Assembly: GCF_009687845.1 (NCBI RefSeq) | Contig: NZ_BLAD01000053.1 | Coordinates: 34,926-98,925 of the forward strand | Source: Acrocarpospora corrugata | Lineage (GTDB): Bacteria > Actinomycetota > Actinomycetes > Streptosporangiales > Streptosporangiaceae | Length of the DNA stretch: 64,000 nt | Reading direction: 5' to 3' | Part shown: positions 1 through 64,000 of the stretch, piece by piece | Layout: each line of letters opens with the position of its first letter | Position numbering within the stretch: position 1 is the first letter of the stretch | Program-made: the position numbers and the translations under genes | The notes under the pieces: model-generated | The model's input: the letters and a program-made list of their open reading frames with translations, nothing else | The model's database searches: none | What the model was told of the DNA's origin: nothing

Positions 1-1351
1 GCGGCGGCGGGGCGGGTCTCGGTGGGGCGGGCGGCGATCTCCTGGATCCGCTCGACCACGAAACGTTCGTTCATGATGCCGAGCCAGCGGTCGAGATCCA
101 CCGCGTACATCCCCCGCAGCGCGCGGTCCTTGATCGAGGCGACCACGGGGGCGACCGCGTCCAGGGCGGAGAGTTTGCCCTCGTTGGTGTTGAGGTCGAA
201 GCGGGCGATCATGCTGCGGATGGCGAACGCGAACAGCGGCTCGCGGCTGGCGACCAGGTCGCGGACGGCCGCGTCGCCCTGCTTGACCCGCAGGTCGCAC
301 GGGTCCAGGCCGTCGGGCTGGACCGCGACATAGGTCTGGGTGACGAACTTCTGCTCGTCCTGGAAGGCCCGGAGTGCGGCTTTCTGCCCGGCCGAATCCC
401 CGTCGAAGGTGAAGATGACCTCGCCCTGGCCCTGGTCGAACAGGATCCGCCTGAGCACCTTGATGTGGTCTTCGCCGAAGGCGGTGCCGCAGGTGGCGAC
501 GGCGGTGGGGACGCCGGCCAGGTGCAGGGCCATGACGTCGGTGTAACCCTCGACGATGACGGCCTGGGAGCGTTTGGAGATCTCCCGTTTGGCCAGGTCG
601 ATTCCGTACAGAACCGAGCCCTTGTGGTAGATCGGGCTTTCTGGGGTGTTGAGGTATTTGGGGCCGTCGTCGGCGTCCAGGAGTTTGCGCGCGCCGAAGC
701 CGATGACGTCGCCGGTGATGTCGCGGATCGGCCAGATCAGCCTGCCCCGGAAACGGTCGCGGGGGCCGCGGCGGCCTTCCGCGGCCAGGCCGCCGCGGAG
801 CAGTTCCTGGCTGGTGAAGCCGCGGCCCATCAGGTGGCGGGTGAGCGCCTCCCACTCGTTGGGGGCGTAGCCGATGCCGAAGTGCTCGGCGTCGACGCGT
901 TCGAAGCCGCGCTCGGACAGGAACCTGCGGCCGACCGCGGCCTCGGGGCTGGACAGCTGGGAGACGTAGTACTCCGCGGCGACCCGGTGCACCTCGATCA
1001 GGCGGGAGCGCTCGCCCTGCTGCCGGCCGGGCACGTAGCCGCCCTGCTCGTAGCGGAGCTGGATGCCGGCCCGCTGGGCCAGCCGCTCGACCGCCTCGGC
1101 GAAGGTGAGCGCGTCCATCTTCTGGATGAAGGTGATGACGTCGCCGCCCTCGGAGCAGCCGAAGCAGTAGTACATGCCGCGCGTGGGGGTGACGTTGAAC
1201 GATGGCGACTTCTCATCGTGGAAGGGGCAGAGCCCCTTCAGATTGCCGCCGCCCGCGTTGCGGAGCTGGACATAGTCCCCCACCACATCGGCGATCTGCG
1301 AGCGCTCCCGCACGAGCGCGATGTCCTCATCACTGATCCTGCCTGCCACAT
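1..1351 (-). CDS. dnaG: DNA primase DnaG (C-terminus beyond the window)
   Basis: Primase that makes RNA primers at the replication fork. About 450 residues are visible. The N-terminus carries the CHC2 zinc finger (Cys41, His44, Cys62, Cys65 in CPFH and CFGC). The catalytic TOPRIM domain follows, with EGYTDVMAL near residue 260. The C-terminal helicase-binding part lies beyond base 1. The ATG at 1351 begins MAGRISDEDIALVRER, a typical primase start. The M23 gene upstream ends only 7 bp away, so the two are probably co-transcribed, and dgt lies further upstream in the same direction, a common actinobacterial arrangement. Identification is firm; only the 3' end is missing. Confidence 0.96.
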
Positions 1352-1358
1352 CGCGAGT

Positions 1359-2207
1359 CTATTGGCCGCGACCGACAGCCTCGGTGACGAATGGGATGAT
1401 CACCGGCGGCTCCTCCTTCTCGGGCTTCTTGGCGGGCCGGGGTTTCGGCTGCTCCGGTTTGCCCGCGCAGAGCGCCGAGCAGGCCGGGAGCGTGCCAACC
1501 CGCTCCTTGGTCGCCTGCACCGCCGGGCGAGGGGACAGCGTGCGGTTGCCGTCCCACCAGGCGTCCAGGAACGGCCACGGATCGACCATGCCGCGCCGGA
1601 TCCACCAGTACTGCGGCGGCACCGGCCAGCTGACCGCGAAGTAGAGGTTGCTGGCCGTGCTGCGGGCGTTGCCGGTGTTGCCCACCCGGCCGAGCAGCCG
1701 GCCCGCCTTGACCTTCAGGCCCGGCCGGACGCCGGCGGCGATCGTGTCCAGGTGGCCGCCGAGGTAGAGCACGCCGTCCGCGCCGAGCAGGGTGACGTAG
1801 CGGCCCTCGCGGTGGGAGCCCATGTCGGTGGAGGGCTTCCACTTGTTCTGCACGTTGACCTCGCGGACCACGCCGTCCACCGGGGCCACGAAGGAGCAGC
1901 CGCGCCCGGCCCAGATGGTGGTCTTGGGGAGGGTCAGGCGTTTCCGCTCGTACGTGGTCCGGCAGCCCTTGACCGGGAAGACGTAGGTGAACCGGGAGAC
2001 CTTGGGCGGCGGCAGCCGGACCGGCTCGTCGCCGGGCGGCGGCATGACGGCCGCCGCGAAGGTCGGCCCGGGGGTGGCAGTGCCGTCCACGGTCGGGTCG
2101 GCCGACAGTGCGCTCGGCGAGGGGGGAAAGGTGCTCACGCCCGCCACTCCACCCGGTGCGCTGCACGCGGCCGTGAGCAGAACGAGCGCCAGAGTCCCCG
2201 ATCGCAT
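1359..2207 (-). CDS. M23-like lipoprotein with missing catalytic residues
   Basis: The product (282 aa) has a lipoprotein signal (LVLLTAAC, Cys15), so it should be anchored outside the membrane. Residues about 77-200 follow the LytM/M23 pattern: APVDGVVREV, then GGHLDTIAAGVRPGLKVKAG and GRVGNTGNAR. The usual HLHF motif is replaced by NLYF, and no early HxxxD motif is visible, so zinc-dependent peptidase activity is unlikely. It may bind peptidoglycan or activate another hydrolase, as degenerate LytM factors do (inference). The ATG at 2207 is chosen because AGGTGGAG lies just upstream; a GTG at 2216 is possible. It lies directly upstream of dnaG. Confidence 0.8.
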   Translation of the reverse strand: MRSGTLALVLLTAACSAPGGVAGVSTFPPSPSALSADPTVDGTATPGPTFAAAVMPPPGDEPVRLPPPKVSRFTYVFPVKGCRTTYERKRLTLPKTTIWAGRGCSFVAPVDGVVREVNVQNKWKPSTDMGSHREGRYVTLLGADGVLYLGGHLDTIAAGVRPGLKVKAGRLLGRVGNTGNARSTASNLYFAVSWPVPPQYWWIRRGMVDPWPFLDAWWDGNRTLSPRPAVQATKERVGTLPACSALCAGKPEQPKPRPAKKPEKEEPPVIIPFVTEAVGRGQ

Positions 2208-2286
2208 GATCTCCACCTGCGTGACGGTACCGAAATTAGACCTCTCTTTTGTAACTGACCGCGGTGTTGATCCGGACCTATTCCCT

Positions 2287-3498
2287 TTAGAAGGGTGTGT
2301 CGGGGTCGGCCAGTTCGGCCGGGTCCACCCGGCGGCCGGACCTGATCAGGGCCTGGATGTCGTCCACGACGTCCCAGACGTTGACGTTCATCCCGGCGAT
2401 CGCTCGGCCCTCACGCAGCCAGAACGCGATGAACTCCAGGTCCGCGCCCCGGATGACGACCTGGTCGTGGCCCTCGATGTCGCCGGAGAACTCCATGCCC
2501 AGCTCGTACTGGTCGGTGTAGAAGTAGGGCACCAGGTCGTAGCTGACCTGCTCGCCCATCATGGCGCGGGCCGCGGCCGGGCCCTGGTTGAGGGCGTTGG
2601 CCCAGTGCTCGACCCGGATCCGGCGGCCCAGCAGCGGGTGCATGGCCTCGGCCACGTCCCCGGCGGCGAAGATGTCGGGGTCGCTGCTGCGCATCGCCTC
2701 GTCGACCAGGATGCCGCTGTTCACCTCAAGGCCGGCGTCCCTGGCCAGTTCGACGTTGGGCGCGGCGCCGATGCCGGCCAGCACGTCGTCGGCCGGGAGC
2801 GACTCGCCGCCGGACAGCTCGACCGCGCGCACGTGCCCGCCGGCGCCGGTCAGCCGGGTCACGGAGGCGCCGAACCGGAACTCGACCCCGTTGCGGCGGT
2901 GCAGGTCGGCGAAGACCTCGCCGATCTGGCGGCCGAGGGTGCGGTGCAGCGGCGTCGGCTCGGGCTCGACCACGACCACCCGGCAGCCGGCCTTGCGGGC
3001 GGCGGCGGCCGTCTCCAGGCCGATCCAGCCCGCCCCGATGATCACCACGTCACCGCCGTGCCCGAAGGCGGCCCGCAGCGCCTGGCTGTCGGCCAGGGTG
3101 CGCAGGTAGTGCACGCCGTCCAGGTCCGCGCCGTCCACCGGCAGCGGGCGCGGCGTGGACCCGGTCGCGATGAGCAGCCGCCGGTACGGCAGCCGCTCCC
3201 CGGTCGCCAGCTCGACCACCCGCTCCCCCCGCACGATCCGGCCGGCTGCGACGCCGAGCCGCAGGTCCACGTCGTGCGCCCGGTACCAGCCGTCCTCGTG
3301 CACGTAGACCTCGGCCAGCTCGGCCGAGCCCTGCAGGTAGCCCTTGGACAGCGGCGGGCGCTCGTACGGGCGCTCCTGCTCGGCCGCGAGCAGCGTGATC
3401 GGCCCGTCGAAGCCCTCGGCCCGGAGGGTCTCGGCGGCTTTGGCGCCCGCGAGGCCGCCACCGATGATGACGAACCGCGAATCGTGGTGTTCGGACAT
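2287..3498 (-). CDS. FAD-dependent NAD(P)H:ferredoxin reductase-type oxidoreductase
   Basis: 403 aa. It has two Rossmann dinucleotide-binding motifs: FVIIGGGLAGAKAAETL at the N-terminus for FAD and VVIIGAGWIGLETAAAA near residue 151 for NAD(P)H. A second FAD motif (IFAAGDVAEA) lies near residue 276, and the C-terminal reductase domain follows. Proteins of this build pass electrons from NAD(P)H to rubredoxin, ferredoxin or Rieske partners. No ferredoxin, P450 or oxygenase gene is nearby, so the electron acceptor is unknown. The ATG start has AAGGAG about 10 nt upstream. It lies between dgt and the M23 gene on the same strand, with 85 bp to dgt. Confidence 0.88.
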   Translation of the reverse strand: MSEHHDSRFVIIGGGLAGAKAAETLRAEGFDGPITLLAAEQERPYERPPLSKGYLQGSAELAEVYVHEDGWYRAHDVDLRLGVAAGRIVRGERVVELATGERLPYRRLLIATGSTPRPLPVDGADLDGVHYLRTLADSQALRAAFGHGGDVVIIGAGWIGLETAAAARKAGCRVVVVEPEPTPLHRTLGRQIGEVFADLHRRNGVEFRFGASVTRLTGAGGHVRAVELSGGESLPADDVLAGIGAAPNVELARDAGLEVNSGILVDEAMRSSDPDIFAAGDVAEAMHPLLGRRIRVEHWANALNQGPAAARAMMGEQVSYDLVPYFYTDQYELGMEFSGDIEGHDQVVIRGADLEFIAFWLREGRAIAGMNVNVWDVVDDIQALIRSGRRVDPAELADPDTPF

Positions 3499-3583
3499 GG
3501 TCAGGATGCTCCTTCGTCACGCGGACACTCGCGCAGCCGGAGTATCCGCCTGGTTGCCGGTTTCGTCGACCGAAACCGGGGAT

Positions 3584-4807
3584 TCATGCCGTCAGCCGCG
3601 CGTGCATGGCGATGGCCGAGGCGTCGGTCAGCGAGGCGATCTGGTCGACCACGGCGCGCAGCCGCCCCGCGTCGTCGGCGGCCTGTTCGAAGGCGGGCCG
3701 GAGCGCGGGCTCCAGCGTGTCGGGCGCGCCCAGCATGATCATCGCGGCCAGTTCGGCGATGATCTCGCGCTGCCTCCCCTGGGTGGCGTGGTGGTCGGCG
3801 CGGGTCATCACGTAGTGCGCGGTGACGCCCTTGAGCAGCGCGCACTCCAGCCGGGCCCGGCGCGGCACGACCAGGTCGGCGTCGTGCCGCCCGGCCGATT
3901 CGGCCGGATACGCGGCCCGGGTGGCGTCCTGGGCGGAGCGGCAGAACCGGCCGATCGTGGTGCTGGTGAGGCGTTTGAGCGCGGCCAGGTCGGCCAGGCC
4001 GCCGTCGAACCCGGTCGGCCAGACGGGGTCGGCGGCCAGCCGGCCGAAGATGTCCTCCAGTTCGCCCAGGTCGGTGCCGGGGGCGTACCAGTCGCGGGTG
4101 GTCCGGCAGACCTCGCGCCGCTCCTCCGGGTCGCGGAGCGCCTCGGGGGTGACGTGGCCGGAGTGCAGCGCGTCCTCCAGGTCGTGCACCGAGTAGGCGA
4201 CGTCGTCGGCCCAGTCCATGATCTGCGCCTCGAAGCTGACCCGGCCGTCCGGGGCGCCCTCTCTGACCCAGTCGAACACCGGCCGGTCGTCGGGGTAGAC
4301 GCAGTATTTGGGGCCGGACTCCCGGCTCCACGGGTATTTGATCGCGGCGTCCAGGGCGGCCCTGGTGAGGTTGAGCCCGGCGCTCCTGTCGTCCTCGGTG
4401 AGGACCTTGGCCTCCAGCCGGGTGAGCAGCCGCAGGCTCTGCGCGTTGCCCTCGAAGCCGCCGCAGCGGCGGGCCACCGTGTCCAGCGCGGTCTCGCCGT
4501 TGTGGCCGAACGGCGGGTGGCCGAGGTCGTGGGCCAGGCAGGCGGTCTCCACCAGGTCGGGGTCGCGCCCCAGGGTGCCGGCCATCTCGCGCCCGATCTG
4601 GGCGCATTCCAGCGAGTGGGTGAGCCGGGTGCGCGGGCTGTGCATGCCGCGCTCGCCGGGCGTGACGACCTGGGTCTTGGCCGCCAGCCGGCGCAGCGCG
4701 TCACTGTGCAGCACCCGGGCCCGATCCCGCTCGAACGGCCCGCGCGGGGTGTGGCCCGGCGGCTCGGGAACCCATCGTGCCTGGTCGTGTTCGGTGTACG
4801 GCGTCAC
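3584..4807 (-). CDS. dgt: Deoxyguanosinetriphosphate triphosphohydrolase-like protein
   Basis: HD-domain nucleotide hydrolase that removes triphosphate from dNTPs, which affects dNTP pools. The 407-aa product shows the family start (RDRARVLHSDALRRLAAKTQV), the metal-binding H in THSLECAQIGRE (His64), the HD pair in CLAHDLGHPPFGHNGE (His93-Asp94) and a later Asp in MDWADDVAYSVHDLEDA. The GTG start at 4807 has GGGGGA upstream. The reading frame stays open far upstream, but that extension is an out-of-frame shadow of ppdK. It is the first gene of a minus-strand run leading to dnaG. Confidence 0.93.
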   Translation of the reverse strand: MTPYTEHDQARWVPEPPGHTPRGPFERDRARVLHSDALRRLAAKTQVVTPGERGMHSPRTRLTHSLECAQIGREMAGTLGRDPDLVETACLAHDLGHPPFGHNGETALDTVARRCGGFEGNAQSLRLLTRLEAKVLTEDDRSAGLNLTRAALDAAIKYPWSRESGPKYCVYPDDRPVFDWVREGAPDGRVSFEAQIMDWADDVAYSVHDLEDALHSGHVTPEALRDPEERREVCRTTRDWYAPGTDLGELEDIFGRLAADPVWPTGFDGGLADLAALKRLTSTTIGRFCRSAQDATRAAYPAESAGRHDADLVVPRRARLECALLKGVTAHYVMTRADHHATQGRQREIIAELAAMIMLGAPDTLEPALRPAFEQAADDAGRLRAVVDQIASLTDASAIAMHARLTA

Positions 4808-4908
4808 GCGTCCCCCAATCTCGGCGAAGTCTCGGCGAGGGAGTGAGACAGTACCCGCAAACACCACGCTCAATGACAAACGCGATGGAAACAGTGGCTC
4901 CCGCTCCG

Positions 4909-7527
4909 CTAACGAGTGTCGGATCCGGCGCGGCTGAGCGCGGCCCGGCCCGCCTCCAGCCGGGCCACCGGGACCCGGAACGGCGAGCAGGAGACGTAGT
5001 CGAGGCCGATCTCGTGGCAGAACCGGACCGATTCCGGGTCGCCGCCGTGCTCGCCGCAGATGCCGAGTTTGAGGTCGGGCCGGGCCGCGCGCCCCTCCTC
5101 GACCGCGATCCGCATCAGGCGGCCGACGCCGTCCCGGTCCAGGGACTCGAACGGCGACACCCCGAAGATCCCCAGATCCAGGTATTTCCCGAAGAATGAG
5201 GCTTCGACGTCGTCGCGGGAGAAGCCCCAGGTCATCTGGGTGAGGTCGTTGGTGCCGAAGGAGAAGAACTGGGCGGCCTCGGCGATCTGCCCGGCGGTCA
5301 GCGCGGCCCTCGGGACCTCGATCATGGTGCCGATCAGGGCGTGCACGCCGACCTCGGCGAGGATCTTGAGCGCCTCCTCGCGTACGCTCTCCAGCTCCTG
5401 GACCGCGCCGACCAGCGGGATCATGATCTCGGCGCGGGCCTTGACGGACTGCCTGGCGGCCTGCGCGATGGCGCGGACCTGCATGGCGAACAGGCCGGGG
5501 ATGACCAGGCCGAGCCGGACCCCGCGCAGGCCGAGCATCGGGTTCTGCTCGTGCAGGCGCTTGACGGCGGTGAGCAGCCGGTCGTCCTTGTCGGTCCCGG
5601 CGCCGGTGGCCACCTTGACCGACAGGTCCACCAGGTCGGGCAGGAACTCGTGCAGCGGCGGGTCGATCAGCCGGATCGTCACCGGCAGCCCGGACATCGC
5701 CTCGAACAGGCCGATGAAGTCGGCCTTCTGCAGCGGCTCCAGCGCGTCCAGCGCGGACTGCCGCTCGGCCGGCGTCTCGGCCAGGATGAGGTCCTCGACC
5801 AGCTGGCGGCGGTCGCCCAGGAACATGTGCTCGGTCCGGCAGAGGCCGATGCCCTGCGCGCCGAACCGCCGCGCCCTGGCCGCGTCCTCGGCGGTGTCGG
5901 CGTTGGCGCGGACGGCCAGCCGCCGGCCGCCGTCGGCGTGGGTCATGATCCGGTGCACGGCGGACACCAGCTCGTCGGCGGGAGGCGCGCCCTCGAAGTA
6001 CTCGACCACCGGCGAGGCCACCACCGGCACCGCGCCGAGGTAGACCGCGCCGCTGGTGCCGTCGATGGAGATGACCTCGCCCTCCTCGACGACGGTGTCG
6101 CCGGCGGTGAAGCGAAGAGCCTTGGCGTCCACGACGATGTCCTCCGCGCCGCAGACGCAGGTCTTGCCCATGCCGCGGGCCACCACGGCGGCGTGCGAGG
6201 TCTTGCCGCCGCGCGAGGTCAGCACGCCCTTGGCGGCGATCATGCCGGACAGGTCGTCGGGGTTGGTCTCGCGCCGTACCAGGATCACCTCGACGCCCTG
6301 GGCGGCGAGCTCGACGGCGCGGGCGGAGGAGAAGACGGCCTGGCCGACGGCCGCGCCCGGGGAGGCGTTCATGCCCTTGGTCAGCAGGGTGTTGTCCGCG
6401 CCGTCGGCGAAGCGCGGGAACATCAGCTGGGCGAGCTGGTCGCCGGTGCACCGGATGACGGCCTCGTCCAGGTCGATGAGGCCCTCGTCGACCAGCTGCA
6501 CGGCGATCCGGAAGGCCGCGGCGGCGGTCCGCTTGCCGACCCGGGTCTGCAGCATCCAGAGCTTGCCGCGTTCGATGGTGAACTCGATGTCGCACAGGTC
6601 GCGGTAGTGGCCTTCCAGGCGGGCCATGATGTCGAGCAGCTGGCGGTAGGAGGTGGCGTCGATCTCCTCAAGGCGCTGTAGCGGGATGGTGTTGCGGATG
6701 CCGGCCACCACGTCCTCGCCCTGCGCGTTCTGCAGGTAGTCGCCGTAGATGCCGCGCTGCCCGGAGGCGGGGTCCCGGGTGAAAGCGACGCCGGTGCCTG
6801 AGTCCATGCCGAGGTTGCCGAAGACCATCGCGACCACGTTGACCGCTGTGCCGAGGTCGGCGGGGATGCGCTCCTGACGGCGGTAGAGCACCGCGCGCGG
6901 CGCGTTCCAGGAGTCGAAGACGGCGCGGACGGCGAGCTCCATCTGCTCACGCGGGTCGTCGGGGAACTCCCGGCCCTTCTCGGTCCTGACGATCTCCTTG
7001 TACGTCCCGACCAGCCGCCGGAAATCCGCCGCGTCCAGGGCGAGATCCTCCCGGCCGGCCTTCAGCTCCTCCAGCGCCTCGTCGAACTTCTCCCCGTCGA
7101 TGTCCAGCACGGTCTTGCCGAACATCTGGATCAGCCGCCGGTAGGAGTCCCACGCGAACCGCTCGTTCCCCGACTGCCCGGCCAGGCCCCGCACCGAGGC
7201 GTCGTTGAGGCCGATGTTGAGGACGGTCTCCATCATGCCGGGCATCGAGAACTTGGCCCCGGAGCGCACGCTCACCAGCAGCGGGTCCTCGGGGTCGCCG
7301 AGGCGCTTGCCCATCGCGGCTTCCAGCTTGGCCAGGTGGGTGGCGATCTCCTCGGCCGGGATGACCCCGTCCGCCAGGTAGCTCCGGCAGGCCTCGGTGG
7401 TGATGGTGAACCCGGGCGGCACGGGCAGCCCCAGGTTGGTCATTTCCGCGAGATTGGCGCCCTTGCCACCGAGCAGATCCCGGAGATCCTTGTTCCCCTC
7501 GGTGAAGTCGAAAACGTACTTCGGCAC
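4909..7527 (-). CDS. ppdK: Pyruvate, phosphate dikinase
   Basis: Converts pyruvate, ATP and Pi to PEP, AMP and PPi, or the reverse. The 872-aa length is normal for bacterial PPDK. Visible parts are the N-terminal ATP-grasp region (LLGGKGANLAEMTNLGLPVPPG; SVRSGAKFSMPGMMETVLN), the phosphohistidine domain with the catalytic His in TSHAAVVARGMG (near residue 447), and the PEP-binding barrel (GLCRTEHMFLG, FFSFGTNDLTQMTWGFSRDD). The GTG start (VPKYVFDFTEGN) has an excellent GAAGGAG; the frame extends 22 codons further up without support. Single-gene unit. The upstream gap carries three DasR-like palindromes that could act on it or on the divergent hydrolase. Confidence 0.96.
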   Translation of the reverse strand: MPKYVFDFTEGNKDLRDLLGGKGANLAEMTNLGLPVPPGFTITTEACRSYLADGVIPAEEIATHLAKLEAAMGKRLGDPEDPLLVSVRSGAKFSMPGMMETVLNIGLNDASVRGLAGQSGNERFAWDSYRRLIQMFGKTVLDIDGEKFDEALEELKAGREDLALDAADFRRLVGTYKEIVRTEKGREFPDDPREQMELAVRAVFDSWNAPRAVLYRRQERIPADLGTAVNVVAMVFGNLGMDSGTGVAFTRDPASGQRGIYGDYLQNAQGEDVVAGIRNTIPLQRLEEIDATSYRQLLDIMARLEGHYRDLCDIEFTIERGKLWMLQTRVGKRTAAAAFRIAVQLVDEGLIDLDEAVIRCTGDQLAQLMFPRFADGADNTLLTKGMNASPGAAVGQAVFSSARAVELAAQGVEVILVRRETNPDDLSGMIAAKGVLTSRGGKTSHAAVVARGMGKTCVCGAEDIVVDAKALRFTAGDTVVEEGEVISIDGTSGAVYLGAVPVVASPVVEYFEGAPPADELVSAVHRIMTHADGGRRLAVRANADTAEDAARARRFGAQGIGLCRTEHMFLGDRRQLVEDLILAETPAERQSALDALEPLQKADFIGLFEAMSGLPVTIRLIDPPLHEFLPDLVDLSVKVATGAGTDKDDRLLTAVKRLHEQNPMLGLRGVRLGLVIPGLFAMQVRAIAQAARQSVKARAEIMIPLVGAVQELESVREEALKILAEVGVHALIGTMIEVPRAALTAGQIAEAAQFFSFGTNDLTQMTWGFSRDDVEASFFGKYLDLGIFGVSPFESLDRDGVGRLMRIAVEEGRAARPDLKLGICGEHGGDPESVRFCHEIGLDYVSCSPFRVPVARLEAGRAALSRAGSDTR

Positions 7528-7646
7528 GATGAGCTCCTTCAGCAAACGCGGACCAAACCCGCTTTCGAGGACTCTACCGATAAAGGACACCATGAAACGT
7601 CACGACTGTCACGTGTAACCATTTATGCAGGTAGAGGCCCATAAAC

Positions 7647-7658
7647 CGGTCTAATCCA
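7647..7658. promoter_or_regulatory. Weak DasR-like operator (site 1)
   Basis: CGGTCTAATCCA resembles the GntR/HutC-type palindrome TGGTCTAGACCA, with two mismatches. It is the poorest of three such sites in the ppdK-hydrolase gap, about 57 bp from site 2. Confidence 0.35.
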
Positions 7659-7703
7659 ATTCAGGGAAACGTAAAAATCGGCCATTCTTTCCGAGTCACC
7701 CAG

Positions 7704-7715
7704 TGGTATAAACCA
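7704..7715. promoter_or_regulatory. DasR-like operator (site 2)
   Basis: TGGTATAAACCA has TGGT/ACCA arms exactly as in the dre consensus TGGTCTAGACCA, with a changed centre. It lies about 100 bp upstream of the hydrolase start and about 180 bp upstream of ppdK. Confidence 0.5.
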
Positions 7716-7753
7716 ATTTTCCCAGAAGTGCGAAATGTTGCCTGCACGTTAAT

Positions 7754-7765
7754 TGGTGTAGACCA
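7754..7765. promoter_or_regulatory. DasR-like operator (site 3, best match)
   Basis: TGGTGTAGACCA, flanked by AT on both sides, differs from the dre consensus TGGTCTAGACCA at one central base. It lies about 40 bp upstream of the hydrolase start, a position suited to repression. DasR and related HutC-type regulators respond to amino-sugar phosphates; which regulator acts here is inference. Confidence 0.6.
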
Positions 7766-7804
7766 TTTCCGGGGAAGAAGCCCCTGAGACTATCGGGGGT
7801 ATTG

Positions 7805-9247
7805 ATGAGGCGACTGGTGGCCGTTGCCGCGCTGCTGGCTCTGTGCGTGGCTCTGGGCGCGTGCGGCTCGACCGCGCCCGCCCCGACCACGTCCGCGCAG
7901 CCCGTGGAGATCACCTGGGGGGCGTGCGACCGGACCGCGCCGTCGGCCGGCTTCCAGTGCGCCACCATGGAGGTGCCGCTGGACTACGCCAAACCGGCCG
8001 GGCCGACGGTCGGCATCGCGCTGGTCCGGCTCCGCGCCGCCGGGCCCGGCGCCAAGATCGGCTCGCTGGTCTTCAACTTCGGCGGCCCCGGCGGCTCCGG
8101 GGTCGACACCCTGCTGGACGCGGCCAGCGCGTTCCGCACCCTGAACGGGCGGTACGACCTGGTCAGCTTCGACCCGCGCGGGGTCGAGCGCAGCGACGGC
8201 GTGCACTGCCTGGACCCGAAGCCGTTCGAGGCGTTCCTGGCGGCCGAGCCCAGCCTGGACGTGCCCACCCAGACCCGCCTGCTGACCGAGTTCGCCCAGG
8301 CGTGCCAGCGGCACTCGAGCGCGATCCTGCCCTACGTCGGGACGCTGAACGCCGCCCGCGACATGGAGACGCTGCGGATCCGGCTCGGCGACCCGAAGCT
8401 CAACTACCTCGGGTTCTCCTACGGCACCCACCTGGGAGCGCTGTACGCGACCCTGTATCCCGGCCAGACCGGCCGGATGGTGCTGGACTCGGCGCTCGAC
8501 CCGTCGGTGGGGCTGCTGGAGCAGTCCAGGACGCAGGCGGTCGGATTCCAGCAGGCCTACCAGAACTACCTGGCCGACTGCGCCAGGCAGGACTGCCCGT
8601 TCAACGGCAACACCGCCGTGCTCGGCCTGCTCGCCGCGCTGAAGCGCAAGCCGCTCAACGTGCAGGGACGGCTGGTCACCGACGACATCGCGCGGTCCGC
8701 CATCGCCGAAGCCCTGTACAGCGAGCTGACCTGGCCGCTGCTCACCCAGGCCATCGCCGACGGGATCGCCGGCGACGGCGCGGGTCTGCTGAACCTGTCC
8801 GACTCCTACAGCGGCCGCAGACCGGACGGCTCCTACAACACCCTGCAGTCCTCGCTGGTGGCCATCCTGTGCGCGGACACCACCAACCGCCCCACCGTCG
8901 AGGAGGCGGTGGACCTGGCCAAGGAGATGACCAAGAAGTGGCCGATCTTCGGCCCGGACGTGGCCAGCGCGGGCGGCTGCAGCGTCTGGCCCGCCCCCGG
9001 CGAGGACACCAACCGGCACATCGACGCCTCCGGCTCCGGCCCGATCCTGGTGGTCGGGGTGACCCACGACCCGGCCACCCCGTACGAGTGGGCGCCCAAG
9101 CTCACCGAACAGCTCGGCACCGGCGTCCTGCTCACGCTCAAGGGCGAGGGCCACGGCGCGTACGGCCAGAACACCTGCATCGACTCCCTGGTGAACGGCT
9201 ACCTGCTGGACGGCAAGGTCCCCGACGACGGAACCGTCTGCCCCTAA
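7805..9247 (+). CDS. Alpha/beta hydrolase lipoprotein of the tripeptidyl aminopeptidase (TAP) type
   Basis: 480 aa. A lipoprotein signal (ALCVALGACGS) comes first, then the fold of the SCO7095/TAP-like secreted peptidases: oxyanion region FNFGGPGGSG, nucleophile Ser near residue 204 in GFSYGTHLG, and a C-terminal TAP-like domain with the catalytic His in GEGHGAYGQN. Family members remove N-terminal peptides or hydrolyse esters outside the cell. The ATG at 7805 is preferred; an in-frame TTG lies just before it. DasR-like palindromes upstream suggest control by amino-sugar status. Its stop overlaps that of the convergent kinase gene. Confidence 0.9.
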   Translation: MRRLVAVAALLALCVALGACGSTAPAPTTSAQPVEITWGACDRTAPSAGFQCATMEVPLDYAKPAGPTVGIALVRLRAAGPGAKIGSLVFNFGGPGGSGVDTLLDAASAFRTLNGRYDLVSFDPRGVERSDGVHCLDPKPFEAFLAAEPSLDVPTQTRLLTEFAQACQRHSSAILPYVGTLNAARDMETLRIRLGDPKLNYLGFSYGTHLGALYATLYPGQTGRMVLDSALDPSVGLLEQSRTQAVGFQQAYQNYLADCARQDCPFNGNTAVLGLLAALKRKPLNVQGRLVTDDIARSAIAEALYSELTWPLLTQAIADGIAGDGAGLLNLSDSYSGRRPDGSYNTLQSSLVAILCADTTNRPTVEEAVDLAKEMTKKWPIFGPDVASAGGCSVWPAPGEDTNRHIDASGSGPILVVGVTHDPATPYEWAPKLTEQLGTGVLLTLKGEGHGAYGQNTCIDSLVNGYLLDGKVPDDGTVCP

Positions 9248-10419
9248 TCCAGCGGATCGCCGTCCGGAGCCTCGCCGGGACTGGGCCCCGGCAGCCAGAG
9301 CACGAACGTGCTGCCCGTGCCCAGTTCGGAGAAGACCCGGACCTGCCCGCCGTGCGATTCCACGATCTGACGGACGATGGCCAGGCCCAGCCCGGTGTGC
9401 CGGTCCCTGCGGCTGGCGGGGCCGCGCCAGAACCGGTCGAACACCCGGTCCCTGTCGTCGGCGGCGATGCCGGGCCCGGCGTCCCTGACGGCGGCCCAGA
9501 CCCAGCCGTCCCGCTCGCCGGCCGCCACGGTCACCACGGTGCCGGGCGGCGCGAGCCGGACCGCGTTGGAGATCAGGTTGCCGACGGCGCGGCGCAGCGC
9601 GTCGTGGTCGCCGACGGTGGACAGGCCGGGGCGCAGCAGCCGCCGCAGCGACAGGTCGCGGGTGACGGCGAGCGCGGCGAACTCCTCGCACGCCTCGTTG
9701 GCGATGGCGGCCAGGTCCACGTCGGCGTCGACGAAGGCGGGCGCCTGGCGGCGGGCGGAGGCGAGCAGGTCCTCGACCAGGCGGGTCATCCGGGTGGTGG
9801 CCCGGTCCACGATGGCGACCGCGCGGCGGCGCTCCTCGTCGGTGGCCTCCGGCGCGGTCAGCACCGCGTCCAGGTTGGCCCGGATGATGGCGAGCGGGCT
9901 GCGCAGCTCGTGCGAGGCGTCGTCGATGAGCTGGCGCTGGGAGCGGAAGGCGTGTTCCAGGCGTTCCAGCATGGTGTCCACGGTCTCGGCCAGGTCACGC
10001 AGCTCGTCCCTGGGCCCGGCCAGGTTGATCCGGCGGGCCAGGTCGGTGGCCTGGATCTCGGCGGCGGTCCTGGTGATCGACCGGATCGGCCGCAGCACCC
10101 GCCCGGCCAGCACCCAGCCGATCACCAGCGCGACCAGGAAGAGCCCGGCCAGCGTGGCGAAGGAGTAGTTGCGCAGCGTCTCCATGGTGCGCACGTTGAC
10201 CGCGTTCTCCACCTCCTCGACCTGGACCACAGGGATCTTCCCCAGGTACTGCCCGGACCGGGTCTGCGCCTTGGCGTACTCCACCGTGTACGGCCGCTGC
10301 TCGGTGGTCTTGGACACCGCGTAGTAGATCGCCCCCAGCAGCAGCGCCGCCGAGGCGATCAGCAGCCCGGAATAGAGCACGGTGAGCCGGAACCTGATCG
10401 TCTGCACGAAGAGCCTCAC
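9244..10419 (-). CDS. Two-component sensor histidine kinase
   Basis: 391 aa. It has an N-terminal TM helix, a short extracellular loop of about 90 residues, a second TM helix near residue 110, and a HAMP linker. The HisKA H-box is LIDDASHELRSPLAIIRANLD (His near 168). The HATPase domain shows the N box (GNLISNAVRL), G1 (DAGPGIAADDRDRVFDRFWRG) and G2 (GLGLAIVRQIVESHGG). The GTG start overlaps the upstream response-regulator stop by 4 bp (GTGA), so the pair is translationally coupled. It ends a seven-gene operon with MoxR/DUF58/VWA and an S1C protease. The signal is unknown; cell-envelope stress is a reasonable guess. Confidence 0.93.
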   Translation of the reverse strand: MRLFVQTIRFRLTVLYSGLLIASAALLLGAIYYAVSKTTEQRPYTVEYAKAQTRSGQYLGKIPVVQVEEVENAVNVRTMETLRNYSFATLAGLFLVALVIGWVLAGRVLRPIRSITRTAAEIQATDLARRINLAGPRDELRDLAETVDTMLERLEHAFRSQRQLIDDASHELRSPLAIIRANLDAVLTAPEATDEERRRAVAIVDRATTRMTRLVEDLLASARRQAPAFVDADVDLAAIANEACEEFAALAVTRDLSLRRLLRPGLSTVGDHDALRRAVGNLISNAVRLAPPGTVVTVAAGERDGWVWAAVRDAGPGIAADDRDRVFDRFWRGPASRRDRHTGLGLAIVRQIVESHGGQVRVFSELGTGSTFVLWLPGPSPGEAPDGDPLD

Positions 10420-11093
10420 AGCGCCCCCCGCAGCCGGTAGCCCCGGCTGATCACGGTCTCGATCAGCGAGTCGCCCTCCCCGGCCAGCTTGCGCCGGAGC
10501 GTGCCCACGGTCACCCGGACCGTGTTGGTGAACGGATCGGTGTGCTCGTCCCACACGTGTTCGAGCAGCTCCTCGGTGGAGACGACGTGTCCTGGCCGGG
10601 TCATCAGATAGTGCAGCACCCCGAACTCCTTGGGGGTCAGGCTGAGCGGCCGCCCGCCCCGGTAGGCCTCCACCCTGGCGGTGTCCAGCCGCAGGTCGCC
10701 GACCTCCAGCACGGCCGTCCCGCCGGCCGAGTCGCGGCGCAGCAGCGCGCGCACCCGGGCCAGCAGCTCCGGGAACGCGAACGGTTTCACCAGGTAGTCG
10801 TCGGCGCCCTCGTCCAGGCCGCGCACCCGGTCGTCCAGCCGGTCCCGCGCGGTCACCATCAGGATCCGGACCTGGCCGCCGCGCTCACCGCGCCGGACCG
10901 CCCGGCACAGCTCGAACCCGTCCCCGCCCGGCAGGTTCAGGTCGAGCAGCACCAGGTCGTAGGCGTTGACCTTCAGTTTCTGGTCGGCGGTGGGCGCGTC
11001 GTAGGCGACGTCCACCGCGTAGCCGGCCCGGACCAGGCCGACTCTGAGCGCGTCGACGAGATCTTCCTCGTCCTCGACCACGAGCAGCCTCAT
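10416..11093 (-). CDS. OmpR-family response regulator
   Basis: 225 aa. The receiver domain carries the phospho-acceptor Asp near residue 51 (LVLLDLNLPGGDGFE), with the acidic pair EDEED at the N-terminus and the conserved Lys in DDYLVKPFAFPEL. A winged-helix DNA-binding domain follows (LTPKEFGVLHYLMTRPGHVVSTEELLEHVW, NTVRVTVGTLRRKL). It partners the overlapping histidine kinase. It begins 9 bp after the protease stop, so the MoxR-to-kinase genes look like one transcript. Confidence 0.94.
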   Translation of the reverse strand: MRLLVVEDEEDLVDALRVGLVRAGYAVDVAYDAPTADQKLKVNAYDLVLLDLNLPGGDGFELCRAVRRGERGGQVRILMVTARDRLDDRVRGLDEGADDYLVKPFAFPELLARVRALLRRDSAGGTAVLEVGDLRLDTARVEAYRGGRPLSLTPKEFGVLHYLMTRPGHVVSTEELLEHVWDEHTDPFTNTVRVTVGTLRRKLAGEGDSLIETVISRGYRLRGAL

Positions 11094-11102
11094 CTGTCGA
11101 AC

Positions 11103-11954
11103 CTAATCCCGGATGATGCGTTCCGCGACCGAGGCCGCCCGGTCCACCGGGATGGCGAACCCGATGCCGATGTTGCCGCCGCGCCGCGACAGGGTGGCGA
11201 TCACCGTGTTCACGCCCACCACCTCGCCGCGCACGTTCACCAGCGGCCCGCCTGAGTTGCCGGGGTTGATCGAGGCGTCGGTCTGCAGCGCGGTCTGCCG
11301 GCCGCCGCTGCCGAGCGTGACCTCCCGGTCCAGCGCGCTGACGATCCCGGAGGTGACCGTCCCGGCCAGGCCGAGCGGCGAGCCGATCGCCAGCACCTGG
11401 TCGCCCACCCGGACGTCGGCGGACCTGGCCAGCATCGCCGGGATCAGCCCGGACCCGGCCGCCACCTGGAGCACCGCCAGATCGTAGGCCGCGTCGGTGC
11501 CGACCACCTGGGCAGAAAGCCGCCGCCCGTCGTGCAGGATCACGGTCACCGAGCCGGCGTCGTCGACCACGTGCGCGTTGGTGAGCACGTGCCCGGCCTG
11601 GTCGATGGCGAACCCGGAGCCGGAGGCGCGCCCGGCCTCCACCGAGACCACGCTCGGCAGCACCGTCGCCGCCGTCCCGCTCAGGCCGCCCGCCGTCGGC
11701 ACCGGCCCGGCCGCCGACCTGGGCAGCGCGACCGCCGCGCGCGGCTCCTCCCCCGGCCGCCCGGCGAACCACCCGGCCGCGCCGCCCGCCGCGCCGCCGA
11801 CCAGCAGCGCCACCAGCGTCGCCGCCGCCAGCGCCCCCCGCCGCCGCGGCGGTTCCAGCCGATCCGGTACGGCTCGCGCCGCCGGCCGCCACTCGATCGG
11901 CGCCTGCCGGAACCCCGGCCCGCTGGGCGTCCCGAGTCCGATGGGATCTGTCAC
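11103..11954 (-). CDS. Trypsin-like serine protease (S1C/HtrA type, no PDZ domain)
   Basis: 283 aa. A Pro/Arg-rich cytoplasmic N-terminus is followed by one TM segment (GALAAATLVALLVGGAAGGAAGWFAG, about 40-65), so the protease domain should lie outside the cell. The triad is readable: His near 127 (TNAHVV), Asp near 157 (AAYDLAVL) and Ser near 234 (NPGNSGGPL). The protein ends right after the protease domain, so the PDZ domain common in DegP/HtrA is absent. The GTG start (VTDPIGLGTPSG) lies 11 bp after the VWA gene stop. It may cleave envelope proteins under control of the adjacent two-component system (inference). Confidence 0.9.
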   Translation of the reverse strand: MTDPIGLGTPSGPGFRQAPIEWRPAARAVPDRLEPPRRRGALAAATLVALLVGGAAGGAAGWFAGRPGEEPRAAVALPRSAAGPVPTAGGLSGTAATVLPSVVSVEAGRASGSGFAIDQAGHVLTNAHVVDDAGSVTVILHDGRRLSAQVVGTDAAYDLAVLQVAAGSGLIPAMLARSADVRVGDQVLAIGSPLGLAGTVTSGIVSALDREVTLGSGGRQTALQTDASINPGNSGGPLVNVRGEVVGVNTVIATLSRRGGNIGIGFAIPVDRAASVAERIIRD

Positions 11955-11965
11955 GCGCGCCTCAC

Positions 11966-12913
11966 CTACGGAATCCGGGAGAACCAGAGCAGGGACGTGC
12001 CGGCCGAGATGACCGCGCCGAGCAGGCCGAGGCCGACGAACCACGGCCACACCTCCTGCCGCTCGGTCCGGTAGCCGACCGAGCTGCCGATGTCGTCGTA
12101 GACGGCCCGCAGCTCGTCGCCGGAGGCGGCCTCGTAGAAGCGGCCGCCGGTGGAGTCGGCCAGGTCCTTCAGGGCGGGGGCGTCCACCGGGACCTGGATG
12201 GTGCGGCCGTCCATCTGGATCATGCCGCCCGGCGTGCCGTACGCGATGGTGGAGACCGGCACCCGCCGGGCGGAGGCCGCGCCGACGGCCTCGGCGATGG
12301 AGCGGCCGGTGGTGATCGAGCCGTCCGAGAGCAGCACCACGTGGGCGGGCGGAGGGTCCGCGCCCGCCTGCGCGTCGATCGCGCCGATCGCGTCCAGGGA
12401 GGCGAACACCGCCTCGCCGATGGCGGTGCCGGCCGAGGTGCCGAGCCGGTCGACCGCGTCCAGCACGGCCTGCCGGTCGGTGGTGGCCGGGACGGCTATC
12501 GAGGCGTATTGCGAGAACGCCACCAGACCGAGGTTGAAACGAGGGGGCAGCCCCGCGGCGAACCGCCGTGCGGCCTGCTGGGCGGCGGCGAATCTGGTCG
12601 GTTCGACGTCCTCGGCGAGCATCGAGGCGGAGACGTCGAAGGCGACGATGACGGTCGCCCGCTCCCTGGGCACCGACACCTCCGCCGTCGGCCGGGCGAA
12701 TCCGAACACCAGCAGCACGAGCATGATCGAGAAGAAGGCGGCGGGCACATGGCGGCGAAATCCCGGCCCTTTCGGCGCGACGCTGGTGAGCAGGTCGAGG
12801 TTGGTGAAGCGGACCGCGTACCGGCTCCTGCGCAGGTACGTGATCAGGTAGGCGGCGACGATCGCGGCCACCGGAAGGAGCAGCAGCAGCCACTGCGGGG
12901 CCAGGAAGCTCAT
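11966..12913 (-). CDS. VWA-domain membrane protein (MoxR-associated)
   Basis: 315 aa. An N-terminal TM helix pair (LAPQWLLLLLPVAAIVAAYLI and FFSIMLVLLVFGFA) precedes a von Willebrand A domain with the MIDAS motif DVSAS near residue 93 and TTDRQ/LSDGS elements. A C-terminal TM helix follows (WPWFVGLGLLGAVISAGTSLLWF). This is the BatA-like partner of MoxR AAA+ ATPases; the domain should face outside and bind metal-dependent ligands. The ATG overlaps the DUF58 stop by 4 bp. The frame extends upstream only as a shadow of the DUF58 gene. Confidence 0.92.
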   Translation of the reverse strand: MSFLAPQWLLLLLPVAAIVAAYLITYLRRSRYAVRFTNLDLLTSVAPKGPGFRRHVPAAFFSIMLVLLVFGFARPTAEVSVPRERATVIVAFDVSASMLAEDVEPTRFAAAQQAARRFAAGLPPRFNLGLVAFSQYASIAVPATTDRQAVLDAVDRLGTSAGTAIGEAVFASLDAIGAIDAQAGADPPPAHVVLLSDGSITTGRSIAEAVGAASARRVPVSTIAYGTPGGMIQMDGRTIQVPVDAPALKDLADSTGGRFYEAASGDELRAVYDDIGSSVGYRTERQEVWPWFVGLGLLGAVISAGTSLLWFSRIP

Positions 12914-13809
12914 CCGGCGCCGCCCGCCAGCCGGGCCAGCCGGCGTTGCAGCAGGACGTGCCTGATCAGGTCGCGCAGCCAGTCCCGGTCGGTGCGCAGG
13001 GCCAGGTGGGCGGCCCCGGCGCGGCGGATCGCGGCCCGGATGTCGTCGCGCTGGGCTTCGGCGGCGGCCCGGTAGCGTTCCCGCAGCCGGGCGCTGCCGC
13101 TGGCGACCTCCTGCCGCCGGCCGGTCTCCGGGTCGACCAGGGTGATCACGCCGACGTCGGGCAGGGTGAGCTCGCGCGGGTCGGTGACCTCCACGGCCAG
13201 CACCTGGTGGCGCAGGCCCAGGTGGCGGAGCGGGGTCTCCCAGGTCGCGGCCGGGTCCAGGAAGTCGGAGACGACCACGACCAGCCCGCGGCGCGGCACG
13301 CTCCGGCGGAGCTGGTCCATGGCGACGCCCATCCGGGGCTCCCCCGCGCCGTCGCGGGGCAGGGTCATGATGGTGCGCATCAGCGCCATCAGGTGCGGGC
13401 GGCCGGTGCGGGCGGGCAGCCGCAGGACCGAGCCGGACTGGAGCAGGTGCGCGCCGATCCGGTTGCCGGTCCGCTGGGTGAGGAAGCCGACCGAGGCGAC
13501 GGCGGCCAGCGCGAGGGCGCGCTTCTCCATCAGGCCGGTGCCGAAGTCCATGCTGGCGGTGGCGTCCAGCAGCACCCACACCTCCAGTTCCCGGTCCGCG
13601 ATCACATCCCGGACGTGCGGCGCCGCGGTGCGGGCGGTGACGTTCCAGTCCATCCGCCGCACGTCGTCCCCCGGCTGGTACGGCCTGGCCTCCGCAGGTT
13701 CCGTGCCGGGCCCCGGCAGCAGGCCGAGATGGTCGCCCTGCAGCAGCCCGTCCAGCCTGCGGGTGACGGTGAGTTCCAGCCGCCGCAGCACCTCCTCCGG
13801 CGGTCTCAC
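12910..13809 (-). CDS. DUF58 domain-containing protein
   Basis: 299 aa, soluble. It has the DUF58 signature PGDDVRRMDWNVTARTAAPHVRD, followed by a VWA-like region (VWVLLDATASMDFG, VVVVSDFLDPA). DUF58 proteins regularly sit between moxR and vwa genes and are thought to be clients or adaptors of the MoxR ATPase; no biochemical role is certain. The GTG start overlaps the moxR stop by 4 bp and its stop overlaps the VWA start by 4 bp, so the three proteins are probably made in fixed ratio. Confidence 0.92.
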   Translation of the reverse strand: MRPPEEVLRRLELTVTRRLDGLLQGDHLGLLPGPGTEPAEARPYQPGDDVRRMDWNVTARTAAPHVRDVIADRELEVWVLLDATASMDFGTGLMEKRALALAAVASVGFLTQRTGNRIGAHLLQSGSVLRLPARTGRPHLMALMRTIMTLPRDGAGEPRMGVAMDQLRRSVPRRGLVVVVSDFLDPAATWETPLRHLGLRHQVLAVEVTDPRELTLPDVGVITLVDPETGRRQEVASGSARLRERYRAAAEAQRDDIRAAIRRAGAAHLALRTDRDWLRDLIRHVLLQRRLARLAGGAG

Positions 13810-14786
13810 GCCGCCTCCTCCTGGGTCGGCGCGATCATCGGTTGCGGGATCGCCCGGAGCAGCTGTTCGACCAGGTGGCGGGCGGACAGGCCGTCGGCGA
13901 GCGCGTCGAGGGAGAGCACCAGCCGGTGCGCGATCACGTCCACAGCCAGGTCGGCGACGTCGCCGGGGAGCACGTAGTCGCGGCCTCTGAGCAGGGCCAG
14001 CGCGCGGGCGGCGGCGACCAGGCCGAGGGTGGCGCGGGGGCTGGCGCCGAAGGAGAGCAGGCGGGTGAGTTCGGCCAGGCCGTACCTGTCGGGGGTTCTG
14101 GTGGCGTAGACGAGGCGGACGGCGTACTCGGCGACGGCGTGGTGGACGAAGACGGTCCCGGCGGCGCGCTGGAGGGCGAGCAGTTCGTCCGGGTCGAAGA
14201 TCCGGGTGGCGGCCGGGGGGTCCACACTCATCCGGTAGAGGATGGCGAGCTCCTCCGACTCGGTCGGGTAGCCGACGTCGATCTTCATCAGGAACCGGTC
14301 CCGCTGGGCTTCCGGGAGCTGGTAGACGCCTTCCGACTCGATCGGGTTCTGGGTGGCCAGCACCAGGAACGGCATCGGCACCGGATACGTGGTGCCGCCG
14401 ATGCTGACCTGCCGTTCCGCCATCACCTCCAGCAGGGCCGACTGGACCTTGGCCGGGGCCCGGTTGATCTCGTCGGCGAGCACGAAGTTGGCCATCACCG
14501 GGCCGAGTTCGGTGTCGAAGCTCTCGGTGGACGGCCGGTAGACCCGGGTGCCGACGATGTCGGAGGGCACCAGGTCGGGGGTGAACTGGATCCGGGCGAA
14601 CGAGCCGCCGGCCACCACGGCCAGGGTCTCGGCGGCCAGCGTCTTGGCGATGCCGGGCACGCCTTCGAGCAGGCAGTGCCCCCGGGCCAGCACGGCGACG
14701 AGCATGCGCTCGACCATCCGGTCCTGGCCGACGATCACCCTCTTCACCTCGAACAGCGCGCGTTCCAGCCGCTGGGCCTCGCTCAC
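13806..14786 (-). CDS. MoxR-family AAA+ ATPase
   Basis: 326 aa. Walker A is GVPGIAKT near residue 42, Walker B is FVLADEINRAPAKVQSALLEVM, sensor 1 is LATQNPIE, and an arginine finger region lies in LPEAQRDRFLMKI. MoxR ATPases act as chaperones that assemble or activate complexes with VWA proteins. The GTG start (VSEAQRLERALFEVKRVIVG) overlaps the stop of a tiny secreted-peptide gene. It leads the MoxR-DUF58-VWA-protease-two-component operon. Confidence 0.94.
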   Translation of the reverse strand: MSEAQRLERALFEVKRVIVGQDRMVERMLVAVLARGHCLLEGVPGIAKTLAAETLAVVAGGSFARIQFTPDLVPSDIVGTRVYRPSTESFDTELGPVMANFVLADEINRAPAKVQSALLEVMAERQVSIGGTTYPVPMPFLVLATQNPIESEGVYQLPEAQRDRFLMKIDVGYPTESEELAILYRMSVDPPAATRIFDPDELLALQRAAGTVFVHHAVAEYAVRLVYATRTPDRYGLAELTRLLSFGASPRATLGLVAAARALALLRGRDYVLPGDVADLAVDVIAHRLVLSLDALADGLSARHLVEQLLRAIPQPMIAPTQEEAA

Positions 14787-14923
14787 GGTTCGAGCAGCGA
14801 GCAGTCGTCCACCACGAGCAGCAGCTCTGCCTCCGGCTGCGGCGCGGGCGCGGCGTCGGCCGGTCCCGCGGTCGCCAGCACCAGTCCCGAGGCGAGCGCC
14901 ACGGCCTTCAATCGGGATGACAT
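14783..14923 (-). CDS. 46-aa predicted secreted peptide coupled to moxR
   Basis: Small gene. The ATG at 14923 has a strong Shine-Dalgarno (GGGAAGGGG) about 6 nt upstream. The peptide begins MSSRLKAVALASGLVLATAG and continues PADA, a convincing signal peptide with an AxA-type cleavage site. A short mature part of about 22 residues follows, with a hydrophobic stretch (ELLLVVDD), one Cys and the end SLLEP. Its TGA overlaps the moxR GTG by 4 bp, so ribosomes probably pass from one to the other. It could be a substrate or signal of the MoxR/VWA/protease system (inference), or only a translational lead-in. Confidence 0.6.
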   Translation of the reverse strand: MSSRLKAVALASGLVLATAGPADAAPAPQPEAELLLVVDDCSLLEP

Positions 14924-15033
14924 GGGTCCCCTTCCCAACGCAGCAATCACCCCATGTCAGCAAACCAACGCGAAAACCCCCATAAATCAGGGTTTTACGT
15001 TGTCTTTCGGAGTCGGTCGGTAACTTTCGGTGG

Positions 15034-15951
15034 ATGACGCCGTTTCAGCGATACCTCGCCGAAGAAGTCGCCGAAGATCACGCCGACGGACTCATCCCGC
15101 GCCGGGAAGCCCTCAGCCGGCTGGCGCTGCTCGGGCTCGGGCTGCCCGCGGCCGCCGCCCTCCTTGCCGCCTGCGGGGCCCCGGAGGAGAACGCGGCCAC
15201 CCCGCCGTCCGCTCCCCCGGCGGCGAGCACGCCACCCGTGGCGGCCAGTCCGGCCGGCCCGGCGCCGCTGCCCACCGAGGAGATCACCTTCCCGGGCCCT
15301 GAAGGCCGGTTGATGGGCGCGTTCGCCTCCGCCGCCGCGGAACCGCGCGGCGCGGTGCTGGTGGTGCACGAGAACCGGGGGCTCAACGATCACACCCGCT
15401 CGGTGGCGGGGCGGCTGGCCGCGGAGGGCTACTCGGCGCTCGCCATCGACCTGCTGTCCCGGGAGGGCGGCACGACCGCGCTCGGCGAAAGCGGCCAGGT
15501 CTCGGCCGCCCTCAGTGCCGCGGCCCCGGAACGCTTCGCCGCCGACATGAAGGCCGGGCTGGACGAGCTGGAACGCCGCGCGCCCGGGGCCAAGCTCGGC
15601 GCGGTCGGCTTCTGCTTCGGCGGCGGCATGGTCTGGCTGCTGCTCTCCTCCGGCGAGTCACGGCTGGCCGCCGGGGTGCCCTTCTACGGGCCGCTCCCCG
15701 ACGGAGCCGACTTCGCCGGCACCGAGGCCGCCGTGCTGGGGATCTACGGCGAGGACGACGCCCGGGTCAACGCCACCAGGGACGCCGCCAAGGCCGCGCT
15801 CGACCGGGCGGGGCTGACCAGCGAGCTGGTCACCTATCCCGGCGCCGGTCACGCGTTCTTCAACGAGACCGGCGCCCGCTACAACCCGCAGGCCGCGGGT
15901 GAGGCGTACCAGAAGCTCACCGAGTGGTTCGGCGAGCATCTGGCGGGTTAG
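15034..15951 (+). CDS. Dienelactone hydrolase family protein, exported
   Basis: 305 aa. The N-terminus has a charged stretch, twin-arginine-like [14 protein letters not shown] and a lipobox (LLAAC), so it is probably exported and lipid-anchored. A Pro/Ala-rich spacer leads to a dienelactone-hydrolase fold: [20 protein letters not shown], the nucleophile Cys near 193 in GFCFGGGM, Asp in YGEDDARV, and His in [10 protein letters not shown]. It should hydrolyse lactone or ester bonds; the substrate is unknown. It is divergent from the MoxR operon, and its stop overlaps the convergent glyS stop. Confidence 0.9.
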
Positions 15952-17333
15952 TCGTTCAGGTGCTGGCGCAGGTAGGCCTCGACCTGGTCGAGGGCGACCC
16001 GCTGCTGGGCCATCGTGTCGCGCTCCCGGATGGTGACCGCGTGGTCCTCCAGGGTGTCGAAGTCGACCGTGATCGCGAACGGGGTGCCGATCTCGTCCTG
16101 GCGGCGGTAGCGGCGGCCGATCGCGCCCGCGTCGTCGAAGTCGACGTTCCACCGGCGGCGCAGCTGGGCGGCCAGGTCCTTGGCCTTCGGCGACAGGTCG
16201 GCGTTGCGGGACAGCGGCAGGACCGCGACCTTGACCGGGGCCAGCCGGTGGTCCAGCCGCATGACCGTGCGCTCCTCCATCACGCCCTTCGCGTTCGGCG
16301 CCTGGTCCACCGTGTACGCGTCCAGCAGGAAGGTGAGCGTGGCCCGGTCCACGCCGGCGGCCGGCTCGATCACGAACGGCACGTACCGCTCGCCGGTCTC
16401 CTGCTCGAAGAACGTCAGGTCGACCCCGGACGCCTTGCCGTGGCTGGTCAGGTCGTAGTCGGTGCGGTTGGCGATGCCCTCCAGCTCGCCCCACTCCGAG
16501 CCGGTGAAGTTGAACCGGTACTCGATGTCGACCGTGCGCTTGGAGTAGTGGGACAGTTTCTCGGCCGGGTGCTCGTAGAGCCGGAGGTTGTCCTTGGCGA
16601 TGCCGAGATCGACATACCAGCGCAGGCGCTCGTCGATCCAGTACTGGTGCCACTCCTCGTCGGTGCCCGGCTTGACGAAGAACTCCATCTCCATCTGCTC
16701 GAACTCGCGGGTCCTGAAGATGAAGTTGCCGGGGGTGATCTCGTTGCGGAACGACTTGCCCTGCTGGCCGATGCCGAACGGGATCTTCTTGCGGGCCGAC
16801 TGCTGCACGTTCAGGTAGTTGATGAAGATGCCCTGGGCGGTCTCCGGGCGCAGATACGCCAGGCCGGACTCGTCCTCGACCGGGCCCAGGTAGGTCTTCA
16901 GCAGGCCGCTGAACTGCTTGGGCTGGGTGAACGCGCCCTTGGTGCCGCAGTTCACGCAGACCAGGTCGGCCAGGCCGTTCTCGGGCGCCTTGCCGTGCTT
17001 GTCGAAGTAGGCCTCTTCGAGATGGTCGGCCCGGTATCGCTTGTGGCACGACTGGCACTCGGTCAGCGGGTCGGTGAAGGTTTCCACGTGGCCGCTGGCG
17101 ACCCAGACCTCACGGGCCAGGATCACGCACGAGTCCAGGCCGACGACGTCGTCGCGGCCCTGGACGACGCTCTTCCACCACTCGCGCTTCACGTTGTTCT
17201 TCAGCTCGACCCCGAGCGGACCGTAGTCCCAGGAAGCGCGCAGTCCGCCATAGATCTCGCTCGACGGGTACACGAGCCCGCGGCGTTTGGCGAGACTGAC
17301 GATGGTTTCCATGACGTCGGTACGACGTGCCAT
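15948..17333 (-). CDS. glyS: Glycyl-tRNA synthetase (single-chain class II)
   Basis: 461 aa, the usual length of the dimeric alpha2 enzyme. It charges tRNA-Gly. Visible parts are the N-terminal [31 protein letters not shown], a zinc-binding insertion ([12 protein letters not shown] and [10 protein letters not shown]), class II motif 2 ([25 protein letters not shown]), motif 3 ([14 protein letters not shown]) and the anticodon-binding domain ([24 protein letters not shown]). The ATG start is at 17333. It stands alone. Confidence 0.97.
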
Positions 17334-17400
17334 GAGTGAAGCTCCATCCGGCTGGGTGTCGGCGCTGGGGATTGGTATTGGCCAAGCTTAGGGGACTCGC

Positions 17401-17682
17401 TCAGCCCTTCGCGTACACCTGCTCATAGCCGCTGGGCTCGTTGATCATGAGCGTCATCAGCGGATACATCACCATCCGCGCTGATGAGAGGGCCCGCCGG
17501 TAGAACCCGGCGCCCTCCCACTCACTGACCAGGGCCCACAGGTTGGGTTCGTCCACCGAGCGGCTGACCTGGCCGCGGACGAATCCGTCCTGGGAGGCGA
17601 ACAGATCGAGGATCTCCCTGGCCTGGGTGGTGTACTGATCGGTCTGCGCCTCTGGCACCGAATAGCGGATCACGGCGAGCAT
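17401..17682 (-). CDS. Antibiotic biosynthesis monooxygenase (ABM)-like small protein
   Basis: 93 aa. The start MLAVIRYSVPEAQTDQYTTQARE and the segment GFVRGQVSRSVDEPNLWALVSEWEG fit the dimeric ABM ferredoxin-like fold found in heme-degrading or quinone-forming monooxygenases and in many proteins of unknown role. No catalytic residue can be assigned. The ATG at 17682 is chosen over upstream in-frame starts because the fold begins there; those starts would run into the divergent gene. The reading direction is opposite to the next gene, whose start lies about 50 bp away. Confidence 0.75.
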   Translation of the reverse strand: MLAVIRYSVPEAQTDQYTTQAREILDLFASQDGFVRGQVSRSVDEPNLWALVSEWEGAGFYRRALSSARMVMYPLMTLMINEPSGYEQVYAKG

Positions 17683-17734
17683 GCGCCCAGCATGCCATCC
17701 CCCCGGGCCGGGTCGCGGCGTTAGGCTCGTGACC

Positions 17735-18139
17735 GTGGCCGACACCTCCAAACCCCGCCGTCCCGCCCATCCGCTGGCCCGCCCGCAGGCGCCCGGGCGC
17801 AAGCCCGCGGCCAAGCGGCCGCTGCCGCCGGGCGAGCAGTTCTTCACGCCCGGTTCGACCGGATTCCGGCGTACGGCCGAGCAGCGCAGCGCGGCCGTGC
17901 TGGTGTTCCTCTACCAGTTGCCGCGCTGGCTGGTCCCGGTCGTGCTGGTCGCGCTGCTGCTGGTCGGGTTCGCGGTCGCGGACTGGCGCGGCGGCCTGGC
18001 GGTGCTGCCGGTGCTCGGGTTCGTGCTCTGGCTGGCCTACATGTCCTGGCCGTCGCTGCGGCCCGGCGCGCGGGTGCTCAGGGTGGCGCTGGCGACGTTC
18101 CTGCTGCTGGTGGCGTTGACCAGGTTCGGCCTGTTCTGA
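17735..18139 (+). CDS. Small membrane protein (DUF6703-like)
   Basis: 134 aa. The N-terminus is basic and Pro-rich (SKPRRPAHPLARPQAPGRKPAAKRPLPPG). Three hydrophobic segments follow: WLVPVVLVALLLVGFAV, GLAVLPVLGFVLWLAYM and VLRVALATFLLLVALTRF. A conserved-looking motif FFTPGSTGFRRTAEQRSAA lies between. No function is known to me. The GTG at 17735 lies about 7 nt after TAGGCT (17722-17727), consistent with a leaderless mRNA; the GTG two codons earlier is also possible. Confidence 0.75.
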   Translation: MADTSKPRRPAHPLARPQAPGRKPAAKRPLPPGEQFFTPGSTGFRRTAEQRSAAVLVFLYQLPRWLVPVVLVALLLVGFAVADWRGGLAVLPVLGFVLWLAYMSWPSLRPGARVLRVALATFLLLVALTRFGLF

Positions 18140-18166
18140 CACGACTGGCCGACAAATCGGACAGTT

Positions 18167-18196
18167 TTGACAACCGTTTTCATTTTCCTTCATACT
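18167..18196 (+). promoter_or_regulatory. znu operon promoter (-35 TTGACA, -10 CATACT)
   Basis: A perfect -35 TTGACA (18167-18172) is followed after 18 bp by CATACT (18191-18196). The predicted transcription start falls at about 18203, next to the znuA GTG at 18204, so the transcript would be leaderless. The Zur box covers the -35. Confidence 0.65.
18168..18182. promoter_or_regulatory. Zur box upstream of znuA
   Basis: TGACAACCGTTTTCA has TGA/TCA-type ends and A/T-rich arms as in actinobacterial Zur boxes (near TGAAAATGATTTTCA). It overlaps the -35 hexamer, so zinc-loaded Zur would block polymerase. The zur gene is the last gene of the same operon, which predicts autoregulation. Confidence 0.7.
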
Positions 18197-18203
18197 CGCT
18201 AGC

Positions 18204-19169
18204 GTGATGTCCGGAAATTTGCGCTTGCGTAGTCTCATCGCGGTCACGGGTGTGGCCCTGCTCACCTCTGCCTGCGGATCCACCGATCGAACCCCCCAAT
18301 CGGCCGCCGCCGGTGACGCGCTGCACCTGGTCGCCGCCTTCTATCCGCTCCAGTGGCTCGCGCAGCGGGTCGGCGGAGCCGACGTGGCCGTGGAAGGCCT
18401 GACCAAGCCCGGCGTCGAGCCGCACGACCTGGAACTGTCCCCCCGTCAGGTGGCCGACATCCAGAGTTCCGGCCTGGTCGTCTACATCAGGGGCGTGCAG
18501 CCGGCCGTGGACGAGGCCGTCCAGCAGCACGCCGCCGACCGGGGCTTCGACGCCGCGTCGCTGGTCACCACGCTCGCCGCCGGGCCCGACGACGGCCACG
18601 GCCACAACCACGCGGCCGGCGAGGACCCCGACGACCACGAAGAGCACGAGGAAGTCGGTTACGACCCGCACATCTGGCTCGACCCGCAGCGGTTCGCCAC
18701 CATCGCCACCAAGCTCGGCGAACGGCTCGCCTCTGCCGACCCGGCGCACGCCGCCGGATACCGGGAGCGGGCCGCCGCCACCGCCGCCGACCTCACCGCC
18801 CTGGACACCGAGTTCCAGCGCGGGCTGACCACCTGCGCGAACCGGGCGATCGTCACCAGCCACACCGCCTTCGGCTACCTGGCCAGCCGCTACAACCTCG
18901 AACAGGTCGGCATCAGCGGCCTGGACCCGGACGCCGAGCCCTCCCCGGCGCGGCTGGCGGAGGTGGCCGGAATCGCCCGGCAGAAGAAGGTGACTACCAT
19001 TTTCACCGAGGAGCTCGTCAGCCCCAAGGTCGCCGAGGTCCTCGCCAATGAGGTCGGCGCGAAGACGGCGGTGCTCAATCCGCTGGAGAGCCAGCCCGCC
19101 AGCGGGGACTACCTGACCGCGATGCGGGGCGACCTCGCCACCCTCCGTACCGCGCTTGGATGCACATGA
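18204..19169 (+). CDS. znuA: Zinc ABC transporter substrate-binding lipoprotein
   Basis: 321 aa, cluster A-I solute-binding protein. It has a lipobox (ALLTSACGS), a metal-binding His near GVEPHDLELSP, and a His/Asp-rich loop (GHGHNHAAGEDPDDHEEHEE). Further ligands lie in DPHIWLDPQRF, TSHTAFGYLASRYNLEQ and TEELVSPKVAEVLANEVGAKT. The His-rich loop is typical of zinc rather than manganese carriers. The GTG at 18204 and ATG at 18207 are both possible; the promoter position favours 18204. First gene of znuA-znuC-znuB-zur, repressed through the upstream Zur box. Confidence 0.95.
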   Translation: MMSGNLRLRSLIAVTGVALLTSACGSTDRTPQSAAAGDALHLVAAFYPLQWLAQRVGGADVAVEGLTKPGVEPHDLELSPRQVADIQSSGLVVYIRGVQPAVDEAVQQHAADRGFDAASLVTTLAAGPDDGHGHNHAAGEDPDDHEEHEEVGYDPHIWLDPQRFATIATKLGERLASADPAHAAGYRERAAATAADLTALDTEFQRGLTTCANRAIVTSHTAFGYLASRYNLEQVGISGLDPDAEPSPARLAEVAGIARQKKVTTIFTEELVSPKVAEVLANEVGAKTAVLNPLESQPASGDYLTAMRGDLATLRTALGCT

Positions 19170-20038
19170 CCGCACCTGTCGCACACAACATGCCGTCCGA
19201 AGGCGCGGGCCAGGCGGCGCCCGCGCCTTCGGCGACGGCGTTCCGGATGACCGCCGGGCGGATCAGCCTGGACGGGCGCGAGATCCTGCGCGGCATCGAC
19301 CTGGCCATCGAGCCCGGCGAGGTCGTCGCCGTGCTCGGCGCCAACGGCTCGGGCAAGTCCACTCTGATCCGGGCGCTGCTCGGCCTGATCCCCCTGTCCG
19401 GCGGCGGCACCGAGCTGTACGGCGTGCCCCCCGCCCGGTTTCGCGAGTGGTGGCGGATCGGCTACGTGCCGCAGCGCCTCTCGGTCGGCGGCGGGGTGCC
19501 CGCGACCGTGCGCGAGGTGGTCGCCTCCGGCCGGATCGCCCGCCAGAGCCGCCTGCGGCTGACCAGTGCGGCCGACCGGGCCGCGGTGGCCCGCGCGCTC
19601 GCCGAGGTCGGCCTGGGCGACCGGGCCGGAGACCCGGTGCAGTCCCTGTCCGGCGGCCAGCAGCAGCGGGTCCTGATCGCCCGCGCGCTGGCCGGGGAGC
19701 CGGACGCGTTCGTGCTGGACGAGCCCACCGCCGGGGTGGACGCGGCCAGCCAGCGGCTGCTGGCCGACACCCTGGCCGACCTGATCAAGGCCGGCAAGAC
19801 CGTGCTGCTGGTCGCGCACGAACTGGGCCCGCTGGAGCCGCTGATCACCCGCGCGGTCGTGCTCAGGGAGGGCTGCGTGGTGCACGACGGCCCGCCCCCG
19901 CTCGCCGTCGGCGCGCACGCGCTGCCCGGCCACGACCACGTCCACCCGCACGCCCCCCAAGCCGGCGCGGAAGCGCTCTCCGGCTGGTCGGACGCCGCCC
20001 TCGGGGCGCCGCACCGAGAACCTGGATCTCTGACGTGA
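19160..20038 (+). CDS. znuC: Zinc ABC transporter ATP-binding protein
   Basis: 292 aa. Walker A GANGSGKST near residue 60, signature LSGGQQQR near 163, Walker B VLDEPTAGVD near 184, and the H-loop in LLVAHELG. It energises the ZnuB permease. The C-terminal His cluster (HALPGHDHVHPHAP) could bind zinc. It overlaps znuA by a few bases; a second ATG at 19166 makes an ATGA overlap and may be the true start. Its TGA overlaps the znuB GTG. Confidence 0.95.
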   Translation: MHMTAPVAHNMPSEGAGQAAPAPSATAFRMTAGRISLDGREILRGIDLAIEPGEVVAVLGANGSGKSTLIRALLGLIPLSGGGTELYGVPPARFREWWRIGYVPQRLSVGGGVPATVREVVASGRIARQSRLRLTSAADRAAVARALAEVGLGDRAGDPVQSLSGGQQQRVLIARALAGEPDAFVLDEPTAGVDAASQRLLADTLADLIKAGKTVLLVAHELGPLEPLITRAVVLREGCVVHDGPPPLAVGAHALPGHDHVHPHAPQAGAEALSGWSDAALGAPHREPGSLT

Positions 20039-20868
20039 TCGAACTCCTCTCCCTGGACTTCATGCGGTACGCGCTGGTCGCCGCCGTGCTGGTCGGCCTG
20101 ACCGCGCCCGCCGTCGGCACCTTCATCGTGCAGCGGCGGCTGGCCCTGCTCGGCGACGGCATCGGCCACGTCGCGCTGACCGGCGTCGCGCTGGGCTTCC
20201 TGACCGGGACCGCGCCGGTGCTGACCGCCGTGGTGGTGGCGGCGCTCGGCGCGGTCGCCATCGAGCTGGTCCGGGCCAGGGGCAGAACCAGCGGGGACGT
20301 CGCGCTGGCGCTGCTGTTCTACGGCGGCCTGGCCGGCGGCGTGATGCTGATCTACCTGACCCCGGGCGAGAGCACGGCGTCGCTCAACTCCTACCTGTTC
20401 GGCGCGATCACCAGCGTGACCGGGTCGGACCTGCTGGTGATCGCGATCCTCGCGGTGCTGGTGCTGGGCGTGCTGGCGATCTTCGGCCGGGAGCTGTTCG
20501 TGCTCTGCCAGGACGAGGAGGTGGCCCGCGCGGGTGGCCTGCCGACCCGGTTCCTGGGCCTGCTGATCGCCGTGGTGGCGGCCGTCACCGTGGTGGTGGC
20601 CATGCGGGCGGTGGGACTGCTGCTGGTCAGCGCGCTGATGGTGGTCCCGGTGGCGACCAGCCAGCAGCTGACCCGGAGTTTCCGGGCCACCAGGGCGCTG
20701 GCCATGCTGTTCGGCGTGCTCGCCACGGTGGGCGGGCTGACCTCCTCCTTCTACCTGGACGTGCCGTCCGGCGCGGCGATCGTGCTGCTCGCCCTCGCGG
20801 GGTTCGCCGTGGCCCTGGCGATCGGTAGATTCGTACGGCGAAGCCGTACCCGGGAGTCCACATCATGA
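20035..20868 (+). CDS. znuB: Zinc ABC transporter permease
   Basis: 277 aa with about eight TM helices of the ABC-3 family (VGTFIVQRRLALLGDGIGHVALTGVALG; VGLLLVSALMVVPVATSQQL). It forms the zinc channel with ZnuC. The GTG at 20035 overlaps the znuC stop as GTGA; the same frame is open through znuC, but that stretch is a shadow. Its TGA overlaps the zur ATG by 4 bp. Confidence 0.95.
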   Translation: MIELLSLDFMRYALVAAVLVGLTAPAVGTFIVQRRLALLGDGIGHVALTGVALGFLTGTAPVLTAVVVAALGAVAIELVRARGRTSGDVALALLFYGGLAGGVMLIYLTPGESTASLNSYLFGAITSVTGSDLLVIAILAVLVLGVLAIFGRELFVLCQDEEVARAGGLPTRFLGLLIAVVAAVTVVVAMRAVGLLLVSALMVVPVATSQQLTRSFRATRALAMLFGVLATVGGLTSSFYLDVPSGAAIVLLALAGFAVALAIGRFVRRSRTRESTS

Positions 20869-21242
20869 GCAGAAGCCGCGACGCGGTTCACGAGATCCTC
20901 CGCCGGAGCGAGAGCTTCCGGAGCGCGCAGGACATCTTCACCGAGATGCGGTCGGACGGCGCGAAGATCGGCCTGACCACGGTGTACCGGGCGTTGCAGG
21001 CGCTCAACGACGACGGCCGGGTGGACGTGCTCCGCACCGACGAGGGCGAGGCGGTCTACCGGGCCTGCGCCAGCGACCTGCACCACCACCATCTGGTCTG
21101 CCGCCGGTGCGGGCGGACCGAGGAGGTGGCCGGGCCCGACGTGGAGCGCTGGGCCGAGGCGATCGCGGCCGAGCACGGGTTCGCCGACATCACCCACACG
21201 GTGGAGGTCTTCGGCACCTGCGCGTCCTGCACGGGCCGATGA
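20865..21242 (+). CDS. zur: Fur-family zinc uptake regulator
   Basis: 125 aa. It has an N-terminal winged helix (HEILRRSESFRSAQDIFTEM, GLTTVYRALQALNDDGRVDVL), a regulatory metal site (DLHHHHLVCRRCGRTEEV) and a structural CxxC pair (CASC) at the end. The HHHH motif and two CxxC pairs fit Fur/Zur. The assignment as Zur rests on its place at the end of the znu operon and the Zur box in front of it. The ATG overlaps znuB. Confidence 0.93.
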   Translation: MSRSRDAVHEILRRSESFRSAQDIFTEMRSDGAKIGLTTVYRALQALNDDGRVDVLRTDEGEAVYRACASDLHHHHLVCRRCGRTEEVAGPDVERWAEAIAAEHGFADITHTVEVFGTCASCTGR

Positions 21243-21316
21243 GTAGGGGCGCAGGAAGGCTTCCGGGGGGATACGCTTCCTGGACAAGCTAAATACGGGG
21301 CTCGACAGGAGTCAAC

Positions 21317-21841
21317 ATGCCATTCAGTCATGACATGGTGTACTCGCTCGCCACGGCGGTCGATCTGGTCAACACCCCGCCCGCGGACATGGAGGAGCTC
21401 GCCGCCTTCGTGCTCCGCCGGAAGGTCAGCGGGGTGGAGTTCCTGAACCCCGGCGATCTGGCCGAGGTGCGCGCGCTGGCGAGCGCCTTCTACGACGTCT
21501 TCACCGCGCCCGACGATCCGGCCGCGATCGACGGGCTGAACACGCTGCTCGGGCGGACCAGGATCACGCCCAGGCTGACCCAGCACGACGGGTTCCCGCT
21601 GCACGTGCACTACTTCGCGCCCGGCGCGTCGCTGGCCGAGCATCTGGCCGCCGACTGCGGGGTGGCGCTGGCGCACGTGCTGGTCGAGGGCGAGCGGGAC
21701 CGGCTGCGCAGCTGCGCCGCCCCCGACTGCTCGCACGTGTTCGTGGACGAGTCGCGCAACCGGTCCCGGGTGTACTGCGACAGCCGTACCTGCGGGAACC
21801 GGATGCACGTGGCCGCCTACCGGGCGCGGCGGCGGGCCTAG
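21317..21841 (+). CDS. CGNR zinc-finger / ABATE-domain regulator
   Basis: 174 aa. The N-terminal ABATE-type domain ([28 protein letters not shown]) is followed by a C-terminal CGNR zinc finger: [41 protein letters not shown]. Such stress-linked proteins are thought to bind DNA. The RBS ACAGGAG lies before the ATG, with a TAAATA element about 25 bp upstream. It is separated from zur by 74 bp and convergent with uppS. Target unknown. Confidence 0.88.
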
Positions 21842-22608
21842 ACGGCGTTGGGGATCGCGCCGCCGTAGCGGCGGTCGCGCTGGGCGTAGAGCTCGCAGGC
21901 CTGCCAGAGGTCGCGGCGGTCGAAGTCGGGCCAGAGGCGGTTGAGGAAGACCATCTCGGCGTACGCGGTCTGCCAGAGCAGGAAGTTGGAGATGCGCTGC
22001 TCGCCAGACGAGCGGACGAACAGGTCAACGTCCGGGATGTCCGGCTCGTCCAGGTAGCGGGCGAAGACCTTCTCGTTCACCCGGTCGGGCTTCACCCGGC
22101 CGGCGGCGATGTCGTGGGCGAGCTTCACGGCGGCGTCCAGGATCTCGGCCCGGCCGCCGTAGTTGACGCAGAACTGCAGGGTGAGCGTGGTGTTCCCGGT
22201 GGTCATCTCCTCGGCGGACTGCAGCTCGGAGATCACGCTCTTCCACAGCCGGCCCGGCCGCCCGGCCCAGCGCACCCGCACGCCCATCGCGTTCAGCTCA
22301 TCGCGCCGCCGCCGGATCACGTCCCGGTTGAAGCCCATCAGGAAGCGCACCTCGTCCGGCGAGCGCTTCCAGTTCTCGGTCGAGAACGCGTACGCCGACA
22401 GGTACGGAATGCCGAGCTCGATCGCCCCTTCGATGACGTCGAACAGCGAAGCCTCCCCCGCCTCGTGCCCTTTGGTCCTGGGCAGCCCCCGGGCCTTGGC
22501 CCAGCGGCCGTTGCCGTCCATGACGATCGCGACGTGCCGGGGCACGAACATGCGCGGGATGGCGGGCGGAGTGGCCCCTGACTGGTGTGGGGTGGGCGGG
22601 CGAACCAT
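21838..22608 (-). CDS. uppS: Isoprenyl (undecaprenyl-type) diphosphate synthase
   Basis: 256 aa cis-prenyltransferase. The catalytic Asp lies in [17 protein letters not shown]; other conserved blocks are [28 protein letters not shown], and [23 protein letters not shown] near the C-terminus. It makes the polyprenyl carrier for cell-wall synthesis. Actinobacteria often have several chain-length variants and the product length cannot be read here. It begins 12 bp after recO, an arrangement common in the phylum. Confidence 0.95.
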
Positions 22609-22620
22609 GCCCCGAGGGTA

Positions 22621-23388
22621 TTAGCTCCAGGTGTGCGGAACGTGCGCGTTCTGTGTGGAGTCGGTGCGCTCCACGTGCCGGAGTGACCGGATCCCGTGTT
22701 CCAGGTGCCACTGCAGGTAGGCGGCCACCAGGCCGCTGCACTCGACCCGGTTGCGCTGCTCGGCCGAGTCGGCGGCCGGCCAGTCGCCGCGGAGCAGCGC
22801 GATCATGAGCGCGATCGTCTCGGCGGCCGGGACCGCCGCGCCCGCGGGCCGGCAGGCGCCGCAGACCACGCCGCCCGCGACGATGGCGAACGCCCGGACC
22901 GCGTCCGCGCCGCAGCGGGCGCACTCGGCCAGCGCCGGCGCGTAGCCGGCCACCGCGAGCGAGCGCAGGAAGAACGCGTCCAGCACCAGGCGGGGCTCGT
23001 GCGAGCCGTCCACCAGCGTGCGCAGCCCGCCGACCAGCAGCAGGAACTGGCGGAGCGCGGGTTCCTTCTCGGTCTGGGTGAGCCGGTCGGCGGTCTCCAG
23101 CATGGCGATGCCGGCCGTGTAGCGGGGGTAGTCGGAGACCAGCGCCTCGCCGTACGGGCGGAGGGTCTCGACCTGGGTGACCATGTCCAGGGAGCGGCCG
23201 GTGTGCAGTTGCACGTCCACGTGGGTGAAGGGTTCCAGCCGGGAGCCGAAGCGGGATTTGGTCTTGCGCACGCCTTTGGCGACGGCTCGCACTTTGCCGG
23301 TGCGTTTGGTGAGGATCGTGATGATGCGGTCGGCTTCCCCCAGTTTGTGGGTGCGAAGCACGACGCCCTCGTCACGGTAAAGACTCAC
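22621..23388 (-). CDS. recO: DNA repair protein RecO
   Basis: 255 aa. The N-terminal OB fold starts VSLYRDEGVVLRTHKLGEADRIITILTKRTGKVRAVAKG; the C-terminal zinc site is CARCGADAVRAF and CGACRP. RecO loads RecA with RecR in gap repair. The GTG start at 23388 is standard for the family. Upstream member of the recO-uppS pair. Confidence 0.96.
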   Translation of the reverse strand: MSLYRDEGVVLRTHKLGEADRIITILTKRTGKVRAVAKGVRKTKSRFGSRLEPFTHVDVQLHTGRSLDMVTQVETLRPYGEALVSDYPRYTAGIAMLETADRLTQTEKEPALRQFLLLVGGLRTLVDGSHEPRLVLDAFFLRSLAVAGYAPALAECARCGADAVRAFAIVAGGVVCGACRPAGAAVPAAETIALMIALLRGDWPAADSAEQRNRVECSGLVAAYLQWHLEHGIRSLRHVERTDSTQNAHVPHTWS

Positions 23389-23471
23389 CCGCTCATGCTA
23401 CTCCGGGTCACAAATAGGGAAATTTCGGTAATAATTAGGGCTCCAGCTGGGCCGGAAAAGGCGTCCTCAGC

Positions 23472-23500
23472 TTGGACATCGGGTTGCCGTGGGGTAAACC
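23472..23500 (+). promoter_or_regulatory. Candidate promoter for the CDP-alcohol transferase operon
   Basis: TTGGAC (23472-23477) and TAAACC (23495-23500) are 17 bp apart in the 237-bp gap upstream of the start at 23626. This is a fair match to a housekeeping promoter; the predicted 5' UTR is about 120 nt. Confidence 0.35.
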
Positions 23501-23625
23501 TGGGGTGCGACGGCTTAACTGAAAGGTCACTAAGCTTTGGCGCGCTGGCGGGCTTCCCGTACCAGATGGTTGACCCGCCGCCTGGTAACCGCCGCCCCGA
23601 CTGACCCCCCGCCTGAAAGGGTGCC

Positions 23626-25206
23626 ATGACCCGCGTGGTCCTGCTGGGCTCCTCGCCCGGCCCGATCGGTTCCGAGGCCGGTGCGCCGCCCGTCCCCCCC
23701 ACGGACCTGCCGCTCCCGTCGCTGCCCGGCGCCCCCACCGTGTACGGCAGGCTGCTCAGCCAGCTCGCCGACCTCGACCCCGACCCCGTCACGATCGCCA
23801 GGCCCGCCGACGCGGCGGCGTACCGCGGCTATCCGGCGCGGGTGGCCGAGAGCGCCGACGTCGCCGGTGATCTGCGCGCGCTGGCCGACGCGGTCCAGGA
23901 CTCGACCGACAACGTGCTCATCCTGCCCGCCGACGCGCTCCTCCACGACGAGCTGATCTACCAGCTGACCAAGGCCAAGCGCGGCGCGATCGCGCTGATC
24001 CTGCGCGAGGAGCGGGACGAGAACGCGCCGGAGCCGCCGCCGATCGAGGAGGCCGAGCCCGAGATCGGGACGGCCGTGCTGGAGGGCCGGCCGCAGCGCA
24101 CCCGGGCCGGGCGCGGCCGGGTGATCTCGGTCGGCACCGCCCACCACGCGGTCACCCGCCCGAACGCGGCCCTGCTCGGCCCGATCCACCTGCAGCAGCG
24201 GCACGCGGCGACGCTGGCCGAGGTGGCCCGCGAGCTCGCCGACCTGGTCCACCTGTTCGGCCCGGAGGACGACGTCGCCGAGCTGCTCGTGTTCGGCCTG
24301 GTCCGGCGCGGCGTCTCGGTCGGCGTGCGGGGCCGCCGCGACCTGTTCTACCGCCGCCTGCGCGGCCCGGCGGAGACCCAGGCCGCGCTCGCCGAGATGG
24401 CCACCTTCAACGAGGACCGGGCCCGGCTGGACAACGCGGTCAAGGGCGCCGACGGCTTCTTCACCACCTTCTTCGTCAGCACCTACTCGCGTTTCCTGGC
24501 CCGCTGGGCGGCCCGCCGCGGGCTGACCCCGAACCAGGTCACGCTGATCTCGATCTTCACGGGTCTGCTGGCCGCGGGCGCGTTCGCCACCGGCAGCAGG
24601 ACCGGCTACGTGGCCGGCGGCGTGCTGATCTACTTCGCGTTCGTGTTCGACTGCGTGGACGGCCAGGTGGCCCGCTACGCGCGCCAGTTCGGCGTGCTCG
24701 GCGCCTGGCTGGACGCCACCTTCGACCGGTTCAAGGAATACGCCTGCTTCGTCGGCCTGGCCATCGGCGCGACCGTGTCCGGCCAGTTCGGCGACGGCGA
24801 GGGCGTCTGGACGCTGGCCCTGGTGGCGCTGGCCCTCCAGTCGGTCAAGCACCTGCTGGACTTCTCCTTCGGGGCCGCCAACCGGCGCAAGCCGCCGGTG
24901 CCGCTGCCCACCCTGGACCTGACCGCGGCCGACGACCGGCCGCTCCGCGAGGCGCTGGAGAACCGCAAGCTGAGCCGCAGCGGTGGCGTGCACGCCGTGC
25001 TCCGGCTGTGGACCAGGGCCGGGCGGTTCCGGCCGGTGCACTGGGCCCGCAAGATGATCGTGTTCCCGATCGGCGAGCGGTTCGCCGCCATCGCCCTGGT
25101 CACCGCGTTCTTCGACCCCCGCGTGACGTTCCTCACCCTGATCGTCTGGGGCGGCGTCGCGGCCACCTACACCCTGACCGGACGTCTCCTGAGGTCGATG
25201 GCATGA
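23626..25206 (+). CDS. CDP-alcohol phosphatidyltransferase with N-terminal nucleotidyltransferase-like domain
   Basis: 526 aa. The N-terminal half (MTRVVLLGSSPG; NVLILPADALLHDELIYQLT) looks like a sugar-1-phosphate nucleotidyltransferase fold, possibly non-catalytic. The C-terminal half carries the full CDP-alcohol phosphotransferase motif at about residues 341-366 (DCVDGQVARYARQF, then GAWLDATFD) within several TM helices. The build resembles bifunctional CDP-inositol / phosphoinositol-phosphate synthases, so a phospholipid or osmolyte inositol product is possible (inference). It overlaps the next gene by 4 bp and they end at a strong terminator. Confidence 0.85.
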   Translation: MTRVVLLGSSPGPIGSEAGAPPVPPTDLPLPSLPGAPTVYGRLLSQLADLDPDPVTIARPADAAAYRGYPARVAESADVAGDLRALADAVQDSTDNVLILPADALLHDELIYQLTKAKRGAIALILREERDENAPEPPPIEEAEPEIGTAVLEGRPQRTRAGRGRVISVGTAHHAVTRPNAALLGPIHLQQRHAATLAEVARELADLVHLFGPEDDVAELLVFGLVRRGVSVGVRGRRDLFYRRLRGPAETQAALAEMATFNEDRARLDNAVKGADGFFTTFFVSTYSRFLARWAARRGLTPNQVTLISIFTGLLAAGAFATGSRTGYVAGGVLIYFAFVFDCVDGQVARYARQFGVLGAWLDATFDRFKEYACFVGLAIGATVSGQFGDGEGVWTLALVALALQSVKHLLDFSFGAANRRKPPVPLPTLDLTAADDRPLREALENRKLSRSGGVHAVLRLWTRAGRFRPVHWARKMIVFPIGERFAAIALVTAFFDPRVTFLTLIVWGGVAATYTLTGRLLRSMA

Positions 25207-25919
25207 TCACGCAACCGCAGCAGGTCACCCCGCTCCCCGACCCGGACGAGGAGCGCCGCCGGATCCAGACCGAGCGGCTGCTCGCCTACCGCGACGACGG
25301 CCCGCTGGTCGCCGTGCTGAAGGGCCGCCTCGGGCGCGGCCTGCCGCCGGTGCCGGCCACGCTGGCCGCCGCGCTGGCGGTGATCGCGCTGGCGGTCACC
25401 GGCGTGCTCACCGACGGCGTGATCCTGCTGGTCCCGTCGCTGGTGCTGGTGGCGCTGGTGGTGCCGACCGCGGCGCGCGACCATCTGGGCCGGTTCGACT
25501 GGGTGACCCCGCCGCTGCTGCGCGGCGCCGAGTTCCTCACCATCATCCTGCTCGGCCTGGCCGAGGGCACGCCCAAGTGGCTGCTGTTCGTACTCATCTA
25601 CATCGTCGGGTACCACACCTACGACACCGTCTACCGGACCAGGCAGAGCATCTGGCCGCCCGCGTGGATCTTCAAGGCCGGTCTCGGCTGGGAGGTCCGG
25701 CTGCTGGTGATCGGCGCCGGGGCCGCGGCCGGGCAGCTGACCTGGGTGGCCGCGATCCTGACCGGCTACCTGGTGGTGCTGTTCTCGGTGGAGAGCGTGA
25801 CCAGCTGGGTGCGGCTGGACAAGGCGTCGGCGCTGACCCAGGCGGCCGCGGAACAGGACCTGGAGGCCAGCCCCGAAGAGGTCATGGAAGCCGCAACCGG
25901 GGACGCCGAACAAGGGTGA
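25203..25919 (+). CDS. Membrane protein, partner of the CDP-alcohol transferase (DUF5941-like)
   Basis: 238 aa with about five TM segments (TLAAALAVIALAVTGVLT; GVILLVPSLVLVALVVP; LLFVLIYIVGYHTYDTVYR; LLVIGAGAAAGQLTWVAAILTGYLVVLF) between a charged N-terminus and an acidic C-terminus (LEASPEEVMEAATGDAEQG). It starts at the ATG that overlaps the transferase stop. I know it only as a family found beside such transferases; a role in the same lipid pathway is inferred from coupling. Confidence 0.75.
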   Translation: MITQPQQVTPLPDPDEERRRIQTERLLAYRDDGPLVAVLKGRLGRGLPPVPATLAAALAVIALAVTGVLTDGVILLVPSLVLVALVVPTAARDHLGRFDWVTPPLLRGAEFLTIILLGLAEGTPKWLLFVLIYIVGYHTYDTVYRTRQSIWPPAWIFKAGLGWEVRLLVIGAGAAAGQLTWVAAILTGYLVVLFSVESVTSWVRLDKASALTQAAAEQDLEASPEEVMEAATGDAEQG

Positions 25920-25932
25920 AATCTGTGCGAAG

Positions 25933-25963
25933 AACGGCTCCCGTCCGCGTGACGGGAGCCGTT
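25933..25963. terminator. Strong bidirectional hairpin terminator
   Basis: A perfect 13-bp inverted repeat (AACGGCTCCCGTC / GACGGGAGCCGTT) with a 5-nt loop, followed by T-rich TTTTC on the plus strand and preceded by A residues for the minus strand. It lies between the convergent stops of the membrane protein and the hemerythrin gene. Confidence 0.9.
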
Positions 25964-25964
25964 T

Positions 25965-26627
25965 TCAGTTGGCACGGATGAGTTTGACCTTCTTGGCGTA
26001 GACGCGCTTGCCGAACAGGGTCCAGATGACCTTGACGATGGCGGGCTTGTCGGCCATGAAGTGGGCGTACTCCTCGGGGGTGATCTCCTCCAGGATGCTG
26101 CCCAGGGAGATCATCTTCTTGGTGGCGGAGTCGTTCGCCATCTCCCGGAAGGCCTGCTCGCCCAGCGCGTTCCACTCGGCCACGGTGATGTGCTCGGAGA
26201 CCAGCGGGAGGATGCGCTCCTCCTCCTCGGCCAGGTGCTCGACCAGCGCGTCGCGGTGCTTGCCCAGCTCGGCGATGATCTGGTCGCGGAGGTGCGGCGA
26301 GGCGGTGCGCTCGAACTCCGGCATCAGGGCGGCGATCCGCTCCATGGTGTCGGCGACGACCTCGTGCTGGGCCTCCATCCGCAGCACCAGCTCGGCCTCC
26401 AGGTCGACCCGGGCCAGCAGCTTGGGCCAGAGCAGGTTGTCCTCGTTGGTGTGGTGGTGGTGCAGGCCGTCGGCGTAGGTGCGGTAGTAGTCGGCCACCA
26501 CCCGGGCGCGGGCCACGTCCCCGGGGGCGACCCGGCCGACGACCTCGGGCAGCAGCCGGGACTCGCGCCGGAACACCCGGTGAATGATCACCATTTCCTG
26601 GACGTACGGGCGGGCTTGCGTGGACAT
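25965..26627 (-). CDS. Hemerythrin HHE-domain protein
   Basis: 220 aa helical-bundle protein with His/Glu iron ligands: MVIIHRVFRRESR, LHHHHTNEDNLLWPKL, MEAQHEVV and KHRDALVEHLAEEEERILPL. Such proteins bind O2 or NO, or act in oxidative-stress sensing. The C-terminal basic tail (LFGKRVYAKKVKLIRAN) is typical of actinobacterial members. The ATG at 26627 has GAAGGAGCTCG upstream. Divergent from the BTAD regulator. Confidence 0.88.
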   Translation of the reverse strand: MSTQARPYVQEMVIIHRVFRRESRLLPEVVGRVAPGDVARARVVADYYRTYADGLHHHHTNEDNLLWPKLLARVDLEAELVLRMEAQHEVVADTMERIAALMPEFERTASPHLRDQIIAELGKHRDALVEHLAEEEERILPLVSEHITVAEWNALGEQAFREMANDSATKKMISLGSILEEITPEEYAHFMADKPAIVKVIWTLFGKRVYAKKVKLIRAN

Positions 26628-26731
26628 TTCGAGCTCCTTCGTTGGCTTGTGTGGTCCTTAATCTGCTCCTGTCGTCTTGAAGCCGGCTTGGGACGGTCTT
26701 GGGGCCGTCGCGGTACTACGCTGGGCGGGTG

Positions 26732-29700
26732 ATGGCAAGTCAGGCGGTGCGCCTGCGGGTGCTCGGTCCGCTCGACGCCCGCGTCGGCGGGCTCTCCGTC
26801 CCCCTCGGGGGACCCCGGCAGCGGGCCGTGCTGGCCCTCCTGGTGGCGATGCGCGGCGACGTCGTATCGGTCGACCGCATGATCGAGGACCTGTGGCGCG
26901 GCGAACCGCCCGCCAAGGCGACCGCCTCGCTCCAGTCGTACGTGGCGAACCTGCGCCGCACCCTGGAACCCGACCGGCCGCCGCGCGCCCCCGCCGAGGT
27001 GCTGGTCAGCGCCGCCCCCGGGTACGCCATCCGGCTGGATCCCGACGCGGTGGACGCCTGGCGGTTCGAGCGGCTGGCCGAACAGGCCAGGACGTTGAGC
27101 GGGCACGACCCGGCCGCCGCCAGGAAGGCGCTCGGCGAGGCGCTCGGCCTGTGGCGGGGCGCGGCGTTCGCCGAGGTGGCCGACGAGGAGTGGGCGGTCG
27201 CCGAGTCGGTCCGGCTGGGCGAGATCCGGCTGGGCGCGCAGGAACTGCTGGTCGAGGTGACGCTGCGCGCCGCCCCCGCCACCGAGGCGGTGCCCGGGGC
27301 CGAGCTGCTCACCCGGCGGCACCCCCTCAGGGAGGAGAGCTGGCGGCTGCTCGCGCTGGCGCTGTGGGGCAGCGGGCGGCAGGCCGACGCGCTGGCCGCG
27401 CTGCGCCGGGCCCGGCACATCCTGGCCGAGGAGCTCGGCCTGGACCCCGGTCCCGCGCTGGCCGACCTGGAACGGGCCATCCTCAACCAGGACCTCACCC
27501 TGCTCACCGCCGCCACCCGCTCCTCCGTCCCGCCGCCGGTCCAGGTCCCCGAGGCCAGGCGTCCGGCGACCCAGGGCCGGGCGGCCCCGCGCCCGGCCGA
27601 GACCCGCCCGGCCGAGCCGCTGTTCGTGGGCCGGGACACCGAGCTGACCGTGCTGGACCAGGCCGCCGCGGACGCGGGCGCGGGCGAGTCACGCCTGGTG
27701 CTGATCAGCGGCGAGCCGGGCGCGGGCAAGTCCACCCTGATCAACCGGCTGATCGACGGGCTCGACCCGGCGCGCTGGCGGATCGCCGCCGGACGCTGCC
27801 CCGAGGACGAGGGCGCGCCGCCCGCCTGGGCCTGGATCGAGGCGCTCCGCCCGCTGACCAGGGACGTGCCGCTGGGCGGCTACCAGGCCGAGCTCGCGCC
27901 GCTGCTCGGCGAAGGGCAGCTGCCCGCCGAGGGCGACGCCGCCAGCGGCAGGTTCCGGCTGCACCGCGCGGTCTGCGCCTGGCTGCGCGGCATGACCGGC
28001 GAGAGCGGCGGGACCGGGACCGGGAACGGTCCTGGGCGGGCTATCGCCATCATCCTGGACGACCTGCACCGCGCCGACGCAGAGACGCTGGGCCTGCTCA
28101 CCGCCGTGGCCGAGGAGCTGGCCGGGACCAGGATCCTGCTGGTGGCCGCGTTCCGGCCGTCCGACGTGACCGAGTCGCAGGAGGACGCGTTCGCGCAGCT
28201 GGCCCGGCTCTCCCCCATCCGGCTGCCGCTGTCCGGCCTGTCGGCCGAGGACACCGGGCGGCTGGTCTCGTACATCTGCGCCAAGCCGGTCGATCCGGAC
28301 ACCCTGGCGTCGCTGACGGAACGGACCGGCGGGAACCCGTTCTACGTGCGGGAGAGCGCCCGGCTGCTGGACTCGGAGGGACGGCTCGGCGCGGTCCCCG
28401 ACGGGGTCAGGGACGTGCTCAGGCGGCGGCTCGCCCGGCTGCCCGCGCCCGCCGTCAGCGTGCTCAGGCTGGCCGCCGTGGTAGGCCGGGAGGCCGAGGT
28501 GGAGGTCCTGGTCGGGGCCGCCGACGCCAACGAGGACGGGGTGCTGGCCGCGCTGGAGGCCGGGGTGCTCACCGGCCTGCTGACCGAGCCCTCTCCCGGC
28601 CGGGTCAGGTTCGCGCACGCGCTGGTCCGCGACACGCTGCACCAGGACCTGTCCCAGATGCGGCGGGCCAGGACGCACGCCAGGGTGGCCGACTCGATCG
28701 CCCGGCTGCACCCCGGCGACCTGCCCGCGCTGGCCCACCACTACGCCCGCGCCGCCACCTCGGCCACCGCCGAGCGGGCCATGGACTACTCGATCAGGGC
28801 CGCCGAACTGGCCACCCGCAGGTATGCCCACGACACCGCCGCCGGCCTGCTGGCCCAGGCGCTGGACTGCTTCGACCGGGTCCCCGGCGACGCAGGCGAC
28901 CGGGACGCGCGCCGGGTGGACCTGCTCGGGCGGCTGGTCCGGGCGCAGGTGCTGTCCGGCGACGTGACCGGGGCCCGCGACACCCGGCAGCGGGCCATCG
29001 ACCTGGCCCAGGAGACCGGGCGCGACGATCTGCTGATCATCGCGTTCACCTGCTGGACCGAGGCCACGCCCTGGCAGATCAAGCCGTACGGGGTGGTGGA
29101 CGAGCGCACGCTCGATCTGCTGGCGCGGCTGCTGCGCCGGGACGACCTGGAGCCGCTGACGCGCTGCCGCCTGCTGGAGATGGTGGTGGCCGAACTCGAC
29201 GGCGAGAGCGATCCGCGGGCCGGCGTGGCCGTGGCCGAACTGGCCGCGCTGGCCGAGACCCTGGACGACCCGGCGGCGCACGCCATCAGTCTGGTGGCGC
29301 AGATCAGGCGGTGCCATTTCGAGTCCGGCCCGCACCGGGTGATCGAGCTGGGCGAACGGCTCGCCGAGATCGGCGTCGCCCACGACCTGGTCGCCTACCG
29401 CTGGTACGGCGAGTTCGTGGCCGCGCGGGCGTGCTGCCTGCTGGCGGACATCCCGGCGATGCGGCGGCACCTCGATCGGGCCCACGAGATCGCGAAGTCG
29501 TACCAGATGGTGGAGGCCCGGCAGGTCGGCATGGTCGCGGAAGCCATGCTGGTCCAGGTGTCCGGGCGGTACGAGGAGGCCGAGCGGCTCTACAACGAGG
29601 CTTTCGCCACGCTGTCCCGAGCCGGTTCTATCCACGCCGACCGGGCGCAGGTGTTCTCGGTGTTCACGATCAGGTTCGCCCAGGGGCGGCTCAGCGAGTA

Positions 29701-30166
29701 CATCCCCGTCGCGGACCTGCTGTTCGAGGTGCACGGGCCGATCGCGGCCGACATCGTGGCCCTGTGCCTGCTCGAGGACGGGCAGGTCGAGCGGGCCAGA
29801 CAGGCCAGGGCGCGCGGGCGGGAGCTGCGCCGCGACTTCTACTACACCACCTACGCGGCGATGCGCGGGCTGGCGACGGCGCGGCTCGGGACCCCCGCCG
29901 AGATCACCGAGATCATCGAGGTGCTGCTCCCGATCCGGGACGTCCTGCCGGGGAGCACGTCGATGTCGGTGGCCTCCCGGCCGATCGCGCACACCCTCGG
30001 CGATCTCTATCTCGCCGCCGGGCAACCGGAGGAGGCGGCCGAGAGCTACCGGCACGCCGCCGAGATCGCGCGCAGGTACGGCGCGCGGGTGTGGGCGGCG
30101 GAGGCTGAGGAGGCGGCCCGCGGAGTGGGCTCCAAGCCGGCCCCAAGAGGCGGGCAAGAGGGCTGA
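26732..30166 (+). CDS. AfsR/SARP-type BTAD transcriptional regulator with ATPase and TPR-like domains
   Basis: 1144 aa. An OmpR-like winged helix at 1-95 (RVLGPLDARVGGLSVPLGGPRQRAVLALL) is followed by the bacterial transcriptional activator domain (about 95-240). A STAND/AAA ATPase has Walker A GEPGAGKST near 326 and Walker B AIILDDLHRAD. The long C-terminal part is TPR-like helical repeat. Large regulators of this kind often control secondary metabolism or stress genes. The adjacent MMPL transporter 40 bp downstream is the likely target or partner. GTG 26729 lies 7 nt after TACGCT, so a leaderless start there is equally plausible. Confidence 0.9.
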   Translation: MASQAVRLRVLGPLDARVGGLSVPLGGPRQRAVLALLVAMRGDVVSVDRMIEDLWRGEPPAKATASLQSYVANLRRTLEPDRPPRAPAEVLVSAAPGYAIRLDPDAVDAWRFERLAEQARTLSGHDPAAARKALGEALGLWRGAAFAEVADEEWAVAESVRLGEIRLGAQELLVEVTLRAAPATEAVPGAELLTRRHPLREESWRLLALALWGSGRQADALAALRRARHILAEELGLDPGPALADLERAILNQDLTLLTAATRSSVPPPVQVPEARRPATQGRAAPRPAETRPAEPLFVGRDTELTVLDQAAADAGAGESRLVLISGEPGAGKSTLINRLIDGLDPARWRIAAGRCPEDEGAPPAWAWIEALRPLTRDVPLGGYQAELAPLLGEGQLPAEGDAASGRFRLHRAVCAWLRGMTGESGGTGTGNGPGRAIAIILDDLHRADAETLGLLTAVAEELAGTRILLVAAFRPSDVTESQEDAFAQLARLSPIRLPLSGLSAEDTGRLVSYICAKPVDPDTLASLTERTGGNPFYVRESARLLDSEGRLGAVPDGVRDVLRRRLARLPAPAVSVLRLAAVVGREAEVEVLVGAADANEDGVLAALEAGVLTGLLTEPSPGRVRFAHALVRDTLHQDLSQMRRARTHARVADSIARLHPGDLPALAHHYARAATSATAERAMDYSIRAAELATRRYAHDTAAGLLAQALDCFDRVPGDAGDRDARRVDLLGRLVRAQVLSGDVTGARDTRQRAIDLAQETGRDDLLIIAFTCWTEATPWQIKPYGVVDERTLDLLARLLRRDDLEPLTRCRLLEMVVAELDGESDPRAGVAVAELAALAETLDDPAAHAISLVAQIRRCHFESGPHRVIELGERLAEIGVAHDLVAYRWYGEFVAARACCLLADIPAMRRHLDRAHEIAKSYQMVEARQVGMVAEAMLVQVSGRYEEAERLYNEAFATLSRAGSIHADRAQVFSVFTIRFAQGRLSEYIPVADLLFEVHGPIAADIVALCLLEDGQVERARQARARGRELRRDFYYTTYAAMRGLATARLGTPAEITEIIEVLLPIRDVLPGSTSMSVASRPIAHTLGDLYLAAGQPEEAAESYRHAAEIARRYGARVWAAEAEEAARGVGSKPAPRGGQEG

Positions 30167-30205
30167 CCGACTGTAGGGGTGCAACCTGATGAAAAGGACA
30201 CCCCC

Positions 30206-32299
30206 ATGGCACGTCTTCTCGGCCGCCTCGGCGGCGCGTCCGCGGCCCATCCGTGGCGCACGCTGCTCGCCTGGCTCCTCGCCCTGGTCGCCGCCGTCGG
30301 CGTGGCCGGGGTCGCGGGCGGCGACACGCATGACGACTACTCGATCCCCGGCATTCCCTTCCAGGTCGGCACGGCCTATCTGGCCGATCACTTCCCCGAG
30401 CTGTCCGGCGCGTCCGCCCGGGTCGTGGTGCACGGCGACCAGGCAGTGCCAGAGCCGCTGCTGACCGAGCTGGCGGCCCGGCTGAAGCAGCTGCGCGGCG
30501 TCGCGATGGTCGCCCCGCCGCGCCTGTCGGCGGACGGCGACACCGCGCTGATCGCGGTCGGCTACCGCATCCCGGTGACCGACTTCGCCGGATCCGAGGG
30601 CGTGGACGCGCTGCGCGCCGCAGTCGGCCCGGCCGAGAAGGCGGGCTTCACCGTGGCGCTCGGCGGCGAGGTGCCGGAGAACTTCTCCGCGCCGAGCGGC
30701 TCCGCCGAGGCGGTCGGCGTGATCGCGGCGCTGATCATCTTGGTGGCGGCGCTGGGCTCGCTGGTCGCCGCCGGACTGCCCATCCTGGTGGCCCTGATGG
30801 GGCTGGGCGTGGGCACTTCGCTGATCACGCTGCTGGCGGCGCTGACCGACGTCTCCTCCACCGCGCCCACCATCGCGTCGATGGTCGGGCTCGGCGTGGG
30901 CATCGACTACGCGCTGTTCCTGGTCAGCAGGCACGTCGAGGGGCTGCGCCGCGGCCTGTCGCCGCGCGAGGCGGCGGCCGAGGCCACCGCGACCGCGGGC
31001 TCCTCGGTGCTGGTGGCCGGGCTGACCGTGCTGGTCTCGCTGTTCGGCCTCAACCTGTCCACGCTGCCGGTGTACGCCTCGTTCGCGTACGCCACCTTCG
31101 CCACCGTGGGCGCGGTCATGATCGCCTCGATCACCCTGGTCCCGGCCATGCTGGGGCTGGCCGGCCGCCGGGTGCTCCCCCGCCGCGAACGGGCCGGCGA
31201 CCCGGTCAGTACGGCGGTCCGCACCGGCCCGACCAGGACCGAACGCTGGGCCCGCTGGGTCGGCGCCCGCCCGATCCGGTCCGCGCTGGCCGCCCTGGTG
31301 GTCCTGCTCGCCCTGGCCGCCCCCATGCTCGGCATGCGCACCTGGCCGCAGGACGCGGGCAGCCAGCCGGAGAGCAACACCACCCGGGTCGCCTACGACC
31401 TGGTGGCCGAGGAGTACGGCCCCGGCGCCAACGGCCCCATCGTGATCGCCCTGCCCGCCGCCCTCGTCCCCGCCGTGACCGCGGCACTGCCCGGCCAGGC
31501 CGGCGTGCAGGCCGTCGCCCCGCCGCTGGTCAAGGGCGAGGCGGCCGTCATCACCCTCGAACCCACCACGGGCCCGCAGGACGAGCGCACCACCGATCTG
31601 GTCCGGCGGCTCCGCGCCGAACTGCCAGAAGGCGTCATGGTCACCGGCAACGTCGCCGGGTTCGGCGACATCTCCGACCGCCTGGCCGAACGGCTGTGGA
31701 TCGTGGTCGCGTTCGTGGTCGGCCTGTCCCTGCTGCTGCTCACCGTGCTGTTCCGGGCCCCGGTGGTGGCGCTCAAGGCGGCCGTCATGAACCTGCTCTC
31801 GGTGGCCGCCGCGTACGGCGTGATCACCGTGGTCTTCCAGACCGACGCGGGCGCGCGCCTGGTCGGGCTGCCGCACGGGGGGCCGATCTCCAGCTGGGTG
31901 CCGATCCTGATGTTCACCGTGCTGTTCGGCCTGTCCATGGACTACGAGGTGTTCCTGCTCTCCCGGATCAGGGAGGACTGGCTCGCCACCGGCGACGCCC
32001 GGGGCAGTGTGGTGCGCGGCCTGGCCGCCACCGGCAAGGTGATCACCAGTGCCGCCGCGATCATGGTGGCGGTGTTCGTCGGCTTCGCGCTGGACCCGGA
32101 CGTGACGGTGAAGACCACCGGGGTCGGCATGGCCGCCGCCGTGCTGATCGACGCGACCGTGGTCAGGATGGTGCTGGTGCCGGCCACGATGGCGCTGCTC
32201 GGGCGGGCCAACTGGTGGCTGCCCGGCTGGCTGGACCGGCTGCTCCCGGCGACCGCGCACGCGGCGCCGGCGCCGGAACGGGAGCTGGTCCGGCGCTAG
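30206..32299 (+). CDS. MMPL-family RND transporter
   Basis: 697 aa, about 12 TM helices in two repeats of one helix, a large extracellular loop and five helices. Typical motifs are GLGVGIDYALFLVSRH in the first half and LFGLSMDYEVFLLSRIRE in the second, which carry the Asp-Tyr proton-relay pairs. MMPL proteins export lipids or hydrophobic drugs. The ATG at 30206 has AAAAGGAC upstream. It lies behind the BTAD regulator, probably in the same transcript, and its stop meets the stop of the convergent ATPase gene. Confidence 0.92.
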   Translation: MARLLGRLGGASAAHPWRTLLAWLLALVAAVGVAGVAGGDTHDDYSIPGIPFQVGTAYLADHFPELSGASARVVVHGDQAVPEPLLTELAARLKQLRGVAMVAPPRLSADGDTALIAVGYRIPVTDFAGSEGVDALRAAVGPAEKAGFTVALGGEVPENFSAPSGSAEAVGVIAALIILVAALGSLVAAGLPILVALMGLGVGTSLITLLAALTDVSSTAPTIASMVGLGVGIDYALFLVSRHVEGLRRGLSPREAAAEATATAGSSVLVAGLTVLVSLFGLNLSTLPVYASFAYATFATVGAVMIASITLVPAMLGLAGRRVLPRRERAGDPVSTAVRTGPTRTERWARWVGARPIRSALAALVVLLALAAPMLGMRTWPQDAGSQPESNTTRVAYDLVAEEYGPGANGPIVIALPAALVPAVTAALPGQAGVQAVAPPLVKGEAAVITLEPTTGPQDERTTDLVRRLRAELPEGVMVTGNVAGFGDISDRLAERLWIVVAFVVGLSLLLLTVLFRAPVVALKAAVMNLLSVAAAYGVITVVFQTDAGARLVGLPHGGPISSWVPILMFTVLFGLSMDYEVFLLSRIREDWLATGDARGSVVRGLAATGKVITSAAAIMVAVFVGFALDPDVTVKTTGVGMAAAVLIDATVVRMVLVPATMALLGRANWWLPGWLDRLLPATAHAAPAPERELVRR

Positions 32300-32832
32300 T
32301 CCGGGACGGTGAAGATCGCCCAGACGACCTTGCCGTTGCCCCGCAGGATGGTCCAGCCCCAGGTGAGGCTCAGCTCCTGGACCAGGAGCAGGCCGCGCCC
32401 GGACTCGGCGAAGTCATCCTCGGGGCACATCAGCGGCACCCGCTCGCTGGGGTCGCGGACCGCGCAGGCGACGTGCACGCTCTGGTTGATCAGCCGGAGC
32501 TGCACGGGGGCGACGCTGCCCCCGGCGCTCGCCCCGGTGGATATCCCGGTGGATATCCCAGTGGGCGTTTCATCGGGCAGGGCATGCCGCAGCGCGTTGG
32601 TGACCAGCTCGGATACCACCAGCTGGACATCATCCGCGACCTGCGACAGGCCCCACTCGCGCAGGGTCTGGACGGCGAACCGCCTGGCGACCGAAGCAGA
32701 GCCCGCACCCGCTCGCAGAGCGCAGCTGGCGGGTGCGGGCCAGCTCAAGTCAGGCCCCACAACCGACTCGAACTCCGGAATAAGCCAAGAGGGCACAGTC
32801 GCGGCTCCTCGGCCTGCCAGATGTGCGGTCAT
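32296..32832 (-). CDS. HATPase_c-type ATP-binding regulatory protein (anti-sigma/RsbW-like)
   Basis: 178 aa. It has the GHKL ATPase N box (ADDVQLVVSELVTNALRH) and G box (ESGRGLLLVQELSLTWGW). A Gly/Thr/Ser repeat (GISTGISTGASAGG), coded by two near-identical 12-bp units, interrupts the domain. Such small kinases occur in many copies in actinomycetes beside XRE/DUF397 pairs, as in whiJ-like and abaA-like loci; it may act as an anti-sigma factor or protein kinase. The ATG at 32832 is a choice among several. Divergent from the XRE gene across a gap that contains 12-bp repeats. Confidence 0.83.
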   Translation of the reverse strand: MTAHLAGRGAATVPSWLIPEFESVVGPDLSWPAPASCALRAGAGSASVARRFAVQTLREWGLSQVADDVQLVVSELVTNALRHALPDETPTGISTGISTGASAGGSVAPVQLRLINQSVHVACAVRDPSERVPLMCPEDDFAESGRGLLLVQELSLTWGWTILRGNGKVVWAIFTVPD

Positions 32833-32877
32833 CGCCGTCCCTGAAGGTGAACTTTCGGCCTTCCCTGTAACATCATA

Positions 32878-32901
32878 TGCAATCACGGATGCACGTGCAT
32901 C
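32878..32901. repeat. Two 12-bp repeat units with a TGCACGTGCA palindrome
   Basis: Units TGCAATCACGGA and TGCACGTGCATC follow each other directly. The second holds the 12-bp perfect palindrome ATGCACGTGCAT (32889-32900). The same units recur in the array at 33946-33993. The position, between the divergent ATPase and XRE genes, suits an operator for the XRE protein. Confidence 0.7.
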
Positions 32902-33043
32902 GGTACGTACATCATCAGATTCCCGGTAAATATTCGTAACCGGGGAGTTGTCAGGTCGGTCCGAAGATCGGCTACCGGCGGCGTGCCCGCAATGCGACAA
33001 TGGTTCACTGTTCCGGGAATCGTCCGTCCAACTTGGAGTCGAC

Positions 33044-33943
33044 GTGAACGCGGTGCCTGAAGCCGGTGAGGAACCTCGGGTCCTCCCGTACTCGCGTGGT
33101 GGTCCGACCGTCCTGCGCATCCTGCTGGGCGCGCAGCTGAGGCGGTTGCGGCGGGCGAAGGGGATCTCGCCCGACGACGCGGGGCACATCATCCGCGCCT
33201 CGCACGCGAAGATCAGCCGCCTTGAGCTGGGCCGGGTGAGTTTCAAGGAACGCGACGTCGCGGACCTGCTGACCATGTACGGCCTGACCGACCCCCAGGA
33301 GCGGGCCATCCTGCTCACCCTGGCCAGGGAGGCCAACACCCCCGGCTGGTGGCACAAGTACAGCGATCTGCTGCCCAACTGGTTCGAGGTCTACGTCGGC
33401 CTGGAAGAGGCCGCGGCCGTCATCCGGAGCTACGAGGTCCAGTTCGTGCACGGCCTGCTGCAGACGCCGGACTACGCCCGCGCGGTGATCAGGCTGGGCC
33501 ACGAGGACTCCCCGGACGAGGAGATCGACCGCAGGGTCGCGCTCCGGGTGGCCCGGCAGAAGCGGCTGGAGGGCTCGGAGGCGGTCAAACTCTGGTCAGT
33601 CGTGGACGAGGCCGCGCTGCGCCGCCCGCTCGGCGGCAGAGAGGTGATGCGCGGACAGGTCGAGCACCTGCTGGAGATGACGCGTAACCCGAATGTGACT
33701 CTGCAGATCGTCGGGTTCGACCGGGGCGGCCACGCGGCCGCCGGCGGACCGTTCACGATCCTGCGGTTCGACGAGCGCGAGCTCCCCGACGTGGTCTACC
33801 TGGAGCAGCTCACCAGCGCCCTCTACCTGGAGAAACCCGAAGAGGTCGACCGCTACATGCAGGTCATGAACACCCTCTGCGTGGAGGCCAGGCCGGTCAC
33901 GCAGACCGCCGCCTTCCTGGAGGATGTGCTCAGATCTCTTTAG
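33044..33943 (+). CDS. XRE-family regulator with DUF5753 domain
   Basis: 299 aa. A helix-turn-helix at about 20-80 (LGAQLRRLRRAKGISPDDAGHII, ASHAKISRLELGRVSFKERDVADLL) is followed by the DUF5753 ligand or partner domain (WFEVYVGLEEAAAVIRSYEVQFVHGLLQTPDYARAVI). This is the regulator half of the XRE/DUF397 pairs studied as Scr1/Scp1 and WhiJ in Streptomyces. The GTG at 33044 has TTGGAG upstream; the longer frame from 32948 has Cys-rich residues foreign to the family. Its own promoter and the DUF397 promoter both carry the 12-bp repeats, which suggests autoregulation. Confidence 0.92.
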   Translation: MNAVPEAGEEPRVLPYSRGGPTVLRILLGAQLRRLRRAKGISPDDAGHIIRASHAKISRLELGRVSFKERDVADLLTMYGLTDPQERAILLTLAREANTPGWWHKYSDLLPNWFEVYVGLEEAAAVIRSYEVQFVHGLLQTPDYARAVIRLGHEDSPDEEIDRRVALRVARQKRLEGSEAVKLWSVVDEAALRRPLGGREVMRGQVEHLLEMTRNPNVTLQIVGFDRGGHAAAGGPFTILRFDERELPDVVYLEQLTSALYLEKPEEVDRYMQVMNTLCVEARPVTQTAAFLEDVLRSL

Positions 33944-33945
33944 CG

Positions 33946-33993
33946 TGCAATCGCAAGTGCAATCACAACTGCAAACACGGATGCACGTGCACG
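33946..33993. repeat. Array of four 12-bp repeats before the DUF397 gene
   Basis: Units in exact register: TGCAATCGCAAG, TGCAATCACAAC, TGCAAACACGGA, TGCACGTGCACG. All begin TGCA, and the last holds TGCACGTGCA. The array begins 2 bp after the XRE stop and ends about 42 bp before the DUF397 start. Two of the units recur at 32878-32901. Likely operator array. Confidence 0.75.
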
Positions 33994-34035
33994 GCATAGT
34001 GTTGCTCTCCAGAACGAGGAAACCTGGAGGGCAGG

Positions 34036-34269
34036 ATGGACCACGTCCCCAACGCGAACGACCTGAGCGGCACCACGTGGCGCAAGAGCACCCATAGCAA
34101 TCCCAGCGGCAGTTGCGTGGAGATGGCCCGTCTCTCCACCGACGAGGTCGCCTTCCGCAACTCCCGGTTCGTCACCGGTCCCGCGCTCGTGTTCAGCAGC
34201 GCGGACGTCGCCACCTTCCTGCGGGCGGTCAAGTCGGGCGAGTTCGACGATCTGGTCTCCCGCTGGTGA
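34036..34269 (+). CDS. DUF397 domain-containing protein
   Basis: 77 aa with the family pattern: TWRKSTHSNPSGSCVEMARL, then VAFRNSRF and FSSADVATFLRAVKSGEFDDL. DUF397 proteins pair with XRE/DUF5753 regulators and are thought to modulate or antagonise them, like a toxin-antitoxin or anti-repressor pair. RBS TGGAGGGCAGG before the ATG. It probably has its own promoter in the repeat array and ends at a hairpin 12 bp downstream. Confidence 0.92.
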   Translation: MDHVPNANDLSGTTWRKSTHSNPSGSCVEMARLSTDEVAFRNSRFVTGPALVFSSADVATFLRAVKSGEFDDLVSRW

Positions 34270-34281
34270 ATGGAACGTTCT

Positions 34282-34307
34282 GAGCGCCGTTTCCGGGAAC
34301 GGCGCTC
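34282..34307 (+). terminator. Hairpin terminator after DUF397
   Basis: GAGCGCCGTT pairs with AACGGCGCTC (10 bp) around a 6-nt loop. There is no strong T-tract, as is usual in actinomycetes. It separates the DUF397 unit from the Lrp-ddaH-rocD genes. Confidence 0.65.
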
Positions 34308-34371
34308 GGCGGACGCCCCCGGTGACCCACCTAGTGCCGGAGACGGCAGGGGAGGGCGGTATACAGGGGGC

Positions 34372-34815
34372 GTGAAGTTGGACGAGTTGGATCGGGCCAT
34401 CATCGGGGCCCTGGTCGAGGATGCCCGATCTACCTACGCCGAGATCGGCGGGCAGGTCGGGCTGTCCGCCCCGGCGGTGAAACGACGGGTCGACCGGCTG
34501 GTGCAGACGGGGGCGATCACCGGGTTCACCGCCCAGGTCGAACCGGCCGCCCTCGGCTGGACCACCGAGGCGTATGTGGAACTGTTCTGCCAGGGGAAGA
34601 CCTCGCCGAGCGCCATCGCGATCGCGGTGGCCCGCCTGCCGGAGGTCGTCGCGGCCTGCACGGTCACCGGCGAGGCCGACGCGCTGCTGCACATCAGGGC
34701 CACCGACGTGCGCCACGTCGAGCAGGTCATCGAGCGCATCGCCGCCGAGCCTTTCGTGGTGCGGACCAAGAGCTCGATCGTGCTGACCCGCCTGATCACG
34801 TCAAGGCCCGCGTAA
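34372..34815 (+). CDS. Lrp/AsnC-family regulator
   Basis: 147 aa. The HTH is VKLDELDRAIIGALVEDARSTYAEIGGQVGLSAPAVKRRVDRL; the RAM ligand-binding domain follows (AVARLPEVVAACTVTGEADALLHIRATDVRHVEQVIERI). Lrp-type proteins sense amino acids. Its place beside ddaH-rocD suggests control of arginine/ornithine breakdown. The GTG at 34372 lies exactly 7 nt after TATACA (34360-34365), which points to a leaderless message. The G-rich run touching the start is too close to serve as a Shine-Dalgarno. Confidence 0.9.
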   Translation: MKLDELDRAIIGALVEDARSTYAEIGGQVGLSAPAVKRRVDRLVQTGAITGFTAQVEPAALGWTTEAYVELFCQGKTSPSAIAIAVARLPEVVAACTVTGEADALLHIRATDVRHVEQVIERIAAEPFVVRTKSSIVLTRLITSRPA

Positions 34816-34943
34816 CGGATCGCCGGTCCGGCCCCGGAAAACGCAATCGATCACCGCAGAGGCGCAATGTCGCCGCATTGGCGGGAAGTCGCGCTATTTC
34901 TACCCTGAAGAGAGCAACCCCGCCCTCTTTGTGGAGAAATTTC

Positions 34944-35783
34944 GTGATTCCTGCTCACACGACCGCGGCTGTAGTCAGCCACCGGGTCGCCACGACGCGG
35001 CACTTTCTGATGTGCCGTCCCGAGTTCTTCGGAGTCACGTACAAGATCAACCCGTGGATGGATCCCAGCAAGGGGGCCAGCGCGGCGACAGCCGTACGGC
35101 AATGGGAGGCGCTGAAGAGCGCCTACCAGTCGCTGGGGCACAAGGTCAGCGAGATCGACCCGATCGACGGGCTGCCGGACATGGTGTTCGCGGCCAACGG
35201 CGGGCTGGTCGTGGACGGCCGGATGTACGGGGCGCGGTTCGCGTTCCCTGAGCGGGCCGCCGAGGGCCCGGCCTACCTGGAGTGGTTCGAGCAGCGCGGG
35301 TATCCGGTCAGGGAGGCGGCGTTCATCAACGAGGGCGAGGGCGACTTCCTCACCCTGGACGAGGTGATCCTGGCGGGCACCGGGTTCCGCACCGACATGG
35401 CCGCGCACCTGGAGGCGCAGGAGTTCCTGGGCCGGCCGGTGATCACGCTGCGGCTGGTGGATCCGCGTTTCTACCACCTGGACACCGCGCTGTTCGCGCT
35501 CGGCGACGGCAACGTGTCCTACTACCCGGGCGCTTTCTCCGACGACAGCCTGCGGGTGCTGCGGCGGCTCTTCCCTGACGCGGTGATCGCGGGCGAGGCG
35601 GACGCGCTGGTGCTCGGCCTCAACGCGGTGAGCGACGGCAAAAACATCGTCATCAACGCCGAGGCGACCGGGCTCCGCGACACCCTGACACGGCACGGTT
35701 ATCAGGTCGTTCCCGTCGATCTGACCGAGCTGCGCAAGGCCGGCGGCGGGCCCAAGTGCTGCACTTTGGAGATCCGCCTGTGA
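34944..35783 (+). CDS. ddaH: Dimethylarginine dimethylaminohydrolase-type amidinotransferase
   Basis: 279 aa, pentein fold. Visible are FLMCRPEFFGVTYKINPWMD, the substrate-site FAANGGLVVDGRM, the catalytic His near 177 in DPRFYHLDTALFALGDG, and the catalytic Cys near 270 in GGGPKCCTLEIRL. It should hydrolyse methylarginines, or possibly arginine, to citrulline plus an amine. The coupled rocD fits arginine/ornithine catabolism. GTG at 34944 with TGGAG upstream; the longer frame is unsupported. Its stop overlaps rocD by 4 bp. Confidence 0.9.
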   Translation: MIPAHTTAAVVSHRVATTRHFLMCRPEFFGVTYKINPWMDPSKGASAATAVRQWEALKSAYQSLGHKVSEIDPIDGLPDMVFAANGGLVVDGRMYGARFAFPERAAEGPAYLEWFEQRGYPVREAAFINEGEGDFLTLDEVILAGTGFRTDMAAHLEAQEFLGRPVITLRLVDPRFYHLDTALFALGDGNVSYYPGAFSDDSLRVLRRLFPDAVIAGEADALVLGLNAVSDGKNIVINAEATGLRDTLTRHGYQVVPVDLTELRKAGGGPKCCTLEIRL

Positions 35784-36970
35784 ACACCCGGGATTTCATC
35801 GAGCTCAGTGAGAGCCGCAGCGCGCACAACTACCACCCGCTCCCGGTCGTGATCGCCTCGGCCGAGGGCGCCTGGGTGGTGGACGTGGAGGGCAACCGGT
35901 ATCTGGACTGCCTGGCCGGGTACTCCTCGCTCAATTTCGGCCACGGCAATCCGGAGATCCTGGCCGCCGCCCGCGCCCAGCTGGAGCGGGTCACGCTGAC
36001 CAGCCGCGCCTTCCACCACGACCAGTTCGCCGCGTTCGCGGCCGGGCTGAGCGACCTGTGCGGCAAGGGCATGATCCTGCCGATGAACACCGGCGCGGAG
36101 GCGGTGGAGACCGCGATCAAGGTGGCCCGCAAGTGGGGCCACGAGGTCAAGGGCATCCGCGAGCCCAACATCATCGTGATGGAGGACAACTTCCACGGCC
36201 GCACCACCACGATCATCAGCTTCTCCACCGACCCGGACGCGCACGACGGCTTCGGCCCCTACACCCCCGGCTTCACGATCGTGAAGTACGGCTCCGCCGA
36301 GGCGATCAGGGACGCCATCGACGAGAACACGGTGGCCGTGCTGATCGAGCCGGTCCAGGGCGAGGCCGGCGTGCTGGTCCCGCCGGACGGCTACCTCACC
36401 CAGGTCCGCGAGATCTGCACCACGGCGGGGATCCTGATGATCGCCGACGAGATCCAGTCCGGCCTCGGGCGCACCGGCGACACCTTCGCCTGCGACCACG
36501 AGGGCGTCATTCCGGACATGTACCTCCTGGGCAAGGCGCTCGGCGGCGGCGTCGTGCCGGTCTCCGCGGTGGCGGCCGACGCGGACGTGCTCGGCGTGAT
36601 CAAGCCGGGGCAGCACGGGTCGACGTTCGGCGGCAACCCGCTGGCCTGCGCGGTCGGCAGCGCGGTGATCGCGATCCTGCGGCGCGGCGAGTTCCAGGCG
36701 CGGGCCCGCGAGCTCGGCGCCGACCTGCACGACCGGCTGCGGGCGCTGCCCGGCGTGGTGGCCGTGCGCGGGCGCGGGCTGTGGGCGGGGGTCGACATCG
36801 ATCCGTCGCTGGCCAGCGGGCGTCAGGTGTGCGAGGCGTTGATGCGCAAGGGCGTGCTCGCCAAGGACACGCACGGGTCGACGATCCGGCTGGCCCCGCC
36901 GCTGACGATCAGCGCCGACGACCTGTCCTGGATGATCGGCCAGCTGGGCGCGGTGCTCAGCGAGTTCTAA
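35780..36970 (+). CDS. rocD: Ornithine aminotransferase
   Basis: 396 aa class III PLP aminotransferase. Key parts: YHPLPVVIASAEGAWVVDVEG, MNTGAEAVETAIKVARKWG, ADEIQSGLGRTGDTFACDHE, and the PLP Lys near 249 in YLLGKALGGGVVPVSA. It converts ornithine and 2-oxoglutarate to glutamate semialdehyde and glutamate. The GTG overlaps the ddaH stop (GTGA). Nearby gdhA could recycle the glutamate. Convergent with the phosphatase gene. Confidence 0.94.
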   Translation: MNTRDFIELSESRSAHNYHPLPVVIASAEGAWVVDVEGNRYLDCLAGYSSLNFGHGNPEILAAARAQLERVTLTSRAFHHDQFAAFAAGLSDLCGKGMILPMNTGAEAVETAIKVARKWGHEVKGIREPNIIVMEDNFHGRTTTIISFSTDPDAHDGFGPYTPGFTIVKYGSAEAIRDAIDENTVAVLIEPVQGEAGVLVPPDGYLTQVREICTTAGILMIADEIQSGLGRTGDTFACDHEGVIPDMYLLGKALGGGVVPVSAVAADADVLGVIKPGQHGSTFGGNPLACAVGSAVIAILRRGEFQARARELGADLHDRLRALPGVVAVRGRGLWAGVDIDPSLASGRQVCEALMRKGVLAKDTHGSTIRLAPPLTISADDLSWMIGQLGAVLSEF

Positions 36971-38532
36971 CCGGGCCTCCCGGGGAGGGGGACCCGGGAG
37001 ATCTCGGAGAGCTGGGGCGGATCGGAGATGGTCGGGCTGTACCAGCGGGCTTCTGGCACGCCGTCCGGGAAGGTGAGGGTGGCGAGCGCGTTGGAGAACC
37101 AGGGCCCGTTGGTGATCCGCCATTTGAAGGGCGGTTTGGGGAGTCTGGCGGTCCGGGCGAGCAGCCCGCCGAACAGGCTGGCCACGCCGAACTGGGCGAT
37201 GATGTTGGCCAGGCGCAGGGTCCGGCTGAGCGGGTTCCTGATCGGCGAGCAGACCAGCTGGTAGACGGGGACGTCCTTGCCCTTGGCGACGTAGGAATAG
37301 TGCACGTCGCCGGAGAGCAGCAGCACGGTCGACCCGGATCCGGCCAGCAGGGTGCAGAGCCGTTCGAACGAACGCCGGAACGCGGCCCAGTGTTCGAGAT
37401 CCACGGCCTGCCGGATCCGTTCCGACCAGCGCCCCCAGCGTCTGCCCCAGGCGCCGTCGGCGAGGGCTTCGTTCCAGGCTTCGACGTGGTGGATGCCGGC
37501 CGGGAGCAGGACGGGCACCGAGGACCCGACCAGCAGCAGCTCCTGGCCGCCGTTGACCTGCTCCTCCAGCCAGGCCCACTCGGAGGAGTCCAGCACCGAA
37601 CGCTCCCCCGGCACGAGATGCCGGGCGCACCGGGTGTCCAGCATGATCAGGCGCGTTCCGCCGTAGTCGCGGGAGTAGCTCCACCGGCTGGTCGTGGGGT
37701 CGGCGTCGGCCCGCTCCGCGAACGCGTCCAGGATCTCGGCGCCGTCGGCCGCCTCGCGGATCTTCAGGTAGACCTCGTCGGCGGCCCGCTCGGCCGGGGT
37801 CAGATTGCCCAGATGCTGATAGACCCAGTACGCCCCGAGCCCCGCCATCACCCGCCGCTTCCACCACGGCACCCGCGCCATCTGCTCCCGCCACGGTTGC
37901 GAGGTGTTCCAGTCGTCCCGCAGGTCGTGATCGTCGAAGATCATCGCGGTCGGCACGGTGGACAGCAGCCACCGGATCTCCGGATCCGTCCAGGCCTGCC
38001 GGTACAGCTCCGCGTACTCCTCGAAGTCCGCGATCTCGTCCACGGGCTCGGAACCGCCCCGCCGTTCCCGGATAAATTCGATCATTTCCGCCGACGGCTC
38101 GTCCGCGTACACCTGATCGCCCAGCATCAGCAGCAGATCCGGCAGGCCGTCGTCGACCGTGAGCGTGTGCCCGTACGCCCGGAGCGTGTCCACGCCGTGG
38201 CTGATCAGATGCGCCGCGTCATGCGGCACGCTCGTCCGGCACGACCCGAACACCACCGTCTCCAGCCGCGCCACCGGCCGGATCACACTCCGCTCCATCC
38301 CCTCCTGCGGCCACACCTCGGCCCCGTCCACCTCCACCTGGTACGGCACCGCCTCCCGGACCGGCACATCGACCAGCGCGTAGTGATGCCCGTGCACCGT
38401 GAAGGTCCGCTCGGACACCCGCTCCTCCCCCGCCACGACGCTGACCGTGCAGGGATCACTGGTCTCAACCCAGACGGTCGCCGTCGACCCGTCCACATGC
38501 CGCAGCAGCGGCCCGATCACAAGGTGTGCCAC
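36967..38532 (-). CDS. PhoD-like alkaline phosphatase family protein
   Basis: About 521 aa. An N-terminal beta domain (LVIGPLLRHVDGSTATVWVETSDPCTVSVV) precedes a metallophosphatase core with metal ligands in VVFGSCRTSVP, LMLGDQVYADEPSAE, MIFDDHDLRDDWN and LLLSGDVHYSYVAKGKDVPVYQLVCSP. Unlike secreted PhoD it has no Tat signal, so it may be cytoplasmic. Substrate unknown. The start is uncertain: GTG 38532 fits the family N-terminus (VAHLVIGPLLRHV); an ATG at 38571 is an alternative. Divergent from gdhA across about 246 bp in which I see no clear motif. Confidence 0.87.
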   Translation of the reverse strand: MAHLVIGPLLRHVDGSTATVWVETSDPCTVSVVAGEERVSERTFTVHGHHYALVDVPVREAVPYQVEVDGAEVWPQEGMERSVIRPVARLETVVFGSCRTSVPHDAAHLISHGVDTLRAYGHTLTVDDGLPDLLLMLGDQVYADEPSAEMIEFIRERRGGSEPVDEIADFEEYAELYRQAWTDPEIRWLLSTVPTAMIFDDHDLRDDWNTSQPWREQMARVPWWKRRVMAGLGAYWVYQHLGNLTPAERAADEVYLKIREAADGAEILDAFAERADADPTTSRWSYSRDYGGTRLIMLDTRCARHLVPGERSVLDSSEWAWLEEQVNGGQELLLVGSSVPVLLPAGIHHVEAWNEALADGAWGRRWGRWSERIRQAVDLEHWAAFRRSFERLCTLLAGSGSTVLLLSGDVHYSYVAKGKDVPVYQLVCSPIRNPLSRTLRLANIIAQFGVASLFGGLLARTARLPKPPFKWRITNGPWFSNALATLTFPDGVPEARWYSPTISDPPQLSEISRVPLPGRPG

Positions 38533-38778
38533 CCCCAAGGAATACCGCAGCCACGTCACGGCCCGCACCATCGCCCCGACACGCTCCAAAGCGGTGAACC
38601 CGCCTGCCCATTCCGCCGATACGGCATATTCCCCCGGGCCGTGGGGCCAGGATTGGATCACAGTAGAGGCGTCGCCCGGGGATCGGTGCCGGTGGGAACG
38701 TTCCGTCAACGACGACGGGGCGTGCCGGAGTCGTTCCCGGGGGGCGCACCGACACTAGATGGAGGAGCACTCTCCGAC

Positions 38779-40059
38779 ATGACCATCACGGACTTCCCGA
38801 CAACGACGTCGGGAATTCGGGGCGGGGTCGCGGGTCAACAGGCGTTGGACGCGGCCCAGTTCCAGCTCGCCGAGGCAGTCCGCTTCCTCGGGCTCGATGA
38901 CGGCCTGCATCGCATGCTGGCCACTCCGCGCAGATCCCTCACCGTCTCCGTTCCGGTCCGGCGTGAGGACGGGCGGATGGAAGTGGTGCAGGGATACCGC
39001 GTCCAGCACAATCTCTCGCGCGGGCCGGCTAAGGGCGGGATTCGCTTCCATCCGGACACCGATCTGGCCGAGGTGACCGCGCTCGCCATGTGGATGACGT
39101 GGAAGTGCGCGCTCGTCGGCATTCCGTACGGGGGCGCGAAAGGCGGTGTCGCCGTGAACCCGGACCAGCTCACCGTACGGGAGCTGGAGCGGGTCACCCG
39201 GCGCTACGCCAACGAGATACAGCCGCTGATCGGCCCGGAGAAGGACATTCCGGCGCCGGATGTCGGCACCGACGAGCAGACCATGGCGTGGATCATGGAT
39301 ACGTACAGCGTGAACGCGGGTTACTCCGTGCCGGGGGTCGTCACCGGCAAGCCGACCCTGCTCGGCGGTTCGCTCGGGCGCGCGGGCGCGACCTCGCGCG
39401 GGGTGCAGATCGTGGCGTCGGCCGCGCTGGGCGATCCCGCCGGGCGCACGGTCGCGGTGCAGGGGTTCGGGAAGGTCGGGGCGCTGGCGGCGCAGTACCT
39501 GGCGGACGCCGGGTGCCGGGTGGTGGCGGTGTCCGACGCGTCGGCGGCGATCTGCGCCGAGCGGCTGGACGTCGCGGACGTGCGGGCGTGGGCGGCCGAG
39601 CACGGCGGCCTGCTCGGCTATCCGCGGGCGGACGCGATCTCGCATGACGAGCTCATCGAGATGGATGTGGACGTGCTGGTTCCTGCCGCCCTGGAAGGGG
39701 CGCTGACCGGGGCGAACGCGCGTCGGGTGCGGGCCCGGCTGATCGTGGAGGGGGCGAACGGGCCGACCAGCCCGGAGGCCGACCTGATCCTGGCCGATCA
39801 GGGCACCACGATCGTGCCGGACATTCTGGCCAACGCCGGCGGCGTCATCGTGTCGTATCTCGAATGGGTGCAGAACACCCAGGCGTATTCGTGGAGCGCG
39901 GACGAGGTCGAGGTGAAGTTGCGGGACCTGATGGAGGGCGCTTTCCGCGAGGTGCGGACGCTCTCCGCCGACCGGGGAATCAGCCTGCGGCAGGCGGCGC
40001 ACGCGATCGGGGTGGGCAGGGTGGCGGAAGCCCACCGGCTGCGCGGCCTCTATCCCTGA
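38779..40059 (+). CDS. gdhA: Glutamate dehydrogenase (Glu/Leu/Phe/Val family)
   Basis: 426 aa. Substrate-site blocks QHNLSRGPAKGGIRFHPD and KCALVGIPYGGAKGGVAVNP carry the catalytic Lys. Other blocks are IPAPDVGTDEQTMAWIMD, a Rossmann motif VAVQGFGKVGALAAQYL, and C-terminal DILANAGGVIVSYLEWVQN. It interconverts glutamate and 2-oxoglutarate plus ammonia. Family members with leucine or valine preference look similar, so substrate preference is likely but not proven. The ATG has GGAGGAG 11 nt upstream; the very long open frame to 36058 is a shadow. Its end overlaps the convergent oxidoreductase by 10 bp. Confidence 0.92.
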   Translation: MTITDFPTTTSGIRGGVAGQQALDAAQFQLAEAVRFLGLDDGLHRMLATPRRSLTVSVPVRREDGRMEVVQGYRVQHNLSRGPAKGGIRFHPDTDLAEVTALAMWMTWKCALVGIPYGGAKGGVAVNPDQLTVRELERVTRRYANEIQPLIGPEKDIPAPDVGTDEQTMAWIMDTYSVNAGYSVPGVVTGKPTLLGGSLGRAGATSRGVQIVASAALGDPAGRTVAVQGFGKVGALAAQYLADAGCRVVAVSDASAAICAERLDVADVRAWAAEHGGLLGYPRADAISHDELIEMDVDVLVPAALEGALTGANARRVRARLIVEGANGPTSPEADLILADQGTTIVPDILANAGGVIVSYLEWVQNTQAYSWSADEVEVKLRDLMEGAFREVRTLSADRGISLRQAAHAIGVGRVAEAHRLRGLYP

Positions 40060-40934
40060 TTGACGATCTGCTCGCAGAGCAGGTGAGTTTCCAGAGCATC
40101 GCCGGCATCGAGCAGCCGGCCCGCGCCGACCGCGTCCAGGAAGGCGAGGCAGGCCTGCTCGATGCCGCGTTGCCGGGGGACGGGCGTCCAGTCCGGCCGC
40201 CGGACCAGGGTCTCCCCCGGCGTGAAGTCGACGACGTCGCCGAGGTTGACCACCCGGCGTTTGACTCCGCCGCCCATGGTCTCGCAGGTCTCCTCGGCGG
40301 CGCCGCTGACCCTGCTCATGATCCCCAGGGCGGTGAAGCCGTCGCCGTCCAGTTCGAGCACGACGTGTTCCAGTAGCCCGTCCGCCACCCGGGTCCTGAT
40401 CCGGGTGGCGGTGACCTCGCCGGGGGCCAGGAAGCGGAGGGTGTCGACGACGTGCACGAAGTCGTCGAAGATCGCCGTACGGGGGTCCTCGGCCAGGCCG
40501 GACCGGTTCTTCTGCATGATCACCAGGTCGCGCGGGAGTCCGGCCAGGGCGGTGTAGCCGGGGGCGTGCCGGCGGTTGAAGCCCACCATCAGCGACAGCT
40601 CGCGGGTCCTGGCCAGCTGGACCAGCTTCTCCGCGTCGGTGAAGTGGTAGGCGAGCGGTTTGTCGACGAAGACGTGCACGCCCGCTTCCAGGAGCCGGGT
40701 GACGATCTCCACGTGGGCGGCGGTGGCCGCGTGCACGAAGGCCGCGTCGATTCCGGCGGCGATCAGATCCGCCACCCGGGTGAACCGGTCCTGGATCCGG
40801 TATGCCGCGCCGAGTCGCCGGAGCTGTTCCGGGTTCCGCGTGCAGAGGCGCAGGTCCAGTCCGGGGATGGCGGCGAGCACCGGCAGGTACGCCTTCGTGG
40901 CGATGTCGCCGAGCCCGATGATTCCGAGTCGCAT
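40050..40934 (-). CDS. Gfo/Idh/MocA-family oxidoreductase
   Basis: 294 aa. N-terminal Rossmann fold (MRLGIIGLGDIATKAYLPVLAAIPGL) with the family motif VFVDKPLAYHFTDAEKLVQLA, where Lys is catalytic, and the C-terminal beta domain. These enzymes oxidise or reduce sugars and related compounds with NAD(P). Last gene of a three-gene minus-strand unit with an epimerase and an SRPBCC protein, divergent from a TetR regulator. Substrate unknown. Confidence 0.9.
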   Translation of the reverse strand: MRLGIIGLGDIATKAYLPVLAAIPGLDLRLCTRNPEQLRRLGAAYRIQDRFTRVADLIAAGIDAAFVHAATAAHVEIVTRLLEAGVHVFVDKPLAYHFTDAEKLVQLARTRELSLMVGFNRRHAPGYTALAGLPRDLVIMQKNRSGLAEDPRTAIFDDFVHVVDTLRFLAPGEVTATRIRTRVADGLLEHVVLELDGDGFTALGIMSRVSGAAEETCETMGGGVKRRVVNLGDVVDFTPGETLVRRPDWTPVPRQRGIEQACLAFLDAVGAGRLLDAGDALETHLLCEQIVNQG

Positions 40935-40947
40935 CCCCCGACCCTAC

Positions 40948-41859
40948 TCACGATCGAAGGGACGCTTTGAGAGCTTCGTCCAGCGGGGTGGGGGACATCC
41001 CGAAGGTCTCCTGGAAGGCGGAGGAGTCCAGCAGGAACGGCCGGTCGAACTGGTAGCGAGTCTCGCGCATCTCCCGCATGAACGGCTGGACCAAGCCCAT
41101 CGCCTTGATCACCCAGTACGGCACCTCCATGATCCGGGGAGCCCGCGCCCCGGCCAGGGCGGCGGTGCGCTCGGCGATCGCGCGGGAGCTGATCGCGGGC
41201 AGGGTCGGCACGTGCCACGGCCGCCCATAGGCCCGCTCGTCCGAGCCCGCGATCGCCAGCGCCCGCGCCACATCGGGCAGGTACGTCCACGCGTGCGGGA
41301 TATCGGGGTCGCTGAGCACGGTGACCCGCTTGCCCGCCCCCGCCGGAATGATCACGTACGGCGACAGGAACCCCTGATTCGTCGATCCCGGCCCGAAGTA
41401 GTCCGAACCCCGGATTTCGGTGGTCCGCACCCGCCCGGCCTCGTGCGCGGCCAGCGCCTGCCGCCACATCTCGGCCCTGACCTTGGCCTTGGTCCCGGTC
41501 GAGGCCAGCGGCAGGTCCTCGGTCATCGGGCCGTCCACCGGGCCGTAGCTGTACAGGTTGCCGAGGATGACGTAGCCGGCCCCGGTGGATTCCGCGGTGC
41601 GGAGCATGGCGTCCGCCATCGGCGGCCAGTCGGTCGGCCAGCGGTGGTACTGCGGGTTCACGCAGTTGTAGAGGACGTCGGCGCCCTTGGCGGCGCGGGA
41701 GAGCGCCCCGAAGTCGGCGGCGTCGGCGGCGATCTTGGTGACGGGTTCGGCTCCGGAGCCCGAGCGGGTGATCTGGACGACCTCGTGGCCTTGGTCGTGG
41801 AGGAGCTGTGCGAGCTGCCGGCCGACCTGACCGGCACCGATGACGACGTGCTTGCCCAT
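40948..41859 (-). CDS. NAD-dependent epimerase/dehydratase-like protein
   Basis: 303 aa extended SDR with a GxGxxGxxL-type start (VVIGAGQVGRQLAQLL) and a Tyr in GYVILGNLYSYGPVDG, where the usual YxxxK is not clear, so it may be an atypical member or an NmrA-like sensor. A substrate domain follows (YTFLPD-type AWTYLPDVARALA). It starts 10 bp after the SRPBCC gene. Role unknown; probably co-regulated by the nearby TetR. Confidence 0.85.
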   Translation of the reverse strand: MGKHVVIGAGQVGRQLAQLLHDQGHEVVQITRSGSGAEPVTKIAADAADFGALSRAAKGADVLYNCVNPQYHRWPTDWPPMADAMLRTAESTGAGYVILGNLYSYGPVDGPMTEDLPLASTGTKAKVRAEMWRQALAAHEAGRVRTTEIRGSDYFGPGSTNQGFLSPYVIIPAGAGKRVTVLSDPDIPHAWTYLPDVARALAIAGSDERAYGRPWHVPTLPAISSRAIAERTAALAGARAPRIMEVPYWVIKAMGLVQPFMREMRETRYQFDRPFLLDSSAFQETFGMSPTPLDEALKASLRS

Positions 41860-41869
41860 GATGTGTCTC

Positions 41870-42358
41870 CTACTTCTCGACTTCCGCCTTCAGGGCGGCT
41901 AGGTAGCGGTCGTGGCCTTGGCGGAGCTTGTCCGGTCCGTACAGGACGGAGGCGAACAGGCCGGCCAGGGATTCGGACATGGTGACGCGGGTGTGGCCGC
42001 CGTCGAGCGGTTCGAGCAGGTGGCGGTCGACGGCGCGGTAGCCGAAGACGACGCCGCTCCAGGTGAGCTCGCGGCCCGGATCGACCACGGCGAACCGTGA
42101 GGTGATCTTCAAGCTGCCGATCCGCCAGCGGAAGGATTCCCCGGGGGCCATGGCGCCCAGTTCCAGGACCTGGTGCTCGGGGTACCAGGCCGACCATCCG
42201 CGCAGGTCGCTCAGGACTTTCCAGACCTGGGTGACCGGCGCGTCCACCACGACGGTGGAGGAGGAGGTCACGGGGGCCCGCTCGTCGATCCGGCCCTTCA
42301 TCGCGTAGCCGGTGTGGAGGTCTTCGAGGGCCGGCCCCCGGTACAACAGTGCGCTCAT
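41870..42358 (-). CDS. SRPBCC (START-like) family protein
   Basis: 162 aa. It shows the hydrophobic-ligand fold pattern VVVDAPVTQVWKVLSDLRGWSAWYPEHQVLELG ... HLLEPLDGGHTRVTMSESLAGLFA. Such proteins bind lipids or polyketide-like molecules or act as aromatase/cyclases. The ATG at 42358 (MSALLYRG) has AGGGAG upstream. First gene of the operon facing the TetR repressor; two palindromic sites lie in the 113-bp gap. Confidence 0.86.
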   Translation of the reverse strand: MSALLYRGPALEDLHTGYAMKGRIDERAPVTSSSTVVVDAPVTQVWKVLSDLRGWSAWYPEHQVLELGAMAPGESFRWRIGSLKITSRFAVVDPGRELTWSGVVFGYRAVDRHLLEPLDGGHTRVTMSESLAGLFASVLYGPDKLRQGHDRYLAALKAEVEK

Positions 42359-42391
42359 CGCCAACTCCCTGGGATCATCGCTTCCTTCTGT

Positions 42392-42402
42392 GAGCAATGC
42401 TC
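42392..42402. promoter_or_regulatory. Palindrome GAGCAATGCTC (putative TetR operator 1)
   Basis: Perfect GAGCA/TGCTC arms around one base, in the divergent SRPBCC-tetR gap. Nearly identical to site 2, 35 bp away. Confidence 0.6.
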
Positions 42403-42426
42403 TCTCATCAGAGCACCACTCGTCAA

Positions 42427-42437
42427 GAGCACTGCTC
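42427..42437. promoter_or_regulatory. Palindrome GAGCACTGCTC (putative TetR operator 2)
   Basis: AGAGCACTGCTCT is a 13-bp inverted repeat. A half-site AGAGCAC lies between the two palindromes. The spacing places it about 25 bp upstream of the tetR -10 (TATGGT, 42460-42465). Confidence 0.6.
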
Positions 42438-42471
42438 TCGATTTAACGCAGCGCTCTGATATGGTGCTCAG

Positions 42472-43170
42472 GTGAGCGCAAGCCGTACCGCACGGGAACG
42501 TGTCAGAGCCGAACTGGTCCGAGAGATCACCGATATCGCCCGGAGGCATCTGGCCAGCGACGGGGCGAGTGGGTTGTCGCTGCGCGCGATCGCCCGCGAG
42601 ATGGGCATGGTCTCCTCCGCCATTCACCGATATTTCGCGACGAAGGATGACCTGCTTACGGCGCTGATCGTGGACGGGTACAACGCCTCGGGCGCGGCCG
42701 TCGAAGCCGCCGACGCCGCCTGCTCGCCCGCCGATTTCACCGGCCGCTGGCTCGCGGTCAGCCACGCGCTCCGCGACTGGGCGCTCGCCCAGCCGCACGA
42801 ATACGCCCTGATCCACGGCTCCCCCGTCCCCGGCTACCGCGCCCCCCAGGACACGATCGCCCCAGCAGCCCGGACCACCATCGTCTACGGCCGCATCATC
42901 GCCGAAGCCCACAGCGCCGGCCGCCTCACGCCGCCGGACATCGGCCTCACGGTCCCCGCCATCCTCAGCACGGACGCCCAGGCCGTCCGCTCCGTGATGC
43001 CCGGCGTCTCCGACGACGTGGTCGCCCGCGCCATCACCGCCTGGACCGGCCTGTACGGAATGATCAACTTTGAACTCTTCGGCCAGTTCCACAACGTGAT
43101 CAACCACAGAGCCGAGTTCTTCGACCACAACTCGCGCATCCTGGGCCGCCTCCTGGGCCTCCCCGGCTAG
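42472..43170 (+). CDS. TetR-family regulator
   Basis: 232 aa. The HTH is ITDIARRHLASDGASGLSLRAIAREMGMVSSAIHRYFATKDDLLTALI; the C-terminal ligand domain (TetR_C_13/33 type) ends KILGRLLG-like (SRILGRLLGLPG). It probably represses the divergent SRPBCC-epimerase-oxidoreductase operon through the GAGCA/TGCTC palindromes. The GTG at 42472 lies exactly 7 nt after TATGGT and is probably leaderless. The stop overlaps the convergent CDF gene. Confidence 0.92.
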   Translation: MSASRTARERVRAELVREITDIARRHLASDGASGLSLRAIAREMGMVSSAIHRYFATKDDLLTALIVDGYNASGAAVEAADAACSPADFTGRWLAVSHALRDWALAQPHEYALIHGSPVPGYRAPQDTIAPAARTTIVYGRIIAEAHSAGRLTPPDIGLTVPAILSTDAQAVRSVMPGVSDDVVARAITAWTGLYGMINFELFGQFHNVINHRAEFFDHNSRILGRLLGLPG

Positions 43171-44135
43171 TCACGCTCCGCCGTGGTCCGGTGCGAAGGG
43201 CCGTGCGGGTCTGCGCAGTGGGCCGTGGTCGCGCCGATGGTCAGGAGTTCGCCGGGGGCGTGGTCGACCTGGAGGGTGGTGTGCTCGATGCCGTACTGGT
43301 CGTGCACGAGCTGTTCGGCGAGGACGCGGACCGCGTGGCAGTCGGCGCCGGGTTCGACCAGGATGTGGGCCGACATGGCGGCGTAGCCGGAGGTGACCTC
43401 CCAGATGTGCAGGTCGTGCACCTCCACGACGCGCTCCAGCGCCGCGGTCCTGGTGCCGATCTCGGTGGGGTTCATGCCGACGGGAGCGGCTTCCATGAAG
43501 ACCCGGCCCGCGTCGCGGACCAGGCCCCAGCCGGCTTTGAGCATGAGCGCGGCCACCACGAGGGCGGCGATGGCGTCGGCGCGCCCCCACCCGGTCAGCC
43601 ACACCACAGCTCCGGCGACGGTGGTGGCGATGAAGGCGAACAGGTCGTTGAGGATGTGCTGGTAGGCGCCCTCGACGTTGAGGCTGGCCCGGTTGGCGCG
43701 GGACATCAGCCAGGTGGCCGCCAGGTTCACCGCGATCCCGGCCAGTCCGGTCACGACCACGTAGAGCCCCTCCACCTGCGGGGGCTCCACCAGCCTGCGG
43801 ACGCCTTCGACGATGAAGTACACGCTCAGCAGCAGCAGCGTGATGCCGTTGATCTGGGCGGAGATGATCTCGGCACGCTTGAGGCCGTAGGTGAAACCGC
43901 CCTGCGGGGGGCGCGCCGAGATGCGCATCGCGATCAGTGCGAAGACGATCGCGATGGCGTCGGTGAGCATGTGCCCGGCGTCGGAGATCAGCGCTAGGGA
44001 CTGCGCGGCGAACCCGACGACGACCTCGGCCGCCATGAACCCGACGATCAGCGCGAGCGCGCCCTTCAGGTAGCGGCGGTCGGCCTCCTGGGTGACCCCG
44101 TGACCGCGCCCATGGCCGTGCCCGTGGTCAGACAT
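43167..44135 (-). CDS. Cation diffusion facilitator (zinc exporter type)
   Basis: 322 aa with six TM helices. The N-terminus is His-rich (SDHGHGHGRGHG). The transport site is read from HxxxD in helix 2 (ISDAGHMLTDAIA) and HxxxD in helix 5 (HILNDLFAFIATT). A cytoplasmic domain follows with VHDLHIWEVTSGYAAMSAHI. HxxxD in both helices fits Zn2+/Co2+ exporters of the CzcD/ZitB group. The ATG at 44135 lies inside the last codons of the ArsR gene, 8-bp overlap, so export is coupled to the sensor. Confidence 0.93.
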   Translation of the reverse strand: MSDHGHGHGRGHGVTQEADRRYLKGALALIVGFMAAEVVVGFAAQSLALISDAGHMLTDAIAIVFALIAMRISARPPQGGFTYGLKRAEIISAQINGITLLLLSVYFIVEGVRRLVEPPQVEGLYVVVTGLAGIAVNLAATWLMSRANRASLNVEGAYQHILNDLFAFIATTVAGAVVWLTGWGRADAIAALVVAALMLKAGWGLVRDAGRVFMEAAPVGMNPTEIGTRTAALERVVEVHDLHIWEVTSGYAAMSAHILVEPGADCHAVRVLAEQLVHDQYGIEHTTLQVDHAPGELLTIGATTAHCADPHGPSHRTTAERD

Positions 44136-44532
44136 CGTTTCGCTCCTCGTCATGGCCGATGTGCGTGATCGCAAGATCGAACAGCATCCTGACGTGCGAG
44201 TCGGCCAGCTGGTAGTAGGCCATCCGCCCGGACCTGCGGACCTTCACCACCCGGTGGGTCCGCAGCAGGCGCAACGCGTGCGAGGCCGCCGACATGCTCT
44301 GCCCCGTGGCCGCGGCCAGGTCGCAGACGCACATCTCGCCGCCCTCCAGCAACGCCGCCATCAGGCGCAACCGGCCGGGATCGGCCAGCAGCGAGAAAAC
44401 GTCGGCGAGATCCTGCACGACCTCCTCGGACGGCAGCGCCCGCCGGACGGACTTCACCCGCTCCGCGTCCACCACCGGCGTCGGGCAGGCATCAGGGGAC
44501 AGCGCCACTACAACACTTGAATCATTGTTCAT
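44128..44532 (-). CDS. ArsR/SmtB-family metal-responsive repressor (zinc type)
   Basis: 134 aa. Winged helix: LADVFSLLADPGRLRLMAALLEGGEMCVCDLAAATGQSMSAASHALRLLRTHRVVKVRRSGRMAYYQLAD. The last helix is DSHVRMLFDLAITHIGHD, with Asp, His+2, His+13 and His+16, the exact spacing of the alpha-5 zinc site of CzrA/SmtB. A CVC pair in the alpha-3 region (EMCVCDL) could form a second site. The ATG at 44532 lies within a TGAA-N6-TTCA operator-like repeat, so it should repress itself and the exporter until zinc rises. Confidence 0.93.
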   Translation of the reverse strand: MNNDSSVVVALSPDACPTPVVDAERVKSVRRALPSEEVVQDLADVFSLLADPGRLRLMAALLEGGEMCVCDLAAATGQSMSAASHALRLLRTHRVVKVRRSGRMAYYQLADSHVRMLFDLAITHIGHDEERNDV

Positions 44533-44535
44533 ACG
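44515..44535. promoter_or_regulatory. ArsR operator-like repeat 1 (overlaps the arsR start)
   Basis: The core TGAATCATTGTTCA (44518-44531) has TGAA/TTCA arms as in SmtB-type operators. The surrounding 21 bp matches a second copy at 44584-44604. Confidence 0.6.
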
Positions 44536-44583
44536 TCGAGTCTGAGGGCGCCGCCGAGCCCTGTCAACAACTCCCATTCGCAG

Positions 44584-44604
44584 ACTTGAACACTTGCTCA
44601 TACG
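44584..44604. promoter_or_regulatory. ArsR operator-like repeat 2 (toward the ZIP gene)
   Basis: The core TGAACACTTGCTCA lies in the same ACTT...ATACG context as repeat 1. It is placed between the arsR promoter region and the ZIP gene start at 44684, so one repressor could control both directions. Confidence 0.6.
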
Positions 44605-44683
44605 TGTAAACGTTTGGTAAGTGGATATCTACTCTCCGTAATGAACGCAGGTAGAGGCCTGTCCTGTCTAGAGGAAGTGCACG

Positions 44684-45850
44684 ATGACCTTCGATGGACG
44701 ATCTCCTGATGTGGCGGTCTGGCTGGCCGTCGCCCTGATCACCCTGTCCACCCTGGTCGGAGCCTGGCTGGCCCGGCGCAAATCCCGGCAGGTCACCGCC
44801 TTGCTGGCGGTCGCCTCCGCGCTGATGCTGGTCACCGCGTTGATCGACATGCTCCCTGACGCCTGGGAGGGGGCCGCCGAGAACGGCCTGCCGGTGTGGA
44901 TGCTCGGCCTGGCCATCCTGTTCGGCTTCCTGGTGATCACCTATTTCACCCGGCGGGGCTGCGGGCACGACCACGAGAGCGGCAGACCGGCCGGTGGCGT
45001 GCACCTGCCCGGCGCGCATCGCCGCGTCAGGGAGATGCTGAGCGCCGCCGTCTTCGGCGGCATGGGTACGGCTGCCGCCCTCTCCATGCACCGCGCGGTC
45101 GAGGGCGCGACCCTGGCGTTGACGGCGTCCGCGGTCGTGGTGCTCGCCCTCGTCGTCCACTCGACCAGTGAGGGGCTCGCGTTGACCGCCCTGCTCGACA
45201 TGGCGAAACGGCGGCTGGCGCCGTGGCTGACGGTGTCCTGTGTCGCCCCGGCGGTGGGCGTCGTGATCGCCACGATCAGCCCGATCCCGCCGCAGGTGGA
45301 GCCGATTCTGATCGGGGTGGTGGCCGGAGTGCTGCTCCGTACCGCCGTGGTGGGCCTGAAGCTGGCGGCCAGCAGGCAGGAGGACGGGCGGCTGCCCCGG
45401 CGGCACCTGCTCAGCGCGGCCGGGCTCGCCGCGACCCTGGCCGTGGTCATCGCCGCCATGCACCTGATGCCCGAGGACCAGACGCAGGCGTCCCTCGACC
45501 GGGCGATGGCCACCATGCCCACACCGTCTCTCAGGCCGCCTCTCGCACCGTCTCCCGCGCCGCCGAGCTCCTCTCTCCCGCAGTTCGCGCCCCGGGACAG
45601 GGAGCATCTGCGCGCGGCCCTGACGGTGGGCCAGCTGAGCCTGGCCCAGGTGCTGGCCAGCACAGACAAGCTGACGCGCGGGACCTACATCGGGTGGCTC
45701 CTGCGGGGCCTGCCCGGCTACCGCCCGGCCGACGTCCGGCGTCTGCTGGCGGCCCGGAACATCAGCCCCACCGGCGCGGTGGGCGATCTCACCCCACGCC
45801 AGCGCGCCTACCTGCTGGAAGCCGTCTCCTCCGCCCGAAAGGCACGGTGA
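44684..45850 (+). CDS. ZIP-family-like membrane protein fused to an IHF/H2TH-like DNA-binding domain
   Basis: 388 aa. Residues 1-265 show about eight TM segments. Helix 4 carries HRAVEG and helix 5 HSTSEG, the paired HxxxE motifs of ZIP metal transporters; DMLPDAWE lies in helix 2 and a Cys/His loop (RRGCGHDHE) after helix 3. A Pro/Ser linker (about 280-302) leads to about 85 residues that match the pattern of actinobacterial integration host factor: LRAALTVGQLSLAQVL, YIGWLLRGLPGYRPADVRRL, and ISPTGAVGDLTPRQRAYLL. A transporter tied to a DNA-binding domain is unusual. The ATG has GAGGAAG upstream. Divergent from arsR-CDF; DivIVA gene 3 bp downstream. Confidence 0.75.
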   Translation: MTFDGRSPDVAVWLAVALITLSTLVGAWLARRKSRQVTALLAVASALMLVTALIDMLPDAWEGAAENGLPVWMLGLAILFGFLVITYFTRRGCGHDHESGRPAGGVHLPGAHRRVREMLSAAVFGGMGTAAALSMHRAVEGATLALTASAVVVLALVVHSTSEGLALTALLDMAKRRLAPWLTVSCVAPAVGVVIATISPIPPQVEPILIGVVAGVLLRTAVVGLKLAASRQEDGRLPRRHLLSAAGLAATLAVVIAAMHLMPEDQTQASLDRAMATMPTPSLRPPLAPSPAPPSSSLPQFAPRDREHLRAALTVGQLSLAQVLASTDKLTRGTYIGWLLRGLPGYRPADVRRLLAARNISPTGAVGDLTPRQRAYLLEAVSSARKAR

Positions 45851-45853
45851 ACC

Positions 45854-46282
45854 ATGGACCACCCGAACCTCTGCGACAAGGTGATGACAGCGGAGACCGT
45901 CCGCGCCAAGGTCTTCGCCACCGCCCGGCTGCGCCCGGGCTACGACCTCGCCGACGTGGACGTCTTCCTGAGCGAGGTGGAGACCAGCCTGCGCTGGCTC
46001 CACCAGGAGAACGCGCGACTGGCCGCCCTGGCGAACAACAGCGGCGGGCTGTCCCCCCGGACGGCTGCCCTGATGATCACACACGCCCAGGAGGAGGCCG
46101 CCGCGATCATCACCCAGGCCGAGACACGGGCGCGGGACCTCGTCGAGGAGGCGCGGGAGACCGCGCGGCACGCCGCCGAAATCCTCGGCGAGGCCCACGC
46201 CGCAGGCACCCGCGAACGCCGGCAGCTCGAAGAGCGTCTCGCCCAGCTCCAGAGCCTCATCGGCCGGCTGTCCGACGGTTAG
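45854..46282 (+). CDS. Small DivIVA-domain protein
   Basis: 142 aa. The N-terminal DivIVA motif is VRAKVFATARLRPGYDLADVDVFLSEVETSL. The middle and C-terminus are coiled coil with heptad-like runs (HAQEEAAAIITQAETRARDLVEEARETARHAAEILGEAH). DivIVA proteins sense curved membrane at poles and septa and organise wall growth or chromosome ends. The 3-bp spacing to the ZIP/H2TH gene makes co-translation almost certain and suggests a physical partnership (inference). Confidence 0.88.
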   Translation: MDHPNLCDKVMTAETVRAKVFATARLRPGYDLADVDVFLSEVETSLRWLHQENARLAALANNSGGLSPRTAALMITHAQEEAAAIITQAETRARDLVEEARETARHAAEILGEAHAAGTRERRQLEERLAQLQSLIGRLSDG

Positions 46283-46312
46283 TGCGGTGGCCAATGGTGT
46301 TCACCGGCTCGG

Positions 46313-46341
46313 GGCTCCGCGATCGCCGAGATCGGGGAGCC
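46313..46341. terminator. Weak hairpin between convergent genes
   Basis: GGCTCC and GGAGCC arms (46313-46318 / 46336-46341) enclose a smaller GATC/GATC pairing. It lies in the 169-bp gap after the DivIVA gene; nothing else is recognisable in that gap. Confidence 0.3.
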
Positions 46342-46451
46342 ACTTCGACCCGGCGAAGGTTCGTGGTCACCGCGTAGCGAGAAATCAGCGCTGGCGTTGC
46401 CGGCGATCACGGTCATGAGCTGCGATAACTCGGAGACGGGCCGATAGGTCC

Positions 46452-49400
46452 TCAGTAGACGTCGCGGACGTATCTTCTGGTCGCCGCGAGTTGCTTGACG
46501 TATGCGGCGGCGTTGTCGGTGGAGAGGTCGCCGTGGGTGGCGACGATCTCGCGGAGGGTGTGGTCGACGTCCTTGGCCATCCGGGTGGCGTCGCCGCAGA
46601 CGTAGAGGTGCGCGCCGTCCTCCAGCCAGGACCAGAGCTGGGCGCCCTTCTCGCGCATGCGGTCCTGGACATAGATCTTGGTGCGCTGGTCGCGGGAGAA
46701 GGCCAGGTCGAGGCGGGTGAGGAAGCCGTCCGCGTGCAGGGCGGTCAGGTCCTCCTCGAAGTAGAAGTCGGTGGCCCGGCGCTGTTCGCCGAAGAAGAGC
46801 CAGTTGGGGCCCTGGTGGCCGAGGGCGCGGCGTTCGTCGAGGAAGCCGAGGAAGGGGGCGAGGCCGGTGCCGGGACCGATCATCACCATGGGGGTGGCGG
46901 GGTCGGCTGGGGGGCGGAAGTAGGTGGTGGGCTGGACGTACAGGGGGATGGGGGTTTGCTGAGCCTGGGTGAGGTAGGCGGAGCAGACGCCCTGGCGGGC
47001 GGTGCCCTTGGGGTTGTCGAAGCGGATGACCGAGACCATCAGCCGGATTTCGTCCGGGTCGGCGAGCGGGCTGGAGGCGATCGAGTACTGGCGTGGCTGG
47101 AGCCGCTTGAGGAGCTTCACCCACTCCTCGGGGGTGGCCCGGACGGCCAGGTCGGCGATGACGTCGACGGCTTGGCGGCCCCAGGTCCATTTGGCGAGTT
47201 CGCCTTCGTTGCCGGGTCTGAGAGCTTTGACGAGGTCGCGGTCCTGGGTGCGTTCCGCGGCGAACCTGAGCAGATCGGGTATGATCTTGGTGATGTCGAG
47301 GTGCCGTGTCAGCGCTTCGCCCAGGGAGATCTGCCCCGCGTCGGGCAGCTCGACCGTGGCGTCGGCACGCAGGCGAGCCACCTTGAGCCACTCCGCGACG
47401 AGCGCCTCGTCGTTGACGGGGATCACGACCAGGGCGTCTCCCGCCCGGTACGGCAGCCGCCCCTCGGTGCCGAACACGAACTGCCGGACTTCCTTGGCCG
47501 ATCCCGGGCGGCTGAGCAGGCGGTTGCCCACCAGCGGCGCGTAGAAGGGTGATTTGCGGCTCGGTGCGGGGGTCAACGGCCGGGCGAGTGCCGTGATCAT
47601 GCCATCCAGCCAGTTGTGTGCCCGCTCCTCATCGCCCGGCTCGCAGTCCACCCTGGGCGCGAGCCGCTCCGCGCCGAGTTCCCCCAGGCGCTGGTCCAGC
47701 CGGCGGCCGTGCCCGCAGAACGCCTCGTAACTGGAATCACCGAAGGCCAGCACCGCGAACCGGATCCCGTCGAGGCGGGCGGCGTCCGGCCGGGCCAGCT
47801 CCTCCCAGAACCCGGTGCCGTTGTCGGGGGGTTCGCCGTCGCCGAACGTACTGGAGATCACCAGCACATCGGCGTCCCGGGGCAGCCCGGCGGCCTGATC
47901 CATACCGACCAGCCGGGCCGCCCGCCCTGACTCGGCCAGCCGCTGGGCGCTCGCGGCGGCGAACTCCTCCGCGTTGCCCGTCTGGGATGCCCAGAGAACG
48001 ACGACCTCACGGACAGACGACTGCACGGCAGCCGTGTCGCGAGACGCCTGCATAGGAGCCGTGTCGCGAGGCGCCTGCTCAGAAGCTGTGTCGCGCGAGG
48101 GCTGCGCGAGGGCAATGTCGCCATACGGCTCCACGGAAGCCGCCTCGCGGGAGAACACGCCTGCCAGAACGCCGTTGATCCACAGTGCGTGGCCCGGGTC
48201 GATTGGCGCGTGCTCCGGCAGGATCGGCGTCCCCGCTCCCCCGGTCTGCGCCAGCCCGGTCAGGAACCCGGAGAGGTAGCGCCGCTCTTTGTCGGAGAGC
48301 GGCGGCGGGGCTGAATCAGGGATCCCGAAAAGGTCCGCGAGGACAGCGACCTCGCGACCGACCTGCCTCGGAGCGAAGTCCGAAGCAGGTACCTCGGAAG
48401 AGGCCTGCTTCCGAACCTTGTCGGCGTGGACCGGTGCCCCCACCGCGGCGCTCTCGGCAGGAACCTGGGTGCGCTGCGCGACATCGCCGGCGTAGAGATC
48501 AGGGACGCTCTCGACGGAGGCATCCGAGCGTCTCGCCGCATCGTCGGCAGAGGGATCGGTGCGCTTCGGGGCGTGTTCGGCGGGGACCTTGGTCAGGGAG
48601 ACCGCGCAGACCTTCAGTTCTGGCTGGAAGGAGATGGGGTCGACCGCGTCGTTGGTGACGGCGTTGACGCTGAGGTACTCGCCGAACAGGTCGTTCCAGT
48701 GGAACGGCGCGAAGCAGGTGCCGGGGAGGACCCGGTCGGTCAGGACGGCGGGGAGTACTGCTCGGCCGCGCCGTGACTCCACCGCGACCAGGTCGCCTTC
48801 GGCGATGTCGCCGGCGTCGGCAGGGTTGATTTCGACGAAGGGGCCAGGGTTGAGCTTGTTCAGTTTGGCGATCTTTCCGGTCTTGGTCAGGGTGTGCCAC
48901 TGGTGCTGCAACCGGCCGGTGTTGAGGACGAACGGGTAGGAGTCGTCGGGGAGTTCGGCGGCGGGCAGATGTGGCCGGGGGAAGAAGACCGCGCGACCGC
49001 TTACTGTGGCGAAGGCCAGACGGGGGCGCTCCCCGTCGGGCCGGGTCAGCAGCGCCTGGCTGCCGCCGTCGTTGCGGTAGCGGACGGGATTGCGTCTCTC
49101 GCCGCCAGGAAGGCTCGGCCACTGCACGGGCGACTCCCGGAGCCGGGCGTACGTCACTCCGCGCACGTCGTAGCCCGTTTTCGGGTTCCACGCCTGCTTG
49201 ATCTCCTCGAAGATCTCTTCGGCGTCGCGGTAGGTGAAGGCGTCGGCGAAACCCATCTCGCACGCGACCCTGGCGATGAGCTGCCAGTCCGGCAACGCCT
49301 GCCCCGGCGGATCGACGGCCTGCCGCAGCAGCGTCAGATTCCGCTCCGAGTTGATCATCACGCCTTCCGTCTCCGCCCACAACGCCCCCGGCAGGACCAC

Positions 49401-50735
49401 ATCCGCGTAGGCGTTAGTCTCGGTGGCGGCGAAGACGTCCTGGGTGACGACGAACTCGGCCGCCTCCAGCCCGGCGATCACGGTCTTGCGGTTGCCGACG
49501 CTGGCGACCGGGTTCGTACAGATGATCCAGCAGGCTTTGATCCCGCCCTCGGCCATCCGCTCGAACATCTCGACCGTGCCCCGCCCGACCTCCGTACGCA
49601 GCGTCCCGGACGGCAGCCGCCACAGCTCCTCGACGAAACGCCGGTCCTCCGCCACCAGCACCGACCGCTGACCGGGCAGGCCAGGACCCATGTAGCCCAT
49701 CTCCCGGCCGCCCATCGCGTTGGGCTGCCCGGTGAGCGAGAAGGGACCACTCCCGGTGCGGCAGATCGCGCCGGTCGCCAGATGCAGATTGCACAGCGCG
49801 TTGGTGTTCCAGGTGCCGTGGGTGCTCTGGTTGAGGCCCATCGTCCAGCAGCTCATCCACTCCCCGGCCGCGCCGATCCAGTCGGCGGCCCGGCGCAGGT
49901 CGTCCTCGGGGATCCCGGTGACGGCGGCGACCGTCGCGGGCGGGTAGTCGCGCAGGAACTCCGGCATCGCCTCCCAGCCCTCGGTGTGCTCGGCGATGAA
50001 GTCCCTGTCGATATGACCGTTCTCGACCAGCAGGTGCAGCAGGCCGTTCAGCAGGGCGAGATCCGTACCGGGCCTGATCTGCAGGAACAGGTCGGCTTTC
50101 GCGGCGGTGGCAGTGCGCCGGGGATCCACCACGATGAGCTTCGCGCCCGCCTTGACCCGGTCCAGCAGGCGCAGGAACAGGATGGGATGGCAGTCGGCCA
50201 TGTTCGCGCCGATGACGAAGAACAGGTCCGCGTGGTCGAAGTCGTCGTAGGAGCCCGGCGGCCCGTCCGACCCGAGCGACAGCTTGTAGCCGCTGCCCGC
50301 GCTGGCCATGCACAGCCGCGAGTTCGACTCGATCTGGTTCGTCCCGACGAAGCCCTTGGCCAGTTTGTTCGCCAGATACTGGGCTTCCAGCGTCATCTGA
50401 CCGGACACGTAGAAGGACAGCGCGTCGGGCCCGTGCTCGTCCAGGATCGCCCGCAGCCGCCGAGCCGTCTCCTTGATCGCCTCGTCCACGCCGACTTCGG
50501 CCGGCTCCGCGCCCCGATCGGCGCGCACCAGCGCCGCACCGAGCCGCCCCGGCGCGGCGGCCATGTCGGCGCTGGTCGCGCCCTTGGTGCAGAGCCGCCC
50601 CGCGTTCGCCGGATGGGCGCGATCGCCGGACACCTTCACCACGCGGCGGCGGCCGGCGGCGTCGGTGTCGACGTCCATGACGATGCCGCAGCCGACGCCG
50701 CAGTAGGAGCAGACGGTCCTGACGGGAACGGTCAA
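46452..50735 (-). CDS. Fused assimilatory nitrate reductase / sulfite-reductase-type flavoprotein
   Basis: 1427 aa. A 4Fe-4S site at the N-terminus (CSYCGVGCG ... GRLCTKG), molybdopterin oxidoreductase body (about 60-480) and dinucleotide-binding domain (about 590-720). After a long low-complexity linker with 9-residue repeats comes a flavodoxin domain ([16 protein letters not shown], near 905), then the FAD/NADPH reductase ([10 protein letters not shown] near 1212; [15 protein letters not shown] near 1285). The fusion should carry electrons from NADPH through FAD and FMN to the Mo centre, making nitrate reduction self-contained. The TTG start has GGAGAAC upstream. PadR gene divergently placed beyond 120 bp. 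Confidence 0.9.
48031..48147 (-). repeat. 27-bp in-frame tandem repeats in the reductase linker
   Basis: Units of 27 bp start at 48031, 48058, 48085 and, diverged, 48112 and 48139. Read on the coding strand they give 9-residue repeats such as RDTASEQAP and RDTAPMQAS. Repeat number may vary between strains because the units are nearly identical. Confidence 0.75.
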
Positions 50736-50783
50736 CGAGTTCTCCAGCGCCGAGGATCCACGCAGGAAACATAAGAACGAGGC

Positions 50784-50799
50784 GTTACGCGAGTGTCAC
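50784..50799 (-). promoter_or_regulatory. Possible GlnR half-site upstream of the nitrate reductase
   Basis: On the minus strand: GTGAC-N6-GTAAC, close to the GlnR half box GTnAC-N6-GAAAC. It lies about 50 bp upstream of the TTG start. A second box at 22-bp spacing is not clear, so this is tentative. Confidence 0.3.
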
Positions 50800-50855
50800 G
50801 CGCGACGGTTCGCGGCGGTTACATGAATTTCACCGCCGTCGCCCGATCGCACCGC

Positions 50856-51443
50856 TCACCCGTGCGCACCGCCTTGACCTCGGCGTACGCCGCCGGCACC
50901 GGGCCCAGCGCCCCACGCCGGAGCATCGTCGCCGGCCGACTCCGTCAGGCGAAGCGCCGCCGCCGCCGTCTCGTACCGCCAGGAGGCGACCGCCAGGTCG
51001 AGGCCGTGCGCGGCGTCGCACTGGTCCCGCAGACCGGTGACGATCGGGCGGAGGCGTTCGGCCTGGCTGTCCAGGAGCGGGCGGGTGTCCAGCCCGGCCC
51101 GGCCGAGCAGGGTGAGCTTGATGAGGAATTCGGTGCGGATGTCGCGGATGTGGCCGACCGGCCGTACCAGCCAGCCCGTCACCGCGACCCGGCCGGACTC
51201 GGTGACCCCCAGCAGCCGTCGTTGCGGTCCGCTGCTGCCCGGCGCGTTGCCGAGCGACTCGGCCAGTCCCAGTTCCAGCAGCCGGTCCAGCGCCCGGTAG
51301 ACGAGCGGCCGCGGGACCTGCCACACCGTCCCGACCGGCCCGGTGGGCGAGGTGAGCCGGGCGATGGCGAAACCATGCGTGGGCGCCTCGGCCACGATCG
51401 CGAGCGCGACCCATTCCGTCAGCGACAGGGCTGGTGATTCCAC
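50856..51443 (-). CDS. PadR-family regulator
   Basis: 195 aa. The winged helix is SLTEWVALAIVAEAPTHGFAIARL ... VPRPLVYRALDRLLELGLAESLG; the C-terminal helices (FLIKLTLLGRAGLDTRPLLDSQAERLRPIV) form the PadR dimer domain. It lies next to the nitrate reductase, whose expression it may affect, but the ligand is unknown. GTG 51443 follows TACCCT by about 7 nt, suggesting a leaderless start; ATG 51476 is the alternative. Confidence 0.87.
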   Translation of the reverse strand: MESPALSLTEWVALAIVAEAPTHGFAIARLTSPTGPVGTVWQVPRPLVYRALDRLLELGLAESLGNAPGSSGPQRRLLGVTESGRVAVTGWLVRPVGHIRDIRTEFLIKLTLLGRAGLDTRPLLDSQAERLRPIVTGLRDQCDAAHGLDLAVASWRYETAAAALRLTESAGDDAPAWGAGPGAGGVRRGQGGAHG

Positions 51444-51497
51444 GACCCCAAGGGTAGGGCGATGGGGACTGATCACAAGCGGTCAAGTAGTCTCATC

Positions 51498-51773
51498 GTG
51501 ACTAGATCGGCGTACGGAGGACTCCTCGGTGTTCTGTTGGCGGCCGGCCGGATGACGCCTCCCAACGCGATCTGCCTCGGCGGCCCGTGCCACGGCCTGC
51601 TCGTCCACATCGACCAGGACGTCGGCGTACTCCGGATCGACCACCAATCACTGCCGCGCGCCCGCTACCGGGTGACCGCCCGGCGCGTGCACCACCCGTC
51701 CGCCGCCCGCGCGTTCATCGTCCTGTCCTGGGCCGATGACCCCGAAGACGAGGCCACCGACCCGGACGACTAG
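51498..51773 (+). CDS. Small conserved-type hypothetical protein
   Basis: Up to 91 aa from GTG 51498, or 73 aa from ATG 51552 (MTPPNAICLGGPCHGLLVHID). The pattern ICLGGPCHGLLVHIDQDVGVLRIDH, then YRVTARRVHHP and a very acidic tail (DDPEDEATDPDD), looks like a small beta-rich cytoplasmic protein. No membrane segment and no known domain recognised. It is divergent from padR and its stop lies 1 bp from the convergent leuA stop. Confidence 0.6.
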   Translation: MTRSAYGGLLGVLLAAGRMTPPNAICLGGPCHGLLVHIDQDVGVLRIDHQSLPRARYRVTARRVHHPSAARAFIVLSWADDPEDEATDPDD

Positions 51774-51774
51774 C

Positions 51775-53565
<1,791 letters not shown>

Positions 53566-53571
53566 TTACTC

Positions 53572-53616
53572 CTACAGGCCCTCGCCGCGGCAGCTAAGAA
53601 GCAGACCGCGCAGCAT
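53572..53616 (-). CDS. leuA leader peptide (attenuator ORF)
   Basis: Fourteen codons from ATG 53616: MLRGLLLSCRGEGL, with five Leu codons (CTG, CTG, CTT, CTT, CTG). The stop TAG at 53572 is followed by about 84 nt to the leuA ATG. A TACTGT box (53624-53629) lies 7 nt before the ATG, so this peptide would start at or next to the mRNA 5' end. GC-rich complementary segments between the peptide and leuA (GGCTC / GAGCC at about 53540-53562) could form the switch. A Leu-starved ribosome would stall in the Leu codons and change the fold. Confidence 0.75.
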   Translation of the reverse strand: MLRGLLLSCRGEGL

Positions 53617-53703
53617 GTCTTGCACAGTAGCAGACCCACGGGAGCCCCAGAGACCGCTCGCCCGGGACGTAGAGTGACGGAAAACACGAGAAGGGGGCCA
53701 GGC

Positions 53704-53949
53704 ATGCGAGACAACGAGATCCTCTCCAGGATCGGCGAGCTGGTGGAGGAGGAGCGCGAACTGCGCGACCGCCTGGCCGCGGGCGAGGTCTCCAGCAACG
53801 AGGAGCGGGCCCGGATCAAGACCCTGGAAGAGTCGCTGGACCAGTGCTGGGACCTGCTGCGCCAGCGCCGCGCCAAACGCCAGGTCGGCGACAACCCCGA
53901 CAACGCCGAGACCCGCTCGGTGAACGAGGTCGAAGGCTACCGCCAGTAA
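53704..53949 (+). CDS. DUF2630 family small protein
   Basis: 81 aa, charged and helical: EILSRIGELVEEERELRDRLAAGEVSSNEERARIKTLEESLDQCWDLLRQRRAKRQVGDNP. This is the DUF2630 pattern, a coiled-coil-like protein of unknown role common in actinobacteria. RBS AAGGGGG before the ATG. Divergent from leuA; it stands alone. Confidence 0.9.
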   Translation: MRDNEILSRIGELVEEERELRDRLAAGEVSSNEERARIKTLEESLDQCWDLLRQRRAKRQVGDNPDNAETRSVNEVEGYRQ

Positions 53950-53992
53950 AATCTGTCGCCCGGGTCCGTCCTGACCGGGTTTGCTGGACTTT

Positions 53993-54949
53993 ATGGATAT
54001 CGAGCGTCTTGACTACGCCGACCCCGGCGATCGCCTGCACGCGTTCCACGCCATAGCCGCCGCGCATCCGCCCGGCCCCGTCTCGTCCTTCGCCCGATTC
54101 GCCGTCGTGGCCCAGTCGGGCTGGGTGGCGGAGCGCAGCGAGACCTACCTCGCCCGGCTCGACGGCCAGGTGGTGGGCGGAGTCACCGTGCGCTTCCCCG
54201 GCTCCGAGAACACCCACATCGCGACCTTACCCATCTTCCTCGTCGCCGCCGCCCAGCGCCGGCGCGGCATCGGCAGCGCCCTCCTCGACCACGCCGCCGA
54301 CCGGGCCCGAGCCGACAACCGCACGATCCTCCTGGCCGAGGGCACCGCTGAGGCTTTCGCCCAGGCCCGCGGCTTCAAGGCCGTCTCCGCCCAGGCCAGG
54401 CGCCTCCTCGACCTGACCGCGGTCGACTGGGCCGCCTACCGGGCGGCGGGCGCCGCCCTCGACCCGGCCTACGTGCTCGACCGCTGGCAGGACGCCGCCC
54501 CGGACGACCTGGTCGACGACGCCGCCGCCCTGATGTCCGCCATGAACGACGCCCCCGTCGACGACATGGACATCGAGCCCGCCCGCTGGAACGCGGCCCG
54601 CATCCGCGCCTTCGAGGCCGGCTGGCGGAGAGGCGAGCAGATCGCCTACACCACGGTCGCCCGGCACCGCGCGACCGGCCGGGCCGTCGGGCTGACCCGC
54701 CTGATCGTCGACCACACCCGCGACGGCTGGGCCCGCCAGACCGACACCGCCGTCCTGCGCGACCACCGCGGCCACGGCCTCGGCCTGCAGATGAAGTACG
54801 CCAACACCCTCTGGTTCCACGAACGCGAACCCACCACGACCCGGATCGTCACCTGGAACGCCCTCACCAACGCCCCCATGATCGCCATCAACGAACGCAT
54901 GGGCTACACCGTCATGGACGTCCAGACCGAGTGGCAGCTGCCGCTCTAG
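53993..54949 (+). CDS. Tandem GNAT-family N-acetyltransferase
   Basis: 318 aa with two GNAT folds. The first carries the acetyl-CoA loop LVAAAQRRRGIGSALLDHAADRA (about 80-105). The second carries TAVLRDHRGHGLGLQMKYANTLWFHE and WNALTNAPMIAINERMGY near the end. The pattern resembles mycothiol-synthase-like double GNATs, but the substrate is not certain. The ATG at 53993 (MDIERLDYADPG) is preferred over the TTG four codons upstream. Confidence 0.88.
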   Translation: MDIERLDYADPGDRLHAFHAIAAAHPPGPVSSFARFAVVAQSGWVAERSETYLARLDGQVVGGVTVRFPGSENTHIATLPIFLVAAAQRRRGIGSALLDHAADRARADNRTILLAEGTAEAFAQARGFKAVSAQARRLLDLTAVDWAAYRAAGAALDPAYVLDRWQDAAPDDLVDDAAALMSAMNDAPVDDMDIEPARWNAARIRAFEAGWRRGEQIAYTTVARHRATGRAVGLTRLIVDHTRDGWARQTDTAVLRDHRGHGLGLQMKYANTLWFHEREPTTTRIVTWNALTNAPMIAINERMGYTVMDVQTEWQLPL

Positions 54950-55140
54950 ACCTGTTTCCCGCGCATCGGTGACCGTCAGCGGAGTTGTCGGGGCTCGGTG
55001 CCCAGGAGGGAGTGCCTACATAACGGCCGCGAGGAGGCGATACCCGTCGGGCAGCCAAAGTGCTCGATCGCCTCAGCGGCAGAGTCCGGGATTTACCTCC
55101 CATCGGACTGATCTCATAGCACCGCGAGAGCCCTCATGGG

Positions 55141-56333
55141 CTACATGCCGAGCCAGGAGGTAAAAGCGGCGAGGGAGTCAGTGCGGCGGCGTTCTATGCG
55201 CGCGAGCATCCGCAGGGTCTCCCGGACCTGGGGGTGGTAACGGGCTTGCTGCGGGGCCAGCTTCCTGGCGGTGATCAGCGAAGCCAGCGCGGCGTCGCGG
55301 TCGCCCACATAGAGGTGGCCGCGGGCGAGGTCGATGTAGTGGTGGGACACCCGGTTGGGGGTGACGCCGGTGAACCCGCCAATGGCGGCTGCGCGTCGTA
55401 CTGCCTCAGTTCCGTTGCCGAGTTCGACGGCAAGGCCGACCGACCAGATGGCGACGTTGGCGCGGTTCACCGTCATCCGGTAGTGATCGGCGTTGGCGGG
55501 AAGGTGACCTGCGGCGCGGGCCGCCTCCGCTAGGTGGAGGTCCGCAGCGGCGGCGTTACCCGCGCCGCGGGCCGCCGCGAGCGCCGACTGCAGGTGCGAC
55601 CAGCCCCACGCCGCCCACGCCTGCGGCGGGCCCGAGTCGGATGGCTCCCGGTGGCCCGCCGCGCGGCGTCCAGCAACCTGGCTGCCACCTGGCCCCGGTC
55701 GACCTGGATCAATTCGGCCGCCCGCAGACTGGTACCGATGACGATCGCGTACGGGTCACCGGAGCGCCCGGCCGCCTGGGCATAACGCTCGGTCATCGAC
55801 TGAGCCAGGTCCGGGTAGCCGAGGACGCGGGCGACCATGCGTGCGTTTCCCCAGGTCTCGGCGAGCATCGCCTGGATCTCGGGTGCCAGGGTGTCAGCCG
55901 CGTTGGCTGCGGCGGTGCGGAGGTCCGCGAGCAGGCTGGGGAGATCGTCGCCGAGCCGGAGAAGCTGGACCCGGTGAGCGAGCTGGCTGGCGGCGGCCAC
56001 GCGGGCTCGCAGTTCGGCGGCAGGCCGTGGCGCGATCCCATCGTCCGGGATCTCGGACATGGCGACCTCGGCGCGCATCGGCCCAATCGCCGCATGCGCG
56101 CGATCTGAGTTCGCCGTGGCGCCTCGGAACGGCTGGCCCTGAAGTTCAGCGGGCGAGGAATTCAGCGCCCGGGCCACGGCCCCGATGAAAGCCGGGGTCG
56201 CCGGCACCTGCCCCTGCTCGACGCGGCGCACCAGGCTGAGCGACACGCCAGCCAATCCGGCGAGCCGGGCCTGGGTCAGCCCTCGCAGGCGCCGCAGTTG
56301 CGCTGCCCGCTGGCCGACCGATTCATCAGGCAT
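55141..56333 (-). pseudogene. XRE-family regulator with TPR-like C-terminus, broken by a frameshift
   Basis: The first part (ATG 56333) reads MPDESVGQRAAQLRRLRGLTQARLAGLAGVSLSLVRRVEQGQVPATPAFIGAVARALN, an XRE helix-turn-helix, and continues to LDAARRATGSHP. Near 55636-55642 the frame is lost. One extra base there would restore a continuous reading (SGPPQAWAAWGWSHLQSALAAARG ...) into a helical-repeat C-terminus that ends TSWLGM at 55141. The restored length is about 397 aa, typical of regulators beside FxLD lanthipeptide genes. It is either a real inactivating deletion or a sequencing error. The gene is divergent from the FxLD precursor. Confidence 0.8.
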
Positions 56334-56547
56334 GCCGGTCCTTCCGCCGCGCGGTCGGGTCAGCTTCCACATTACGCACGCCAGGCTCCCGGGCTAACAA
56401 ATTCCTTGTTACCACGGCGCTGCCGCGTCGACTTACGTTCTGTGCGAGACGAATCACGGCAGGCGAAACCGGGTGCGGAGTACCTGGCCATCGCCAGCCG
56501 GGATCGCCTCAGGTCATGGGCCAAACCAGATGGGAAAGGAGAAACCG

Positions 56548-56736
56548 GTGGCCACGATGATGACGAAGCCGGGAGCGGAGGCAGCGCCGGTCAGTGCACC
56601 GAGCCTGGACGAGGACATCGCCGCCTTGTTCAGCCTCGACCCGAAGGCGGAGCCGACCGTCGACCTGGACGGCTACGGCCGTACCGATGGGAACTGCACG
56701 GACAACGGCTGCACGAGCACCTGCCAGGGGTGCTGA
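56548..56736 (+). CDS. FxLD-family lanthipeptide precursor
   Basis: 62 aa. The leader contains LDEDIAALFSLDPKAE with the family motif FxLD (FSLD). The C-terminal core GNCTDNGCTSTCQGC has four Cys and Thr/Ser residues for lanthionine rings. The GTG at 56548 has AAAGGAG 7 nt upstream, the best start; an upstream ATG at 56530 lacks support. A hairpin follows, then a dehydratase remnant. The precursor looks intact although the modifying genes next to it are broken. Confidence 0.85.
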   Translation: MATMMTKPGAEAAPVSAPSLDEDIAALFSLDPKAEPTVDLDGYGRTDGNCTDNGCTSTCQGC

Positions 56737-56760
56737 CGCAACGAGGACAGCGACCCGTCA

Positions 56761-56806
56761 GCCGTTCCCTGGGGCGGATCGTGCGCCGCCTGCCCCGGGG
56801 AACGGC
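56761..56806 (+). terminator. Large hairpin between precursor and dehydratase remnant
   Basis: GCCGTTCCC pairs with GGGAACGGC and GGGGC with GCCCC inside it, with small bulges. There is no T-tract. A partial terminator here would give more precursor than enzyme transcript, a usual arrangement in lanthipeptide operons. Confidence 0.6.
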
Positions 56807-56826
56807 CCGGTTAGGAGAAGAAGACC

Positions 56827-57290
56827 ATGACCCGTCGTCTGTTCGACGTCCGGCCACAGGCGCTGGCCCGGATCCCCTTGCTGCCGGTGCCCGCCGGGCA
56901 GCCTGAGCCCGGGGCCGGCCCGCTGCTCCAGGAGGCCGTGTTCCTCGCGTCGCGGCAGGCTGGGACAGGCTTTGAGGGACTCGGTGATGGTGGCAGCCGT
57001 GGATCGGCGACCTTACGAGGCTATGAGCTGCGGGCACGCTGGCGGCCGGTGCCGAACGGCGCGTTCGCCGCCGCTGCCCTTGCTCGCGTCGGCGGCAAGA
57101 GGGTTATGCTGCGGCTCGGCAGCGGGCATCGCGCCCGCAGTGTCCCAAGCGGGGCGTGGCTGACCGCAGTGGCGGGCCAGTTGGCTGCGGATTCTCGTAT
57201 GTTTGACCTTGTCAGGCTCACAACGAATGATCTCGCCGTCCGCCGCGGTCTCCGCTTCGAGATTGAACGGCCTGCTGCTGCGGACGAGGT
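56827..57290 (+). pseudogene. Lantibiotic dehydratase (LanB-like), N-terminal fragment
   Basis: About 155 codons remain of an enzyme normally some 800-1000 aa. RBS AGGAG before the ATG. The fragment carries the N-terminal dehydratase pattern: [93 protein letters not shown]. Near 57290 similarity stops, and the frame runs on into methyltransferase DNA in the wrong phase to a stop at 57618. The glutamyl-transfer active site would be incomplete, so dehydratase activity is not expected. Confidence 0.75.
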
Positions 57291-58207
57291 CGGGCCCCAG
57301 CGAATTCACCGGCCCAGCCGGGCAGGTCACCACTGTCGAGCTGGACCCCGGCATCGCCGCGGAAGCACAGCAGGCGCTTGCCACGGCCGGGTACGGGCAC
57401 GTGACCGTCGTCGCCGGCGACGGCGAGTACGGCCATCCGCCGAACGCACCCTACGACCGGATCATCGTCACCGCCGGCGCCTGGGAGCTGCCAGCCGCCT
57501 GGGCAGACCAACTCGCCCCCGGTGGGCTTCTCGTCGTCCCGCTCAGGATGCGGGGCCTCACTCGCTCGGTCACCTTCGAGCACATGGCAGGCACCTGGCG
57601 CAGCCGGTCGATGCATGAGTGCGGTTTCATGCCGATCCGCGGGGTCGGCGCCGTCGCCGAACGCAACATCCCCCTCGCGGACACCGGCGTCACCATCCGC
57701 ATCGACGACGGCCACCTGGCCGACGCCGACGCTCTGCAGCGCGCGCTGTCCAGCAGCCCCGCGCAGTCATGGACCGGGATCGAAGTCACCGTCACCGGCG
57801 AGCTCGACTTCTGGCTCGCCGGACTAGACGGGTTCTTCCGGCTCCTGGCGGGAAGCGGCGCGGTCCAGGGCTCCGGCCTCGTCCCGCCCGCGTTCAATTG
57901 GGGAGCCATGGGCCTGCTCACCAGCGATAGCTTCGCCTACCTCACCCGTCGGCCTGGACGACCAGGTCACAGTGAGCTCGGCGCCTGCGGATACGGACCG
58001 GAACGCGAGCAGCTCATCAGCACCTACACCGACCGCATCCGCGCATTCAACCGCTCCCAAGAAGGAAAACTCCAGGTCGAAGTCCACCCGCTCACGTATG
58101 CGCCGGTCCCCGGCGCCCTCATGCAGATCGAGAAACGCAACTCCCGCGTCATCGTCCTAACCGAAGGCAAGGTAAGCCAGGAAGCCCCTGGCGCCATGTC
58201 CATCTAG
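57290..58207 (+). pseudogene. FxLD-system methyltransferase (PCMT-like), N-terminally truncated
   Basis: From about 57296 another frame reads [60 protein letters not shown] and [18 protein letters not shown] ... CGFMPIRG. This is the protein-L-isoaspartate-methyltransferase-like enzyme of FxLD lanthipeptide loci. The first roughly 100 residues, including SAM motif I (EIGxGTGYN), are missing, and no ribosome-binding site starts this frame. It is not in frame with the dehydratase fragment. The C-terminus (to GAMSI) looks normal, so one deletion explains the join. Confidence 0.75.
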
Positions 58208-58217
58208 CTCTGGATGG

Positions 58218-58907
58218 TCAGACGGCCAGCAGGCGGCGGGCCTCCTCTCCCTGGAGGTCGGCGGCGGTTCCGGCGTGCACGACGCGGCCGGCGTCGAGGA
58301 TGACGTAGCGGTCGGCCAGGCGGAGGGCGAGGTCGAGGTACTGCTCGACGAGCAGGATGGCGATGCCCGAGGCGTGCAGCCGCTCGATGGCCTCCTCGAT
58401 CTCGATGATGATGGAGGGCTGGATGCCTTCGGTGGGCTCGTCGAGGATCAGGAGTTTGGGGCGGGTGACCAGGGCGCGGGCGATGGCGAGTTGTTGTTGC
58501 TGGCCGCCGGAGAGGAAGCCGGCGCGGCGTTTGAGCAGGGGTTTCAGGCGGGGGAAGACGTCCAGGGCCTCGTCCATGGCGGAGGCGGGGTTGCCGGAGG
58601 CGTCCAGGGTGACCTGGAGGTTGGCGTGCACGGTGAGCTGGGGGAAGGTCTCGTGGCCCTGGGGGACGTAGCCCATGCCGAGCCGTACCCGCTCGTGGGG
58701 TTTGAGGCGGGTGATGTCGCGGTCCTCGAAGGTGACCGTGCCGGAGGTGCTGGGGATCACGCCCATCAGGGTGTTGAGCAGGGTGGTCTTGCCGACGCCG
58801 TTGCGGCCCATCACGCAGACGAGCTGGCCGGCGGCCACCTCCACGGAGACGCCGAACAGGACGCGGGCCCGGCCGTAGCCGGATTCCAGGCGGTCAACTG
58901 ACAGCAT
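58218..58907 (-). CDS. urtE: Urea ABC transporter ATP-binding protein UrtE
   Basis: 229 aa LivF-type ATPase: Walker A GRNGVGKTTLLN, signature LSGGQQQQLAIARAL, Walker B LLILDEPTEGIQPSII. The EGIQPSII segment is typical of UrtE rather than amino-acid LivF. It overlaps urtD by 14 bp and is the last gene of urtABCDE. Confidence 0.92.
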   Translation of the reverse strand: MLSVDRLESGYGRARVLFGVSVEVAAGQLVCVMGRNGVGKTTLLNTLMGVIPSTSGTVTFEDRDITRLKPHERVRLGMGYVPQGHETFPQLTVHANLQVTLDASGNPASAMDEALDVFPRLKPLLKRRAGFLSGGQQQQLAIARALVTRPKLLILDEPTEGIQPSIIIEIEEAIERLHASGIAILLVEQYLDLALRLADRYVILDAGRVVHAGTAADLQGEEARRLLAV

Positions 58908-59655
58908 CGTGTGCGGCCTCCTCGCGGGCGCGGCCCAGGTAGACCTCTTGGACGCGGGGATCGGCGCGCACCTCGTCTACCGAGCCTTCGATCAGTACTT
59001 TGCCTTCGTGCAGCACGGTCACCTGGGAGGCGTAACGGCGCAGGAACTCCATGTCGTGCTCGATCACGATGACCGTGTGGTCCTTGGCGATCGAGGTGAG
59101 CAGTTCGCCGGTGCGGGCCCGCTCGTCGGAGGACATGCCGGCCACCGGCTCGTCCAGCAGGAGCAGGCGCGGGCCCTGGGCGATGAGCATGCCGATCTCC
59201 AGCCACTGGCGCTGGCCGTGGGAGAGCACGCCCGCCTTGCGGGTGGCCAGGTCGCCCAGGCCGGTGGTCTCCAGGGCCTGTTCGACGGCGGCGACGACTC
59301 CTTTGCGGCGGGCCAGCAGCTGCCAGAGCGGGCGGCGGAACGAGGCGGCCAAGTCCAGGTTCTCCAGGACGGTGAGCTCCTCGAACACCACCGAGGTCTG
59401 GAAGGTACGGCCGATGCCCAGCCGCACCCGTTCGTGCTCGCGTTTGCCCGCCAGCGACTTGCCGTCGAAGACGACGGTGCCGGTGGTCGGCTTGGTGAGG
59501 CCGGTGATGATGTCGATGAGGGTGGTCTTCCCGGCGCCGTTGGGGCCGATCAGGAAGCGCAGTTCGCCGTTCTGCACGGTGAAGTCCACGCCGTCGATGG
59601 CCCGGAAGCCATCGAACACCACAGAAAGGTCGCGAACCTCCAGCAGCGCCGTCAT
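58894..59655 (-). CDS. urtD: Urea ABC transporter ATP-binding protein UrtD
   Basis: 253 aa LivG-type ATPase: Walker A GPNGAGKTTLIDIITG, RTFQTSVVFEELTVLENL, signature LSHGQRQWLEIGMLIAQ, and Walker B LLLLDEPVAGMSSDE. The SHGQRQWLEIGML form is characteristic of UrtD. The ATG overlaps the urtC stop (ATGA). The open frame continues upstream only as a shadow of urtC. Confidence 0.93.
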   Translation of the reverse strand: MTALLEVRDLSVVFDGFRAIDGVDFTVQNGELRFLIGPNGAGKTTLIDIITGLTKPTTGTVVFDGKSLAGKREHERVRLGIGRTFQTSVVFEELTVLENLDLAASFRRPLWQLLARRKGVVAAVEQALETTGLGDLATRKAGVLSHGQRQWLEIGMLIAQGPRLLLLDEPVAGMSSDERARTGELLTSIAKDHTVIVIEHDMEFLRRYASQVTVLHEGKVLIEGSVDEVRADPRVQEVYLGRAREEAAHDAVS

Positions 59656-60737
59656 GCCGACGCCTCCTTCCTCAGGCGGCCCCGCAGTGCCGCGGCCACG
59701 CCCACGATGCCCTTCGGGGCGAGCGTCATGACCAGGATGAACAGCGCGCCCTGGAGGTAGAGCCAGGCGTCCGGCAGTTCCTCGCTGAAGTAGGTCTTGG
59801 CGTAGCCCATCACGACCGCGCCGAGCACGGCCCCGGCCAGCGCGAACCGCCCGCCGACGGCGACGGCCACCACCAGTTCCAGCGACGGCACCACGCCGAG
59901 CAGCGCGGGCGAGATGATGCCGACGACCGGCACGAACAGCGCCCCGGCGATGCCGGCCATGACCGCCGAGATGGCGAACGTGATCGTCTTCACGGTGGCC
60001 GGGTTGTAGCCGAGGAAACGGACCCGGTCCTCCCCGTCCCGTACGGCCAGCAGCAGCCGCCCGAACCGGCTCCGCACCAGCTGCCAGGCGGCCAGATACA
60101 GCACGCCGAGCACAATCGCGACGGTCAGGTAGAGCCCGCGCTGCGTCGACTCGGCCGCCACGTCGTTGCCGAAGAAGTCGAAGAAGTTGGTCAGCCCGTT
60201 GGTGCCGCCGGTCAGGCCCTGCTGGCCGACCAGCAGGATGACCATCGCCGCCGCCAGCGCCTGGGTGAGGATCGCGAAGTACGCGCCGCGGACCCGCTGC
60301 CGGAACACCAGCGTGCCCAGCAGCACCGCCACCACCAGCGGCACGACCACCACCATGGCCAGCGCGAACACCGGATTGCCGAACGGCGCCCAGAGCGCGG
60401 GCAGCTGCTCGACCCCGCTCCACACCATGAAGTCGGGCAGGTCGCCGCCGGCGTCGTTGAGCTTCAGGAACATGCCCATCGCGTAGCCGCCCAGGCCGAA
60501 GAAGACGCCCTGGCCGAGGGTGAGCATGCCGCCCTGCCCCCAGGCCAGCCCGATCCCGAGGGCGACGATGGCGTAGCAGAGGTATTTGGCCAGCAGGCCC
60601 AGCCGGAAGGGTTCCAGCAGCAGCGGCATGACCACCAGCGCGATGATCGCGACCGCGACGAACACAGCCGGGCCCTTCCACTGGCGTGGCGGCTTCTCGG
60701 GGGTGAGCTGGGTCGGCTTCTCCAGAACTGCGGTCAT
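59652..60737 (-). CDS. urtC: Urea ABC transporter permease UrtC
   Basis: 361 aa, LivM-type permease with about ten TM helices (YLCYAIVALGIGLAWGQGGMLTLGQGVFFGLGGYAMGMFL; LAAAMVILLVGQQGLTGGTNGLTNF). The ATG overlaps the urtB stop by 4 bp. It forms the channel with UrtB. Confidence 0.93.
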   Translation of the reverse strand: MTAVLEKPTQLTPEKPPRQWKGPAVFVAVAIIALVVMPLLLEPFRLGLLAKYLCYAIVALGIGLAWGQGGMLTLGQGVFFGLGGYAMGMFLKLNDAGGDLPDFMVWSGVEQLPALWAPFGNPVFALAMVVVVPLVVAVLLGTLVFRQRVRGAYFAILTQALAAAMVILLVGQQGLTGGTNGLTNFFDFFGNDVAAESTQRGLYLTVAIVLGVLYLAAWQLVRSRFGRLLLAVRDGEDRVRFLGYNPATVKTITFAISAVMAGIAGALFVPVVGIISPALLGVVPSLELVVAVAVGGRFALAGAVLGAVVMGYAKTYFSEELPDAWLYLQGALFILVMTLAPKGIVGVAAALRGRLRKEASA

Positions 60738-61600
60738 GTGAGTGCCCTTGAACGGAGGACGAACAGGCCCTGCGGACGGAACTGGAGGAACGCGATGATC
60801 GCCGCGAACACGATGACCTTGGCGAGGCTGGCGTTGGTCCAGAACTCGGCGTAGGAGTTGAGCAGGCCGAGCGCCGCGGCGGCGATGACCGCGCCGCGCA
60901 GCTGGCCGAGCCCGCCGGCGACGACGACCAGGAACGCGTCCACGATGTAGTAGGTGCCGAGCGTCGGCCCGACCGGGCCGATCAGGGTCAGCGCCACCCC
61001 GGCGATCCCGGCCAGCCCGGAGCCGATGAAGAAGGTGCGCTGGTCGACCCGCCCGGTGTTGATGCCGCTGGTCGCGGCCAGCTGCCGGTTCTGCATGACG
61101 GCCTGCATCCGCCGCCCCTGCGCGCTCCGGTTCATGTAGAGCCAGATGGCGACCACGCTGCCGACCGCCAGGGCCAGGATGAACAGCCGGTTGTACGGCA
61201 TCGGCCCGATCGCCCCCTGCAGCCAGGTCGGCGACAGCACCTGCACGTTCGGCGCCCCGAACAGGTCACGCGCCAGCTGCTGGAGCACCAGGCTGACGCC
61301 CCAGGTGAGCAGCAGCGTGTCCAGCGGCCTGCCGTAGAAGTGCCGGATCGCGGCGCGCTCCAGCACCAGCCCCATCAGCCCGGCCACCACGAACGCGACC
61401 GGCAGCGCCACCAGCACCGCGCTGCGCCCCGCGAGGTCCTGGAGGAGGAAAGCCGTGTACGCCCCGGCCATGATGAACTCGCCGTGGGCCATGTTGATCA
61501 CGCCCATCTGCCCGAACGTGAACGTCAGCCCGAGCGCGATGAGCAGGAGGACCGCGCCGATCGACAGCCCGATCGGCAGCTGGTTGAGGAATCCCTCCAC
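60734..61600 (-). CDS. urtB: Urea ABC transporter permease UrtB
   Basis: 288 aa, LivH-type permease (LTFTFGQMGVINMAHGEFIMAGAYTAFLLQ; GIAGVALTLIGPVGPTLGTYYIVDAFLVVVAGGLGQLRGAVIAA). Length and motifs are normal. It begins 99 bp after urtA, behind a strong hairpin that probably lowers its expression relative to the binding protein. Confidence 0.93.
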   Translation of the reverse strand: MEGFLNQLPIGLSIGAVLLLIALGLTFTFGQMGVINMAHGEFIMAGAYTAFLLQDLAGRSAVLVALPVAFVVAGLMGLVLERAAIRHFYGRPLDTLLLTWGVSLVLQQLARDLFGAPNVQVLSPTWLQGAIGPMPYNRLFILALAVGSVVAIWLYMNRSAQGRRMQAVMQNRQLAATSGINTGRVDQRTFFIGSGLAGIAGVALTLIGPVGPTLGTYYIVDAFLVVVAGGLGQLRGAVIAAAALGLLNSYAEFWTNASLAKVIVFAAIIAFLQFRPQGLFVLRSRALT

Positions 61601-61646
61601 CGTGCCCCTTCCTTACGATTTCTCGAAATATCCGTGGATGTGCCTC

Positions 61647-61684
61647 GGCTCCGGAGCCGCCGCGGTTGTGGCGGCTCCGGAGCC
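61647..61684 (-). terminator. 15-bp stem hairpin between urtA and urtB
   Basis: GGCTCCGGAGCCGCC (61647-61661) pairs perfectly with GGCGGCTCCGGAGCC (61670-61684) around an 8-nt loop. There is no T-tract on either side. It probably acts as a partial terminator or 3'-end stabiliser of the urtA message. Confidence 0.75.
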
Positions 61685-61699
61685 TGTCGCAGAGAGGAG

Positions 61700-62929
61700 C
61701 TAGGAGGCCAGGCCTCCGGCCCACGGATAGGTCTTCAGGAAGGGGTCGGGCTTGATCGGCTCACCCGAGTTCCACACTTCCTTGATCAAACCGTCCGGCT
61801 GGATGATGCCGATCCGGGCGGTCTTGTACATGTGCTGCGTCTCGCCGTCGATGGTGACCAGGCCCTCCGGGCGCTCCAGCGCGATGCCGCCGGCCGCCTT
61901 CTTGACCGCTTCGACCTCGACCGTGCCGGCCTTCTTGACCGCTTCCGCCCACAGGTAGACCGAGTTGTAGCCGGCCTCCATCGGGTCGGAGGTGACCTTG
62001 GCCGCGCCGTACTTGGCCTTGAAGGCCTCGACGAACTTGGTGTTGGCCGGGTTCTCGGTGGTCTGGTAGTAGTTCCAGGCCACCGGGTGGCCGACGATGT
62101 TGTCGATGCCGATGCCGGTGACCTCCTCCTCGGCGACGCTCACCGAGAGGACGGGCATGGACTCGGCGGTGACGCCCGCGCTCTTCAGCTGCTTGAAGAA
62201 GGCCACATTGCTGTCGCCGTTCAGCGTGTTGAAAACCGCGTCCGGTTTCGCCTGGACCACCTTGTTGGTCAGCGTGGAGTATTCGGTGTGGCCGAGCGGG
62301 GTGTATTCCTCGCCGAGGATTTCCATTCCGTTGGCCGCGGCGTAGGCCTTGATGATTTTGTTCGCGGTGCGCGGGAAGACATAGTCGCTGCCGACCAGGA
62401 ATATCTTCTTCTTGCCCTGTTCCTTGAGATAGTCAAGGCCGGGGATGATCTGCTGGTTCGTGGTCGCGCCGGTGTAGAAGATGTACGGCGAGCTCTCCAG
62501 CCCCTCGTACTGCACCGGGTACCACAGCAGCGCCTTGCGCTTCTCGAAGACCGGCAGCATCGCCTTGCGGGAGGCCGAGGTCCAGCCGCCGAACACGGTG
62601 GCCACCTTGTCCTGCGCGATGAGCTTGTTGGCCTTCTCCGCGAAGGTGGGCCAGTCGGACGCGCCGTCCTCCACGACGGGTTCGAGCTGCTTGCCGAGTA
62701 CGCCGCCGGCCTTGTTGATCTCCTCGATCGCCAGCAGTTCGGCGTCCCTGACGGTAACCTCGCTGATCGCCATCGTGCCGCTGAGAGAGTGCAGGAGACC
62801 GACCTTGATGGTGTTTCCGCCACCACCGGAAGCCGTTCCCTCGGTCGTCGCCGGATCTCCGCCACAGGCGGCGAGCGCGGTGACCAGAGCCGCCATTACG
62901 ACTCCGGCACGCCAGGTTGAATTCCGCAA
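61700..62929 (-). CDS. urtA: Urea ABC transporter substrate-binding lipoprotein UrtA
   Basis: 409 aa. Lipoprotein signal with Cys22 ([11 protein letters not shown]), then the type I periplasmic-binding fold: [81 protein letters not shown]-like [14 protein letters not shown]. The LWYPVQYEG segment is typical of urea/amide binders. The TTG start has AAGGAGG upstream. First gene of urtABCDE, divergent from urease. Confidence 0.94.
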
Positions 62930-63019
62930 TTACTTCCTCCTTGCCGATACGGCCCCCGCACCGACCCATCTGCCGCCAAGGTGATCGAGTGACATTTCGC
63001 GGTAAGTTCGGATAGGTTA

Positions 63020-63029
63020 AATGCGCATT
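63020..63029. promoter_or_regulatory. Palindrome AATGCGCATT in the urtA-ureA gap
   Basis: A perfect 10-bp palindrome, extended imperfectly to GGT...ACC (63015-63032), about 90 bp upstream of urtA. It could be an operator or part of the urtA promoter; no known regulator is assigned. Confidence 0.35.
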
Positions 63030-63081
63030 ACCGGGATTTCACCGATGCCCCCTGTTCGCCCAGGTGCCGCTGGGGTGAAAG

Positions 63082-63119
63082 GACTCACGGCGGAAATCTC
63101 GCTGTAACACCGGGGAAAC
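63082..63119 (+). promoter_or_regulatory. GlnR-type double box upstream of ureA
   Basis: The second half box is exact: GTAAC-N6-GAAAC (63104-63119). A weaker first half box, GACTC-N6-GAAAT (63082-63097), lies exactly 22 bp upstream, as in known GlnR sites. GlnR controls nitrogen genes, and urease and urea uptake are classical targets. Confidence 0.65.
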
Positions 63120-63141
63120 GGCAAGTACCTATCGTCCCGTC

Positions 63142-63444
63142 ATGCGGCTCACCCCACACGAGCAGGAACGCCTTCTTATTCATGTCGCGGCCGGCGTGGC
63201 CCGTGATCGTATGGGCCGGGGCCTTCGGCTGAACCATCCGGAAGCCACCGCGCTGATCGCCTCCTTTCTGCTCGAAGGGGCGCGGGACGGGCGGACGGTG
63301 GCCGAGTTGATGGACGCGGGCCGGAAGGTGCTCCGCCGTCAGGACGTCATGGAGGGGGTGCCCGAGATGCTGGATTCGGTGCAGATCGAGGCCACGTTCC
63401 CGGACGGCACGAAGCTCGTCACCGTGCACCACCCGATCTCATGA
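63142..63444 (+). CDS. ureA: Urease gamma subunit
   Basis: 100 aa, full length: [39 protein letters not shown] ... [46 protein letters not shown]. Structural subunit of urease. The ATG lies 7 nt after TATCGT, so the transcript may be leaderless. The stop overlaps ureB by 4 bp. Confidence 0.97.
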
Positions 63445-63755
63445 GCGTCCCCGGGGAGATCGTGCCCGGCGTGGAGCCGGTGGAGTTGAACCCGGGGCGC
63501 CCGCGGGTGGTGGTCCGGGTGGTGAACACGGCCGACCGGCCGATCCAGGTGGGTTCGCACTATCATTTCGCGGCCTGCAATCCGGGTCTGCAGTTCGACC
63601 GGGAGGCGGCCTGGGGCACCCGGCTGGACGTGCCCGCCGGGACGGCGATCCGGTTCGAGCCCGGGATCGAGCGTGACGTGACACTGGTGCCACTGGCCGG
63701 GAACAGGATCGTCCCCGGTCTCCGTACGGAATGGGCAGGGCCTCTCGATGACTAG
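63441..63755 (+). CDS. ureB: Urease beta subunit
   Basis: 104 aa: [90 protein letters not shown]. Full-length structural subunit. The ATG overlaps ureA, and its end overlaps the ureC start by 8 bp. Confidence 0.97.
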
Positions 63756-64000
63756 CCTCGACCGCGCCCGCTACGCCGCCCTGTACGGCCCGACCACCGG
63801 CGACCGGGTCCGGCTGGCCGACACCGACCTGTTCATCGAGGTGACCGAGGACCGGGCGATGGGCCCGGCCGGAGCCGGGGACGAGGCCGTCTTCGGCGGC
63901 GGCAAGGTGATCCGCGAGTCGATGGGCCAGGCCCGCGCGACCCGCGCGGAAGGCGCGCCCGACCTGGTCATCACCGGTGCGGTCGTGCTCGACCACTGGG
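63748..64000 (+). CDS. ureC: Urease alpha (catalytic) subunit, N-terminal part
   Basis: Only about 84 residues lie in the window: [32 protein letters not shown] ... [16 protein letters not shown] ... [13 protein letters not shown]. This is the conserved UreC N-terminus; the nickel-binding residues lie beyond the edge. It overlaps ureB. Accessory genes ureFGD are expected downstream. Confidence 0.96.

Follow-up and report, generated by a model that had tools for sequence, protein, structure and literature searches.

The gene at 44684-45850 (+ strand, ATG start) raises the question of why a metal transporter should end in a domain related to a nucleoid protein, and of what that domain does there. 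The gene lies in a 64,000-nucleotide stretch of DNA from the soil actinomycete Acrocarpospora corrugata, here called the window, and encodes a ZIP-IHF fusion protein of 388 aa, as seen from ORF reading, profiles, an AlphaFold2 model and Foldseek comparisons.

A ZIP transporter domain with eight transmembrane helices

Residues 8-261 (44705-45466, +) form a ZIP transporter domain with eight transmembrane (TM) helices, recognised from profiles, loop charges, AlphaFold2 and a Foldseek comparison with BbZIP. The NCBIfam ZupT profile (NF003243) matches the protein with E=2.8e-7 and Pfam Zip (PF02535) with E=2.4e-8, the latter score (34.0 bits) falling narrowly below the curated cut-off of 35.1. Eight long helices are seen in the AlphaFold2 model (8-32, 34-66, 71-92, 111-141, 146-173, 179-198, 206-231 and 239-261), followed by a low-confidence linker and then by a C-terminal domain with pLDDT 91-97; the ZIP part of the model is of moderate confidence (10-residue blocks mostly at pLDDT 50-86, pTM 0.43). 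The metal motifs are located in TM4 (residues 136-141, HRAVEG) and TM5 (residues 159-164, HSTSEG), and H136, R137, E140, H159, S160 and E163, including the H-x3-E-G pair, are unchanged in 26/26 aligned homologues. Profile matches, helix number and motif positions are those of the ZIP family (SLC39/PF02535). The preliminary description of this locus, which reported a ZIP with eight hydrophobic segments carrying HRAVEG and HSTSEG, is borne out by PF02535, the modelled helices and the fold match with BbZIP.

Both metal sites of a binuclear centre are present in some ZIPs only, and absence of M2 is no bar to membership. The M1+M2 arrangement is not found in the window's protein: an M1-type set is kept, and the M2 ligands are replaced (R137, S160). 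The fold is held in common with BbZIP of Bordetella bronchiseptica (GufA-type; PDB 5TSA/5TSB/7Z6M/8CZJ; Foldseek prob 1.0, 8 core TM), in which the metal centre consists of M99, H177, N178, E181, Q207, D208, E211 and E240 (PMC9873690). Equivalents of H177, E181 and E211 are retained as H136, E140 and E163, whereas Q207 is replaced by His (H159), N178 and D208 of the M2 site are changed to R137 and S160, and E240 probably corresponds to S/A188 in the ZIP-IHF family, a position taken from alignment reading. Relative to BbZIP, the C-terminal linker and IHF domain are additions. The gene product is probably a ZIP-family divalent-metal transporter, with zinc as the likely substrate.

The C-terminal domain is an IHF homologue

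TM8 is followed by a fast-evolving Pro/Ser/Thr-rich linker without a hydrophobic segment (residues 262-300, 45467-45583, +), delimited by hydropathy, low pLDDT and dN/dS; a Pro/Ser linker had been noted here before, correctly. The remaining 88 residues (301-388, 45584-45847, +) form an IHF-fold (H2TH) domain, assigned from profiles, model, Foldseek and tree, and predicted to be extracytoplasmic. The NCBIfam profile for actinobacterial IHF (NF041260, actino_IHF) matches it with E=3.5e-7 and 30.7 bits, short of the equivalog cut-off of 60 bits, as expected for a paralogue. A single-sequence search of PDB found mIHF (6TOB) with E=9e-4, and a profile of 26 homologues matched mIHF with E=3.9e-9 and sIHF with E=2.7e-7. 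Thus, the IHF homology of the domain far exceeds chance. A Pfam search by itself gave no IHF domain in the C-terminal part, while the NCBIfam and PDB searches both did.

Modelled alone, the domain has a mean pLDDT of 88.8 and superposes on sIHF (6BEK/4ITQ) at 1.1-1.2 A with a query-normalised TM-score of 0.79-0.80 (Foldseek), so that the structural comparison proposed earlier comes out in favour of an IHF fold. The structural matches after sIHF are topoisomerase VI-B and ribosomal protein S13, expected H2TH relatives. Profile, predicted fold and tree agree, and the IHF-like domain of the preliminary description is confirmed: the ZIP carries a fused domain homologous to IHF/H2TH proteins. Fold and sequence are homologous to those of sIHF (SCO1480; 4ITQ, 6BEK) and mIHF (6TOB). 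These are free-standing nucleoid proteins of about 105 residues with an N-terminal helix, LPPLTPEQR, whereas the fused domain has neither the initial ~18 residues with this helix segment nor the arginines of the DNA loop, and its predicted location is extracytoplasmic.

The domain is predicted to face away from the cytoplasm

ZIP transporters have both termini on the non-cytosolic side (N-out/C-out, PMC7911073). Loop charges across the family agree with this: the mean number of K+R is 3.6, 6.4, 1.7 and 5.0 in the expected cytoplasmic loops, and 0.9, 0.5 and 0.4 in the N-terminus and outer loops. The metal motifs fix TM4 and TM5, and three helices remain before the C-terminus, which is thereby placed outside; no hydrophobic segment follows TM8, and the Pro/Ser/Thr linker is consistent with an extracytoplasmic tail. 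The order of the motifs, the charge distribution under the positive-inside rule and the match with BbZIP all indicate that the IHF-fold domain most likely lies outside the cell membrane, and so most likely never meets the chromosome. The same topology bears on the idea that the gene also yields a soluble IHF-like protein, either by translation from within the gene or by linker cleavage, the linker being both long and flexible in some members. A domain cleaved off would be released outside, and internal starts accompanied by a Shine-Dalgarno-like sequence are not conserved, candidates being present in 4/23 members only and at differing places, so that we regard a soluble product as very improbable.

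DNA binding by mIHF depends on arginines in its RRVRG loop. Taking as DNA-touching those IHF residues indicated by invariance rather than by a structure, positions R83, R84, R86, K67, R69 and K71 of IHF1 are 100% basic among the unfused IHF1 proteins from the same bacteria, but basic in only 39, 21, 0, 13, 30 and 30% of fused domains, respectively. The IHF1-invariant G87 is D/E in 21/23 fused domains, the hairpin has mostly lost its second glycine, and hairpin deletions are seen in several lineages (L085, L086, L095, L098 and L103). Neither the hairpin GVGK nor RRVRG, both invariant in free-standing IHF, is kept. The net charge of fused domains ranges from -2 to +18, with +9 for the window's own. 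On balance, the sequences argue against conserved DNA binding by the fused domain, less so for its more basic members, and suggest that this activity has been lost.

These observations bear on two explanations in which the domain binds nucleic acid. DivIVA-family proteins have been associated with the cell poles and with anchoring of the chromosome, and a DivIVA-type protein is encoded in the ZIP-IHF operon; together with the genuine IHF homology and the basic charge of the window's domain, this would fit a cytoplasmic IHF domain by which the transporter is tethered to the DNA of the chromosome, perhaps depending on metal. Such a tether is highly unlikely in view of the eight TM helices with an N-out/C-out charge pattern, the topology of the ZIP family (PMC7911073), the fact that hairpin and invariant basic residues have been lost, and the presence of relatives with charges as low as -2. 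The DNA binding at the membrane that had been suggested from the first inspection is not supported, given the predicted C-out topology and the loss of the invariant basic residues of IHF. An outside domain might alternatively still bind nucleic acid, for example extracellular DNA of the mycelial matrix, and deliver DNA-bound metal to the transporter. Retention of the IHF fold at 1.1-1.2 A, of R374 in 22/23 members and mostly of R306 and R341, and the very basic members (+16 and +18) are compatible with this; however, other members have a net charge of -2 or 0, the R-R-x-R loop is replaced by a conserved acidic residue, and hairpins are deleted, making extracellular DNA binding unlikely, if less so than the tether.

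Distribution and origin of the fusion

All five Acrocarpospora genomes examined encode two or three full-length ZIP-IHF copies each, and a genome search found the fusion in many other genera of Streptosporangiaceae, answering the earlier call for further ZIP-H2TH fusions. A sample of 395 genomes spread over the class gave no instance outside this family. The fusion is established computationally: as it is present as an open reading frame in many genomes, an annotation artefact or frameshift is ruled out. A normal free-standing IHF is encoded in the same genome. The remark in the preliminary description that no described transporter of this architecture is known stands for the part of the published work covered by a literature search, in which neither a ZIP-IHF transporter nor a DivIVA-ZIP report was found.

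In a tree of IHF1, a second free-standing group (IHF2) and the fused domains, the latter all fall to the same side of a branch supported at 97/94, although the short alignment means that this single fusion branch is not proof. Separate fusions in each lineage are not favoured, given this shared position. IHF2 is the free-standing group nearer to the fused domains, and the two-residue insertion of IHF1 is missing from both. IHF2 also resembles the fused domain in its R-D-D and K-K/R-x-K/R-V pattern, but differs in being free-standing and in retaining RR before the loop. IHF2 (L181-L191), with VGGLG in place of VRGLG, is widespread in Streptosporangiaceae and apparently absent from the window's genome. 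On the ZIP tree, copies without the domain are scattered and require ~5 changes, so that one gain and several losses is the simplest history. Thus, the simplest reading of the sequences is that the IHF-fold domain was acquired in a single event, from a paralogue of actinobacterial IHF, and then lost several times.

Some loci carry only parts of the fusion. L110 (G328:C16) consists of the linker and IHF domain alone, and L111 (G469:C36), beside ArsR and CDF genes, of TM8, linker and IHF domain; neither has an intact ZIP, and both are possible remnants. Shortened ZIP relatives without an IHF domain (~42-50% identity to the window's ZIP domain) are found at L076 (G000:C68) and L109 (G442:C2), the latter also lacking the His-containing TM3-TM4 loop.

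Purifying selection on the IHF-fold domain

The IHF-fold domain has dN/dS of 0.17-0.46 in most pairs, with exceptions of 0.73 and 0.58 in one pair each; values are 0.13-0.42 for the ZIP part and, apart from one pair at 0.06, 0.29-0.95 for the linker, which is generally above the domain. The fused IHF-fold domain is under purifying selection. Its rate of change is far above that of free-standing IHF1, a protein that hardly varies within the family. This fast evolution, the deletions and the several independent losses of the whole domain at working loci could indicate a functionless relic, a fused passenger in slow decay. However, the low dN/dS in most pairs, the absence of stop codons (0 in 26 full-length members) and the retention across genera of the core motif G..LSL..V...D......LL..LPG make a relic improbable.

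Linkage to a DivIVA-type protein and a metalloregulator

A 142 aa DivIVA-domain protein (PF05103) is encoded at 45854-46282 (+), starting 3 bases past the ZIP-IHF stop codon. The PF05103 match (E=2.7e-9) scores 37.5 bits against a cut-off of 28, and the N-terminal domain is followed by a coiled coil, as is typical of DivIVA. Computation shows the operon linkage to be recurrent: 27/33 intact ZIP loci (a set that excludes the shortened copy L109) have a DivIVA-like gene on the ZIP strand no more than 1.5 kb away, downstream of the ZIP in Acrocarpospora and one other genus, and upstream elsewhere. The whole genome contains only about five DivIVA-type genes (the search listed four, with the window's copy just under the limit). 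DivIVA-domain genes are also linked to ZIPs without an IHF domain. In many genera the DivIVA-type neighbour has a His-rich N-terminus (e.g. GHGHGHGHGH), and among the relatives at L075-L108 this is long in L077, L078, L081, L084 and L107; the window's own protein has little His-rich sequence. Where present, the His-rich N-terminus fits metal binding. At L095, L099 and L103, which have no DivIVA-like gene, a small His-rich ORF is instead found just upstream of the ZIP gene. These ORFs have ~50 residues, start with MTHxHH, end with DGCCAxE and are rich in His and Cys.

On the other side of the ZIP-IHF gene and on the opposite strand are an ArsR/SmtB-family metalloregulator (44128-44601, -; start codon uncertain) with an alpha-5 type motif (DSH-x10-HIGH) and CVCD, and a ZitB-like CDF cation exporter identified by profile (43167-44174, -). 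Both kinds of gene are found near the ZIP in the window and in many relatives, often divergently oriented. The regulator keeps D-x-H-x10-H-x2-H, which we take to resemble the motif of alpha-5 zinc sensors. Pattern search and orthologue comparison identify two ArsR-like operator boxes in the divergent promoter: TTGAATCATTGTTCA at 44517-44531 (+) and TTGAACACTTGCTCA at 44586-44600 (+), the second starting 98 bases before the ATG of ZIP-IHF. The pattern TTGAANNNTTGYTCA, composed after both boxes were seen, has these two copies in the promoter and 0 expected by chance in 64 kb, and orthologues have related boxes at matching places. Since the N-terminus predicted for ArsR overlaps with box 1, the true ArsR start is probably downstream of this box. 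Shared control with an exporter is more in keeping with metal excess than with starvation.

A proposed metal-stress module with an exported accessory domain

On balance it seems probable that the protein is a metal-stress ZIP with an exported and repurposed IHF-fold accessory domain, acting with a membrane scaffold. Metal excess would free ArsR, and the CDF exporter and the ZIP-IHF/DivIVA-type pair would be produced together. The DivIVA-type protein, with its N-domain on the membrane, would cluster the ZIP, and its His-rich tail, where present, would buffer metal on the cytoplasmic side. The IHF-fold domain, in the cell-wall space and without the basic surface of nucleoid IHF, would serve as an accessory domain on the outer face, aiding ZIP dimerisation, docking or regulation. 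It would be an optional part of a metal-stress module of zinc-type ArsR, CDF exporter, ZIP and DivIVA-type coiled coil. The proposed roles of domain and scaffold are drawn from anatomy and linkage, and two points weigh against this metal-stress reading: the charge of the domain (+9 in the window, up to +18), and the absence of the DivIVA-like gene at some ZIP loci. The more specific proposal that the IHF fold has been exapted as a working exported module of the transporter, forming with a metal-binding DivIVA-type scaffold a metal-trafficking complex peculiar to Streptosporangiaceae, is tentative.

Accessory domains are also known in LIV-1 ZIPs, where they are N-terminal, not IHF-like and unrelated to the domain described here. 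In human members such as ZIP4 the accessory domain is extracytoplasmic (PMC9727157), as predicted for ZIP-IHF. The DivIVA-type neighbour may be likened in function to PacL of Mycobacterium tuberculosis effluxosomes, small membrane-associated metal-binding proteins that gather P-type ATPases and whose genes accompany those of a transporter and a regulator of ArsR type (PMC13043812). PacL combines a TM segment with P-type ATPases, whereas the ZIP-IHF locus combines a DivIVA domain with a ZIP. The His-rich tails of the DivIVA-type proteins suggest that metal transport in actinobacteria is organised in membrane clusters by routes beyond PacL. If the metal-stress reading is correct, ZIP-IHF would be a conserved example of a fold for chromosome packing put to new use, as part of a transporter, on the outer face of the membrane, and an IHF/H2TH match alone would not imply DNA binding.

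Beyond the DivIVA-type gene, 46452-50735 (-) is occupied by a single ORF of 1427 residues, by appearance a molybdopterin nitrate reductase joined to a flavodoxin/FAD reductase (sequence reading).
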